DNA from: a bacterium
Lineage (GTDB): Bacteria > Patescibacteriota > Minisyncoccia > JAUYLV01
DNA length: 44,218 nt
NCBI GenBank assembly: GCA_030649025.1
Contig: JAUSGO010000015.1
Span: forward strand, 1-44,218
Direction: 5' to 3'
The notes under the pieces are model-generated. The model saw nothing but the letters and a program-made list of their open reading frames with translations, was not told the origin of the DNA and did no database searches. Both the position numbers and the translations under genes were made by a program. This document shows positions 1 to 44,218 of the stretch, piece by piece (position 1 is the stretch's first letter; each line of letters opens with the position of its first letter).

Positions 1-258
<258 letters not shown>

Positions 259-3200
259 TTATGAAATCGCGGTTTCAATTATCTCGGTGTCTTTTTCCAG
301 CGGCACTTCTTTCTTACCGATCAAATCAACAGAAATTCCAAGGGCTTTGAGTTCGTTTACCAACACGAAAAAGGAAGCGGGAACATTCGGAGCGTGGATC
401 TCTTCTCCGCGAATAATGGAGTCGTAGGCATTCGCGCGCCCCACCACATCGTCGGATTTTATCGTGAGCATTTCTTGCAGAGTGTAGGATGCTCCGTATC
501 CTTCAAGCGCCCATACCTCCATCTCGCCAAATCGTTGTCCGCCAAACTGCGCCTTGCCGCCAAGCGGTTGCTGGGTAATGAGCGAATAGGGGCCGGTTGA
601 GCGCATGTGTATCTTATCTTCAACAAGGTGACCCAATTTCATGACGTAGATGATGCCTACCGCAACTTTTTGGTCAAAGGAATCTCCCGTCATGCCGTCA
701 TAAAGCTTCACTTTCCCGTCTTCCGGAAGTCCGGCCCTTTTAAGCTCTTCTTTGATTTCCCTTTCTTCCACACCGGCAAGCGCCGGAGATATCGCGCGAT
801 ACCCCAGGGTACCGGCCGCCCATCCCAAGTGCGTCTCCAAAATCTGGCCGATGTTCATGCGCGATGCGACGCCCAAGGGATTCAAAATAACATCCACGGG
901 CCTGCCGTCCTCAAGATACGGCATATCTTCCTCGGGCAGAACGCGCGAGATCACGCCTTTGTTGCCGTGTCTCCCGGCCAATTTGTCACCAACGGAAATC
1001 TTGCGCAACTGCGCAATCTCCACCTGGATGGTTTTAATGACGCCCGAGGGCAGCTTATCGCCACGGTCCCGAGAAAAATACTTGATACCGATAACTCGCC
1101 CTCGTTTACCGTGGGGGAGCGTAAGAGACGTGTCTTTCACATCCCGCGCTTTCTCGCCGAATATCGCGCGCAAAAGACGCTCCTCCGGCGTAAGGTCCAC
1201 CTCGCCCTTTGGGGAAATCTTGCCTACCAGAATATCGCCTGCGCGAACCTCTGCTCCTATCCGTATAACGCCTTCTTCGTCAAGATCCTTTAATTTCTCT
1301 TCGCCGACATTCGGAATATCGGGGGTAGTAACTTCCGGACCAAGCTTCGTGTCACGGACATCGCATGAATAATCCTCAATGTGAATGGAAGTGAACCGAT
1401 CATCCTTCACGAGGCGTTGAGAAAGAATAATGGCATCTTCGAAATTCCATCCTCTCCACGGCATGAATGCCACGAGCAAATTCTGTCCTAGCGCCAGATC
1501 TCCGTCCTCGGTTGATGCGCCATCGGCGAGAACGTCTCCCTTCTTAACCTTAGTTCCCGGCACAACCCGCGGCCGCTGGGTGATACAGGTATACTGGTTT
1601 GAACGCGTGAATGTGTGCAGAGGATAGACGTGGGAATCTCCTTTTTTCAATTCCTGCACTCTGCGCCGGGAAGAAGTTTGCGCTTCAGATTTATGGGAAA
1701 GCCGTATGGTGATGTGAGAAGCATCGGACTCGATGACCTCGCCGTCTTCTTCGGCGATCACCATCTGGCCCGAATCAAGCGCCGCCTTCCGCTCAACCCC
1801 TGTTGAGACTAATGGCGCTTGCGGCTTGATGCAGGAAACCGCCTGACGTTGCATGTTTGATCCCATCAAGGCTCTATTCGCATCGTCATGCTCCAAGAAA
1901 GGAATGAGGCTGGTCGCTATTGAAATGGACTGCTGGGGAGAAACGTCCATGAGCGTTACTTTTTCGGCCTCAATTTCGCTCGGTTCTCCGTGAACCCGGG
2001 CTTCTATCATCTCGGTGGTAAATGCGAGATTGTCGGCAAGGGGAACGCCGCCATGAGCGATTACGTGTGTTTGTTCCTCGGCAGCGTCAAAAAGCTGTAT
2101 TACGTCAGTAGCCTTTTTATTTTTCACGATGCGATAGGGTGTCTCGATAAAGCCGTAATCGTTGACCCTCGCATAGGTGGAAAGATGCCCGACCAAGCCG
2201 ATGTTAGGTCCCTCGGGCGTCTCGATGGGACAGATCCTCCCGTAGTGGCTCGGGTGTACGTCGCGAACTTCAAATCCAGCGCGCTCACGCGTCAGCCCTC
2301 CCGGTCCCATTGCCGAGATCCGGCGCTTATGCTCAAGTTCGGCCAAGGGGTTTACCTGGTCCATGAACTGTGAAAGCTGGCTTGACATGAAGAACTCCTT
2401 CAGGGTCGCCATGAAAGGCCGCGCGTTTATGAGTTGAGACGGGGTAAGGGTGGTAATATCGAGCGTCGACATGCGATCGCGGATGATGCGCTCCATGCGC
2501 GCCAACCCCACACGAAGCCGGTTTTGCAGAAGTTCCCCAACCGCACGCACCCTTCGATTGCCCAAATGGTCGATGTCGTCCCCGGAGGCATCCGGGTCGT
2601 TATTGAGCTCAATGATGTGCAGAAGAATACGCGCAAGATCATCCAAAGCTAAAACGCGGTTTTTCTTGGTAAGCTCGGGCATGGCTACCCCAAGTTTCTT
2701 ATTCATTTTGAACCGCCCGACCTTGCCAAGGTCATACCGTTCAAAATTGAAAAACATGCCTTCAATAAGGCCTCGCGCATTATCAACGGTGGCAAGATCT
2801 CCCGGACGAATGCGCTTGTAAACTTCAAGAAGCCCTTCATCGGAGGTGTGTGCCGAGTCTTTCTTGAGCGTCTGTTCCAAATACCGTTCGCTGGCTGCAT
2901 CCAAATCCTTAAAGCGCGCACGGATCTGGTCATCCGTCCCCAGGCCAAACGCCCGAAGAAGGGTTGTAACGGGCATCTTGCGCTTACGATCCACCTTTAC
3001 GGAAATAATCCCGTCAATGTCGGTATCAAATTCGAGCCACGCACCGCGGTTAGGAATGATCTTTGCCCCGTGCGTCTTGCGCCCGCGGATGCGCTCTTCC
3101 GTAAAAAACACTCCCGGAGAACGGATAAGCTGAGAAACCACAACGCGTTCCACGCCGTTTACAATAAATGTTCCGCGAGGGGTCATGAGCGGAAAATCTC

Positions 3201-3519
3201 CCATGAAAATTTCCTGCTCCTTCATCTCCCCCGTTTGATTGTTAGCAAGTCGCATGCGCGCGCGCAGAGGCGCTTCGTACGAAAGATTGTAGTGCTTGGC
3301 GCTTTTCTCGTCGTACTTGGGTTCATCCAGATAATAATCCGAAAAGATCAATTCCAGGCTTTTGCCGGTGTAATCTTTCACCGGAGAGACCTCGTCGAAA
3401 AGTTCCTGCAGTCCGCGTTCCAGAAACCAGCGATACGAATCAATCTGCAGCTCAACGAGATGCGGAGGTTCGATTACGGGCGCGCGATATTTTGAAAAAT
3501 ATTTGTAGGGAAGAGGCAT
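259..3519 (-). CDS. rpoB: DNA-directed RNA polymerase subunit beta
   Basis: Catalytic beta subunit of RNA polymerase. Seen: the rifampicin-pocket segment SQLSQFMDQ...[13 protein letters not shown] (about residues 375-405), [24 protein letters not shown], the active-site [12 protein letters not shown] motif (about 840) and the C-terminal [24 protein letters not shown] block (about 985) that contacts beta'. At 1086 aa it is short beside the 1342-aa E. coli protein; the large lineage-specific insertions are missing, as is usual in compact genomes. The rifampicin pocket keeps the Asp, His and Ser positions often mutated in resistant strains, with a few neighbours changed ([12 protein letters not shown]), so no resistance call is made. 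The start codon ATG (3519) has no Shine-Dalgarno and lies three bases after a strong hairpin (3523-3582). The gene has a very long leader (see 3588-3931). Confidence 0.98.
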
Positions 3520-3522
3520 GCC

Positions 3523-3582
3523 AATGTGATCTAAATTTTAAGCCGAGTCCAATGCGAGGCATAAAAATTTAGCCATCACATT
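3523..3582 (-). promoter_or_regulatory. Long hairpin immediately before the rpoB start codon
   Basis: On the minus-strand RNA the arms AAUGUGAU-GG-CUAAAUUUUUA and UAAAAUUUAG-AUCACAUU pair over about 18 bp with one 2-nt and one 1-nt bulge, closing a loop of roughly 21 nt. The 3' arm ends three bases before the rpoB ATG, where a ribosome-binding site would be expected and none is seen. It could occlude or present the start site. It is a structural prediction by eye only. Confidence 0.55.
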
Positions 3583-3587
3583 GAGTA

Positions 3588-3686
3588 CCCCGCCCTCTAA
3601 GCTGCCGGGATAGCCTTGGAAGTTCTTCCCGCTTCCTCACCAAGCCAGCCATTGCCTACACATATCTATCCGCATAGAGGGCGGGG
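3588..3686 (-). promoter_or_regulatory. Structured rpoB leader domain closed by a 12-bp GC stem
   Basis: CCCCGCCCTCTA (3588-3599) and TAGAGGGCGGGG (3675-3686) are perfect complements closing about 75 nt that contain further short stems, for example GGAAG/CUUCC on the minus strand around 3615-3640. It is transcribed toward rpoB. The arm sequence CCCCGCC/GGCGGGG also occurs in the neighbouring hairpin at 3691-3722, so the two structures could exchange strands. I compared it with SRP RNA and 6S RNA and found no convincing match. It may be a cis-acting leader or a processed small RNA. Confidence 0.45.
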
Positions 3687-3690
3687 TTTC

Positions 3691-3722
3691 GTTTTGTAGC
3701 CCCGCCTTGGCGGGGACAAAAC
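3691..3722. repeat. Perfect hairpin GTTTTGT...CCCCGCC/GGCGGGG...ACAAAAC
   Basis: A seven-pair GTTTTGT/ACAAAAC stem continues into the seven-pair CCCCGCC/GGCGGGG stem with a tight two-base loop. It lies between the terminator at 3726-3763 and the large leader domain, and its GC arm is complementary to the arms of that domain. Confidence 0.5.
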
Positions 3723-3725
3723 ATC

Positions 3726-3763
3726 AAAAAAAGCACCCTATGACACACGATGGTTTTAGGGTC
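3726..3763 (-). terminator. Intrinsic terminator inside the rpoB leader
   Basis: On the minus strand GACCCTA...TAGGGTGC forms a 6-7 bp stem with a 16-nt loop and is followed by seven T. It lies downstream of the promoter at 3904-3931 and upstream of rpoB. It could attenuate rpoBC, end a roughly 170-nt small RNA, or terminate rodA, which has no other terminator. The long loop makes its strength uncertain. Confidence 0.5.
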
Positions 3764-3903
3764 TGTGGAAAACTTATTTCAGGAATTGCGACGGAAAGGT
3801 AGCCAAGGGGAAATAGCTACTTTTTAGCTTAAATATACAAAAAAGAGGGACTCCGGCGCCAAACGCGCGGATAATTTTACATTCTGAAATTCTTCAAGAG
3901 TTT

Positions 3904-3931
3904 AGTATACAGGGTGAGAAAAAGTTGTCAA
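3904..3931 (-). promoter_or_regulatory. Sigma70-type promoter upstream of the rpoBC leader
   Basis: On the minus strand a perfect -35 TTGACA (3931-3926), a 16-bp spacer and -10 TATACT (3909-3904). The predicted start is near 3897, about 378 nt before the rpoB ATG. It is the best promoter match in the gap between rodA and rpoB and the only obvious one for rpoBC. Confidence 0.7.
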
Positions 3932-4011
3932 GTGGGGGCCTTGCCGTGCTTGTTCGGAAAAACAAAAGCACTCTCTTAATTTCCACTTGAATTGATATCG
4001 AATCTCTTCGC

Positions 4012-5136
4012 TTAGGCGATGATGATACCCCGATCCTTTTCCGTTTCTCGTCCTATGCCAAGAAGAATTCCCAGTCCCAGGAAGGTGGCAAGCATGTGCG
4101 ATCCGCCGTACGAGACAAAAGGAAGGGATATTCCGACAACTGGAAACGCTCCCAGATTCATGCCGACATTCACGAAAAAATGAATGGCGAGAAGCCACGC
4201 ATATCCGAACGCGAATATGCGTCCGAAATTATGGCCGGCGCGAATACCGATCGAGATGGCGCGGTACCACAAAAGACCAAAAAACATAAAAAGCGCGAGC
4301 ACCCGTACAAGACCTCCTTCTTCGGCAATCGCAGCAAACATAAAGTCCGTGGGAGCTGCCGGCAAAAACCTTCGCGCGCTTTGCGAGCCTTCTCCCAGAC
4401 TTTTTCCGAAAAATCCTCCTGACCCGACAGCCGCTTTTGCCTGCAGAACGTTATAACCGCTGCCTTGCGCTTCGCGCTGGGAATCCAAAAAAGCCGTGAT
4501 ACGATCGCGCTGGTAGGACTTCAAGCCGTATGCCCACAAAAGACCCAGAGCCAGCACCGCGCCTAGGCACAGCATGGCCACCCACCGGGCGCGGATTCCC
4601 GTAAAAAGAACGACGCCCAGCCACAAACCGATGACCACCAGGGCACTGCCCGCGTCGGGCTGAGCAACAATCAGCAAGACAAGTAGAAGGGTGTATAGCA
4701 GTGATATGCCGATATGGCGGATGGTGTACAGATCCCGGTGCCGATCGGAAAAAAATTTTGCAAGGAGAATAAGAAGGGCGATTTTAACGAACTCGACCGG
4801 GGCTATCCTAAATAGACCAATGTGATACCAGGCCCTGGTGCCATGGACGGTCTCTCCGAATAAAAAAATCCCTCCAAGAGCCGCCAAAGATAACGCATAT
4901 CCAAGAAGTGCGACATTGCCGTGTTTTTGAAAAATACGGACATTAAAGTGCGAGACGAGAAGTGCAATGCCTATGCCCGCAGTTCCATAAAATAATTGCT
5001 TCCAAAAAAGCGCAGCAGGGATCGCCTGATTTTTACCCAGCGCCCACAAAGAAGGGAGGGAGAAGCCAACAAGCGCGATGCATGAGCCAAGCAAGACCCA
5101 GTCAACCCCCACACCTATAGTGCGTATGCGGGACAT
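4012..5136 (-). CDS. rodA: Rod shape-determining protein RodA (SEDS glycosyltransferase)
   Basis: Integral membrane peptidoglycan glycosyltransferase of the SEDS (RodA/FtsW/SpoVE) family, which polymerises lipid II for lateral wall growth with a partner class B PBP. Seen: about ten membrane segments in 374 aa, the GTRAWYHIGLFRIAPVEFVKIA block (family pattern G-x-RW...QPSE), the QPDAGSALV motif, and APTDFMFAAIAEEGG plus the C-terminal LPFVSYGGSHMLATFLGLG signature. The family length is 370-400 aa, so it is complete. RodA is favoured over FtsW by length and these motifs. The first 11 codons are the left arm of a 135-bp inverted-repeat element (5105-5120), so the start codon and leader are supplied by a repeat. 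A TTG at codon 15 is a possible alternative start. Confidence 0.93.
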   Translation of the reverse strand: MSRIRTIGVGVDWVLLGSCIALVGFSLPSLWALGKNQAIPAALFWKQLFYGTAGIGIALLVSHFNVRIFQKHGNVALLGYALSLAALGGIFLFGETVHGTRAWYHIGLFRIAPVEFVKIALLILLAKFFSDRHRDLYTIRHIGISLLYTLLLVLLIVAQPDAGSALVVIGLWLGVVLFTGIRARWVAMLCLGAVLALGLLWAYGLKSYQRDRITAFLDSQREAQGSGYNVLQAKAAVGSGGFFGKSLGEGSQSARRFLPAAPTDFMFAAIAEEGGLVRVLALFMFFGLLWYRAISIGIRAGHNFGRIFAFGYAWLLAIHFFVNVGMNLGAFPVVGISLPFVSYGGSHMLATFLGLGILLGIGRETEKDRGIIIA

Positions 5137-5374
5137 ATATGCGTGTACTACAAGTTATGTTTCTACGAAAATTCTTATCTTGCCACAGGTGCTGTTCGCG
5201 GCGCTCCGCGCCGTCAACCCCCACGACTCATTCTCGGTTCATGCCGCGAAAGCGGCATGCTGATGGGTATGAAGAATCAGATTTACGCATAGACGAATGC
5301 TTCTCTTAAAGCAAGTCCTTACCTCTGTCTACCGAGAATGAGTGTGGGGGTCAACACGCTATAGGTGTGGGGGT
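5105..5374. mobile_element. Two nested 135-bp MITE-like units, ACCCCCAC family
   Basis: The outer arms ACCCCCACACCTATAG (5105-5120) and its exact complement (5359-5374) bound 270 bp. Inside lies a second unit, 5217-5351, of exactly 135 bp, with arms ACCCCCACGACTCATTCTC/complement (one-base indel). Removing the inner unit leaves an outer unit of exactly 135 bp, the same length as the separate copy at 34547-34681. Arms share the ACCCCCAC core and differ beyond it, but match within each unit. The inner unit carries a CATGCCGC-GAAA-GCGGCATG hairpin (about 5240-5259); the outer one a GGCGC-TCC-GCGCC hairpin. No coding capacity. The left arm forms the first codons of rodA. Confidence 0.75.
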
Positions 5375-5438
5375 CAATGCGTTTGAGATGCGAAACAATG
5401 GCCTTCGACATTGCGCTATCATATCACGGCAAACATAG

Positions 5439-5535
5439 AATATCTAATATCAAATTCCTAATAAAGCTTAATCGGCGGCTTTAAGGCCGCCGATGTATTT
5501 CATTTGATATTTGACATTAGGTATTAGATATTTTT
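5439..5535. repeat. Inverted heptad-repeat arms around a GC hairpin
   Basis: Left arm TATCTAA-TATCAAA-TTCCTAA (5441-5461) and right arm, read on the minus strand, TATCTAA-TACCTAA-TGTCAAA-TATCAAA. Each arm is built from 7-nt units and the two are in opposite orientation around the hairpin at 5473-5492. It is the same arrangement as at 18087-18202 and, with a gene as payload, at 11171-11620. Confidence 0.6.
5473..5492 (-). terminator. GC hairpin downstream of the 1395-aa secreted protein gene
   Basis: CGGCGGC-tttaag-GCCGCCG, perfect seven-pair stem 45 bp after the minus-strand stop at 5537. The minus-strand tail is ATTAAGCTTTATT, only moderately T-rich, so termination is likely but not strong. 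The rest of the 5137-5536 gap is filled by the nested repeat element and the heptad arms. Confidence 0.55.
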
Positions 5536-5536
5536 G

Positions 5537-8500
5537 TTATTGTCTCGGCACTATCTCATACCACAGCGGAACGCGCTGTTTCACTTGCACGGTATTTTTG
5601 TAGACGCAGGCATGCCCTTCGTTATCCAGTATTGTTACTCCGATTCCGAATAATTCCTCGTTGGGATAGGTATGCTTCACGCCGCTCGAGGTATAATCTC
5701 CACGATTCGAAACCGAACGGTTTGCGCCGACCGGGCACAGCGCCGTGTCGGTTGAAGTGCAGTACACCGGCCAGCCCCCGGCGGAATACGCAGAAGGAGG
5801 AGCCAGCGTGGGAGTGGTCCCGGTACTCGATTGCAATGCGGAAGGACTGCACGCATTCACATCCGATCCGGTATCGCAGAACCTGAACGTCCAGGTATTA
5901 ACCTCGGATGCGGGATAGTACAGCGCGCGCGGAAAGGGACTTGAAGCATCGTCGTTATATAGTGAGGCAGTAGCACTAAACCTTGTATTTACGCCGGCAC
6001 GAACCGTCACCGGGGTCAGGGTGACGTCGCCAATATAGTGGTCTTGCATGAACGACGGACAATTCGGCGCAGTGCAACTCCAGTTTTGCGACCACTGCGG
6101 TCCTGGCGCCCCGCCCCACGCATCGGCATCTCTAACTTTTACGCGATAATAGTAGCGCTGATTGTATGTCAACGTCCCGGACATGCAGGAGGCCGCACTC
6201 CCCCATGAACAGGTTTTTGTGGAGCCCGTCTTGGCGCCGCTTATACAACCGGTCACCCCGCCCGGCAAGGCGCCGCAAGTTGTTGCGTTCCCGCACGTGT
6301 CTACACCGGCAAAGCTCGCATCGTCCGCGTTAAATCCGGCCGCTGCGGGAAAATTCGGATCGGAAGATATCTGGACGCAATAATGCGACTGCGAATCGAA
6401 AGCGTAGGTGGGAGCTGTCTGGCCTGCAGCGCAGTCCGACCAATTCGGCGCATCTGGATCACAGAAATCCCATCTGACATTTCCTCCTACGCCCGGAGTT
6501 ACAGAACCCGATCCTCCGCCGCTCGAACACCAGGAGGTGATCGTAGAAGTTGCGGAATTTGCTAAAACCGAAGGCACGCAATCGGGAGAGGGTGCTGAGA
6601 CAATATTGGAAGTAACGGACACTGCACCGCACGCAGGGCCGACAAGACGATAAGAATACGACTGGCCGCTGGAAGCACGGGCCGCAAGGCCGCTGCCCGT
6701 TCCGACTCCGCATGCGCTTCCATCTTCATCCACGCAGGTTATGACGCCCGAAGCTATGGGATAGCTTTTTTCAATGCTTGCGAAATTATCCACCGAACGC
6801 TGAAGCGTGACGGGGTTTACTGGGGGATAACTCCACGCAAGGGAGATCGTGCGTTTGGGTGGCGTAGCGACAGAGCAGGTTGGAGGGCCAAACAGGCTTA
6901 AGACCGGCGCGCCGCCTCCGCCGCCCAGAATATCAAATTCTGCGGTATGGTCTTTTTGTATGATGGTGCTGGCAGTCGTTCTCCCGCGCACCGTGAGCGT
7001 ATAAGAGACTCCGCATATGCCGTTGGCAAGAACTTGAAATGTTCCACTTCCCGGTGTTGCAGGAAGCGTGAAAAGCGGATTTGTGGCAGGAACGAACGAA
7101 GAACCGGCAGGTATGATGGAAACACCGTCAAAGGCAAGGCCTTTGGTGAACCCGTTTACTCCGGAAGAATTTACGGTATAGGAGATCGTTTGCATGTAGT
7201 TGGCCGTCTGAAAGGCCGGCAGGATCTCAAAGTCAAAATTCCATACCTTAAACGTCCGAGAGCTTGAGTCAACAGTGGCCGACCCCGGAATACTTGCACG
7301 CACAAAAAGCTGGTAATCCGCCGCGACAGACGACGGGTCTGGCGTGATCTGAAAAGTCCTTACACAATTCTGATTCGGCGCAGTGAAGTTGCATTGCGCT
7401 CCACCCGGCCAGGATGTGGGAATGAAAATCCCAAACGCAACCGCCGAAAGATCCACGACCCCGGTAAAACCATTCGTTCCGTTATTCAGCGTTACGGAAA
7501 ATGTTGCAGGCTGGCCCGGAAGCACCGCGCAATTATCGGCGATGGTTGGGGCATCCGGCCCCACGCATGTTATCGCCGAAATCGTGAAGGGGTCATAAAA
7601 ATTGAGCGTATAAAGGATCTCGCTCCCGAGCCCCATAGCGCAGGTTGCACTCGGCGGCGAAGATGCGGACGAGCAGACAGGGCCCGCGCCTCCACTCGCA
7701 AGAGAAGCCACGCCGCTTGCCTGTTTCAACCATGTCTGTTTTCCGGGAGCCGATTCGGGTCCGGGCCCGGAAAAGGAAATCGTATAATTCGAGTTGACGC
7801 AGAGACCGGACCCCGGCAGAGTGGTCCATGCGCTTCGGGAAATAGCCGTGTCGCATACCCGGGGCCCGCTTGGAGGTTCTAGGGCGCAATTTGCATAGCA
7901 CGCTCCACCGATGAAACAACCATCCACCACGTTCAAATTGACCGTATTCGACGTGCTGTACTTAGGACCCGAATGCGTACCTGACACTTGCACATGGATA
8001 TACCGCGCGTAGTTTCCTATTTCAGCCACCGTATAAGTTTTATTTTGAGTAACGGGCGTGTTGCCGGCAAAAATATCGTTCTCGGTAACAGGACCCGTTG
8101 TGTGCCAATACGCGGGATTCCCGGAGGGATTTGATGTTCCCGTCCAGGTGATTGTCTGTCCCACGCATGCGGTATTCCCAACCGCGTTATTACTAAGTGA
8201 ACTGGAATAGCAAATCGCGCCCGGATATGCGCCGGAGCACTCTTCGCTTGCTAGGCATACCCGGTCCGTGATGTTCACCGTTTCAATATCGAGCGGCCAA
8301 AGTGCAGCACCCGATGGCACACTCGTTCCGCGCAGTTCAAATTCATAATTTGAATCCGGGGAAGTAGATAGCGCCGAGATGGTACTGCCTGTGGGTTGCG
8401 GATTTACCGTAGGATCATTGGTATCACTGGTTACAGAGGTCCACGATCCACCGTTTTTTCTCCTGAAGATCTCTCGCTTCGCGCAGTTTGTGGAGTTCCA

Positions 8501-9724
8501 TGTAAGAGTGGTGCTTCCTGCCTGGCCGGGACATGTGTACAGCGGGCCTGCTCCGCCAGGTGCGAGCGAAATAGTGCCGGCGCAGATAAGCGGAGAGCAG
8601 GCAGCGGTATAGGTGACGATATTTGACCAGCGGGAAACATCCGTATCGGCGGCATAGGCGACACACTGATTTTCCCACTGCATACACGGTCCAAAGTCAC
8701 CATACATATACGAGACGCAAATATTCTCATATTCCGTGCAAGCGCCACCAGCGGTGATATTCCGGGAATCAGGTCCCACGCCATCATAATATCCTTTTAC
8801 TTTGAATTGGTAAGAAACCCCCGGCTTAAGGCCAAGTACTATCGCCGTCACCGGCTCTCCTACATTGGAGTTTAGCGTAGGGCGATCTTGGATCGAACTG
8901 GTTCCTGCCGCAACATCGGTGATCTTAATTTGATAACGGTTTGTCCCGCGATTATCCCAGGTAAGCGTCACGTTTGCCGTCATGGGACTCCCGGCGATAC
9001 AGACATGGCTTGGAGGATTTTGCAGCGTGGGGGCGGGAATCGCCGCAAAACGGCGGCAGGCAACATAGACTGCGTCCACCCCGGCATCGTCGCCCATCTG
9101 AAAATATATGGCGCTTGGCATAAGGTACGGATGAGTGGCATCATTGGCAACAACCCTGTTGAAGTTTTTTAGGTCTCCTACGCCGTAGTCGCGTTCAGAG
9201 CATGTCCCGTCATTGGGGGCGCCCCACCCCGATTGTGGCGTCGTGCGGAGATTCGTAGCAGGGTTTACCGACTGATATCCCTGGTAATAACATTCGTTCC
9301 CGGGATTACTATCATTACCGCATCTATCCCCCGCTCCGCCGCCGCCCGTGTCTCCCGACCATGACCAGCCGACGAGCACCTGGTCGTCGGGACAATATCC
9401 TGATGATGAGCCAGATAACTGGGTGTTGCAAGAGTTTTGTCCGTTCTTCCATCCCGAACAGTTATCGGTGGAGCCATCAACGTTCATTTCACAGGTCTGC
9501 ACATACATCCAGCTTCCGTGGTCATCCGACCCGTAGCCGATCTCCGTAAGCACTTTTCCTACCCCAACGTTTTCTACACTCCCGGCACTTTGCGCAAGCG
9601 CACTTGTTGGCACCACTGCAATCCAAAAGAAAGCCAATGCCGTAAAACCCGCCGCAAGGGCAGTTCGGCATGCGAAAATATTTCTTGCCTCGTTATTGCG
9701 GTTTGTTGAGTATGGCTGCGCCAT
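5537..9724 (-). CDS. Large Cys-rich secreted protein with fibronectin/Ig-like domains
   Basis: Exported 1395-aa protein of unknown function. Seen: an N-terminal signal (ALAAGFTALAFFWIAVV, then PTSALA-Q, likely signal peptidase I site near residue 45); a Cys/Gly/Asn-rich N-terminal domain (about 50-225) with many paired cysteines (DRCGNDSNPGNECYYQGYQ); a fibronectin III-like segment (about 230-330, ANVTLTWDN...RYQIKITD...LKPGVSYQFKVKGYY); several further beta-sandwich-like repeats with YRVKVRDAD and SYTLTVRG patterns; and a C-terminal segment without a sorting motif. The cysteines suggest disulfide bonds outside the cell. The first 32 bp overlap the end of the upstream anchored-protein gene, indicating translational coupling. 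The same small-plus-large arrangement recurs at 11628-14609. Likely roles are adhesion to a host or cell-surface structure; this is inference. Confidence 0.85.
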   Translation of the reverse strand: MAQPYSTNRNNEARNIFACRTALAAGFTALAFFWIAVVPTSALAQSAGSVENVGVGKVLTEIGYGSDDHGSWMYVQTCEMNVDGSTDNCSGWKNGQNSCNTQLSGSSSGYCPDDQVLVGWSWSGDTGGGGAGDRCGNDSNPGNECYYQGYQSVNPATNLRTTPQSGWGAPNDGTCSERDYGVGDLKNFNRVVANDATHPYLMPSAIYFQMGDDAGVDAVYVACRRFAAIPAPTLQNPPSHVCIAGSPMTANVTLTWDNRGTNRYQIKITDVAAGTSSIQDRPTLNSNVGEPVTAIVLGLKPGVSYQFKVKGYYDGVGPDSRNITAGGACTEYENICVSYMYGDFGPCMQWENQCVAYAADTDVSRWSNIVTYTAACSPLICAGTISLAPGGAGPLYTCPGQAGSTTLTWNSTNCAKREIFRRKNGGSWTSVTSDTNDPTVNPQPTGSTISALSTSPDSNYEFELRGTSVPSGAALWPLDIETVNITDRVCLASEECSGAYPGAICYSSSLSNNAVGNTACVGQTITWTGTSNPSGNPAYWHTTGPVTENDIFAGNTPVTQNKTYTVAEIGNYARYIHVQVSGTHSGPKYSTSNTVNLNVVDGCFIGGACYANCALEPPSGPRVCDTAISRSAWTTLPGSGLCVNSNYTISFSGPGPESAPGKQTWLKQASGVASLASGGAGPVCSSASSPPSATCAMGLGSEILYTLNFYDPFTISAITCVGPDAPTIADNCAVLPGQPATFSVTLNNGTNGFTGVVDLSAVAFGIFIPTSWPGGAQCNFTAPNQNCVRTFQITPDPSSVAADYQLFVRASIPGSATVDSSSRTFKVWNFDFEILPAFQTANYMQTISYTVNSSGVNGFTKGLAFDGVSIIPAGSSFVPATNPLFTLPATPGSGTFQVLANGICGVSYTLTVRGRTTASTIIQKDHTAEFDILGGGGGAPVLSLFGPPTCSVATPPKRTISLAWSYPPVNPVTLQRSVDNFASIEKSYPIASGVITCVDEDGSACGVGTGSGLAARASSGQSYSYRLVGPACGAVSVTSNIVSAPSPDCVPSVLANSATSTITSWCSSGGGSGSVTPGVGGNVRWDFCDPDAPNWSDCAAGQTAPTYAFDSQSHYCVQISSDPNFPAAAGFNADDASFAGVDTCGNATTCGALPGGVTGCISGAKTGSTKTCSWGSAASCMSGTLTYNQRYYYRVKVRDADAWGGAPGPQWSQNWSCTAPNCPSFMQDHYIGDVTLTPVTVRAGVNTRFSATASLYNDDASSPFPRALYYPASEVNTWTFRFCDTGSDVNACSPSALQSSTGTTPTLAPPSAYSAGGWPVYCTSTDTALCPVGANRSVSNRGDYTSSGVKHTYPNEELFGIGVTILDNEGHACVYKNTVQVKQRVPLWYEIVPRQ

Positions 9725-10268
9725 ATACGTAGTAAGAGAGCTGTACGTTAACGCCTTGGGGCATATCGGTAAGAACGATTTTCACGCCGTCCTCGTTCCG
9801 CACGGCTTCTGCCACAAAAATCCCCTCTTCGTCGGTGGAACGAATGATATTCCACGAACGGCTCTTGAGATATTCTGAAAAATAATTTATGTTTTTTTTG
9901 AAAGAATCCCGGGAGTAGTATTCCACAAAAAGATAGGTGTAGTGTTCGGCGGCAAAATCCTGGCGATAGCTTTGGGTAAAAATAACATCATTCTCAACTA
10001 CAAGATCATTCGGGAAGCTGGCGGGCAGGGCGCCCGATTCTGAAAACACAGCTTCCGGCACGGGTGGTCGATCGGCCTCTACAACAAGCTTCCCCGATTC
10101 GGAAACCCCATAAACCGGCCTCTCTTGCGATCGGGTAAGATTTGTGCTTTCCGGATACACTGTCTGTCCCTGCTTCGTTGCGCGATACAACAAAAGGCCA
10201 GCTCCAATGAACAGCGAAGCGATTGCCAACAAAACAAGGATTTTTTTAATTTGTTCGGAGTTTCTCAT
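9693..10268 (-). CDS. Single-pass membrane-anchored protein, paralogue of 14034-14609
   Basis: Unknown function. From ATG 10268 (MRNSEQIKKIL) it is 191 aa: a short cytoplasmic start, one membrane segment (about residues 8-28, ILVLLAIASLFIGAGLLLY), a Pro/Ser-rich stalk, and an extracellular domain beginning LPASFPNDLVVE and containing YFSEYLKSRSW. The paralogue at 14034-14609 is also 191 aa with the same plan (LPSQFPAELPLE, YGDYLKDNGY). An in-frame TTG at 10292 would add eight residues, but it coincides with the TTGACA of the divergent promoter at 10286-10315, so ATG is preferred. It overlaps the large secreted-protein gene by 32 bp. It may help display or export that protein; this is inference from pairing. 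Confidence 0.75.
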   Translation of the reverse strand: MRNSEQIKKILVLLAIASLFIGAGLLLYRATKQGQTVYPESTNLTRSQERPVYGVSESGKLVVEADRPPVPEAVFSESGALPASFPNDLVVENDVIFTQSYRQDFAAEHYTYLFVEYYSRDSFKKNINYFSEYLKSRSWNIIRSTDEEGIFVAEAVRNEDGVKIVLTDMPQGVNVQLSYYVYGAAILNKPQ

Positions 10269-10285
10269 ATATGGAGTGTGGGCGC

Positions 10286-10315
10286 TTGACAAATTTACAG
10301 TTATTATGGTAGTAT
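10286..10315 (+). promoter_or_regulatory. Sigma70-type promoter for the barrel-like protein gene
   Basis: TTGACA (10286-10291), 18-bp spacer, TAGTAT (10310-10315). The predicted start lies about 60 nt before the ATG at 10383, which has a strong Shine-Dalgarno (AAGGAG, about 10370). It is divergent from the anchored-protein gene. Confidence 0.6.
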
Positions 10316-10382
10316 GAGTTCTTGGCTACACATCGAGCAAAATCCGCTGTATAGTCAAAATCTTTGACAAGGAGATACTATC

Positions 10383-11102
10383 ATGAAATCAAGGTTTTCG
10401 CTTGTGGTTTTCACGTTTTTGTCTGTTGTTTTGTTCACCTCGGATGTCGCTTTCGCCCAAACCAACGACCATGCCCAGAACAACGCGGCGGTTTTGGTGA
10501 CCGGAACGTTCCGAAGTGACTTTGCTCCCAAATTCGGCGGAAGCGACCTTCAGTCGTTCTCCCTGAAAACGGGCATCAACCCGGGCGGCGAAATTGTTTT
10601 TAAGCCGAGAAGTAGGGTTTCTTTCGGTGCCGGTTTCTCGACCTTGAAGTTCGAAAGACAAAGTGTGCACCATGTTGTGCTCCGTGATGCCTTCCAGTAT
10701 CTCGACGCAGAAGGCAACCTGGTACTGGTAGAAATGCCTGGCGTCGAGCTTGCGTCGACCGACCGCACAGCGCGGGTAAGCGACATGAAAAAGCTTACCG
10801 GGACGCTCTACTACAACTTCGGAAAGGACGACAGCCGCGTTCGGCCGTTCTTGGGGTTCCGCGGCGGCGTGGGACTGGCGAAGATCGTCCAAAACTATCA
10901 GACGTACCTCCACCCGGAGTTTGCCAGGTTGCGCCCGGACTTTCAGTTCGATCTCCCATCCGTCACAACGGATGTGAAAACATTCCTTTTGGGAGGCATC
11001 GGTGGGGTTAACTTCTACCCCACGAAGCACCTTGTGATACGAACCGCCGCCGGGTACCTGAATGGCGGCTTTGCGGAGGCGGGCATCGGGTTCACCTTCT
11101 GA
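10383..11102 (+). CDS. Putative secreted outer-membrane beta-barrel-like protein
   Basis: 239 aa with a classical signal peptide (MKSRFSLVVFTFLSVVLFTSDVAFAQ, cleavage near residue 26). The body alternates polar and hydrophobic residues in beta-strand fashion (RVSFGAGFSTLKFE, LTGTLYYNFG, VRPFLGFRGGVGLAKI, TFLLGGIGGVNFYP, LVIRTAAGYLNGGF) and ends AEAGIGFTF. A C-terminal aromatic strand of this kind is the beta-signal recognised by the BAM machinery in didermic bacteria. The size fits an eight-strand OmpA/OmpW-like barrel. This is odd because CPR bacteria are usually thought to lack an outer membrane; it could be a transferred gene or a secreted beta-protein used otherwise. It is the only plus-strand gene in this stretch, with its own promoter, a strong Shine-Dalgarno and a terminator. 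Confidence 0.7.
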   Translation: MKSRFSLVVFTFLSVVLFTSDVAFAQTNDHAQNNAAVLVTGTFRSDFAPKFGGSDLQSFSLKTGINPGGEIVFKPRSRVSFGAGFSTLKFERQSVHHVVLRDAFQYLDAEGNLVLVEMPGVELASTDRTARVSDMKKLTGTLYYNFGKDDSRVRPFLGFRGGVGLAKIVQNYQTYLHPEFARLRPDFQFDLPSVTTDVKTFLLGGIGGVNFYPTKHLVIRTAAGYLNGGFAEAGIGFTF

Positions 11103-11132
11103 AACCGAAACATCAACGAACATTCCATCCAT

Positions 11133-11153
11133 GCGGAGGGCTCACCCCTCCGC
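11133..11153 (+). terminator. Intrinsic terminator after the barrel-like gene
   Basis: GCGGAGGG-ctca-CCCCTCCGC followed by TTTATTATT, 30 bp after the stop codon. Confidence 0.75.
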
Positions 11154-11170
11154 TTTATTATTGCATACAA

Positions 11171-11223
11171 GTCCAAATTTCAAAATCCAAATATCAAATC
11201 AATGTCAAAGCTCAAAGCCCAAA
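11171..11223. repeat. Heptad-repeat left arm flanking the S23 gene
   Basis: Units TCCAAAT, TTCAAAA, TCCAAAT, ATCAAAT and then GTCAAAG, CTCAAAG, CCCAAAT, mostly in 7-nt phase. It lies directly against the S23 stop codon. The inverted partner is at 11571-11620. Confidence 0.6.
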
Positions 11224-11595
11224 TTATTTCTTTTTATAAATGGAAGAAAATATAAGTGATAACTCGTGCGCTTCTTGCCAAAGCTTCCTGCATGCGTCCT
11301 TCTCCTTCTGATCTGCCTCCGCGATCATGCGGAGCCAATGCATCGTCTCCTTTGACTCCTTCTTGCAAAGGCCGATTTTGTGCCGAAAGTCTTTTTTGGA
11401 TTCCGCGCCATCAGCTTCCATGTAGTTCGCCCCAACGCTTGTTCCGGATCGTACAAGCTGGCTTATGAGCGGGCGAATGATCGGGGTCTCGGGCAGGGTA
11501 CCAGCAAAGCGAATGATGAGTTCTCCGAATTTTGCTGTACGTTCACCAAGATCGAACTTCTTTTTGTCATTTGGATTTTGGATTTGATTTGACAT
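11224..11595 (-). CDS. Four-helix bundle protein (23S rRNA IVP / S23 family)
   Basis: 123 aa from ATG 11595 (MSNQIQNPNDKKKFDLGER). Seen: FDLGERTAKFGELIIRFAG, RPLISQLVRSGTSVGANYMEADGAESKKDFRHKIGLCKKESKETMHWLRMI, the hallmark pattern of the four-helix bundle family named after proteins encoded in 23S rRNA intervening sequences. Here it is a free-standing gene, as is common in CPR genomes; its function is unknown. Its upstream sequence is a heptad repeat, and starts at 11622 or 11646 would translate that repeat, so the shorter form is chosen. The gene is flanked by inverted heptad arms, suggesting it travels as a small cassette. Confidence 0.85.
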   Translation of the reverse strand: MSNQIQNPNDKKKFDLGERTAKFGELIIRFAGTLPETPIIRPLISQLVRSGTSVGANYMEADGAESKKDFRHKIGLCKKESKETMHWLRMIAEADQKEKDACRKLWQEAHELSLIFSSIYKKK

Positions 11596-11620
11596 TTGAG
11601 CTTTGAAATTTGAAATTTGC
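11571..11620. repeat. Heptad-repeat right arm flanking and overlapping the S23 start
   Basis: Plus-strand TTGGATT-TTGGATT-TGATTTGACATTTGAGCTTTGAAATTTGAAATTTG, the inverted counterpart of 11171-11223 (both share TCAAAGCTCAAA and CAAATCCAAA words). It contains the start region of the S23 gene. Confidence 0.6.
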
Positions 11621-11627
11621 ATGCCTA

Positions 11628-14027
11628 TTAGTATCTTACTCCCCAATGCAGGCCTTCGGCGGTAGTTCCGGTCCGCGTATCCGGTCCCGTGATCGTATAC
11701 CGTCCGGGAATTGGGGTGGTGGGGAATGCAACACTACCATTCCCGTTTCCCGACGATGTGCCGCCGGTCGTTCCCGGCGGAGTGCCTATGAACGGACCTC
11801 CATTGACGGTGGCCCGCACCCGTATGCGCGTATTGATCAGTTGCCAGTTGTATTGGAGGTTCCCCCTGTCAGGCGCTGCGCACCCGGTAGCCGGCATGCC
11901 CTGCTTTGCTTCTTTTTTTGAAACGGTGAGCGATGTATCGTTGCACTTATTCACCCAATTTAACATTGCCGCATTGTTGTAGGGCGGGAAATAGGGCGGG
12001 GTAAGATTTACTGCGGGGAACACAATATCATGATTTGGGGCACTGGAACCTGACTGCTTGAGCGGGTCCGCAACATACCCCGCACTTCCCGCCGGAATGC
12101 TAAACCCCGTGCAAGGCGATGCCCCGCAATTTTCTGTCGCAAGTCCCGTAGGATATGTCCATGTCGCCGTGGGACGCGTGGCCATAGGTTCAATGACCGC
12201 AACACCGCCGGATTTGGCGCCATTATTTACGACGGGTTTGATGGCAAGTATCCCGGCATAAACTTTAATACCTCCTGCTGGGAGAAATGAAGGGGATGAC
12301 GGCACGTTATTTACCGCAATGCCCAGCTTCCAGCAGCCAATGGCATTTTGGTTAAGCACCGGCCCTGCATCGCCAAAGACAAAAAGCGAACCGCTGTAAT
12401 TACCGCTGCTGTTGGTGAGTATCGTGGTGTTATAGGGCGCGAGAGTCGTAAGACCGGCACAGTCGTCAACATTGCCTTCGGCAGTACCCCCGGGGCCGGA
12501 TTTTTGTATGGTTGTAAGAACATACGCCCGCGGCGTGCCGCCGGTAAGCGTTACGGAGGGCGAGCTTTGATAAAGCTTTGATGGCGATGGCACAGTTAAT
12601 GAGATGGCCGGTGTCGGCGCAGTTTGCGAATAAATATATACGGGTTGCGTGACATGGTGCAGAATAGGAACGCTCAACCGCACCGGAAGTCCGTATGAGC
12701 CGCCAACGCCGAAGTTCTCTCCCGCGCCGCCGGAGAATGCCGTGCAGTTTCCTGGAGAAATGGATGAAAGGGACACACATATGAACGTTCCGGGATTCCC
12801 AACAACGGTAATTTCTCCTGCAGCACCCGTGTAAGGAACATTATCAAGCGTAAGCGTGCCGGCTCCAGCATATACATATCCCCCGGGACCGGTAAGGCTC
12901 CACGACACGACGCTTCCCAACTGCACCTGCACCGACACCGTGCCTACGTGGTAATGGACAGTTGAAAAACTTGCCGTACCGCGGGAAATAGGTCCGGCAG
13001 AATTACAAGTTAAAGAGTGCGTCACCGAGTACGTTGGCGTAATGCCGAAGTAAGAATCGAGCGAATACGTGCTTGACGCATCCGGCGTACTCCCTCCTGC
13101 ACTGACCGGCACGGGACCACATGTTGTCGCCCCGGTTCCGGAACATGAGCCGCGGAGGTTTCGGGCCGTCCAAGGAAATGTGGCGCTTCCGGCAAACCCA
13201 TCAAAGGCCACCGAGATGTCTGCCGTCTCCTGCGTTTCCACGCATGCGGAAAGACAGTTGTATAGCCCGTAGGTGCATGCCTGTCCATCGGCATTGCAAT
13301 TGGTATTGTACGGGGAAAGATTTGACGGCGGTGTAGCGCTGCATGTTGCACTGGTACAGCTGTTGCTGGAATCGCACCCGGATGTTCCGGAGGTGCGGGC
13401 TGTAAGACAGCCAGCCGTTCCATACGCACAAGTACTTTCACAAGAACTATACTTATAACATGCCGTGCCGTAGCAGGCCGGATTGGGGAACAGAGGGAGT
13501 AACGGACCCGAACATACTCCGCAAGAATTACGGGTTCCGGAACATGTAGATGCGCTGTCCGTGCACGCATTGCAATTACAAAAATTCCCATTAAGTGGGG
13601 AATAGCAATCAACACAGTTCGAACAGGTTTCCGAGCCGTTGCAGGTGCCATCCCCGCAAACCGGCGGCGGCACGCACACTCCCCCGCTGCATATCATTCC
13701 CGTGAGCGTACAGTTGGTTGAGCTTTGGCACGGACCTCCATCACAGGAATATCCGCCACAGTTGGTGTCGGTATTGCACGATGTTATGGTGGGCATGCCT
13801 ATACACGCGCAGGACAAATCATAAGTTCCGCATCCGCAAGAAACGCAACCGCAAGGCTGGCCGAAGACGGGGCAGAATTGGGCTGATAGCGATGCGGGAA
13901 AGATGAACGAAGCCGAGACGGTCAACATCAGGAACAACAGAGCCTTCAAAAAAAAACGAGCGCCAAAATTTCCCGGCGGGATAAAATTTTCTGGTGGGAA
14001 ATTATTTTCTGGCATGGCGGAAGTCAT
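11628..14027 (-). CDS. Cys-rich secreted protein (799 aa)
   Basis: Exported protein of unknown function. Seen: a signal/anchor at about residues 26-49 (FFLKALLFLMLTVSASFIFPASLSAQ), then a strikingly Cys-rich domain (about 50-260) with CGCVSCGCGTYDLSC and CGDGTCNGSETCSNCVDC, a pattern seen in secreted disulfide-rich repeats. After it come beta-rich segments (about 270-800), including Ig-like stretches such as AISLTVPSPSKLYQSSPSVTLTGGTPRAYVLT, and a Gly/Thr-rich C terminus (PPGTTGGTSSGNGNGS). No LPXTG or PEP-CTERM motif is seen. It starts six bases after the stop of the small anchored-protein gene and has no clear Shine-Dalgarno, consistent with coupling. Compare the paralogous pair at 5537-10268. 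Confidence 0.83.
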   Translation of the reverse strand: MTSAMPENNFPPENFIPPGNFGARFFLKALLFLMLTVSASFIFPASLSAQFCPVFGQPCGCVSCGCGTYDLSCACIGMPTITSCNTDTNCGGYSCDGGPCQSSTNCTLTGMICSGGVCVPPPVCGDGTCNGSETCSNCVDCYSPLNGNFCNCNACTDSASTCSGTRNSCGVCSGPLLPLFPNPACYGTACYKYSSCESTCAYGTAGCLTARTSGTSGCDSSNSCTSATCSATPPSNLSPYNTNCNADGQACTYGLYNCLSACVETQETADISVAFDGFAGSATFPWTARNLRGSCSGTGATTCGPVPVSAGGSTPDASSTYSLDSYFGITPTYSVTHSLTCNSAGPISRGTASFSTVHYHVGTVSVQVQLGSVVSWSLTGPGGYVYAGAGTLTLDNVPYTGAAGEITVVGNPGTFICVSLSSISPGNCTAFSGGAGENFGVGGSYGLPVRLSVPILHHVTQPVYIYSQTAPTPAISLTVPSPSKLYQSSPSVTLTGGTPRAYVLTTIQKSGPGGTAEGNVDDCAGLTTLAPYNTTILTNSSGNYSGSLFVFGDAGPVLNQNAIGCWKLGIAVNNVPSSPSFLPAGGIKVYAGILAIKPVVNNGAKSGGVAVIEPMATRPTATWTYPTGLATENCGASPCTGFSIPAGSAGYVADPLKQSGSSAPNHDIVFPAVNLTPPYFPPYNNAAMLNWVNKCNDTSLTVSKKEAKQGMPATGCAAPDRGNLQYNWQLINTRIRVRATVNGGPFIGTPPGTTGGTSSGNGNGSVAFPTTPIPGRYTITGPDTRTGTTAEGLHWGVRY

Positions 14028-14033
14028 TTCATG

Positions 14034-14609
14034 CTACTGCTTTGCGTACGAAATAGCGATACGCACGGCCGGAGGAAAGTTTTTGGCAAGGCCTGCCGCA
14101 GCCGCTTCAGAAATGTCCGCCGGCACCACAGGCCGCTCTTCCGTAATGGTCACCGAGACGGACTCTTGGTCACTGGATCCTTGGAGAAAAACGGTGTTTC
14201 CATTTACCTGATTCTGAAAATCTTTCCTATAACCGTTGTCTTTAAGATAATCTCCGTAGCGCCTGACGGCTTCGTCTTTTGACCAGGGCGACTTGAACGC
14301 GACGACGTAACCTGCGGTTTTTGCGAGATAGTCGAGTGACCCTGTGCTTTGCGTAAGTTCAAACCCCGGCTCGCTTTTTTCAAGCGGAAGTTCTGCCGGA
14401 AACTGGCTGGGAAGCTTATCTTCTCGTGTCTCAAGCACTGCGGGTCGCAGAACCGGTATTCCTGGTTTTTCCCGTTCGGGAAGCGCGAGCGCGATAACAA
14501 TGACAAGAACTACCACCCATCCCGCGATGGCAATAAGCGGAAGCTTTGCCTTAAGCGCACCTTGACCAGGATGGTCTTTTTGAAGAAGATTGATATCCAT
14601 AAACAACAT
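14034..14609 (-). CDS. Single-pass membrane-anchored protein, paralogue of 9693-10268
   Basis: 191 aa, unknown function. Seen: N-terminal cytoplasmic segment, one membrane helix (about residues 24-43, LPLIAIAGWVVVLVIVIALAL), a Pro-rich linker and an extracellular domain starting KLPSQFPAELPLE and containing EAVRRYGDYLKDNGYRKDF. Length and order match the protein at 9693-10268 exactly (191 aa), although sequence identity is low. ATG 14609 is used; ATG 14600 (MDINLL) is equally possible. The promoter at 14621-14648 would give a leader of only a few bases. It precedes the 799-aa secreted protein by six bases. Confidence 0.75.
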   Translation of the reverse strand: MLFMDINLLQKDHPGQGALKAKLPLIAIAGWVVVLVIVIALALPEREKPGIPVLRPAVLETREDKLPSQFPAELPLEKSEPGFELTQSTGSLDYLAKTAGYVVAFKSPWSKDEAVRRYGDYLKDNGYRKDFQNQVNGNTVFLQGSSDQESVSVTITEERPVVPADISEAAAAGLAKNFPPAVRIAISYAKQ

Positions 14610-14620
14610 CTATACTACCC

Positions 14621-14648
14621 AGTATAGGCTTTCTGGCTCGTGACACAA
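14621..14648 (-). promoter_or_regulatory. Promoter for the 191-aa/799-aa secreted pair
   Basis: Minus strand TTGTGT (14648-14643), 16-bp spacer, TATACT (14626-14621). The start would fall near 14614, only about five bases before the first ATG, so the mRNA may be leaderless. The -10 overlaps the palindrome CTATACT-accc-AGTATAG, a possible operator. Confidence 0.45.
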
Positions 14649-14712
14649 CACCATGTGTGGATAGGATGACTGGGGTAGGCAAATAAAGGAAAATATGGGA
14701 TAATCAAACCCT

Positions 14713-16122
14713 ATGGGCTCTTCCGAGATATTCAAAAAAATACTGCTCGTGGCAGGGGACCTTGTCGTATTTTGCCTTGCGTTACTTGCCGCCATGGCAA
14801 TTCGCCACCAGGGACGCATGGGAGACCCGGAGCTCTATTACATTCACTTTATCCCCTTCGGCGGGCTTTTTTTCATCTGGCTCATTGTCTTCTATATCTA
14901 TAGCCTCTACGACCTGCGGTACTGGGACAGCTCCGTTTCATTTTTAAATCTTGCGGCGCACGCGTTTACGCTCAACACGCTCATTGCCATCGCGTTCTTT
15001 TACTTCAATCCGTACGTTTCCATCGCGCCGCGCACCGTTCTTTTTGTCGATATTGCCCTTTCCGGCCTGCTTTTCTGCGCCTGGCGTTTTCTTTTTAACC
15101 GGGCGCTCGCAAAAAAACTCATGCAGGACATCGCTCTTGCAGGAGCCTCTCAGGCGCATATTGAACTTGCCAGGGAATTTGCAAAAAAGCCCGCATGGGG
15201 ATACCGCGTTTCCTGCTTCGTGACCGATGAGACATATATCCTGCCGCAAGACCTTGCCCATATTCCCGTCCTTTCGGTTCAGATGTTTGAAAAAGAAATG
15301 CAGCATGCCGAGCGCCAACCAGGCGGGCCGCCAACAGAAGGCGGGTTGCGCATTGCCCGGGTAATCTTTAGCGAGCGCCCGGACCGCACGACGCAACACG
15401 CGCTCTCGTTTTTCTCGCTTCTTTCTCGCCACGTCACATTTCAAGCGCTACCCACGTTCATTGAACGGGTCTTTCATAAAGTTCCTCTTTCGGAAGTTTC
15501 TGAATCGTGGTTCCTGGAAAACCTAAGCGAGGGAGAGAAACAGTTCTATGAACAGCTCAAGCGCGCCTTTGATATCGCGGGGGCTATTGTGCTTGGTGTT
15601 TTTACCTTGCCGCTCATGGCGCTTGTCGCTTTGGGCATTAAACTGGAAGACGGGCGGCGAGTGCTGTACACGCATACACGCCTGGGAAGAGGCGGAAGCA
15701 TGTTCCGGCTTCTCAAATTCCAGAGCATGATAGAACATGCGGAGGCGGGCGGACCCCAGTGGACGCGCGAGAACGACCCGAGAGTGACCATGTTCGGTTC
15801 GTTCCTGCGCAGTACGCGCCTGGACGAATTGCCGCAACTTTGGAACGTGCTTTTAGGAGATCTTTCATTCATCGGGCCCCGGCCCGAGCGGCCCGAGTTC
15901 GTAGAAAAACTTGAAAAAGACATCCCATTCTATAATTTGCGGCATTTGGTACGGCCCGGCCTTTCCGGGTGGGCGCAGATAAATAACCCTCTGCAGAGCG
16001 TGGAGGAGAGTTATGAAAAACTGGAATACGATCTTTTTTACATCAAAAACAGATCGTTCTTCCTCGATGTTGCAATTGCATTGAAAACGTTGAGCATCAT
16101 TCTTCGCAGGAAGGGGCGATAA
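14713..16122 (+). CDS. Polyprenyl-phosphate sugar-1-phosphate transferase (WbaP/WcaJ-type)
   Basis: Initiates surface polysaccharide synthesis by moving a sugar-1-phosphate from a nucleotide sugar to undecaprenyl phosphate at the inner membrane. Seen in 469 aa: four or five N-terminal membrane helices (about 1-120), a CoA-binding-3/Rossmann-like middle domain (about 130-270), then a bacterial sugar transferase domain from residue 285: a reentrant helix (FDIAGAIVLGVFTLPLMALVALGIK), RVLYTHTRLGRGGSMFRLLKFQSM, STRLDELPQLWNVLLGDLSFIGPRPERPEF and RPGLSGWAQI, which hold the catalytic Asp-Glu and the conserved Pro-Arg-Pro. Length is typical. The extended -10 TGGGATAAT (about 14692-14700) ends some dozen bases before the ATG, suggesting a short leader. 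It heads the glycan region. Confidence 0.93.
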   Translation: MGSSEIFKKILLVAGDLVVFCLALLAAMAIRHQGRMGDPELYYIHFIPFGGLFFIWLIVFYIYSLYDLRYWDSSVSFLNLAAHAFTLNTLIAIAFFYFNPYVSIAPRTVLFVDIALSGLLFCAWRFLFNRALAKKLMQDIALAGASQAHIELAREFAKKPAWGYRVSCFVTDETYILPQDLAHIPVLSVQMFEKEMQHAERQPGGPPTEGGLRIARVIFSERPDRTTQHALSFFSLLSRHVTFQALPTFIERVFHKVPLSEVSESWFLENLSEGEKQFYEQLKRAFDIAGAIVLGVFTLPLMALVALGIKLEDGRRVLYTHTRLGRGGSMFRLLKFQSMIEHAEAGGPQWTRENDPRVTMFGSFLRSTRLDELPQLWNVLLGDLSFIGPRPERPEFVEKLEKDIPFYNLRHLVRPGLSGWAQINNPLQSVEESYEKLEYDLFYIKNRSFFLDVAIALKTLSIILRRKGR

Positions 16123-16181
16123 GCTCCGGGGGAGCTTATCGCGGGCAACTTACCTTGTCTCTTACAAATAGGGAGTTGCCC
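16117..16181 (+). terminator. Tandem perfect hairpins after the sugar transferase gene
   Basis: CGATAAGCTCC-ggg-GGAGCTTATCG (16117-16141) contains the stop codon in its stem. It is followed at once by GGGCAACT...AGTTGCCC (16143-16181) with a 23-nt loop. Neither has a good T-tract, so processing or pausing is as likely as termination. Confidence 0.4.
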
Positions 16182-16236
16182 AGGAACGATGAGATAATAA
16201 TTGACCAATCCATTAACTCCATCATACTATCTCAAT

Positions 16237-17094
16237 ATGTCTAACGAAGGCGTAAGCGTCATCATTCCTGCCTATAACGAACAGGGCGCGATCACCGACA
16301 CGCTCAAGCGCGTCTATGCTGTTTTCCGCGGCTTAGACCGTCCGTTCGAAGTCATTGTGGTTGATGACGGTTCGTCGGATGAAACGGGAGCGCTGGCAAA
16401 AAACGCAGGCGCTATAGTTATCACAAACCCCCTCAATGGAGGCTATGGCCTGTCCCTGCGCCGAGGGATTTTGGAAGCCCACTACGGCATTATTGCCATC
16501 ACCGACGCGGACGGAACATATCCGGTTGAAGAATTTCCAAAACTTCTCAAAGAGTATGACCGTGGATTTGCCATGGTGGTAGGAGCTCGGCAAGGAAAAT
16601 TCTATGAGGGAAGCCTTGTAAAAAGTTTTTCTCGCAAGGTGTTCCGATGGCTTGCGGAATACACCGCAGGCAGAGGCATACCCGACATCAACTCCGGTCT
16701 TCGGGTATTCAACATCGCGCTTGCCAAAAAATATCTTATGGAAACGTGTTTGGGTTTTTCCTTCACCACCTCGCTTACGCTTATCTTCATGAGCCGGGGG
16801 CATTTGGTCGCGTATATGCCCATTCCGTATCATGCGCGCATCGGCAAATCCAAGGTAAGGCATGTTCGAGATGCCTTGCAGACGATGCAAATTCTCACCG
16901 AAACTATCGCCCGCTATAATCCCGTCAAACTTTTTCTGCTGCTTGGCATCTGTACCGCAGGACTTGCCATTCTTTTCCTTCTGTCGGGGTATCTCCGGCA
17001 GAACGCCGTCTGGGAACTGGGAGGGCTTGTGGGCATCTTTACTGCCATTCTCGTCTTTGCGATAGGATTTATCGCGCCTCGTATTGACCGCTGA
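16237..17094 (+). CDS. Family 2 glycosyltransferase (dolichyl/polyprenyl-phosphate sugar synthase type)
   Basis: 285 aa from ATG 16237; a TTG at 16201 would add 12 residues of weak character. Seen: GT-A fold start GVSVIIPAYNEQGAITDTLKRV, the nucleotide-binding VVDDGSSDET, the metal-binding DADG (ITDADGTYP) and DINSGLRVFN, then two C-terminal membrane segments (about 230-280). This layout matches bacterial polyprenyl-phosphate glucosyl or mannosyl synthases that supply lipid-linked sugar to periplasmic GT-C enzymes, such as the GT39-like protein at 20917-22131. Acceptor and sugar cannot be read from sequence. It follows the sugar transferase on the same strand. Confidence 0.9.
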   Translation: MSNEGVSVIIPAYNEQGAITDTLKRVYAVFRGLDRPFEVIVVDDGSSDETGALAKNAGAIVITNPLNGGYGLSLRRGILEAHYGIIAITDADGTYPVEEFPKLLKEYDRGFAMVVGARQGKFYEGSLVKSFSRKVFRWLAEYTAGRGIPDINSGLRVFNIALAKKYLMETCLGFSFTTSLTLIFMSRGHLVAYMPIPYHARIGKSKVRHVRDALQTMQILTETIARYNPVKLFLLLGICTAGLAILFLLSGYLRQNAVWELGGLVGIFTAILVFAIGFIAPRIDR

Positions 17095-17122
17095 AAAATG
17101 TTTTATACGCTGTGTCCTAGAA

Positions 17123-17148
17123 AAGCTCCCGGCATATGCCGGGAGCTT
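17123..17148. terminator. Bidirectional terminator between convergent genes
   Basis: AAGCTCCCGGC-AT-GCCGGGAGCTT, a perfect palindrome with short T-runs on both sides, between the GT2 gene (ending 17094) and the epimerase gene (ending 17172). Confidence 0.8.
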
Positions 17149-17171
17149 TCTTGAGTTGGCCTAAAAAAATT

Positions 17172-18083
17172 TTACTTAATTCCCCAATCTTTTTTCAACT
17201 GCGCGATACCCTCCTCCAGACTAACTTTCGGCTCCCAGCCGAGCACTTCCTTTGCTTTCGTGTTGTTCGCGCCAGAAAAACGAACATCTCCCGGACGTTC
17301 AGGGATAAATACATATGGGCCTCCAAACAGGCCGGCGAGCTCAAGAACCGTCCGCGGCTTGCCGTATCCGATATTGAACTTCTCACCCTTCCCTATGTTT
17401 TGTGACTGCATGGCGAGTACATTCGCACGGACAATATCGGACACGTGAGTATAGTCTCTGTAGTATCTCCCATCTCCGCAAATGGTGAGCGGCTGCCCAT
17501 TTTTCATCTGCTTTAAGAACTTTCCGATCACCAGTGCGTAAGCTCCATCCAGATCAAGATATGGTCCGTATACATTAAAAAAAATGAGGCTCACGGTCTC
17601 CAGGCCATAATGTTCCGAGAAAATTCGGCAATAATGTTCGCCAACGTATTTATGTAGGGCATAGGGGCTAATAGGGGTCTTTATCACTCCGTCTTCTTTA
17701 TAGAGCGTGCCGTCCGAGCCGCCATAGGTAGACGAGGATGATGCGAAAATAAAGCGTTTTACATGATGCTTGGCGGCCGCCATAAGAACGCGTTTGGTGC
17801 CATTCACGTTCACATCATGCGTCTCCCATGGATGCTCGAGCGAAAGTGTTATACGCGGCAGGGCGGCAAGATGAAAAATGCCGTCAATGCCGACGCATAC
17901 CTTATCAAGTATTTCTGTGTCACGAATATCTCCTTCAACATATTCCGCTCCCTCGCAAAACCGCTCGGGTTTTTTCCCCGCCGCGTAATTATCCAAAACA
18001 ACCACCTCGTGGCCGTCCGCGAGAAGTTGACGCACAAGATTTGATCCGATAAATCCGGCTCCGCCGGTAACGAGGTAGCGCAT
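17172..18083 (-). CDS. NAD-dependent epimerase/dehydratase (nucleotide-sugar, GalE-like)
   Basis: Short-chain dehydrogenase of the extended type acting on a nucleotide sugar, probably a UDP-sugar 4-epimerase. Seen in 303 aa: TGGAGFIGSNLV (residues 6-17, NAD-binding GxxGxxG), a GDIRD motif, HLAALPRI, SSSSTYGG, catalytic Tyr-x3-Lys in YALHK (about 140), FFNVYGP, and C-terminal PGDVRFSGANNTKAKEVLGWEPKVSLEEGI. Length is usual for the family. It is on the minus strand downstream of the nucleotide-sugar dehydrogenase at 18206-19675, separated by a heptad fold-back. Together they would make UDP-sugars for the surface glycan. The exact substrate is unknown. Confidence 0.9.
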   Translation of the reverse strand: MRYLVTGGAGFIGSNLVRQLLADGHEVVVLDNYAAGKKPERFCEGAEYVEGDIRDTEILDKVCVGIDGIFHLAALPRITLSLEHPWETHDVNVNGTKRVLMAAAKHHVKRFIFASSSSTYGGSDGTLYKEDGVIKTPISPYALHKYVGEHYCRIFSEHYGLETVSLIFFNVYGPYLDLDGAYALVIGKFLKQMKNGQPLTICGDGRYYRDYTHVSDIVRANVLAMQSQNIGKGEKFNIGYGKPRTVLELAGLFGGPYVFIPERPGDVRFSGANNTKAKEVLGWEPKVSLEEGIAQLKKDWGIK

Positions 18084-18086
18084 GAT

Positions 18087-18202
18087 GCAAATTCAAAATG
18101 CAAAACTCAAAATGCAAAATTTTGGAATATCGTGAAAGTTTTTCTTGCAGGAAAAACTTTCACTCCTTAATTTTGATTTTTGACTTTTGATTTTTGATTT
18201 TG
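18087..18202. repeat. Heptad fold-back around a 13-bp hairpin
   Basis: The left arm has TTCAAAA-TGCAAAA-CTCAAAA-TGCAAAA; the right arm, on the opposite strand, the same heptads (TTTTGAT, TTTTGAC, TTTTGAT...). Between them is the perfect hairpin GTGAAAGTTTTTC-ttgcag-GAAAAACTTTCAC (18132-18163). It fills the gap between two minus-strand sugar-nucleotide genes. A T-tract is absent, so it is not an obvious terminator. Confidence 0.65.
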
Positions 18203-18205
18203 TCT

Positions 18206-19675
18206 TTATACTTCCTGCAATTCCGGGATAAGTTGGCTTTGTTCGCCCAAAACCTCAAGTCCTTCTTTAAGCTGTCGGAGTTCATGCGTGCTTAATTTTT
18301 TCAGTTTGCGCGCATCTTTGGCAAGTATTTTTAGCCATGACGCGTGCATCCCCCGCAGATAGGGAATGCCGACCCCCAAATAGTTGAAGCCGAGATTCTG
18401 TAATTTTTCCGCAGGAAGAAAATTCCGGACGTCAAGAATATTCGGCGTTTTCATAATGCGCTTGATGTGCCCAAATTCAAGCCGACCAAACTCCGGCCAT
18501 TCGGTAGCGAGGACCAGAAGCTCGCTTGACTTTAAGGCGCCGTATGCGTTTCGGGCATACGAGACTTGGGTACCGAGAACTTTCTGTGCTCCGCCAAGCG
18601 CCATGGGATCGTATATCGAAAGTTTTGCGCCGCGAGATATGAAAGCCCGTGCAAGAGCAACGGCCGGAGAAAATCGCACGTCGTCCGTTCCTGCCTTGAA
18701 TGCGATCCCCAAAAACGTCACACGCTTGCCCTTGCAAGATCCGAGCATAGACTCTGCCTTCTTTATCATAGCGCCTGGACGTTTATTGTTGACCCGTTCA
18801 ACGGACTCCAGAAGCACGGGAGCATGCACGCCGGCCTTTTTTCCGAAGTGAATGAGTGCCTTAACGTCCTTGGGAAAACACGAACCCCCGTAACCCGGAC
18901 CGGGAGCCAAATACGCATTGGGACCGATGCGCTTATCAAGCTTGAGCGATGCTACAATAGTGCGCACATCGGCATTGCAGCGTTCGGCAAGTTCGGCAAG
19001 TGTATTGACGAACGATATCTCGGTCGCGAGAAACGCGTTCTGGGCGTATTTGGCAAGTTCGGATGTTTCCAGCGTTGTCTTAAAGATGGGTTTTTTGAAA
19101 ACGGCATAGAGCCTGCTCACCTCGTCCAACGTTTTCTTGTCGTCGGAACCTATCACAATCTTATCAGGATACATGAAATCGTAGAGCGCCTTTCCTTCCC
19201 GCAAGAATTCGGGATTTGAAACAAGCGTGCACGGCATCTTTGTAAAACGGCTCATGACGCGCTGGATCTGCCGCCCGGTTCCGACCGGAACCGTGCTTTT
19301 GATAATGATGGCCGTTGGCCGCGTCATGTGCCGGGCAATAGCACGAGCGGCATCCTCAAGATAGGAGAGATCGGCGGAACCATTTCTTCTTGGCGGAGTT
19401 CCGACGCACAAAAAAACGAATTGGGGATGATGCACCGCAAACGCATCTTCATAGTGCGTCGTAAAAAAAAGATGCTTCTCGGCGAGGCCCTTTTTCAGCA
19501 ATTCTTTAACCCCGGGTTCGTGTATGGGAACGACGCCTCGGCGAAGCTTCGCGATCTTTTTCCCATCAATATCAATGCAGGTGACGCGGTGCCCGAACTT
19601 GGCAAAAGCCACGGCAGTGATGAGCCCGACATACCCGGCGCCGATAACGGTGATATGCGAAGATTGATTTTTCAT
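18206..19675 (-). CDS. ugd: UDP-glucose/GDP-mannose-type nucleotide-sugar dehydrogenase
   Basis: NAD-dependent four-electron oxidation of a UDP-sugar (probably UDP-glucose to UDP-glucuronate). Seen in 489 aa: Rossmann start ITVIGAGYVGLITAVAFAKFGH (residues 9-30), VGTPPRRNGSADLSYL, STVPVGT, NPEFLREG, KYAQNAFLATEISFVNTLAEL, catalytic Cys in GPGYGGSCFPKD (about 264), and the C-terminal domain FLGIAFKAGTDDVRFSPA. The last 60 residues (charged, KILAKDARKLKKLSTHELRQLKEG) extend beyond the usual 430-450 aa and may form a coiled coil. The PRRNG pattern and GSCFPKD favour Ugd over the WecC/TviB group, which is represented by the second enzyme at 22121-23446. Confidence 0.92.
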   Translation of the reverse strand: MKNQSSHITVIGAGYVGLITAVAFAKFGHRVTCIDIDGKKIAKLRRGVVPIHEPGVKELLKKGLAEKHLFFTTHYEDAFAVHHPQFVFLCVGTPPRRNGSADLSYLEDAARAIARHMTRPTAIIIKSTVPVGTGRQIQRVMSRFTKMPCTLVSNPEFLREGKALYDFMYPDKIVIGSDDKKTLDEVSRLYAVFKKPIFKTTLETSELAKYAQNAFLATEISFVNTLAELAERCNADVRTIVASLKLDKRIGPNAYLAPGPGYGGSCFPKDVKALIHFGKKAGVHAPVLLESVERVNNKRPGAMIKKAESMLGSCKGKRVTFLGIAFKAGTDDVRFSPAVALARAFISRGAKLSIYDPMALGGAQKVLGTQVSYARNAYGALKSSELLVLATEWPEFGRLEFGHIKRIMKTPNILDVRNFLPAEKLQNLGFNYLGVGIPYLRGMHASWLKILAKDARKLKKLSTHELRQLKEGLEVLGEQSQLIPELQEV

Positions 19676-19804
19676 GAATTTTCCGATGTGATGATATCCC
19701 CTCTCAAACCAGTTTTGAGCATACCATATTAATTTATAGTGTCAAAGGTTGATAGGCGAAAATTGCATCGATTGCCACTCGTGCTCGCAAGAATACGCTG
19801 TTTG

Positions 19805-19939
19805 CCCCGTTAAAAATAGTCCCGTTAGAAATATAACTTCACGAGACTATAGACATTAAACTTACTGATTATTTCTACTTTCACTATATATGGTCTGGGT
19901 GATTGTAAATTTCTAACGGGACGCCATTTCTAACCGGGT
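19805..19939. mobile_element. MITE-like inverted repeat, ATCCCGTTAGA family, with degenerate outer arms
   Basis: Inner arms GTCCCGTTAGAAAT (19819-19832) and ATTTCTAACGGGAC (19909-19922) are perfect complements around 76 nt. They are bracketed by diverged copies CCCCGTTAAAAAT (19805-19817) and ATTTCTAACCGGGTT (19926-19940). The right end abuts the promoter of the methyltransferase gene. No coding capacity. It belongs to the same family as 20678-20918 and 26862-26945. Confidence 0.65.
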
Positions 19940-19948
19940 TGGTATAAT
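19940..19948 (+). promoter_or_regulatory. Extended -10 promoter TGGTATAAT for the methyltransferase gene
   Basis: A perfect TATAAT (19943-19948) preceded by TG in extended -10 position. No clear -35. The predicted start is near 19955, about 19 nt before the ATG at 19974. The repeat arm 19926-19940 supplies the TG, so the element may have brought the promoter. Confidence 0.55.
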
Positions 19949-19973
19949 CTGAAAAAGTCACTATACTGGAAAG

Positions 19974-20678
19974 ATGACGGAAAATCCTCAACTCAAAAAC
20001 TTTGAACAGCTTTCGGGCGCAGTACGATATTACCGGTGGTTTGCCGAGATTGTGTCCCCCTGGGTTGGCAGGCGCATTCTTGACATTGGATGCGGCCACG
20101 GAAACGTGACGGTAAATTTTCTCGACCGCACCTACGTGCATGGGATCGATATCGAGCCGTCATACCTTGAGCATATTCAAAAACGATTTGCCGCAAATAA
20201 GAATTTTCGCGCAGATTCGGGAGACATCATGGACCCGCTCACCACACAGCGTCTTGCAAAGGACCGGCTTGACACGGTCATTGCTTTCAATGTTTTAGAA
20301 CATATTGCAGACGACCCGGAAGCCGTCAAAAACATCTTTACTATTCTGGAACCCGGCGGACATTTCGTTATGCTTGTGCCCGCTTTTGAATGGCTGATGA
20401 GCCCCTACGACCACGCAGTCGGACATCACCGAAGATACACAAAAAAATCTGCGCGTGCATTGCTTGCAAGCGCCGGTTTTTCGGTGGTACACGCGCAATA
20501 CTTTAATGCGCTGGGAGCCTTGGGCTGGCTATGGACGTATACGATCCTTAAAAAAGACGAACCCGGAGAAGGGGCCGTGAAAATTCTTGAATTTCTTGTT
20601 CCCATGCTCAAGCGCATTGAGCGCGCCCTGAGCGTACCATTTGGCATTTCGGTTATCTGCGTTGGGAAGAAATTATGA
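19974..20678 (+). CDS. Class I SAM-dependent methyltransferase
   Basis: 234 aa. Seen: SAM-binding motif I ILDIGCGHGNVT (about 36-47), acidic motif II VHGIDIEPSY, then DTVIAFNVLEHIADDPEAVKNIFTILEPGGHFVMLVPAFEWLMSPYDHAVGHHRRYTKKSARALLASAGF, the pattern of UbiE/Ubi-type and polysaccharide-associated methyltransferases. The C-terminal 50 residues are hydrophobic and may touch the membrane. Acceptor unknown; its position between two nucleotide-sugar dehydrogenases and before a GT39-like enzyme suggests a glycan or lipid-linked sugar. The stop TGA overlaps the first base of the repeat element at 20678. Confidence 0.85.
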   Translation: MTENPQLKNFEQLSGAVRYYRWFAEIVSPWVGRRILDIGCGHGNVTVNFLDRTYVHGIDIEPSYLEHIQKRFAANKNFRADSGDIMDPLTTQRLAKDRLDTVIAFNVLEHIADDPEAVKNIFTILEPGGHFVMLVPAFEWLMSPYDHAVGHHRRYTKKSARALLASAGFSVVHAQYFNALGALGWLWTYTILKKDEPGEGAVKILEFLVPMLKRIERALSVPFGISVICVGKKL

Positions 20679-20918
20679 TCCCGTTAGAAATCGTGGACGC
20701 GTATAGCTTACATACGAATTTCGTTCATCCCGTTAGAGATCGCGACCGCAAATTCTGAAAGGCGCACATATCATAATATGAAACAATTATCAACGTATCA
20801 TCATATAGTCGTATCTGCGGGAGGCCGCGGCCTATCTCTAACGGGATTCAAAAAAACTTTAGTAATAATAATTTGTGATGCGAGACATTCTGCGTCCGCG
20901 TCCTATTTCTAACGGGAT
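20678..20918. mobile_element. Two nested MITE-like units, ATCCCGTTAGA family
   Basis: Outer arms begin ATCCCGTTAGAAAT (20678-20700) and end TATTTCTAACGGGAT (20898-20918). Inner arms begin ATCCCGTTAGAGAT (20727-20749) and end TATCTCTAACGGGAT (20827-20847). Each pair is internally complementary, including bases that differ between pairs (AAA versus AGA; GGACGC/GCGTCC versus CCGC/GCGG). The inner unit is 121 bp; the outer without it is 120 bp. The element lies exactly between the methyltransferase stop codon and the start codon of the next gene, contributing the AT of that ATG. Confidence 0.72.
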
Positions 20919-22131
20919 GAAGCGACATCAATTAATTCTTATTGGCATACTTGCTCTTGCGCTGACCGTGCGGCTTTTGGGACTTTCTCGTATTGCTCCG
21001 ATTGATTTTTATGCTGCCCCTTGGTACTCGGGAGAGGGTGGCGATGCTGCAGAATATAGTGCCATTGCCGTAAACCTTGCGGATGGACAAGGTTTTACAC
21101 TGCACGGACAGGCTACTTCGATCCGTCCGCCGTTATACGTATTCTTTCTGGCCGGCGTATATAAACTATTTGGAAATCAAAATCTATCCGCGGTACGCAT
21201 TGTGCAGATCGGCATAGCGATCACCGCGCTTGCGCTTTTTTGGTTCTTTGCGCGCGCAGTCCTGCAAAACATATGGGGAGCGCATCTGGGTACGCTCGCG
21301 CTCGCCCTTCATCCGAGATTTGCCGTGTATAATCTGGTCATACTCACCGAGACGATATTTACCGCTCTTATCCTGGCGATGTTCTGGTTCGCGGTACGAT
21401 TTTACAGATCTCAGAAAACAAGCGATCTTACGCTGGCGATGGGAATCTTGGCCCTGGCTGCGCTTACCCGCCCTACGGCGTTATATTTTGCGCCACTGCT
21501 CATAGGCTGGGCGTGGTGGGTGGCGGACAATTCCCGAATAGCAAAGCTCCTTCCGGGCTTGCTCCTTTTTGTAGCACTCACCGGCATGTGGGTTGCGCGC
21601 AACTACGTGCAATTCCATGCGCTTACCTTTTCTAACAAAAGCGGAGGGGGTCTTGCCGAAGCATGGGATAAAACCATACTCGAGCCACTGGGCATCTCCG
21701 ACCGTGATATTCTCGCGCCCTATAAGGATCTTGACGAAGAAGCATTTGCTCGCATCGGATATAAGATATTTTTCACTGAAATTCGAGACCATCCTCTGCT
21801 CATCGCCAAGATTGCATGGCAAAAACTTCTCTACTGGTTCAGTCCCTTCGTAAATTCATCCTCGGCTTTTGTTCGCATGCTCCATGCGGCAATGACGACC
21901 TCGTTTTTTGTGCTCGGCATCTGGGGTCTCTACCGCTACGCGCGAAAATTCGGATGGACGATGCCGTTGCTCTTCCTACTGCTCTTTTTTGCGTTCACCG
22001 CCATGCACGTTCTCACGGTCCCCTATCACCGGTACCGCTTTCCCGTCATGGATCCATATCTTATTCTATTTGCGGCCTATGCTATTTTCGAATTGTGGAA
22101 TAAAATAGGGTTGCGTCATTATGAGAAATAA
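20917..22131 (+). CDS. GT39/ArnT-like membrane glycosyltransferase
   Basis: 404-aa GT-C-type integral membrane protein with about eleven hydrophobic segments. Seen: N-terminal helix (LILIGILALALTVRLLGLSRI), then the first large extracellular loop with FYAAPWYSGEGGDAAEYSAIAVNLADGQGF, where acidic residues correspond to the catalytic Asp/Glu region of the GT39/PMT_2 fold, then SIRPPLYVFFLAGVYKLFG. The enzyme should move a sugar from a polyprenyl-phosphate donor (made by an enzyme like the GT2 at 16237) to an acceptor outside the membrane. Start: ATG 20917 is preferred to GTG 20875, because the upstream 42 bases are the repeat element. It overlaps the next gene by 11 bases. Confidence 0.85.
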   Translation: MKRHQLILIGILALALTVRLLGLSRIAPIDFYAAPWYSGEGGDAAEYSAIAVNLADGQGFTLHGQATSIRPPLYVFFLAGVYKLFGNQNLSAVRIVQIGIAITALALFWFFARAVLQNIWGAHLGTLALALHPRFAVYNLVILTETIFTALILAMFWFAVRFYRSQKTSDLTLAMGILALAALTRPTALYFAPLLIGWAWWVADNSRIAKLLPGLLLFVALTGMWVARNYVQFHALTFSNKSGGGLAEAWDKTILEPLGISDRDILAPYKDLDEEAFARIGYKIFFTEIRDHPLLIAKIAWQKLLYWFSPFVNSSSAFVRMLHAAMTTSFFVLGIWGLYRYARKFGWTMPLLFLLLFFAFTAMHVLTVPYHRYRFPVMDPYLILFAAYAIFELWNKIGLRHYEK

Positions 22132-23446
22132 ATCTACAATCAAGCCGGTCGTATCGGTTGTGGGCCTTGGCTACGTAGGCTTGCCGCTTGCCGTAGCGTT
22201 TGCCAATGCTGGGTTTGAAGTCATCGGCTTTGACATTGATAAGAAGCGGGTCGAGGAATTGAAGGACGGAAAAGATCGCACCAAAGAGGTTGATGCGCGG
22301 AAACTGAAGCAAAAAACGCTTGCCTACACCGCCGACGCCTCACAGCTGAAGAAGGCAAGCTTTGTCATTATCGCGGTGCCAACGCCCGTACATGAGAGCA
22401 AAGAACCGGATCTGCGCCCGGTGCATTCTGCGTCGGAAATCGCGGGCAAGAACATGCGCCGCGGGGCAGTGGTGATTTATGAATCCACCGTGTGGCCCGG
22501 ACTTACGGAAGAATACTGCGTGCCGATCCTTGAAAAAAAATCCGGCATGCGGTGCGGGAAAGGCTTTTTCATCGCCTATTCTCCCGAACGCATCAATCCC
22601 GGAGACACAGAACATACACTTGAGAATATTATAAAAGTGGTGGCGGGCATGAACGCTTCCGTGCGAAAAAGAGTAGCGCAACTCTATCGCGAGATCTGCA
22701 AAGCCGGTGTTTTTGAAGCCGCATCCATCCGCGCCGCCGAAGCCGCAAAAGTCATTGAAAACACCCAACGTGATTTAAATATCGCCCTTATGAACGAACT
22801 TGCCATGCTATTTCGGCGACTTGGCATTCCCATGCGCGACGTGCTGGATGCGGCTTTTACCAAGTGGAATTTTGGCAGATATGCACCGGGACTCGTTGGA
22901 GGACACTGTATCCCCGTAGATCCCTACTACCTTACCGCGCTCGCGCACCGCGTCGGCTACAATCCTAAGGTGATACTTGCCGGGCGCCAAATAAATGATG
23001 CGATGCCGGAATACGTCGCGACCTTTTTGGAAGAAGGCCTGCGACAAGCAAATAACAACACCCATCAAAAGCGGGCTAAGCAAAAAACAAAAATTCTGGT
23101 GTTGGGTTTGACGTTCAAGGAAAATGTGCCGGATACGCGCAACTCCCCCGCAAAGTATTTGATACGATCGCTCAAGCGCCGAGGATACCTTGTTGATACA
23201 TACGACCCGCATGTAACCCCCGCCGCACTCGCACACGAACAATTTGACGGCACGTTTCTGAAAAAAATTCCCGTCAAGGCTCTGTATGATGGCGTAATTG
23301 TAACTGTCGCCCATCGGGAATTCATGGGGCTATCCGGAGCAAAAATAATAAAACTCTTCCGGAATGGCCGGGGAACGCTCGTGGACGTTCGCGGCATATT
23401 TGCAAGGACTCGTCTCCCTAAAGAAATTATATATAAAACGCTCTGA
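22121..23446 (+). CDS. Nucleotide-sugar dehydrogenase, WecC/TviB/WbpO type
   Basis: NAD-dependent 6-dehydrogenase for a UDP-N-acetylhexosamine, giving an aminuronic acid. Seen in 441 aa: VVGLGYVGLPLAVAFANAGFEVIGFDID (residues 13-40), VPTPVHESKEPDL, YESTVWPGLTEE, YSPERINPGD (typical of the TviB/WbpO group), KVIENTQRDLNIALMNELAMLF, FGRYAPGLVGGHCIPVDPYYL with the catalytic Cys (about 261), and LGLTFKENVPDTRNSPA. The YSPERINPGD and GGHCIPVDP motifs separate it from the UDP-glucose type at 18206-19675. It overlaps the GT39-like gene by 11 bp and is likely co-translated with it. Confidence 0.92.
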   Translation: MRNKSTIKPVVSVVGLGYVGLPLAVAFANAGFEVIGFDIDKKRVEELKDGKDRTKEVDARKLKQKTLAYTADASQLKKASFVIIAVPTPVHESKEPDLRPVHSASEIAGKNMRRGAVVIYESTVWPGLTEEYCVPILEKKSGMRCGKGFFIAYSPERINPGDTEHTLENIIKVVAGMNASVRKRVAQLYREICKAGVFEAASIRAAEAAKVIENTQRDLNIALMNELAMLFRRLGIPMRDVLDAAFTKWNFGRYAPGLVGGHCIPVDPYYLTALAHRVGYNPKVILAGRQINDAMPEYVATFLEEGLRQANNNTHQKRAKQKTKILVLGLTFKENVPDTRNSPAKYLIRSLKRRGYLVDTYDPHVTPAALAHEQFDGTFLKKIPVKALYDGVIVTVAHREFMGLSGAKIIKLFRNGRGTLVDVRGIFARTRLPKEIIYKTL

Positions 23447-23557
23447 GGGAGAGAACGGGGTAAATTCTCGATAAAGAGAAGCAGGAAAAGCTTACGGACC
23501 GTTAATTGTAAAGCTCTAACTCGGGATCTGTGAATTCCGGAAAACTCCAGGCGGCTT

Positions 23558-23585
23558 GAGCGGGTGGACAGCCTGCTCTTTTTTT
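23558..23585 (+). terminator. Intrinsic terminator at the end of the glycan unit
   Basis: GAGCGGG-tggacag-CCTGCTC (one G-T pair) followed by seven T, 110 bp after the stop of the WecC-type gene. The 23447-23557 stretch before it shows no gene. Confidence 0.75.
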
Positions 23586-23590
23586 GGCTC

Positions 23591-23634
23591 TTGACGAAAT
23601 TTCTTGGCAAGAATAGTATGTGTATATAATACAC
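23591..23634 (+). promoter_or_regulatory. nrtR promoter with a 15-bp palindromic operator candidate
   Basis: TTGACG (23591-23596), 17-bp spacer, TAGTAT (23614-23619); an overlapping second -10, TATAAT (23625-23630), lies inside the palindrome GTGTAT-ATA-ATACAC (23620-23634). A regulator bound there would block the -10. NrtR proteins are known to bind palindromes near NAD genes, so autoregulation is a reasonable inference. A partial match, TTGTAATTTAATAC, lies about 24371-24384 upstream of the pncA promoter. Confidence 0.5.
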
Positions 23635-23656
23635 TAAGTAGATTCCCACTACTCAA

Positions 23657-24361
23657 ATGCCCCATAAGAAAGCCAATTTTCATAATACCGCGCATGCGCT
23701 TCATGCAACGCAGCGCATATGCGTCGCTGTGGACAATTGTATTTTCACCGTCCAGGGCAATAAGCTTCTCGTTCTGCTTATTCAGATGAGAAAGAAGCCC
23801 TTCGAGGACATGTGGGCGCTCCCGGGCGGGCTTATCCGCAACAGCGAGAATCTGGACGATGCGGCGTTGCGTATTTTAAAAGAAGAAACGACATTATCCA
23901 ACGTATACCTTGAACAGCTCTATACGTTCGGTAAGCCCCGCCGCGACCCTTTCGGCCGCGTCACCTCCACGGCATATCTTGCGCTCATCCCCTCCCGAGA
24001 CGTAACGCTCCGCACCATTCCAAAATATGCCGATGTGCGCTGGTGGGATTTCTCGCGCCTTCCGAGACTTGCCTATGACCACGATCAAATCGTTGCATAC
24101 GCAAAAAAACGCTTGGTGTGGAAGTTAGAATATACGAATATCGCTTGGTCTCTCCTTCCAAAAAAATTCACTCTTACCGAACTTCAGCGGGTGTATGAAG
24201 CCATCTTGGGAAAAAAACTTGATAAGCGGAATTTCAGAAAAAAAATTTTGATAATAGGGCTTGTGAAGAGCGTAGGAGCATACGCCGTACGTGGCGCATA
24301 CCGCCCGGCAATGTTATATCGTTTTATCTCCCGAAAACCGAAGATTCTTGAGATTCTGTAG
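23657..24361 (+). CDS. nrtR: NrtR-type regulator of NAD metabolism (Nudix plus winged helix)
   Basis: 234 aa. The N-terminal Nudix-like domain (about 18-140) keeps part of the Nudix box, GLIRNSE...RILKEETTL, but the Glu after the Arg is Ile and the conserved Gly is Thr, so catalysis is doubtful; degenerate boxes are usual in NrtR, which uses the domain to sense ADP-ribose or related metabolites. The C-terminal DNA-binding domain has the family signature LAYDHDQIVAYAKKRLVWKLEY...LLPKKFTLTELQRVYEAILGKKLDKRNFRKKIL. The gene heads an island of NAD salvage and ADP-ribose genes, fitting a local regulator. ATG 23657 has no Shine-Dalgarno and lies about 20 nt after the predicted start site. The palindrome at 23620-23634 is a candidate operator. 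Confidence 0.88.
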   Translation: MPHKKANFHNTAHALHATQRICVAVDNCIFTVQGNKLLVLLIQMRKKPFEDMWALPGGLIRNSENLDDAALRILKEETTLSNVYLEQLYTFGKPRRDPFGRVTSTAYLALIPSRDVTLRTIPKYADVRWWDFSRLPRLAYDHDQIVAYAKKRLVWKLEYTNIAWSLLPKKFTLTELQRVYEAILGKKLDKRNFRKKILIIGLVKSVGAYAVRGAYRPAMLYRFISRKPKILEIL

Positions 24362-24407
24362 TATAGTTCTTTGTAATTTAATACCTATATTAAGAAGGTG
24401 TTTGAAT

Positions 24408-24436
24408 TTGACTTTTAAAGGAGAACTTGCTATATT
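24408..24436 (+). promoter_or_regulatory. Sigma70-type promoter upstream of pncA
   Basis: TTGACT (24408-24413), 17-bp spacer, TATATT (24431-24436); predicted start near 24443, leader about 57 nt. Just upstream is TTAATA-ccta-TATTAA (about 24377-24392). It is the only good promoter I can see before the run of genes from pncA to pncB. Confidence 0.65.
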
Positions 24437-24465
24437 TTTTAGTCGCTTTATTGTGGAATTTTGGC

Positions 24466-24475
24466 CAGTACCTTA
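24466..24475 (+). promoter_or_regulatory. CAGTACCTTA box in the pncA leader
   Basis: It matches the conserved 3' end (GUACCUUU) of the RNA motifs at 25317, 26816 and 28781, in the same place relative to a start codon. The flanking stems of those motifs are not evident here; the short leader offers only AGUC (24441) against GACU in the Shine-Dalgarno region GGAGACU (24491). It may be a reduced copy or chance. Confidence 0.35.
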
Positions 24476-24499
24476 AATTTTTTGAGAAATGGAGACTGT

Positions 24500-25246
24500 A
24501 TGGATTCGTACATCATGGAACGGCTTAAAGAAGCTGTCCCGCTTAATATCGTCCCGCAGTACGACTTGGCGGGTAAATGTGCGGGCCTTGTCATCATCGA
24601 CGAGGTGAATGGCTTCTGTACGGTCGGCGCGGGAAACCTTGCGCCGCAGATTGCAGACGCGTCTATCGATGTAATGGTGTCGAAAACCGTTGCGGTGGCA
24701 AGGGAAGGATTCGGAAAAAGAGATCTTCCGATCCTTGCCTTTGAAGATACGCATGAGCCCGGCGTTCCCGAGCCACCCTATCCGCCGCATTGTGAACGCG
24801 GAACGGGTGAGGAAATCCTTGTCCCGGGACTGCAATGGCTTTACAGCTATAGCTCCAATCACCTGCAGAAGGATTGCATCAATGGATTCGTTGGGGGCAT
24901 TCGGGAGGATGGAAGCAATGTGGTAGCGGATTTCGTAAACCGAGAGCACATTGAGACGCTCGTGATTACCGGCATCTGCACGGACATCTGCGTTCTTGAC
25001 TTCGTGGTCACCATGCTCTCGGCACGCAATCACCGTTTTCCTTGCCGCGATTACGGACTCATGCCGACGCTCAAGAACATTGTTGTACTTGTTCCGGCAT
25101 GTGCGACATACGACTTACCGATTAAGACGGCTATCGCAGTCGGACTTCCGGAATTTGCGGCGCATCCGCGGGAGCTCACACACTACATGGGGCTCTACTT
25201 CATGGCCTCGCGTGGGGCTATCTTGGCAAACGACCTCATATTCTGA
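24500..25246 (+). CDS. pncA: Nicotinamidase, resembling plant-type NIC enzymes
   Basis: Isochorismatase-fold amidohydrolase converting nicotinamide to nicotinate, the first step of Preiss-Handler salvage. Seen in 248 aa: catalytic Asp in GLVIIDEVNGFCTVGAGNLAP (about 35), DTHEPGVPEPPYPPHCERGTGEE with metal-binding candidates, catalytic Lys in LQKDCINGFVG (about 123), and nucleophile Cys in VITGICTDICVLDFVVTMLSARNH. The wording of these blocks, and HPRELTHYMGLY near the end, recall the Arabidopsis NIC family more than E. coli or mycobacterial PncA; this is from memory of family motifs. ATG 24500 is chosen because GGAGA lies five bases upstream; a TTG at 24461 would place the leader in the protein. 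It is followed by a terminator and the first RNA motif. Confidence 0.88.
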   Translation: MDSYIMERLKEAVPLNIVPQYDLAGKCAGLVIIDEVNGFCTVGAGNLAPQIADASIDVMVSKTVAVAREGFGKRDLPILAFEDTHEPGVPEPPYPPHCERGTGEEILVPGLQWLYSYSSNHLQKDCINGFVGGIREDGSNVVADFVNREHIETLVITGICTDICVLDFVVTMLSARNHRFPCRDYGLMPTLKNIVVLVPACATYDLPIKTAIAVGLPEFAAHPRELTHYMGLYFMASRGAILANDLIF

Positions 25247-25264
25247 TGTTCTTTGGAATCAAGG

Positions 25265-25311
25265 GGAGAGGAGGGTGAACAACGTATCACACTCCTCTCC
25301 GGACTTTTTTT
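25265..25311 (+). terminator. Intrinsic terminator between pncA and nadD
   Basis: GGAGAGGAG...CTCCTCTCC with inner GTG/CAC pairing, then GGAC and seven T. It starts 18 bp after the pncA stop and ends six bases before the RNA motif at 25317. There is no room for a promoter between it and that motif. Confidence 0.8.
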
Positions 25312-25316
25312 GAAAT

Positions 25317-25387
25317 AGAGAATTGTAACTGATGGAAGGCATCGGCTTTGATTCTCTGTCTCAAATCAAGCGAGACAGCGTACCTTT
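25317..25387 (+). ncRNA. NAD-island leader RNA motif, copy 1 (before nadD-nadK)
   Basis: P1 AGAGAA (25317-25322)/UUCUCU (25352-25357); P2 CUGAUG-gaagg-CAUCGG (25329-25345); P3 GUCUC-(9 nt)-GAGAC (25358-25376); then AG, CG and UACCUUU. P3 can extend to CUGUCUC/GAGACAG at the expense of P1, which would make P1 and P3 partly exclusive. It is 21 nt before the nadD ATG and its ribosome site GGAG. The other copies are at 26816-26966 and 28781-28862. Structure by eye; no match to a known riboswitch recalled. Confidence 0.65.
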
Positions 25388-25408
25388 TTAACATATCTTA
25401 GGAGACAT

Positions 25409-26008
25409 ATGCCAAAAAATATTGTATTGTTTGGCGGAAGTTTGCATCCTCCTGGAAAGCACCACGTTGAGATCGTCCGTACCCTTATTCCCTACTTCGA
25501 CGAGGTAATCATCTTTCCCTGCGGTTCTGCTCGACGCGACAAGCCCTCTTTGGACGAGGTAAGCAATGAGGACCGTGCCGTAATGGTGCGCCTCGCCTTT
25601 GAGGAACTCCCCGTCCGTATTGATCTGTCGGACCTGGAGAGACATATATTCACCCCCACCTGGGACCTTGATGAAAGATTCCACAGAGAAGGCGCAGTGT
25701 GGCATGTTGCGGGCACCGATCTTATTTGCGGCGGAAGACATGGAGAATCGGTCATACAAAGAGAGTGGGTGAATGGAAAAGCTCTTTGGGAAGTATGTAA
25801 TTTCGCGATTATCGTACGACAGAACTATCCATTCGATTCGGATGATCTGCCTCCGCGCCATCGCATATTCGAACCGGAACATTCTGGTTCAAGCTCGCAG
25901 ATCAGGCAACGCATCGCATTCGGCAAGCCGTTTGAGGAACTGGTGGCGCCTGGCGTTGCCGCATACATCAAAAGGCATGGTCTTTACGGCTGGAAGGAGA
26001 GGCTATGA
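25409..26008 (+). CDS. nadD: Nicotinate-nucleotide adenylyltransferase (NadD-like)
   Basis: Joins ATP and nicotinate mononucleotide to make deamido-NAD. Seen in 199 aa: N-terminal IVLFGGSLHPPGKHHVEIVRTL, which corresponds to the GGSFDPxHxGH nucleotidyltransferase signature but is altered: the first His of HxGH is Gly and the His residues are shifted (PPGKHH). The C-terminal SSSQIRQRI matches the ISSTxIR ATP-binding motif, followed by VAAYIKRHGLYG, typical of NadD ends. Length is normal. The Shine-Dalgarno GGAG is seven bases before ATG. The nadD stop overlaps the nadK start by four bases (ATGA). The island context supports NadD; the altered motif leaves some doubt about rate or specificity. 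Confidence 0.85.
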   Translation: MPKNIVLFGGSLHPPGKHHVEIVRTLIPYFDEVIIFPCGSARRDKPSLDEVSNEDRAVMVRLAFEELPVRIDLSDLERHIFTPTWDLDERFHREGAVWHVAGTDLICGGRHGESVIQREWVNGKALWEVCNFAIIVRQNYPFDSDDLPPRHRIFEPEHSGSSSQIRQRIAFGKPFEELVAPGVAAYIKRHGLYGWKERL

Positions 26009-26754
26009 AATACCATTTTTACTTTCCGAAAAATCCGCTTGATCGCAGAGCAGACGATGTGAAGGGGTGGATAGAATTCTGGAAGAATGACGTGCTCGCT
26101 CAAGACCCAAAAGACGCCGACGTCCTGGTGATTGCGGGCGGGGATGGAACGCTGCTTGACGCTATCCACGAATTGCAAAAATTCGGAAAACCGTTCTTTG
26201 GCATCGGACGTGGAACGAAAAACTACCTACTCAATGAGATCAGGAATCCAAACAACATTCCGCGAAAACTTTCCGATTGCGTCCCCATCGCACTGTCCTT
26301 GATCGCCGTAACATTTCATACGCAGGCCGGGGATATGAAACGTCTGGCGTTCAACGACGTGTACGTGAAATCGAGAAAGTATAGCGGCGTGGCCAGAATG
26401 ACCATTCGGACGGAATTTGACGGGGTGTTCGAGGCGGAGGGAGACGGCATCATCGTCGCATCTCCCCAGGGCAGTACCGCCTACACGAACGCCGCAGGTG
26501 GGGCGATTTTGCCCCTCGAGAGCAGCGAAGGTCATAACAATTGGGCGCTGACGGGCATCGTGCTTATGAGTTCCTCGCTCCGGCATGTCATCAGGGAACA
26601 GCGCATCCATATGGATTTCCAGTATCCCGTGGTGGGCATTGCGGACAATGAAGAAGTCGACGGAGTCACGTCGCTCGATATCGAACCATCCGCCGAGAAA
26701 GCGATCATTCTCTTTCTGCCCAACGAGGCATTCAGAGAGCGGCGCAGGAAATAG
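26005..26754 (+). CDS. nadK: NAD kinase
   Basis: Phosphorylates NAD to NADP with ATP. Seen in 249 aa: GGDGTLLDAIHEL (about 47-59), the conserved catalytic motif; FFGIGRGTKNYLLNE; FNDVYVKS (the NE/D motif); EGDGIIVASPQGSTAYTNAAGGAILPL, the family signature; and VVGIADNEEVDGV near the end. Length is at the short end of bacterial NadK. ATGA overlap with nadD indicates translational coupling, so deamido-NAD synthesis and NADP formation share one mRNA segment. A terminator follows 11 bp after the stop. Confidence 0.93.
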   Translation: MKYHFYFPKNPLDRRADDVKGWIEFWKNDVLAQDPKDADVLVIAGGDGTLLDAIHELQKFGKPFFGIGRGTKNYLLNEIRNPNNIPRKLSDCVPIALSLIAVTFHTQAGDMKRLAFNDVYVKSRKYSGVARMTIRTEFDGVFEAEGDGIIVASPQGSTAYTNAAGGAILPLESSEGHNNWALTGIVLMSSSLRHVIREQRIHMDFQYPVVGIADNEEVDGVTSLDIEPSAEKAIILFLPNEAFRERRRK

Positions 26755-26765
26755 GAGGCGCAACG

Positions 26766-26808
26766 CGGATAGGAGTTGTTTTAAGACAACTCCTATCCGG
26801 ATCTTTTT
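26766..26808 (+). terminator. Intrinsic terminator after nadK
   Basis: CGGATAGGAGTTGT-tttaag-ACAACTCCTATCCG, a 14-bp perfect stem followed by GATCTTTTT. It ends seven bases before RNA motif copy 2. Confidence 0.85.
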
Positions 26809-26815
26809 CCAAACC

Positions 26816-26966
26816 AGAGACCTTGAGCGAGCACGCATCGCTCAAAATCTCTGTCTTGGAGACCCCGCTAGAACGGGTACTTCACAATCAGTTGATCGGA
26901 ATATAACACTCCCGTCAACCATTTATGGAGATGTTCTAACGGGATAAACGAGACAGCAGTACCTTT
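26816..26966 (+). ncRNA. NAD-island leader RNA motif, copy 2, interrupted by a repeat element
   Basis: P1 AGAGA (26816-26820)/UCUCU (26848-26852); P2 GAGCGA-gcacgca-UCGCUC (26825-26843); P3 5' strand GUCUU (26853-26857) and 3' strand GAGAC (26950-26954), then AG, CA and GUACCUUU (26959-26966). The P3 loop holds an 84-bp inverted-repeat element (26862-26945); without it the loop would be eight nt, against nine in copy 1. UACCUU can pair with GAGGUA in the Shine-Dalgarno region before 27027. Confidence 0.6.
26862..26945. mobile_element. Small inverted-repeat element in the P3 loop of RNA motif copy 2
   Basis: Left arm ACCCCGCTAGAAC (26862-26874), right arm GTTCTAACGGGAT (26933-26945), 11 of 13 matching; same family as the elements at 19805 and 20678, shorter and more diverged. 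No coding capacity. Exact removal restores a compact hairpin loop in the host RNA. Confidence 0.6.
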
Positions 26967-27026
26967 ACTACAAAGTCTACAGTTGTCGAATAAGCCGTTT
27001 TGAGAGCGGCGAGGGAGGTAACAGAC

Positions 27027-27632
27027 ATGAGCAGAAGATCAGGAACGGTGAATATCGAATCGGAGCGCTTGCTTCTGCGTCCGGCGGTTCCAGATGATGC
27101 GAAAGACATCGTAAACGCTATTCATGCGTCCGACCTGCAGAACTTTTCATTCTTCAGGAAATCGCTAACGCTCAAGCGAGAACGAAAGTATTTGGAAAAA
27201 ATAATGGAGAGCCCATCGGACTTGCTCTACATCATATTCCGCAAAGAAGACGAAAGGCTTATCGGTTCCATAGGTATGCACGACATGGACATGGTAAACC
27301 GCAACGCGCGGCTGGGTATCTCCCTCTTCTCCAAGGAAAACTGGGGCAATGGATATGCGAGCGAGGCTCTTCGATCTTTCGTTCGATTCGTGTTCAATGT
27401 CTCACTCAATTATTCTGGAGATACGAGGTTTCGTAAACTGCATCTCAACGTTTTTGTCGAGAATAAGCGGGCACAAAAGCGTTATACGGCACTCGGTTTC
27501 CGGAAAGACGGGGTACTGCGTAGCCACTACCTGCTGACGGACAAGAATGGTAACGAAGAGTGGCACGACATGGTGCACATGTCATTGTTGCGAAGTGAGT
27601 GGGAGCTTGCCCAACAGAAAGGAGCCGCATGA
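27027..27632 (+). CDS. GNAT-family N-acetyltransferase (RimJ/RimL-like)
   Basis: 201 aa. Seen: IESERLLLRPAVPDDAKDIVNAI at the start (typical RimJ/RimL/SpeG-type opening), ERLIGSIGMHDMDMVNRNARLGISLFSKENWGNGYASEALRSFVRFVF holding the acetyl-CoA pyrophosphate loop (motif A, GNGYASEA), and LHLNVFVENKRAQKRYTALGFRKDGVLRSHYLLTDKNGNEEWHDMVHMSLL, the classic motif B region. Acceptor unknown. ATG 27027 follows GGGAGG; the in-frame TTG at 27000 is rejected. The stop overlaps the ATG of the ADP-ribosylglycohydrolase gene (ATGA), so the two are coupled. Its place in an NAD island is unusual and could point to acetylation of a nucleotide-metabolism protein or a small molecule; this is only inference. Confidence 0.88.
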   Translation: MSRRSGTVNIESERLLLRPAVPDDAKDIVNAIHASDLQNFSFFRKSLTLKRERKYLEKIMESPSDLLYIIFRKEDERLIGSIGMHDMDMVNRNARLGISLFSKENWGNGYASEALRSFVRFVFNVSLNYSGDTRFRKLHLNVFVENKRAQKRYTALGFRKDGVLRSHYLLTDKNGNEEWHDMVHMSLLRSEWELAQQKGAA

Positions 27633-28705
27633 ACAAACCAACTCTGCTTTCAAGAATCCAAGGATGTCTTCTCGGTGTCAGAATCGGGGACGCCATGGGC
27701 GTCCCGTGGGAGATGTACGCCCGAGACCAGATCATGGAAGAGACCGGCGGCAAGGGCGTAACCGGATTCCAAAACTCCAAAAACCGCCGTTTCGAGGAGA
27801 TGAGGGACTTGGCGCTTGGCGAAATATCGGATGATACGATTTTTACCGATGTTGTTGTGCGCTCGCTCATCCGATGCAAGGGGTTCGATCTTGGGGACTC
27901 TGCAAGAGAGCATCTAGCCGCATTTGAAGGACCGATATTCGGAATGGGTCGCGCAACAAGATCGGGACTGCAAAGCCTCAAAGAAGGCCGCGATCCCTTA
28001 ACACCCGCGCCGGACATGAAGCCGGGGAAGGGAAGCGGCAATGGCGTCATTATGAAAGTATCGGGACTTGCGCTCTTTCATGCCGTTACGCACGGACCTT
28101 TCTCCGACGGATTCAAACGGGAACCGCTTTTTATGCAGGTGATGCAATTAGGGCGCATGACGCATCCGGACCCGAGAGCCTCGCTTGCCGCATATGCGGT
28201 TGCACGTATCATTGCGACGGTATTACATGACCCAGTCCCGTCCCCCGGCGTGTCCCCATCAAAATACGACTGGCATGTGGATGGTTTGCTTGGCGACCTT
28301 GCCCAGGAGATCACACATATCGAGGATGGTCTTATGTACGGCGTTTCCCAATTTTCGGATGATCCGCTCTCGTGGCGACTGGGAAGGCTCTCTGTGGACG
28401 GAGATGCACTTGTGTATGATAGGGAAGCGCTCCGGAAAGAAATAGGTACGGCATGCTTCGCGCTTGAATCAGGGCCCTTTGCTATCGGGACGTTTCTGCT
28501 GAATCCCACGAACTTCAAAAGCGGGGTGCTTGAGGCGATAAACGCGGGCGGGGATACGGATTCCAACGCGTCCATCGTGGGCGCCTTGATAGGCGCAAAC
28601 TGCGGAGCAGAAGCTATCCCCCAAGACTGGATACGCTTTAATCCTAAATTTCAGGAAGCATTCGGGCTCGGTGAAGCGCTCTGCAAAGCGGCTCTGACGA
28701 CATAG
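27629..28705 (+). CDS. ADP-ribosylglycohydrolase family protein (DraG-like)
   Basis: Dinuclear-metal hydrolase expected to remove ADP-ribose from proteins or small ADP-ribosides. Seen in 358 aa: RIQGCLLGVRIGDAMGVPWEMY at the N terminus, the first metal motif ISDDTIFTDVVVRSLI (SDDT, about 65-70), GSGNGVIMKVSGLAL, and the second metal motif AINAGGDTDSNASIVGALIGA (GGDTDS, about 305). All expected metal ligands appear present. ATG 27629 is preceded by AAAGGAG; an earlier TTG lies inside the GNAT gene. Neighbours make and recycle NAD, so a role in returning ADP-ribose to the pool with the Nudix enzyme at 28899 is likely. Confidence 0.9.
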   Translation: MNKPTLLSRIQGCLLGVRIGDAMGVPWEMYARDQIMEETGGKGVTGFQNSKNRRFEEMRDLALGEISDDTIFTDVVVRSLIRCKGFDLGDSAREHLAAFEGPIFGMGRATRSGLQSLKEGRDPLTPAPDMKPGKGSGNGVIMKVSGLALFHAVTHGPFSDGFKREPLFMQVMQLGRMTHPDPRASLAAYAVARIIATVLHDPVPSPGVSPSKYDWHVDGLLGDLAQEITHIEDGLMYGVSQFSDDPLSWRLGRLSVDGDALVYDREALRKEIGTACFALESGPFAIGTFLLNPTNFKSGVLEAINAGGDTDSNASIVGALIGANCGAEAIPQDWIRFNPKFQEAFGLGEALCKAALTT

Positions 28706-28717
28706 TTCTTTACATCA

Positions 28718-28761
28718 TCCGGAGGGGGTTATAATAGGTAATCCCCTTCCGGAAATTTTTT
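28718..28761 (+). terminator. Intrinsic terminator after the ADP-ribosylglycohydrolase gene
   Basis: TCCGGAGGGGG...CCCCTTCCGGA (one G-T pair) followed by AATTTTTT, 13 bp after the stop. It precedes RNA motif copy 3 by about 20 bp. Confidence 0.8.
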
Positions 28762-28780
28762 CCGATACAAATTAGGATAT

Positions 28781-28862
28781 AGAGAATTGTATCCATGCGT
28801 GAATATTTTGATACGCATGGACACAGTTCTCTATCTCCTTTACGGGGATAGAAAGTACCTTT
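28781..28862 (+). ncRNA. NAD-island leader RNA motif, copy 3 (before Nudix-pncB)
   Basis: P1 AGAGAA (28781-28786)/UUCUCU (28827-28832); P2 UCCAUGCGU/ACGCAUGGA (28792-28821), a perfect nine-pair stem unrelated in sequence to the P2 of copies 1 and 2; P3 AUCUCC-uuuac-GGGGAU (28833-28849), with A-U and U-G changes relative to the G-C pairs of copy 1; then AG, AAA and UACCUUU. The P1-P2 internal loop shares UUGUA with copy 1. It is 36 nt before the ATG at 28899. Confidence 0.65.
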
Positions 28863-28898
28863 ATATACCATCTCAGTAATGGGAAACAGGAGCGATTC

Positions 28899-29537
28899 AT
28901 GAAACGAAAAAAAAGAAAATCGCCTAAAATACGGCGGGTGTTCAAGGGGAAACTGCTCAAGGTTTTTGTGAAAAAAGTCAAAATAGGCCACAGGTGGTTC
29001 ACGCGCGAGATCGTGCAAAAGAAAAATGCCGCTGCATTTTTGGTATACGATCCTGCACAAGACGCGGTAGTGCTTGTCTCGCAGATACGCGAAGCAATGA
29101 GAAGCCGGAAAAACCGCAACGGTCTTACCACCGAAGTATCCGCGGGGCATTTGGAGGGCCTGGATATCCGGGCAGACATCGCGCGCGAAGCATCCGAAGA
29201 ACTCGGTGCTTCCATATCCGAAAACCAGATCGTAATGCTCAACAAGGAAGAAATGGTCGCGGTCTCACCCGGCTGGACATCGGAGCTCTTAGCGCTTGCT
29301 TTTATCGAGTTGCGGCCCGGTCAGTTGGACCGTGCGAAGAAAAAATTCGGGTTAGCATGCGAGGGGGAACGCATCACGCGTAAGTTCGTGCCGGTCTCGA
29401 CACTGGAAACGACACCCTTACAGGATTTGAAGACCTTCGCGCTCGTACAGTGGTTCCTGAAAGAACGCGCAAAAAAGCGGAGTCAAGAACTTACCGAAGA
29501 CCTGCGTGCCGTAAGCCGCATGGAAGATAGGTTTTAG
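28899..29537 (+). CDS. Nudix hydrolase, ADP-ribose pyrophosphatase type
   Basis: 212 aa, probably splitting ADP-ribose to AMP and ribose-5-phosphate. Seen: a basic N terminus (MKRKKRKSPKIRR), a beta-rich lead-in, then AAFLVYDPAQDAVVLVSQIREAMRSR and the Nudix box region EVSAGHLEGLDIRADIAREASEELGA, with REASEELGA matching the catalytic helix; the spacing before it is one residue shorter than the consensus. PGWTSELLALAFIEL follows, as in ADPRases, where a Glu in this loop assists catalysis. The C terminus is charged. It precedes pncB by 21 bp with the site AGGAGG between, so they are one unit. It would complete the path from ADP-ribosylated target to ribose phosphate. Confidence 0.87.
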   Translation: MKRKKRKSPKIRRVFKGKLLKVFVKKVKIGHRWFTREIVQKKNAAAFLVYDPAQDAVVLVSQIREAMRSRKNRNGLTTEVSAGHLEGLDIRADIAREASEELGASISENQIVMLNKEEMVAVSPGWTSELLALAFIELRPGQLDRAKKKFGLACEGERITRKFVPVSTLETTPLQDLKTFALVQWFLKERAKKRSQELTEDLRAVSRMEDRF

Positions 29538-29558
29538 AGCAGAAAAAAGGAGGTTTCC

Positions 29559-31181
29559 ATGAATCCGACAAACAATTTGGTAAATCCTTTGTTGACCGAC
29601 CTATACCAGGTCACGATGGCGTATGCCTATTGGAAGAACGGCATGCAGGACGATGAGGCAGTTTTTGATCTTTTCTTCCGCAACTGTCCGTTTGACGGAG
29701 AATTCGCGCTTTTCTCCGGTCTGGAAGAGTCTGTAAAGTTTTTGGGAAGTTATCGGTTCACGGATGAGCATATCGCCTACTTACGTTCAATGCCGGCGCT
29801 AAAAGACTGCGATCAGAAGTTCTTCGAATGGCTAAAGACGGTTGATTGCTCTCGAGTCAGGCTCTATGCGCTGCGCGAAGGTTCGCTTGCCTTCCCGCGC
29901 GTGCCACTCATGCGAGTTGAAGGTCCGCTTGGTATAACCCAGCTTCTGGAAACGACCTTGTTGAATCTCACCAACTACCCGAGTCTTGAGGCAACAAATG
30001 CGGCTCGTTTCCGGATTGCTGCGGACCCGGACAAAACACTACTCGAGTTCGGTCTCCGCCGGGCACAAGGACCGGATGGTGCCATATCAGCCTCCCGGGC
30101 AAGCTATATCGGGGGGTTTGACGGAACAAGCAATGTTCTGGCTGGCGCCTTATTCGGTCTTCCGGTCAAAGGAACCCATGCCCATGCCTACGTTTCATCT
30201 TTTGCTTCAAAAAAGTTCGAGAACATCAAGAACCGCTTCATTTCGGATGCAGTAACGGGCAAGCCGTATAACTTCGTAGATCTCGTTCGGGAATCCCATA
30301 GGCGCGTCTGCGGGATATTCGGGCTTTCCGGAACGAACGAAGGGGAGCTTGCCGCCTTCACCGCCTACGCGCTGGCTTTTCCAAGGGGTTTCCTGGCTTT
30401 AGTCGACACCTACGACACGCTGCGCTCCGGAGTTCCGAATTTCCTTGCAGTGGCCTGGGCGTTGTATGTTTTGGGATATCAGCCCATCGGCATCCGTCTT
30501 GATTCAGGAGATCTGGCGTATTTGTCGAAAGAATCGCGGCGAATGTTCGGGGAGGCCGCTACCGGACTTGCTTCCGTTAATTTTGCCGAACACCTTGTCA
30601 TCGCCGCGTCGAACGACATCACCGAAGAGACTCTGTATGCCCTGAAGGAACAGGGCCACCAGATCAATATCTTTGGGGTTGGCACGCATTTGGTCACTTG
30701 CCAGAAACAGCCTGCCCTAGGCTGCGTCTACAAACTCGTCGAAATGAATGGCGAGCCGTGCATCAAACTTTCCCAAGACCCGGAAAAAATGACGATTCCC
30801 GGAAGAAAAGAAGCCTACCGGCTTCTGGATACGCGCGGAGCACCTATTACGGACCTCCTTATCCGTGTCGGGGAAAAGCCCCCGGAAGCAGGCGCGCGCG
30901 TTCTGTGCCGGCATCCGTTCAACGAGATCAAGCGCATGTATGTAACACCTTCTCGGGTTATACCGCTACACGAGCTCGTATGGGGCGGAGTACTCACCAT
31001 GCCCAACTTGCCGGATCTGGACGCCATCCGCACGTACGCCAAAGAGCAGATTGGGATGTTGCGGGAAGATCATGTCCGACAGCTTAATCCGACACCCTAT
31101 AAGGTATCGGTCAGCGACGGGCTATACCACTTCCTGCACGAACTGCGAGAGCGGGAAGCCCCAATAACGGAAGTTCGCTGA
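29559..31181 (+). CDS. pncB: Nicotinate phosphoribosyltransferase
   Basis: Makes nicotinate mononucleotide from nicotinate and PRPP. Seen in 540 aa: NPLLTDLYQVTMAYAYWKNGM at the start (family N-terminal motif), RVPLMRVEGPLGITQLLETTLLNLTNYPSLEATNAARFR, EFGLRRAQGPDGAISASRASYIGGFDGTSNV, KGTHAHAYV, LVDTYDT, GIRLDSGDLAYLSKESRRMF (PRPP/phosphate-binding core), NDITEETLYAL, FGVGTHLVTC and PALGCVYKLVE. The length is that of the long NAPRT found in animals and plants (about 540-560 aa) rather than the 400-aa E. coli form. The Shine-Dalgarno AGGAGG is ideal. It is the last gene before the terminator at 31195. Confidence 0.95.
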   Translation: MNPTNNLVNPLLTDLYQVTMAYAYWKNGMQDDEAVFDLFFRNCPFDGEFALFSGLEESVKFLGSYRFTDEHIAYLRSMPALKDCDQKFFEWLKTVDCSRVRLYALREGSLAFPRVPLMRVEGPLGITQLLETTLLNLTNYPSLEATNAARFRIAADPDKTLLEFGLRRAQGPDGAISASRASYIGGFDGTSNVLAGALFGLPVKGTHAHAYVSSFASKKFENIKNRFISDAVTGKPYNFVDLVRESHRRVCGIFGLSGTNEGELAAFTAYALAFPRGFLALVDTYDTLRSGVPNFLAVAWALYVLGYQPIGIRLDSGDLAYLSKESRRMFGEAATGLASVNFAEHLVIAASNDITEETLYALKEQGHQINIFGVGTHLVTCQKQPALGCVYKLVEMNGEPCIKLSQDPEKMTIPGRKEAYRLLDTRGAPITDLLIRVGEKPPEAGARVLCRHPFNEIKRMYVTPSRVIPLHELVWGGVLTMPNLPDLDAIRTYAKEQIGMLREDHVRQLNPTPYKVSVSDGLYHFLHELREREAPITEVR

Positions 31182-31194
31182 CCCATAATCATAT

Positions 31195-31234
31195 CCCCAC
31201 GCGCATCGAATATACGGTGCCGTGGGGTCTTTTC
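31195..31234 (+). terminator. Intrinsic terminator after pncB
   Basis: CCCCACG...CGTGGGG with a 19-nt loop followed by TCTTTTCT, 14 bp after the stop. Confidence 0.7.
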
Positions 31235-31281
31235 TCAAGCTCCGCACGCTCACAAGCGTTTGCGAAGCTTGAAGAAGGAAA

Positions 31282-31443
31282 AGGACTGTTGCCGAATAGG
31301 CTTTCAGAGCGAAATTGAAAAATTTTGAGCGAAAATTCGGAAGAGCGAGGCGGCGTATTTGATTAAAATACGGCAACGAGCTATGCCGAATTTGCAGCAA
31401 AAATTTTTCAATTGCAGCTGAATGGTTATTCGGCAACAGTCCT
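31282..31443. mobile_element. 162-bp fold-back element, AGGACTGTTGCCGAATA ends
   Basis: Perfect 17-bp termini (31282-31298 and 31427-31443). The complementarity continues, imperfectly, almost to the centre (ATTGAAAAATTTT and AAATTCGG blocks pair, then GGCGGCGTATTTGATT against TTGCCGTATTTTAATC), so the whole element folds into one long hairpin. Each arm holds a short direct repeat (GAGCGAAA-TT on the left, GCTGCAA-TT on the right). No coding capacity. It lies between the pncB terminator and nadE. A further hairpin, CTCAAGCT/AGCTTGAAG, is at about 31234-31272. Confidence 0.75.
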
Positions 31444-31500
31444 ATAGGTCGTTGAAATCAGAATAAATAGCAGGAGAGAAGAAATAAAGGATGCAAACTT

Positions 31501-33378
31501 ATGAAAAACCTTACGGGACTTACAATCGCGATGTGCCAAATGCCGGTTCTGCCCGGCCAGCCGCGGCATAACATCGACTACATGATCGAGGAAATGCGCG
31601 CGGCCGAAGAAAGAGAAGCGGACTTTATCGTCTTTCCCGAGATGGTCGATGGATATCTCAAAGGAGATCTCTACGACGACAAAGCATATTTGCGCGACGT
31701 TGCCCGCCAGAACGATCGCTTCTGCCAAGCAACTCTCGGAAAGCGCATCACCGCGATCTTTGGAAGCACGGACATCACGGAAGGAAAGGTTGGGGAAGAC
31801 GGCAGACTGCGTAAGTCGAACGCCGCCCTGGTCGCGCGAAATGGGCAATGGCTGCACCGTACCCATAAATTTCTGCAGCCGAATTACCGCTTCTTCGATG
31901 ACGACCGGTACTTTTTCTCGCTTCGGAAAAAACTCATGGAACAGATGGATCGGGCTCGATGCACAGAAAAATCCGCGCCCGATATCCATGGCCTTTTCCC
32001 GGTTTTCGAAGTTGAAACGCGCATCGGCGCACTTCGTGCAGGCATAATACTCTGCGAGGATATGTGGCACGAAGACTACGCTTTCAACCCCACGCAATAT
32101 CTTATGGAAAACGGCGCAGAACTTATCTTCAACCTCTCCGCCTCTCCCTGGGGCTGGCAAAAGAACCGCAAACGCCATCGGGTCGTAAAGAAGCTCCTGG
32201 ACAAAAACCCCGCATGGTTCTGCTATGTGAATAATACGGGCCTACAGAACAACGGCAAAAATCTTATAGTTTTTGACGGAAGTTCCACCCTGTACAATCC
32301 GGACGGCCGGATCGTCTTTGAGATTCCGCCGTATCGGAAGGGAACTTGTGACGTCGTGCTTTCTGGGTCCATGCCGGCTCTTGCAGAACTTCCGCAGGAT
32401 GATACGAAAGAAATGTATTTGGCAATCCGATGCGCGATACACGAATTCTTCCAAGCATTTCCGCCCGAACGGAGAGTGGTACTGATTGGCTTAAGCGGCG
32501 GCATCGACTCAAGCCTCTCCGCAGCGCTTTTTACAGACGTGCTTGGACCGGAAAACGTCATCGGGGTGCACATGCCCTTTACCTTTACCCAGACGGACAG
32601 CACGAATCTTGCCAAACAAGTAGCGGAAAATCTCGGGATTCACTATGTGGTAAAACCCATCCATGGCATCGTAAAAGCAATATGTGAGGCAACCGGCGCA
32701 AAGCCCGGAACGCTCTCCTACCAAAACGTCCAGGCCCGCGCCCGCATGGAAGTGCTTGCCGCCATGGCACAGGACATGGGCGGTGTATTCTCCGCCAACT
32801 GGAACAAGGTGGAGGGTGGTCAGGGATATGGCACGCTCTACGCCGACATCGCAGGGGCTCTTGCAATTTTAGGAGACCTTGTGAAACGAGAAGAATATCA
32901 ACTTGCCGAGTATTTGAACCGGGCTGTGTACGGCAGAGAGGTGATACCGCGCGAATGTTTCGAGAAAATTCCGACTGCGGAGCTTGCGGACGCACAGCAA
33001 GACCCATTCGATTACGGAAACCTTGAGCGCCGCGGATACCACGACGAGATGATCCGCGCATTCACTGAATTCCGGAAGAATCCCGAGTGGTTTCTGGAGT
33101 GCTTCCTCCTTGATTCGCTTGAAACGGAACTTAAACTGGAAAAAGGAACGCTGCGGCGCCTATTTCCGATAGCCCAAGCGTTTGTCACGGACCTGGAGAA
33201 TCAGTGGAGACAGTTTTTTGGGTCCTACTTCAAGCGAGTTCAGGCGCCCCCGGTAGTGGTGGTAAGCAAGCGGGCGTTCGGATTTGACCTGCGTGAATCG
33301 ATGCTTTCACCTTATTTCACCGACAGATATTATGAACTCAAGAAAAAGGTTGAATCGCGAGACGCACAAAATTCCTGA
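31501..33378 (+). CDS. nadE: Glutamine-dependent NAD+ synthetase
   Basis: Amidates deamido-NAD to NAD, using ammonia from glutamine. Seen in 625 aa: an N-terminal nitrilase-type glutaminase (about 1-270) with Glu in VFPEMVDGY, Lys in RTHKFLQPNY and nucleophile Cys in GIILCEDMW; then the ATP-pyrophosphatase domain with GLSGGIDSSLSAALF (about 330), HMPFTFTQTDSTNLAKQVAENLGI, NVQARARMEVLAAMAQ, NWNKVEGGQGYGTLYADIAGALA. The fused form means no separate glutaminase is needed. AAAGGA lies before ATG. A promoter is not obvious; the 162-bp fold-back element immediately upstream may carry one, or expression may be read-through from pncB. Confidence 0.95.
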   Translation: MKNLTGLTIAMCQMPVLPGQPRHNIDYMIEEMRAAEEREADFIVFPEMVDGYLKGDLYDDKAYLRDVARQNDRFCQATLGKRITAIFGSTDITEGKVGEDGRLRKSNAALVARNGQWLHRTHKFLQPNYRFFDDDRYFFSLRKKLMEQMDRARCTEKSAPDIHGLFPVFEVETRIGALRAGIILCEDMWHEDYAFNPTQYLMENGAELIFNLSASPWGWQKNRKRHRVVKKLLDKNPAWFCYVNNTGLQNNGKNLIVFDGSSTLYNPDGRIVFEIPPYRKGTCDVVLSGSMPALAELPQDDTKEMYLAIRCAIHEFFQAFPPERRVVLIGLSGGIDSSLSAALFTDVLGPENVIGVHMPFTFTQTDSTNLAKQVAENLGIHYVVKPIHGIVKAICEATGAKPGTLSYQNVQARARMEVLAAMAQDMGGVFSANWNKVEGGQGYGTLYADIAGALAILGDLVKREEYQLAEYLNRAVYGREVIPRECFEKIPTAELADAQQDPFDYGNLERRGYHDEMIRAFTEFRKNPEWFLECFLLDSLETELKLEKGTLRRLFPIAQAFVTDLENQWRQFFGSYFKRVQAPPVVVVSKRAFGFDLRESMLSPYFTDRYYELKKKVESRDAQNS

Positions 33379-33397
33379 TACAAACCAAATACAAAAA

Positions 33398-33428
33398 CCC
33401 CGCTCCGTGCACGGAGCGGGGGATTTTT
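33398..33428. terminator. Bidirectional terminator after nadE
   Basis: CCCCGCTCCGTG-CACGGAGCGGGG, perfect 24-bp palindrome, then GATTTTT on the plus strand and TTTTTG on the minus. Its core CGCTCCGTGCACGGAGCG is repeated exactly at 34693-34710. Confidence 0.85.
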
Positions 33429-33442
33429 CTTCATACACGGGA

Positions 33443-34444
33443 TCAGCGCATGGGTGGCGGTATTTTTTCCGTTTTCGGATAGGGGGGGTAGAGTTTCGGG
33501 TCAATGGTGCGCGAAAAACACTTCTCTCCTTTCCCGTGTTCCCAGTTCTGCATCCCAGTCTCTCCGTAAGGCCCATACGCTGGTACGGACATGACTTTGG
33601 GATATCGGGAATCAGAAATGCTTATTACATCAAGCGAGAAAACTCCGCAAAGCTCGAACGACAAATCCCCCGTCCGCCGGTACCCATAAGACACTTGCGT
33701 CTCCGGATCTTGGGGTGCTACAAATCCAGAAATATCATTCTTGAGATCTGAAAGCGTCTCCGGAAGCTTCTCTTTTCTCTGCCAATAATCAATGATCTGA
33801 TATTGCACGGACTGTAGATCCCCTACTCTGCGCTCATCAAACCGTCTCATGCGCTCGCGTTGCGGAGAGCCTGCGATGAAAAACCCTCCTACACTTGCTA
33901 CGGCAACAACCCCAACAATCATCCAGGCAAGATACCGCATCTTTTCTGACAGTAAAGAAGTATCGCGCCGAAGTTCCCAAATATAATAGGTAAAAATAGC
34001 CGCCGCAACAAAAAGAATGACAAGGATCTTCAGAAAAAATCTCGCCGACAACTCCCCGCCCAAATAATTATAGAGCAGGGTAATAAGATCAACGATGATG
34101 GTGATGCCGGCAACAAAGAGCGTGAGGTGCAAAAGCCATTTCCGAATGGCAATCGTGCGCTTTTCCGGATTTGCCAGCATATCGCGCTCCAGAAACCGCA
34201 TCGCCCACAAAAACACGGGGAAGAGAATGACGACCGACGAGAGCGACCAGCGTATAGCATTGACTGTGCCGTAATCTCCGTATGGCGCCTCCAGCGCATC
34301 GGCAAAGAACCTGTTCACGTATTGCCACAAAAGCGCGATGAAGCTTACGGCGCTCGCATACAGCGTGCCAATCATCAGAAGATGTATAAACACATCTTTG
34401 GGCGACGCCTTGGGTCTTGAAAATTTTTCAGTTTGTATGTCCAT
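33443..34444 (-). CDS. DUF5671-like integral membrane protein
   Basis: 333 aa, unknown function. Seen: N-terminal SPKDVFIHLLMIGTLYASAVSFIALLWQYVNRFFAD, which I recognise as the DUF5671 pattern common in Parcubacteria; about five membrane helices in residues 20-190; then a soluble C-terminal domain with DERRVGDLQSVQYQIIDYWQRKEKLPETLSDL, resembling the helix-plus-loop start of type II pseudopilin-like domains, and a Pro-rich tail (KLYPPYPKTEKIPPPMR). The gene is isolated: identical terminator cores lie on both sides and the 135-bp repeat element is 100 bp upstream. No clear promoter. Confidence 0.8.
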   Translation of the reverse strand: MDIQTEKFSRPKASPKDVFIHLLMIGTLYASAVSFIALLWQYVNRFFADALEAPYGDYGTVNAIRWSLSSVVILFPVFLWAMRFLERDMLANPEKRTIAIRKWLLHLTLFVAGITIIVDLITLLYNYLGGELSARFFLKILVILFVAAAIFTYYIWELRRDTSLLSEKMRYLAWMIVGVVAVASVGGFFIAGSPQRERMRRFDERRVGDLQSVQYQIIDYWQRKEKLPETLSDLKNDISGFVAPQDPETQVSYGYRRTGDLSFELCGVFSLDVISISDSRYPKVMSVPAYGPYGETGMQNWEHGKGEKCFSRTIDPKLYPPYPKTEKIPPPMR

Positions 34445-34546
34445 AAATAAGTAATAAAATTACATATTAAACTCTTTAAACTCTGCATTTGGTATTTTAA
34501 AGCTTCAACATCAGAGCAAGTCTATCACAAACATATGTACACGCAA

Positions 34547-34681
34547 ACCCCCACACCTATGGTCTGCAATAAAAACGACATGCGTTTATAACGAAATGGC
34601 TTTTTGAGGACGACCAGTTTTTCTCCAACGAATTTCTTCTTGCGGCGCGGAGCGCCGGTAGCAGACCATAGGTGTGGGGGT
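34547..34681. mobile_element. 135-bp MITE-like unit, ACCCCCAC family
   Basis: Perfect 21-bp terminal inverted repeats beginning ACCCCCACACCTATGG (34547-34567 and 34661-34681). It has the same length, to the base, as the two nested units at 5105-5374 and shares their end core, but the interior is largely different. Inside is a GGCGC-GGA-GCGCC hairpin next to the right arm, the reverse complement of the one in the outer unit at 5105. It is flanked by AA on both sides, a possible 2-bp target duplication. Confidence 0.75.
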
Positions 34682-34684
34682 AAA

Positions 34685-34710
34685 TAAAAAAACGCTCCGT
34701 GCACGGAGCG
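34685..34710 (-). terminator. Intrinsic terminator after the alpha/beta hydrolase gene
   Basis: CGCTCCGTG-CACGGAGCG (34693-34710) followed on the minus strand by seven T, which run into the 135-bp element. Same core as 33398-33421. Confidence 0.8.
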
Positions 34711-34761
34711 GGTTCTCGAGAATGGCTATCGCGCAACTTTGCGTAAGCCCTTTCCGATCCA

Positions 34762-35412
34762 TCATTCATAAAGCTTGATACCATCATCGGGATTTGGATA
34801 GGTGTCGTCTCCCGCAAACGCCCACAAAAATGCTTTACTCAAAATCTTTCCGTTTTCCTCTCCGCGGAACTGGTGGTCGCAGTCCTGCACAATAATAAGC
34901 TCCCGGTTTTTTGTATTCGACGCCCAGTCATATACGGTGTTGGGAAATTCGGTTCCAGCCACCGCGTCGTCTGCTCCGACCGTGATATAGAGTTCCCCGG
35001 AGTACCCGGAAAGTCCGTGTTGCATTGCATCTTTGCCCACATCTGCGGCTGGCGCGATAAGCAGTATCTTCTCAACGCTCGGGAACTCCGACGCAAGGGC
35101 CGCAACGGCGCCCGCTCCTGCGGAAAGACCCACAAGGAATAGACGCGGGGGTTCTGAAAAAGAGATTTCCTGCGCATGTTTCAGGGCATAAGCAATAACT
35201 TCCCGAAGCCGCTCTTTCAAAGATTGTGCGTAGTCAACGCCGGGAACTGCAAAATTGCTTGAACGTATCACCGCCCCGATTCCCTTTTCTATCAGAAATT
35301 GCGCGATCTTTTTGTACTTGCCGTTGTACCCATCCGCATCTCCCCGGTAACCCGGGTAGATGATAATGATGGTATCCGATTTGCAAGGATCTATCATCAA
35401 CTGTTGTTCCAT
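34762..35412 (-). CDS. Alpha/beta-fold hydrolase
   Basis: 216 aa, soluble. Seen: TIIIIYPGYRGDADGYNGKY, an oxyanion-hole type start; nucleophile elbow LFLVGLSAGAGAV (GLSAG, Ser about 95); acid ITVGADDAVAG; and base His in VQDCDHQFRGEENGKIL. The catalytic triad is therefore present. The fold resembles dienelactone hydrolase or serine aminopeptidase S33 relatives; the substrate is not predictable. It is a single-gene unit with its own terminator, divergent from the acyl-CoA dehydrogenase gene. Confidence 0.85.
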   Translation of the reverse strand: MEQQLMIDPCKSDTIIIIYPGYRGDADGYNGKYKKIAQFLIEKGIGAVIRSSNFAVPGVDYAQSLKERLREVIAYALKHAQEISFSEPPRLFLVGLSAGAGAVAALASEFPSVEKILLIAPAADVGKDAMQHGLSGYSGELYITVGADDAVAGTEFPNTVYDWASNTKNRELIIVQDCDHQFRGEENGKILSKAFLWAFAGDDTYPNPDDGIKLYE

Positions 35413-35496
35413 GCGCCCTCCATTTTTTGCTTCTTGCAGTATATGCGAGGATTAAAACGTGTCAACCCGCGCGCTAAAGAAACCATAGCTACCGGC

Positions 35497-35525
35497 TTGT
35501 CATTTATCAAGATTTTTGATAGAGT
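35497..35525 (+). promoter_or_regulatory. Promoter for the acyl-CoA dehydrogenase gene
   Basis: TTGTCA (35497-35502), 17-bp spacer, TAGAGT (35520-35525). The leader would be about 40 nt and includes AAAGGAG before the ATG at 35573. Confidence 0.5.
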
Positions 35526-35572
35526 ACTTTTTTAAGTTCGTTGTCAATTAAAACATATAAAGGAGATTAAAA

Positions 35573-37429
35573 ATGTGCGCACAAGAATCGTCGGCGCTTG
35601 ACGCATTGGGACAGGGCGTGAAGATCGCCGAAAAACATCGAGAAAAAAGGCGGCATGAAGGATTTCTGGCAGAGCTGTGCCACGGAATCGTCGAGTGGCA
35701 GAAGATCTTCCCGTGGCCGGACCGTTCGGGGGAAGACCGAAAAAAGGAAGAACTTGCCATCGCGGACCTGCTTGAATTTCTGCGTAAAACCAACTCGGAG
35801 AACATCGATCAAAATAGGGAAATCCCCTTTCCTCAAATACAGGAAATGTCTCAAAGAGGGTTTTTCGCCCTTAAAGTTCCGGAAAGTCTTGGGGGCAAGG
35901 GGCTGTCGCAGACGAGTTACATTCACTTCATGGAAATTTTGGCAAGCTACTCAAGCGCCATCATGATCCTTGTCTCGGCAGACAATACCATCGGCGCCAA
36001 GTTCGCAATACTGAAATACGGCACATCGGAACAAAAGGCGAAGTACCTGCCGAGTCTTGCAAAGTGGACATCGGGATTTTCGTTCACCGAGGAACTGGTT
36101 GGCTCGGACCCCGCGAGCATGCAAACTCATGCCTTGCGCATAAGAAATGAAAGCGGCAAGCTCCTCGGATACCGCATCTGCGGAGAAAAGTGGTATACGA
36201 CGAATGCCGTCCTTGATGATGGCCGCCCTCTTGCAGACTACTTGGCAGTGGTGGCGCGTATCGTGGATCGCCCCGAAGAAGTTCAAAATTCAGAATGTTA
36301 CGGCATTTTCATTGTGCCAACGAACGCCCGGGGCGTTTCCGTCGGAACAAGAAACGAATTTAGCGGCATGCGCGGTATTTCCAACTCCAACCCCGTATTT
36401 ACGGACGTTTTTGTGGACGCTTCCCAGCGCATCGGCGAAGAGGGCAAGGGATTCCGCATTGCCCTTGAAGCATTAAACACCGGCAGAATCGCCATCGCCG
36501 CAAACTGCGTGGCGCTTGCCAAGCAGGCGCTGGATTGCTCTAGGTGGTATGCCGGAAAACGCCAACAGTGGGGTCGTTCCATTGGAGAACACGAATCGAT
36601 ATCCAAAATGCTCGAGTTTGCCGCATCCCAAATCCTTGCCATGGAAGCTATGACCGAATACGCCGCGCTGCTCACCGACAAAGGCAAAGACGCCCGACTT
36701 GCCGCTGCCGCATGCAAAGTGTTTACATCGGAGCGGGCCTGGACGATCGTGGACAACATGATGCAAATTTTCGGCGGCAGAGGGTACGAAACGTACGCTT
36801 CGCTCTCATGCCGAGAAAAAACTGCGCCGGTGGAGCGCATGTGGCGGGACGCAAGACCCAACAGGATATTTGAAGGCTCAACACAGATTTTGAGCCAATG
36901 GTTCATGCGCGAAGGGTGGGACCGTATGATCGACCGAGGGCGCATCTTTCTCGAAAAAGGCCGGACTTTCAAAAAGTTTTTGACTGCGATCGGTTTTGTT
37001 CCGGATTACCTCGGCCTATTTGAGCCTATTCCCGTTCCCGCACTCAACCTTCCTGCGCGGCTCGAGGAACACATGCGGTTCGTGGAAAGTTGCGCAAGAA
37101 AAAGCGCGAGATGGGGTTTGATCTTCTCGGGAAAATATCGTGATAAACTTCCGAAAAAACAACTCACGCTCGATCGCTTTTTCTGGATACTTGTCGAGTC
37201 CTACGCAATGGCAGTATCTTGCTCCTACGCCAAAAGCCTTGAAGCAGCGCACGGCAAAGAGCCCACGGAACTTGCGGATATGTTCTGCCGGGACGCAAGA
37301 CTTCGCATTGCAGAGCTCTTTAGAAGCCTCAGGAAGAATAACGACGATATGTCGTACGTTATTGGCCAGAAGATACTGGCCGGCGGCTATGGATTTTTAA
37401 GAAAGGGCATCGTCCGGCTTGTAGAATAG
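35573..37429 (+). CDS. Acyl-CoA dehydrogenase family flavoprotein
   Basis: 618 aa. Seen: helical N-terminal domain with FFALKVPESLGGKGLSQTSYIHFMEILASYS (about 95-125), the middle beta domain FSFTEELVGSDPAS (the FxxTE-GSD signature), KWYTTNA, RGVSVGTRNEFSGMRGISNSNPVFTDVFVD, then the C-terminal helical domain with CKVFTSERAWTIVDNMMQIFGGRGYE and RIFEGSTQILSQW, where the Glu lies at the usual catalytic-base position. The extra C-terminal 150 residues are as in very-long-chain ACAD/ACAD9 types, which bind membranes. No beta-oxidation partners are in the window, and CPR bacteria generally lack that pathway, so its role is unclear: lipid tail modification or electron transfer. Strong Shine-Dalgarno. 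Confidence 0.9.
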   Translation: MCAQESSALDALGQGVKIAEKHREKRRHEGFLAELCHGIVEWQKIFPWPDRSGEDRKKEELAIADLLEFLRKTNSENIDQNREIPFPQIQEMSQRGFFALKVPESLGGKGLSQTSYIHFMEILASYSSAIMILVSADNTIGAKFAILKYGTSEQKAKYLPSLAKWTSGFSFTEELVGSDPASMQTHALRIRNESGKLLGYRICGEKWYTTNAVLDDGRPLADYLAVVARIVDRPEEVQNSECYGIFIVPTNARGVSVGTRNEFSGMRGISNSNPVFTDVFVDASQRIGEEGKGFRIALEALNTGRIAIAANCVALAKQALDCSRWYAGKRQQWGRSIGEHESISKMLEFAASQILAMEAMTEYAALLTDKGKDARLAAAACKVFTSERAWTIVDNMMQIFGGRGYETYASLSCREKTAPVERMWRDARPNRIFEGSTQILSQWFMREGWDRMIDRGRIFLEKGRTFKKFLTAIGFVPDYLGLFEPIPVPALNLPARLEEHMRFVESCARKSARWGLIFSGKYRDKLPKKQLTLDRFFWILVESYAMAVSCSYAKSLEAAHGKEPTELADMFCRDARLRIAELFRSLRKNNDDMSYVIGQKILAGGYGFLRKGIVRLVE

Positions 37430-37442
37430 CGGATAACGCCGC

Positions 37443-37469
37443 AACCTCGCTCAACGCGAGGTTTTTTTT
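37443..37469 (+). terminator. Intrinsic terminator after the acyl-CoA dehydrogenase gene
   Basis: AACCTCGC-tcaac-GCGAGGTT running into eight T, 14 bp after the stop. Confidence 0.9.
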
Positions 37470-37586
37470 GTTTATATTAAAATCCGCCAAAATCTTGGCG
37501 AGCTTCTCATCGGAAGATGTTTCTTAGAAATTTTGTATCAACACCCACGCTATCCCCAAAAACGCTTTGTGTGCTACGATGCGTGT

Positions 37587-38078
37587 ATGGAAGTAGAACA
37601 TAAAAAATTACGCATCGGGTGGTTTAGTTTCAGCTGCTGCGAGGATAGCACCATTATGTTCACGGAACTGCTCAACGACCACTTTGAGGAGTGGCTGCCG
37701 CTTCTCGATATTCGCCATGCCAGGGTATTGCAGTCAAAAAATATCCTCGACGAACTCGACGTGGCCTTCATTGAGGGCGCTATCTCATCTGACGAGCAGG
37801 CTCGGCGTGTGCAGGAAATTCGGGAAAAATCAAAAAAAGTGGTTGCCATTGGCAGTTGCGCGGTGATGGGACTGCCTGCCGCACAGCGCAATTTTTTCAA
37901 CCCCCAGCTTACTGCGGAAATTTCTCCCATTCTCACAAAGTTCAACTACCGCCAAAAAGCGGCAAGGCTCGACGAGATTATTTCCGTCGACCATAAAATT
38001 CCCGGCTGCCCTATGAATAATGATGTGTTTTTGACGACGCTTGCGGGGTTACTTAAGGAATTCGGGATTGTGCCGTAA
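37587..38078 (+). CDS. [NiFe] hydrogenase small subunit (short cytosolic type)
   Basis: 163 aa carrying the electron-transfer partner of the NiFe subunit. Seen: IGWFSFSCCEDSTIMFTELL (first cluster cysteines, here adjacent rather than CxxC), DVAFIEGAISSDEQ, VVAIGSCAVMGLPAAQRN and KIPGCPMNNDVF, giving the four cysteines of the proximal [4Fe-4S] cluster. It has only the NuoB-like flavodoxin domain and no C-terminal multi-cluster domain or Tat signal, so it is cytosolic, comparable to group 3 or 4 small subunits. ATG 37587 is used; the earlier TTG at 37533 adds an unlikely leader. The large subunit begins eight bases after the stop. Confidence 0.85.
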   Translation: MEVEHKKLRIGWFSFSCCEDSTIMFTELLNDHFEEWLPLLDIRHARVLQSKNILDELDVAFIEGAISSDEQARRVQEIREKSKKVVAIGSCAVMGLPAAQRNFFNPQLTAEISPILTKFNYRQKAARLDEIISVDHKIPGCPMNNDVFLTTLAGLLKEFGIVP

Positions 38079-38086
38079 AACTATTT

Positions 38087-39376
38087 ATGCATCAGGTTGA
38101 TTTCAATCTTTCGCTGGAAGAGATAACAAAAGTAGAGGGACATGCCCGTCTCGACATTACCGTACGCGGCGGCAAGGTGGTGCAAACCCAGTTTCAAATA
38201 CTGGAGTATAAACGTTTTTATACCCAGGCGATCCGCGGACAGGCGATCATGGGCGTGCCGCAGCTACTCGCGCGCATCTGCGGTACTTGTTCCAATGCGC
38301 ATCTCATGGCCAGCATCGAGGCTATAGAACATGGGCTTGGCATAATACCCTCGCCTCAGACCATGGCGCTTCGGAGACTTACTGTAAACGGCCTTATTAT
38401 TCGCGACCACGCACTGCACTTATATCTGTTCGTGATGCCCGACTTATTCAACCGCGACTCGCTTCTGCAGTTCGATGAAAAAAACCCGGAAGAACACGAA
38501 ATCTTACATGATGCATTTGCGGTGAAATCGGCGGGAAACCACCTCTCGATGCTCGTTGCGGGACGCTCCGTGCACGCGCCATACCCTACTATCGGTGGAT
38601 TCCTGCACACACCCGAGAAAAAAGACATACCGGCAGTGGTTGAAGAGTTACAAAAAGTGCGCCCGGCAGTGCTGCGGCTTATCGACCTTTTTATGAACAG
38701 AAGGTTCGTTTTTGAGCGCAAAACGCAGTATGTCGCGCTTTTGAGCGACACATACGGATATCTTGAAGGAGAGCTCCATAATTCAAAAGGCGTGGTAATA
38801 CCCGAGCAAAACCTGCGGGAACACTTGGAGCACGTGGTTGTTCCCTACTCCGAGGCTTCTGCATATATTTTTGAGGGTGAAATGTATCGTGTGGGAGCTC
38901 TCTCTCGCATGAACCTCGCAAAAGAAAAACTACACCCTGCAACCAAGCGCGATGCGAATGGGGCCATAAGCATTTTTCCATCGGACAACGTGCATGACAT
39001 GAATCTGGCGCAAGCTATAGAAATTCTCCAGGCGATCGATGAATCGCTTGATGTGCTCAAAACCGAATTTCTCCCGGAGATGCCGCAAAAGCCTGTATAT
39101 CGCGAGAGCGTGGGCATTGGCGTGGTAGAAGCGCCCCGCGGCGTACTATTCCATAAGCTGTACCTTACCGCTGACGGAAAAGTCCGGGAAGGAGAAGTGA
39201 TCGTACCCACCGGACAGAATCAAATTCCCATTGAGCGTGACATCGCGCATCTCGTGGAAGAAAATATTACCATGGAGCACGCAGCGCTCTCGCACGAGAT
39301 AGAAAAACTCATCCGCGCATACGACCCGTGTATGAGCTGCGCAGCGCATTTTTTGGAGGTGAATTGGCTTAGCTAG
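38087..39376 (+). CDS. [NiFe] hydrogenase large subunit (cytosolic)
   Basis: 429 aa, holds the NiFe(CN)2CO centre. Seen: KVEGHARLDITV, the N-terminal ligand motif ARICGTCSNAHLMASIEAIE (RxCGxCxxxH, about 62-72), IRDHALHLYLFVMPDL, GVVEAPRGVLFHKLYLTADGKV (EAPRG motif) and C-terminal YDPCMSCAAHF (DPCxxCxxH) followed by LEVNWLS, the short tail expected to be removed by a maturation protease. All four Ni-ligand cysteines are present. The length matches the group 3b alpha subunit. NAD(P)H- or F420-binding subunits are absent here. The stop codon overlaps that of the convergent protease gene (CTAG at 39373-39376). Confidence 0.93.
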   Translation: MHQVDFNLSLEEITKVEGHARLDITVRGGKVVQTQFQILEYKRFYTQAIRGQAIMGVPQLLARICGTCSNAHLMASIEAIEHGLGIIPSPQTMALRRLTVNGLIIRDHALHLYLFVMPDLFNRDSLLQFDEKNPEEHEILHDAFAVKSAGNHLSMLVAGRSVHAPYPTIGGFLHTPEKKDIPAVVEELQKVRPAVLRLIDLFMNRRFVFERKTQYVALLSDTYGYLEGELHNSKGVVIPEQNLREHLEHVVVPYSEASAYIFEGEMYRVGALSRMNLAKEKLHPATKRDANGAISIFPSDNVHDMNLAQAIEILQAIDESLDVLKTEFLPEMPQKPVYRESVGIGVVEAPRGVLFHKLYLTADGKVREGEVIVPTGQNQIPIERDIAHLVEENITMEHAALSHEIEKLIRAYDPCMSCAAHFLEVNWLS

Positions 39377-39759
39377 CCGGCATCGGAGAAACTGGTAAGG
39401 ACCTTCCCGACTTCCTCAATCGCTTGCGCCTCTTTCATGCCCTGAGGTACCCCTATGATGCATAGGGAGAGATTTTTGTGCACCTTGCCAAGTAGCGCCA
39501 GGTGCATGCCAAGATCGTAGTCGTGCACGGAAACGCGGCGCGTGGCACGTATCCGCGAAGGGTCTTTGAAAAGCGTTACGCGCTCAATGCCTTTTACGGT
39601 GTCCATGATCCACCAGGGGTTTTCGGGCGCAAGCCCAAGTTCATTGGGGTCGGTGGGTATAAATTGTATGTTCGGAAATCGTTTTGCAAGCGCCGGCACG
39701 ATCTTGTGCGGGAGAGAATCGCTCTGCAGATCGGCATTGCCAAATACATAAATTCTCAT
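39373..39759 (-). CDS. Hydrogenase maturation protease-like protein (HycI/HybD family)
   Basis: 128 aa. Expected to clip the C-terminal tail of the large subunit after NiFe insertion. Seen: RIYVFGNADLQSDSLPHKIVPAL, in the place of the GNxxxxDDGxG start (Asp14 as candidate nickel ligand), IMDTVKGIERVTLF (Asp53) and VHDYDLGMHLALLGKV (His79), followed by IIGVPQGM, as in HycI. The three ligands are in the expected order; the first motif is weaker than usual. It is convergent to its likely substrate, and is the last gene of the minus-strand hypC unit. Confidence 0.8.
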   Translation of the reverse strand: MRIYVFGNADLQSDSLPHKIVPALAKRFPNIQFIPTDPNELGLAPENPWWIMDTVKGIERVTLFKDPSRIRATRRVSVHDYDLGMHLALLGKVHKNLSLCIIGVPQGMKEAQAIEEVGKVLTSFSDAG

Positions 39760-39765
39760 AGGGGT

Positions 39766-40503
39766 TTAAAGGGTTTTATTCGCAAGCTCCATATTGAGCA
39801 TCGTGTAGCGTGCAAGGTTTCTCCTTTGCCGGTCGGTGAGCGTATCGCATACCCACCCCCAGTGAAATGACACCCACTGGCCTATGTTAGCGCGCACCGG
39901 CAAGCCGGTGTTTTTATATTCAATCCGCACCAAACGCTCCTTGGGTTTCCCAAGCGCGAGTTTTCCGTTCTCGAGCACCAAAGAACGCGCCATAACAGCC
40001 AGAAATTCACCGTCTCTGCGTGCCACGCGCCCCCACCCTATGCGGCATTGGTCCATGGTTTCAATAGTGTGGGGCACGGTGTGATGTCCCGTGCGTGTAA
40101 ACACATTAAGGACATGAAACGCATGAATGGGATATGCTCCCTGTGGAATTTTTGTGAGAAGCCAATCGCGCGATTTGGCACTCAACCGCTTTTTAAGCTG
40201 CTGTGTATCGAGCAGATGCCCCGCAAACTCTGCCTTTCCAACCCTTTCAAGCAACCGGTTCCCCACCCAATACGCCTCCACCACGCGCGGATCGAACGGG
40301 TCTTCAATACCGTTTATCTGTGCGATAAAACGCAGATAAGGATAGAGCGTGCCGAATTCTTCCAAGAGCTGCTGCAGGCCTTCGTCGGCGTCCTGTGCTG
40401 CGCAATATTGAAAAATGGTCCGATTCTCATCGGGACCGCAATACTTGAGGTAATTTGGCGCAAATGCATACCGGGCACAGGTAAGCAGTCCTCGAACATT
40501 CAT
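39766..40503 (-). CDS. Hydrogenase-linked protein, DUF6390-like
   Basis: 245 aa, function unknown. Seen: MNVRGLLTCARYAFAPNYLKYCGPDENRTIFQYC at the start, FDPRVVEAYWVGNRLLERV in the middle, AFHVLNVFTRTGHHTVPHTIETMDQCRIGWGRV, and a tail with SFHWGWVCDTLTDRQRRNLARYT. The RYAFxPNxLxYCGP opening recalls a family often found beside [NiFe] hydrogenases (DUF6390, from memory; not certain). Several conserved His and Cys residues could bind metal. It lies six bases upstream of the protease gene and seven bases downstream of the transporter gene, so it is in the hydrogenase maturation unit. Confidence 0.7.
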   Translation of the reverse strand: MNVRGLLTCARYAFAPNYLKYCGPDENRTIFQYCAAQDADEGLQQLLEEFGTLYPYLRFIAQINGIEDPFDPRVVEAYWVGNRLLERVGKAEFAGHLLDTQQLKKRLSAKSRDWLLTKIPQGAYPIHAFHVLNVFTRTGHHTVPHTIETMDQCRIGWGRVARRDGEFLAVMARSLVLENGKLALGKPKERLVRIEYKNTGLPVRANIGQWVSFHWGWVCDTLTDRQRRNLARYTMLNMELANKTL

Positions 40504-40509
40504 AGAGCA

Positions 40510-41427
40510 TTATGCCGTTGTGGGTCGTGGTACGTTCGCTGCGGTTTTTCTCAGCGCAAAGATAGTTGCAACAATGGCAAGCACGTAACTTGCCGCAACG
40601 TATACGGCATATGGCGGCGATGTATGGGTAATAAAGACCGCGGAGAGCATATTGGTAACAAGGCTTGCCGGCACAAGCAAGCTTGCGGTTGCCACGGCCG
40701 GAAGCCGGGAAAGCGCCGCATACCAGGTAAGCACGTAGCCCAAAAGCAGTGCTGCGGGAATCAGCGTCCAAATCCATTGAGCGCCCGTGAGCGTTAAAGT
40801 TGCGCCTCCTCCGCCGCGCACAAGAATGTATGCGGCAAGAATAAGCGATCCCAATAGCATGCGGGCTCCCGCGACAAGCATGGGTGGCAACGTTGCGAGA
40901 GCTTTTTTGGCGATAATCTGTTCGATGGCCCACAGAAGTGTTGCGCCAAAAATCAGAACTTCTGCGATATTATAGCGAAAACCCTGGAACCCGCCCACCA
41001 ATAAATTACCTATGGCAAAAAATGCCAGCGCCGCGCCCTGCAGCCAACCGATGCGTTCACGCAAAAACGGAACGGCAAGCAGCGCCACCCATAAGAAAAG
41101 CGTTTTATGGATGAGTGACGCGTTGAGCGCGGAAGTTTGTTGCAGACCGGTAAAAAAGAGCGCAAATGGCAAGCTGCCGCCAATCGCACCGATAGCAATA
41201 AGTTTTATCCATTCGTTCTTGGTAAGCAGCCGTATGCGTTTTCGTAAAAATGGCGCCATGAGCACAATGCCGCAGAACGCTAATGCAACAACGATGTTTT
41301 TGAGCGTGGTGAACAGCACCGCGTCTTTCATAACGCTCACCGAAATCTTGCTCAAAAAATTCGAAAAACCAGAAATAAGGGCTGTTGTGAGCGCAAGCGC
41401 AATACCTGTTTTTATTTGTGGGGTCAT
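40510..41427 (-). CDS. EamA/DMT-superfamily transporter
   Basis: 305 aa with ten predicted membrane helices in two five-helix halves, each an EamA domain (first about 5-140, second about 150-290). Seen: ALTTALISGFSNFLSKISV, PFALFFTGLQQTSALNASLIHKTLFLWVALLAVPFLRERI (the family's end-of-first-repeat pattern) and the equivalent PASLVTNMLSAVFIT in the second half. Substrate unknown; the place between hypC and the DUF6390-like gene suggests a link to hydrogenase assembly, perhaps nickel or a metabolite, but no metal-binding motif is visible. The start overlaps the hypC stop by four bases (ATGA). Confidence 0.88.
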   Translation of the reverse strand: MTPQIKTGIALALTTALISGFSNFLSKISVSVMKDAVLFTTLKNIVVALAFCGIVLMAPFLRKRIRLLTKNEWIKLIAIGAIGGSLPFALFFTGLQQTSALNASLIHKTLFLWVALLAVPFLRERIGWLQGAALAFFAIGNLLVGGFQGFRYNIAEVLIFGATLLWAIEQIIAKKALATLPPMLVAGARMLLGSLILAAYILVRGGGGATLTLTGAQWIWTLIPAALLLGYVLTWYAALSRLPAVATASLLVPASLVTNMLSAVFITHTSPPYAVYVAASYVLAIVATIFALRKTAANVPRPTTA

Positions 41428-41639
41428 ACGGTGATTTTTTTAGAAGTAATTCTAATGAGCTTCCGTATGGATAGCGCTTCGCGCTTCGTGATGGTTGCAA
41501 CCGCAAGATTAGCCTGCGCCAGCACCCAGCCGCCAATGCGGACCTTGGGCGTCATGTGCAGCAAAACCTTGCGGCCATCATCCAGGAGCGCCCACTTGCC
41601 ATCCTTTTTTATAACACGCAGCGGAACAGTAAAGCACAT
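41424..41639 (-). CDS. hypC: Hydrogenase assembly chaperone HypC
   Basis: 71 aa. HypC/HybG binds the large-subunit precursor and carries the Fe(CN)2CO group with HypD. Seen: MCFTVPLRVIKKDGKWALLDDGRKV, where Cys2 after Met1 is the essential residue, then PKVRIGGWVLAQANLAVATITKREALSIRKLI, matching the HypC pattern (VxVGDYVLVHxGFAI). ATG 41639 is chosen because Cys must be second; the reading frame is open for a further 28 codons upstream, which are not family-like. A promoter lies just before it (41654-41682). No other hyp genes (A, B, D, E, F) are in the window. Confidence 0.85.
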   Translation of the reverse strand: MCFTVPLRVIKKDGKWALLDDGRKVLLHMTPKVRIGGWVLAQANLAVATITKREALSIRKLIRITSKKITV

Positions 41640-41653
41640 AAGAATCAATGCGT

Positions 41654-41682
41654 AGCATATCTCCAAAAAAGCAATTCGGCAA
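41654..41682 (-). promoter_or_regulatory. Promoter for the hypC unit
   Basis: Minus strand TTGCCG (41682-41677), 17-bp spacer, TATGCT (41659-41654). The start would be near 41647, eight bases before the hypC ATG, another very short leader. Confidence 0.4.
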
Positions 41683-41745
41683 TACATATAGCAATGGAAT
41701 ACAAAGCACTCGTGGAAAACCATACATCCGGGACGCGCGCATACA

Positions 41746-41780
41746 AATAGGCCTGCATCTGATCTGCAGGCCTATTTTTG
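41746..41780. terminator. Bidirectional terminator upstream of hypC and downstream of doxD-like gene
   Basis: AAATAGGCCTGCA-tctgatc-TGCAGGCCTATTT, perfect 13-bp stem with T-runs on both sides. It should end the minus-strand doxD-like transcript (gene end 41806). Confidence 0.85.
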
Positions 41781-41805
41781 TACATCCGTATGCCGTGACC
41801 CGCGT

Positions 41806-42384
41806 TCAAGATGAACCATTTCCTCGTTGAAAAGTCTGACCTGCTTCAGTGACGTTACGGTTCCATGGAGTCCCCAAACGAGGCAAGAACCACCGATCAA
41901 GCCCCCAATGCCCTGCGGTTTTCCATGCAAGAATAAGCAATATCCCGCCAAAAAACAGAACGGGGTTTGTTGATGCGCTTCCCGCAAGCATAAAATTGAA
42001 GTTCATGAAAGCGCCAAAGAACGCCGCAATGCCCACGAAAGCCCCTATAATAAGTGCTACGCCGATAAGAAGTTCTCCTGTTGCGACAAATTTTGCGAAC
42101 CACGTGTAGTGCCCTCCGGCAAGCATCGCTTCAAGGAAATCGCGATACCACCCGTAAGTGATAAGCGCTTTGGCAGGAGCCGGAGGTACTGCGATAGCTC
42201 GCTCCCAAAATCCTTTCAGCGCGGAACCGCCATCCATCCACTTCGGGTCACCTATTTTATGCCACCCGGCGGTAACCCACGCATAGCCAATATAAAGACG
42301 TAGTGCAACCCATACCCAGGTCCAGTACCCAGTCTCTCCGAACATCTTCCGCGCAATAGGCGGATCGGTGATAGCGTGACTCAT
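41806..42384 (-). CDS. DoxD/DoxX-family membrane protein
   Basis: 192 aa with four membrane helices. Seen: VWVALRLYIGYAWVTAGWHKIGDPKW at the start, FAKFVATGELLIGVALIIGAFVGIAAFFGAFMNFNFMLAGS, the TQO small-subunit/DoxD pattern, and NPVLFFGGILLILAWKTAGHWGLDRWFLPRLGTPW. The DoxD subunit of thiosulfate:quinone oxidoreductase, and related DoxX proteins in oxidative-stress complexes, share this fold. No DoxA partner is adjacent. It is a single-gene unit with a terminator after it and a hairpin-rich gap before it. Confidence 0.85.
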   Translation of the reverse strand: MSHAITDPPIARKMFGETGYWTWVWVALRLYIGYAWVTAGWHKIGDPKWMDGGSALKGFWERAIAVPPAPAKALITYGWYRDFLEAMLAGGHYTWFAKFVATGELLIGVALIIGAFVGIAAFFGAFMNFNFMLAGSASTNPVLFFGGILLILAWKTAGHWGLDRWFLPRLGTPWNRNVTEAGQTFQRGNGSS

Positions 42385-42394
42385 ACATTATATT

Positions 42395-42453
42395 GGCCAC
42401 CTCGGTGCAAGCTCTCTGCTGTATTACCGCAACAGAAAGTCACCGAGGTTACC
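42395..42453. repeat. Imperfect inverted repeat upstream of the doxD-like gene
   Basis: GGCCACCTCGGTG (42395-42407) and CACCGAGGTTACC (42441-42453) pair at 11 of 13 positions, enclosing a small CTGT/ACAG hairpin. It may be the leader of the doxD-like gene; no function recognised. Confidence 0.4.
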
Positions 42454-42482
42454 ATGATTTATTATTTTCAAGCGAGGCGAGA

Positions 42483-42510
42483 GAAGTACAAAAGTACTCT
42501 TTTGTACTTC
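42483..42510. repeat. Perfect 12-bp hairpin with TACT loop
   Basis: GAAGTACAAAAG-TACT-CTTTTGTACTTC. The terminator hairpin at 42529-42546 has the same TACT loop. Together with 42395-42453 these fill the gap between the two minus-strand genes. Confidence 0.6.
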
Positions 42511-42528
42511 CGAGCGAGCGCTGAAAAC

Positions 42529-42546
42529 AAAGGGTTACTACCCTTT
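42529..42546 (-). terminator. Terminator of the large surface-protein gene
   Basis: AAAGGGT-tact-ACCCTTT, 25 bp after the stop at 42571, followed on the minus strand by GTTTTC (and on the plus by ATTTTT). Confidence 0.6.
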
Positions 42547-42570
42547 ATTTTTAATGATAACACTATTTTC

Positions 42571-44218
42571 CTAGTACGTCAGCGTGCCTCCGTTGACCGG
42601 GTACGAGTCGGAACTCGAGAACGGGCCTTGTTCGGTTGCGAACACCGGTGTGTAGTAGTACTCCACGTCACCCTCGTTCCACGTCGTTCCGGTGCTGAAT
42701 CCGGTCGTCCCGTTGACCTTCGTTGAGACGGTCGCAAGGCTGGTGGTCAGACCTGCGCGGACATTGGACGTGTCGGCCTTCAGGGTGAAGGTCTTCGACG
42801 CGCCTGCCGAGATGACGAAGTTGTCAAACGAGTTGTTCGTGGTGTCGTTGGAAGTGTTGAACACGAACTCCTTCGTACCGGAAGCGCCACCAAGGAAGGT
42901 GAAGGTGTCTGCGCCACTGAAGTTCTTTCCGTTGTCGCCGATCTTCTGTGTACCGTCGTAGAGGTCGATGTCGGAGACCACTGAAGCGCCGTTGGTCATG
43001 TTACCCGAGACAGAGACCGTCACAGAGAGCGACGAGATCCTCATATCACGCGTACCCGAGTTGGTAATGGTGAAGATGAAGAGCGTGTCGGTAGACTGTG
43101 GGGTCTTGGAGCCGGAAGGCGTGTTGGACGCTGCTGCAACCACGGGCTTCGAGTTGTGATACAGGAAGCGGGTGGAGGTGGCAAACGTCGATTCAGCGCC
43201 AGATGCTCCTGCCGAGTTCGTGCCGCCGTCGATATTGGCTTTCGTGAGCTGTCCGGCAGAGCCGGTCACGTCAATATCGGTCGGGGTGGTATCGGTTGCA
43301 ATGGTCCACATGGCGATAGAACCAGGGGATTGCGTGCCCGATGAAGTAAGATCCGAGTAGAGCGAGAGATTCTTACTACCCGAGGCAGGAATCGTCAGGT
43401 TAAATCCGCTGAAGACCACGCTCTGGTTTACCAACGAACCTGTAGCAAGAGTCGTTGAGCCATCTTTGAGGGATAGCTGTCCGAAGTTGCCAGTTGGTGC
43501 GTTCGAAGCCGGAAGACCATCGCCGCGAAGAACCGTGAAGGTTACTTTCTTAAGACTCAAGTCTTCATTCTTGGCTTCAAACTTCCAGGTTCCCATAAGA
43601 ACGCCGTTTGCCGGAGTGAGAATCTGCTCAACCGGGCTTGACGAGTCTTTGGTGATCTTAAGGGTTCCTGCGCCAAAGGTTACCGTCTGGAGAGCCTCCG
43701 CATTTGTCGGCGGGGTGATCGAGTTGGACGTTGAAAGCCCAATCATCGTAAGACCCGCTGCCGGAATGCGAAGCTGTGCAGTAGTGGTTTCCTTCACCGC
43801 ATCAGCCTTCACATCGCCAAAGACGTCGACAATAACCGGTGTGGATTTCGGAACATTAATGTTCACCGAGTAGGTATTGCCCGTCATTGTCGGGGCGCCT
43901 ACCGCGATGCCCTGCTGTACGTCGTTCACCTTAAGAACAAGGTTAGAAACGGATGTTGCGTCGTCAGCACCAACGAAATCAAGCTTCACGCTTGAAATTC
44001 GCGCATCTTCCGCTACTCCACCTTGGACAACGAATGAAGCAAGCTTGGCCCCAGCCAAAGATGGCGGAACCGTGCCGTCTCCAAACGCCGTATTCTTTGC
44101 AACGGTCGCGGCGGTCGTGATGACCGCAAGGTCGTTGCCGAGAGTCTGGGTCGTGGTGTCCGGAAGGTCGGTGTAGTCGATGGACGAGATGCGCTTGACG
44201 TAGAAGTTACCTACGCCG
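42571..44218 (-). CDS. Large Ser/Thr/Gly-rich surface protein, C-terminal part (partial)
   Basis: The visible 548 residues are open to the right edge; the start is outside. The sequence has repeated beta-sandwich-like modules of roughly 110-130 aa (for example ISSVKLDFVGADDATSVSNLVLKVND, LKKVTFTVLRGDG, MRISSLSVTVSVSGNMTNGASVVSDIDLYDG) and is almost free of Cys, unlike the proteins at 5537-14027. Low charge, few Lys or Arg, and a strong bias to Thr, Ser, Gly and Asn fit an abundant secreted or S-layer-type protein. It ends YPVNGGTLTY with no sorting signal. Codon choice is biased to C-ending codons (AAC, ACC, GTC), suggesting high expression. No specific family recognised. Confidence 0.8.
   Translation of the reverse strand, partial: GVGNFYVKRISSIDYTDLPDTTTQTLGNDLAVITTAATVAKNTAFGDGTVPPSLAGAKLASFVVQGGVAEDARISSVKLDFVGADDATSVSNLVLKVNDVQQGIAVGAPTMTGNTYSVNINVPKSTPVIVDVFGDVKADAVKETTTAQLRIPAAGLTMIGLSTSNSITPPTNAEALQTVTFGAGTLKITKDSSSPVEQILTPANGVLMGTWKFEAKNEDLSLKKVTFTVLRGDGLPASNAPTGNFGQLSLKDGSTTLATGSLVNQSVVFSGFNLTIPASGSKNLSLYSDLTSSGTQSPGSIAMWTIATDTTPTDIDVTGSAGQLTKANIDGGTNSAGASGAESTFATSTRFLYHNSKPVVAAASNTPSGSKTPQSTDTLFIFTITNSGTRDMRISSLSVTVSVSGNMTNGASVVSDIDLYDGTQKIGDNGKNFSGADTFTFLGGASGTKEFVFNTSNDTTNNSFDNFVISAGASKTFTLKADTSNVRAGLTTSLATVSTKVNGTTGFSTGTTWNEGDVEYYYTPVFATEQGPFSSSDSYPVNGGTLTY

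Follow-up and report, generated by a model that had tools for sequence, protein, structure and literature searches.

A candidate leader RNA for NAD supply recurs before NAD genes of Patescibacteria

Three intercistronic gaps in an NAD salvage island of a Patescibacteriota bacterium share an RNA shape. Because the same shape recurs before NAD genes of distantly related tiny bacteria, it probably represents an RNA element controlling NAD supply that has not been described before. The island is located on contig JAUSGO010000015.1 (assembly GCA_030649025.1), and the analyzed stretch of 44,218 nucleotides is called the window. With about even confidence, we regard the three copies as cis-acting leader RNAs of NAD-supply cistrons, most likely a riboswitch, whose ligand sensing and output we infer. 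The element itself, its recurrence before NAD genes, its helices and their overlap come directly out of the computation. To our knowledge, the NAD riboswitches described to date fall into two classes, and the literature yielded no report of an NAD-related metabolite leader RNA from this phylum. Small-genome Patescibacteria often lack NAD synthesis, and the tuning of a salvage island bears on the dependence of these bacteria on their hosts. The element is short and available in several natural variants.

All copies lie on the forward strand and consist, in this order, of the helices P1, P2 and P3 and a tail. P1 has the form AGAGAAUUG/CAAUUCUCU. P2 is variable in sequence and paired throughout; between the window copies it is unrelated in sequence. 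P3 is a variable helix that sits flush on P1 and re-uses in its base the CU closing P1, such that P1 and P3 compete. The tail begins 1–3 nt after P3 and lies near the ribosome site.

Copy 1 (25317..25387) precedes nadD (25409-26008) and nadK (26005-26754), which together span 25409..26754 on the forward strand. It is composed of P1 (25317-25325/25349-25357, with AGAGA at 25317-25321 and UCUCU at 25353-25357), P2 (25329-25334/25340-25345), P3 (25356-25362/25372-25378) and the tail GUACCUUU (25380-25387). Copy 2 (26816..26966) precedes genes for a GNAT acetyltransferase and an ADP-ribosylglycohydrolase (27027..28705, forward strand) and contains P1 (26816-26820/26848-26852), P2 (26823-26830/26838-26845), P3 (26851-26857/26950-26956) and the tail (26959-26966); a structured insert of 81 nt (26863..26943) occupies the loop of its P3. 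Copy 3 (28781..28862) is found before a Nudix gene (ADP-ribose pyrophosphatase-like, 28899-29537) and pncB (29559-31181; both within 28899..31181, forward strand), with P1 at 28781-28789/28824-28832 (AGAGA at 28781-28785, UCUCU at 28828-28832), P2 at 28791-28800/28813-28822, P3 at 28831-28838/28844-28851 and the tail at 28855-28862. The boundaries of the three copies given in the original prediction proved exact when re-read in the sequence, and the order of P1, P2, P3 and tail that it described is real: the pattern TCTCTNTCTN{4,110}AGN{1,4}GTACCTT has three matches in the whole 1.23-Mb genome, all of which are the copies, and none in a reversed control, while the helices surpass shuffled sequences (see below). 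An 8-mer common to all three gaps arises in 0.3% of dinucleotide shuffles. GTACCTTT is scarce: in a sample of 626 kb it occurs 8 times, and the window copies account for three of these.

Each window copy is part of a long ungapped hairpin P1a-P1-P2. The outer helix P1a, overlooked in the original prediction, is present in the same register in all three copies, namely UUUGA 25309-25313/UCAAA 25361-25365 in copy 1, UCCAA 26808-26812/UUGGA 26856-26860 in copy 2 and AGGA 28774-28777/UCCU 28836-28839 in copy 3 (all forward strand). It covaries among them, with three of its pairs changed on both sides. P1a engages the strand that also provides the 5' arm of P3, so that the two helices exclude each other in every copy; replacing P1a by a forced P3 costs 4.2, 4.4 and 2.3 kcal/mol in copies 1, 2 and 3, respectively. 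P3 had been proposed to extend and then to compete with P1. The extended helix (CUGUCUC/GAGACAG in copy 1, CUGUCUU/GAGACAG in copy 2 and CUAUCUCC/GGGGAUAG in copy 3) indeed takes the last CU of P1, and in almost all members of the family P3 starts on this CU and ends in AG. A P1a-type extension competing with P3 is found in seven members.

Against dinucleotide shuffles, P2 of copies 1 to 3 reaches p = 0.034, 0.005 and 0.001, and P3 reaches p = 0.005, 0.001 and 0.001, respectively. For 10 members, the combined values are p = 6e-12 (P2) and 2e-16 (P3), and p = 1e-8 and 1e-11 when the window genome is left out. Helices that have changed in sequence but remain paired, as first described for the window, thus recur in these 10 members. 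Their alignment was manually trimmed and adjusted to the structure, which favors the latter in the pair counts: 96.5% of the cells are paired, compared with 35–50% in slid controls, and 11 of 17 pairs are changed on both sides. These counts serve as an illustration and not as a proof. Outside the helices, little sequence is conserved: it consists chiefly of the tail and a weak UAA/UUC internal loop, less than most aptamers have.

Rfam was searched with cmscan at gathering thresholds over the whole window and at E-values up to 10 over positions 24300-29000, and the islands of relatives were included. No family was matched at the gathering threshold, and only microRNA-type noise appeared at E up to 10.

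The gaps of the island contain more than the element. A strong hairpin with a U-run, absent from the original prediction, precedes each of the three copies. Directly 5' of copy 1 lies a GC-rich hairpin with a 4-nt spacer and U7 (25265..25311, forward strand), which may be terminator-like or a 3'-end stabilizer; a GC-rich hairpin with U5 (26766..26808, forward strand) adjoins copy 2, and one with U6 (28720..28760, forward strand) lies 5' of copy 3. The inter-unit hairpins carry U-runs in the window, but the first hairpins of the relative G262 do not, and because of the latter such hairpins may be weak terminators or 3' stabilizers. A promoter scan revealed one good promoter in the whole island, TTGACT-17-TATATT at 24408-24436 on the forward strand, before a nicotinamidase-like gene whose short leader contains GUACCUU (24468-24474, forward strand). 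Upstream, nrtR (23657-24361), encoding an NrtR repressor, has an operator-like palindrome at 23618-23636 (together 23618..24361, forward strand). GTACCTT also occurs at one locus (L102) before a LysM-type gene, which has no link to NAD. Over 14 nt, copy 1 matches the antisense of the 23S gene of the same genome (L104); this match was judged a coincidence, since copies 2 and 3 lack it. The 23S gene holds a group I intron.

To study the distribution of the element, NAD islands were collected from the same class and from others, with NadD as bait, and their gaps were read. The further copies before NAD genes that the original prediction had anticipated were found: the element is clear before NAD genes in six other genomes (G424, G590, G533, G572, G050 and G380). 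In its plain form, it precedes nudix-pncB of G533 (example sequence: ACAGAGAAUUGAAACUAAAAAUUUGGUUUUAGUUCUCUGUCCCGAAAUUGAGGACAGCGUUCUUUAAACAAAA), nadD of G424, G590, G572 and G050, gnat of G572, and nudix of G050 and of G380, a member of the family of the window genome. Weaker or shorter forms are located before nadD of G262, nadD and pncB of G367, and prs of G424 and G380. The common tail of the relatives is GUUCUUU(A/G)NAAA, of which GUACCUUU is the variant of the window. Taken together, the members appear to form one element family common to several classes of the phylum. With pncB as bait, GTDB contigs yielded two distant loci, both without the element, and pattern searches in 380 genomes of the phylum, IMG/VR and phages gave chance matches only.

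The association with NAD genes extends beyond the window genome. The P1 pattern AGAGA-N12-90-UCUCU, taken from the window and tested outside its genome, occurs in 6 of 60 NAD leaders and in 1 of 347 other leaders (Fisher p = 5e-5). With a 55-nt limit, it is found in 3 of 188 leaders of G050 (321 kb), two of which are NAD leaders. Recurrence before NAD genes elsewhere, the lack of an Rfam match and the changed but still paired helices of the 10 members, which answer the three refuting outcomes named in the original prediction, support the proposal of a candidate cis-regulatory RNA tied to NAD genes.

Covariance models were built at two levels. R1, constructed from the window copies alone, matched only the window genome among 384 genomes of the class; it is too narrow because the window tail and P1a are lineage-specific. 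Over 365 kb, R1 ranked the G533 element first, with an E-value of only 0.19. R3, constructed from 10 members, scores members in NAD loci with 23–67 bits (31–67 in G533, G050, G424, G590 and G572), while the best background score is 13.7 bits in 0.89 Mb of non-island DNA from the window genome (G000) and G050. Held-out matches fell in the G572 leader that precedes the first gene of the operon (18.4 bits), the nadD leader of G262 (17.5 bits), the nudix leader of G380 (15.8 bits) and a leader of G590 (14.7 bits); each score is modest alone, and they are convincing by position. Weak R3 matches in two further nadD loci, L134 and L122 (18.7 and 15.7 bits), showed no recognizable element on reading.

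Leaders linked to a metabolite are usually marked by such a narrow association with a single pathway, spread over several transcription units. Two of the features by which riboswitches are judged are present here: the leader is structured, conserved and linked to one pathway, and it has two mutually exclusive folds, with nucleotides shared between P1/P1a and P3. According to our model, the nascent RNA would fold into the P1/P2 hairpin. The CU ending the 3' strand of P1 could pair instead with the AG that terminates P3, and the nucleotides immediately upstream of P1 could, in many copies, pair with the 5' strand of P3 to form P1a. The RNA is then predicted to adopt either P1a-P1-P2 or P3 with a shortened P1-P2, the two folds being mutually exclusive. 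A small molecule reporting NAD status (NAD, NMN, nicotinate, ADP-ribose or PRPP) would shift the balance of the folds, and this balance would set the expression of the next cistron, as in a riboswitch. The overlap of P1 and P3 and the competition by P1a thus seem to constitute the anatomy of a switch, from which we infer the switching itself. As to the output, no terminator was found 3' of P3, and a helix P4 between the 3' strand of P3 and the tail is not supported (p = 0.5). The pairing of UACCUU with the ribosome site proposed for copy 2 can form, but it is no better than that of shuffled tails; likewise, in most copies tail–ribosome site pairing does not exceed shuffles and no consistent masking is observed.

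Other readings concern the same features. The leader might be a protein-binding RNA, perhaps a target of the Nus complex, with the tail as a boxA-like site and P1-P3 as an adjacent hairpin, the output being read-through of the inter-cistron hairpin and U-run terminators or a repression of translation as by the boxA of E. coli suhB. Tails of relatives (GUUCUUUAAAC, GUUCUUUACAU and GUUCUUUGAAU) are indeed near the boxA consensus GYTCTTTAANA, and terminator-like hairpins lie between the units. However, the window tail GUACCUUU does not fit boxA, boxA-like sites with up to two mismatches occur at chance level in the window, GTTCTTT-type sites are not enriched in leaders of the window genome generally (9 versus 9 in the reverse complement), and a Nus site alone leaves the restriction to NAD genes unexplained, which makes us consider this reading unlikely. 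Rather improbable, too, is a role in intercistronic processing and stability, where a long operon would be cleaved within the U-rich spacer and the resulting pieces would be guarded at their 3' ends by the upstream hairpin and at their 5' ends by P1-P3. The single good promoter of the island, the islands of G050, G533 and G572, where hairpin A, U-rich spacer and P1/P2/P3 follow one another in constant order, and the first hairpins of G262 without U-runs would agree with it. Yet a promoter, rather than an upstream cistron, precedes the element in G424 and G572, and generic stabilizers would need neither a conserved P1 sequence nor a tail or P1/P3 overlap, nor would they be restricted to NAD genes.

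That the copies are DNA operators of the NrtR encoded next door is suggested by the neighborhood of nrtR and by the control that NrtR exerts on NAD genes in other bacteria (PMC6800001). We reject this reading as highly improbable: TAGTGTA-N5-TACACTA is absent at all three copies even with up to four mismatches, the palindrome occurring at nrtR promoters (23618-23636 in the window, and in relatives) and at none of the copies, and the variable yet paired P2 and P3 point to RNA. A chance or mobile-repeat similarity without function is hardly credible either; mobile inverted repeats do occur in the NAD islands, but the element stands before NAD genes across several families and classes, and its helices diverged while remaining paired, both of which speak against it. 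We retain an NAD-responsive leader RNA, most likely a riboswitch, as the preferred reading. More tentatively, and with somewhat less than even confidence, the element may represent a hitherto undescribed third class of NAD-pathway riboswitches, seen so far only in this phylum and used in several copies per genome, which would set each NAD cistron by competition of P1 and P3 for the CU, with the boxA-like tail taking part in the output.

Among known systems, the NAD+-I riboswitch (nadA motif) is similar in that it, too, is a leader RNA preceding NAD genes and has two hairpin domains side by side. It differs in its tandem homologous domains and its Rfam model, both of which the element lacks. 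The NAD+-I riboswitch further has a ACANCCCC bulge (PMC7297122), of which there is none within 5 kb of any copy. The NAD+-II riboswitch (pnuC motif) resembles the element as a leader tied to NAD precursors and near the ribosome site. It is known from streptococcal pnuC genes and forms a pseudoknot over the ribosome site (PMC7749635), whereas the element is a hairpin with a flush P3 before nadD, nudix-pncB and gnat, has no Rfam match and is not followed by pnuC. The original prediction, which had described both motifs as different from the window copies, is in good agreement with these comparisons. boxA/Nus sites of the suhB type, with the consensus GYTCTTTAANA, may be located in 5' UTRs, where they can act as translational repressors (PMC5725501). 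They are similar to the tail GUUCUUU(A/G)NAAA of the relatives, which lies 3' of hairpins near the ribosome site and includes the boxA core GUUCUUU in G533, G424, G590, G572 and G380; in contrast, they have no counterpart to P1/P2/P3 or to the NAD-only association, and the window tail departs from them. Finally, the NrtR regulon concerns the same pathway and a neighboring gene, but represents protein-DNA control that is separate from the copies.

Shorter relatives of the candidate NAD leader RNA were found at two sites on locus L188 (12307-12635 and 13440-13572) and in the prs leaders of loci L185 (7290-7406, minus strand) and L196. They are composed of P1 and the boxA-like tail, P3 not being clear, and the genes located 3' of them, His-phosphatase and prs, belong to the same NAD islands. 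These relatives may constitute a second sub-type of the element. In the window, copy 2 carries an 81-nt structured insert within the P3 loop (26863-26943), which forms a long hairpin of its own.

GTTCTTTGGAA (25248-25258) and GTTCTTTACAT (28705-28715) lie directly 3' of the stop codons preceding copy 1 and copy 3, respectively, and the latter is identical to the tail of the element in G590, another genome of the phylum. This may be due to chance. GUACCUU recurs at 24468-24474, approximately 30 nt 5' of a nicotinamidase-like gene and immediately 3' of the island promoter, without the hairpins of the element.

At the DNA level, an NrtR-operator-like palindrome, ATGTGTATATAATACACTA, is located at the nrtR promoter (23618-23636); TAGTGTA-N5-TACACTA was found again at nrtR promoters in the genomes G262, G367, G270, G253, and others. 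A weak NrtR-like palindrome with four mismatches, TAATTTAATACCTATATTA (24374-24392), lies immediately 5' of the best promoter in the NAD island.

Outside the island, the 23S rRNA gene of the genome from which the window derives harbors a group I intron (locus L104, 368-625).

An imperfect inverted repeat of 163 nt, whose arms are about 75% alike, precedes nadE (31282-31444). Approximately 60 nt at one end match, at 78%, an insert that G590 carries in a gap between its NAD genes (L188, 12462-12519), and this sequence similarity suggests a mobile, MITE-like element visiting NAD islands.
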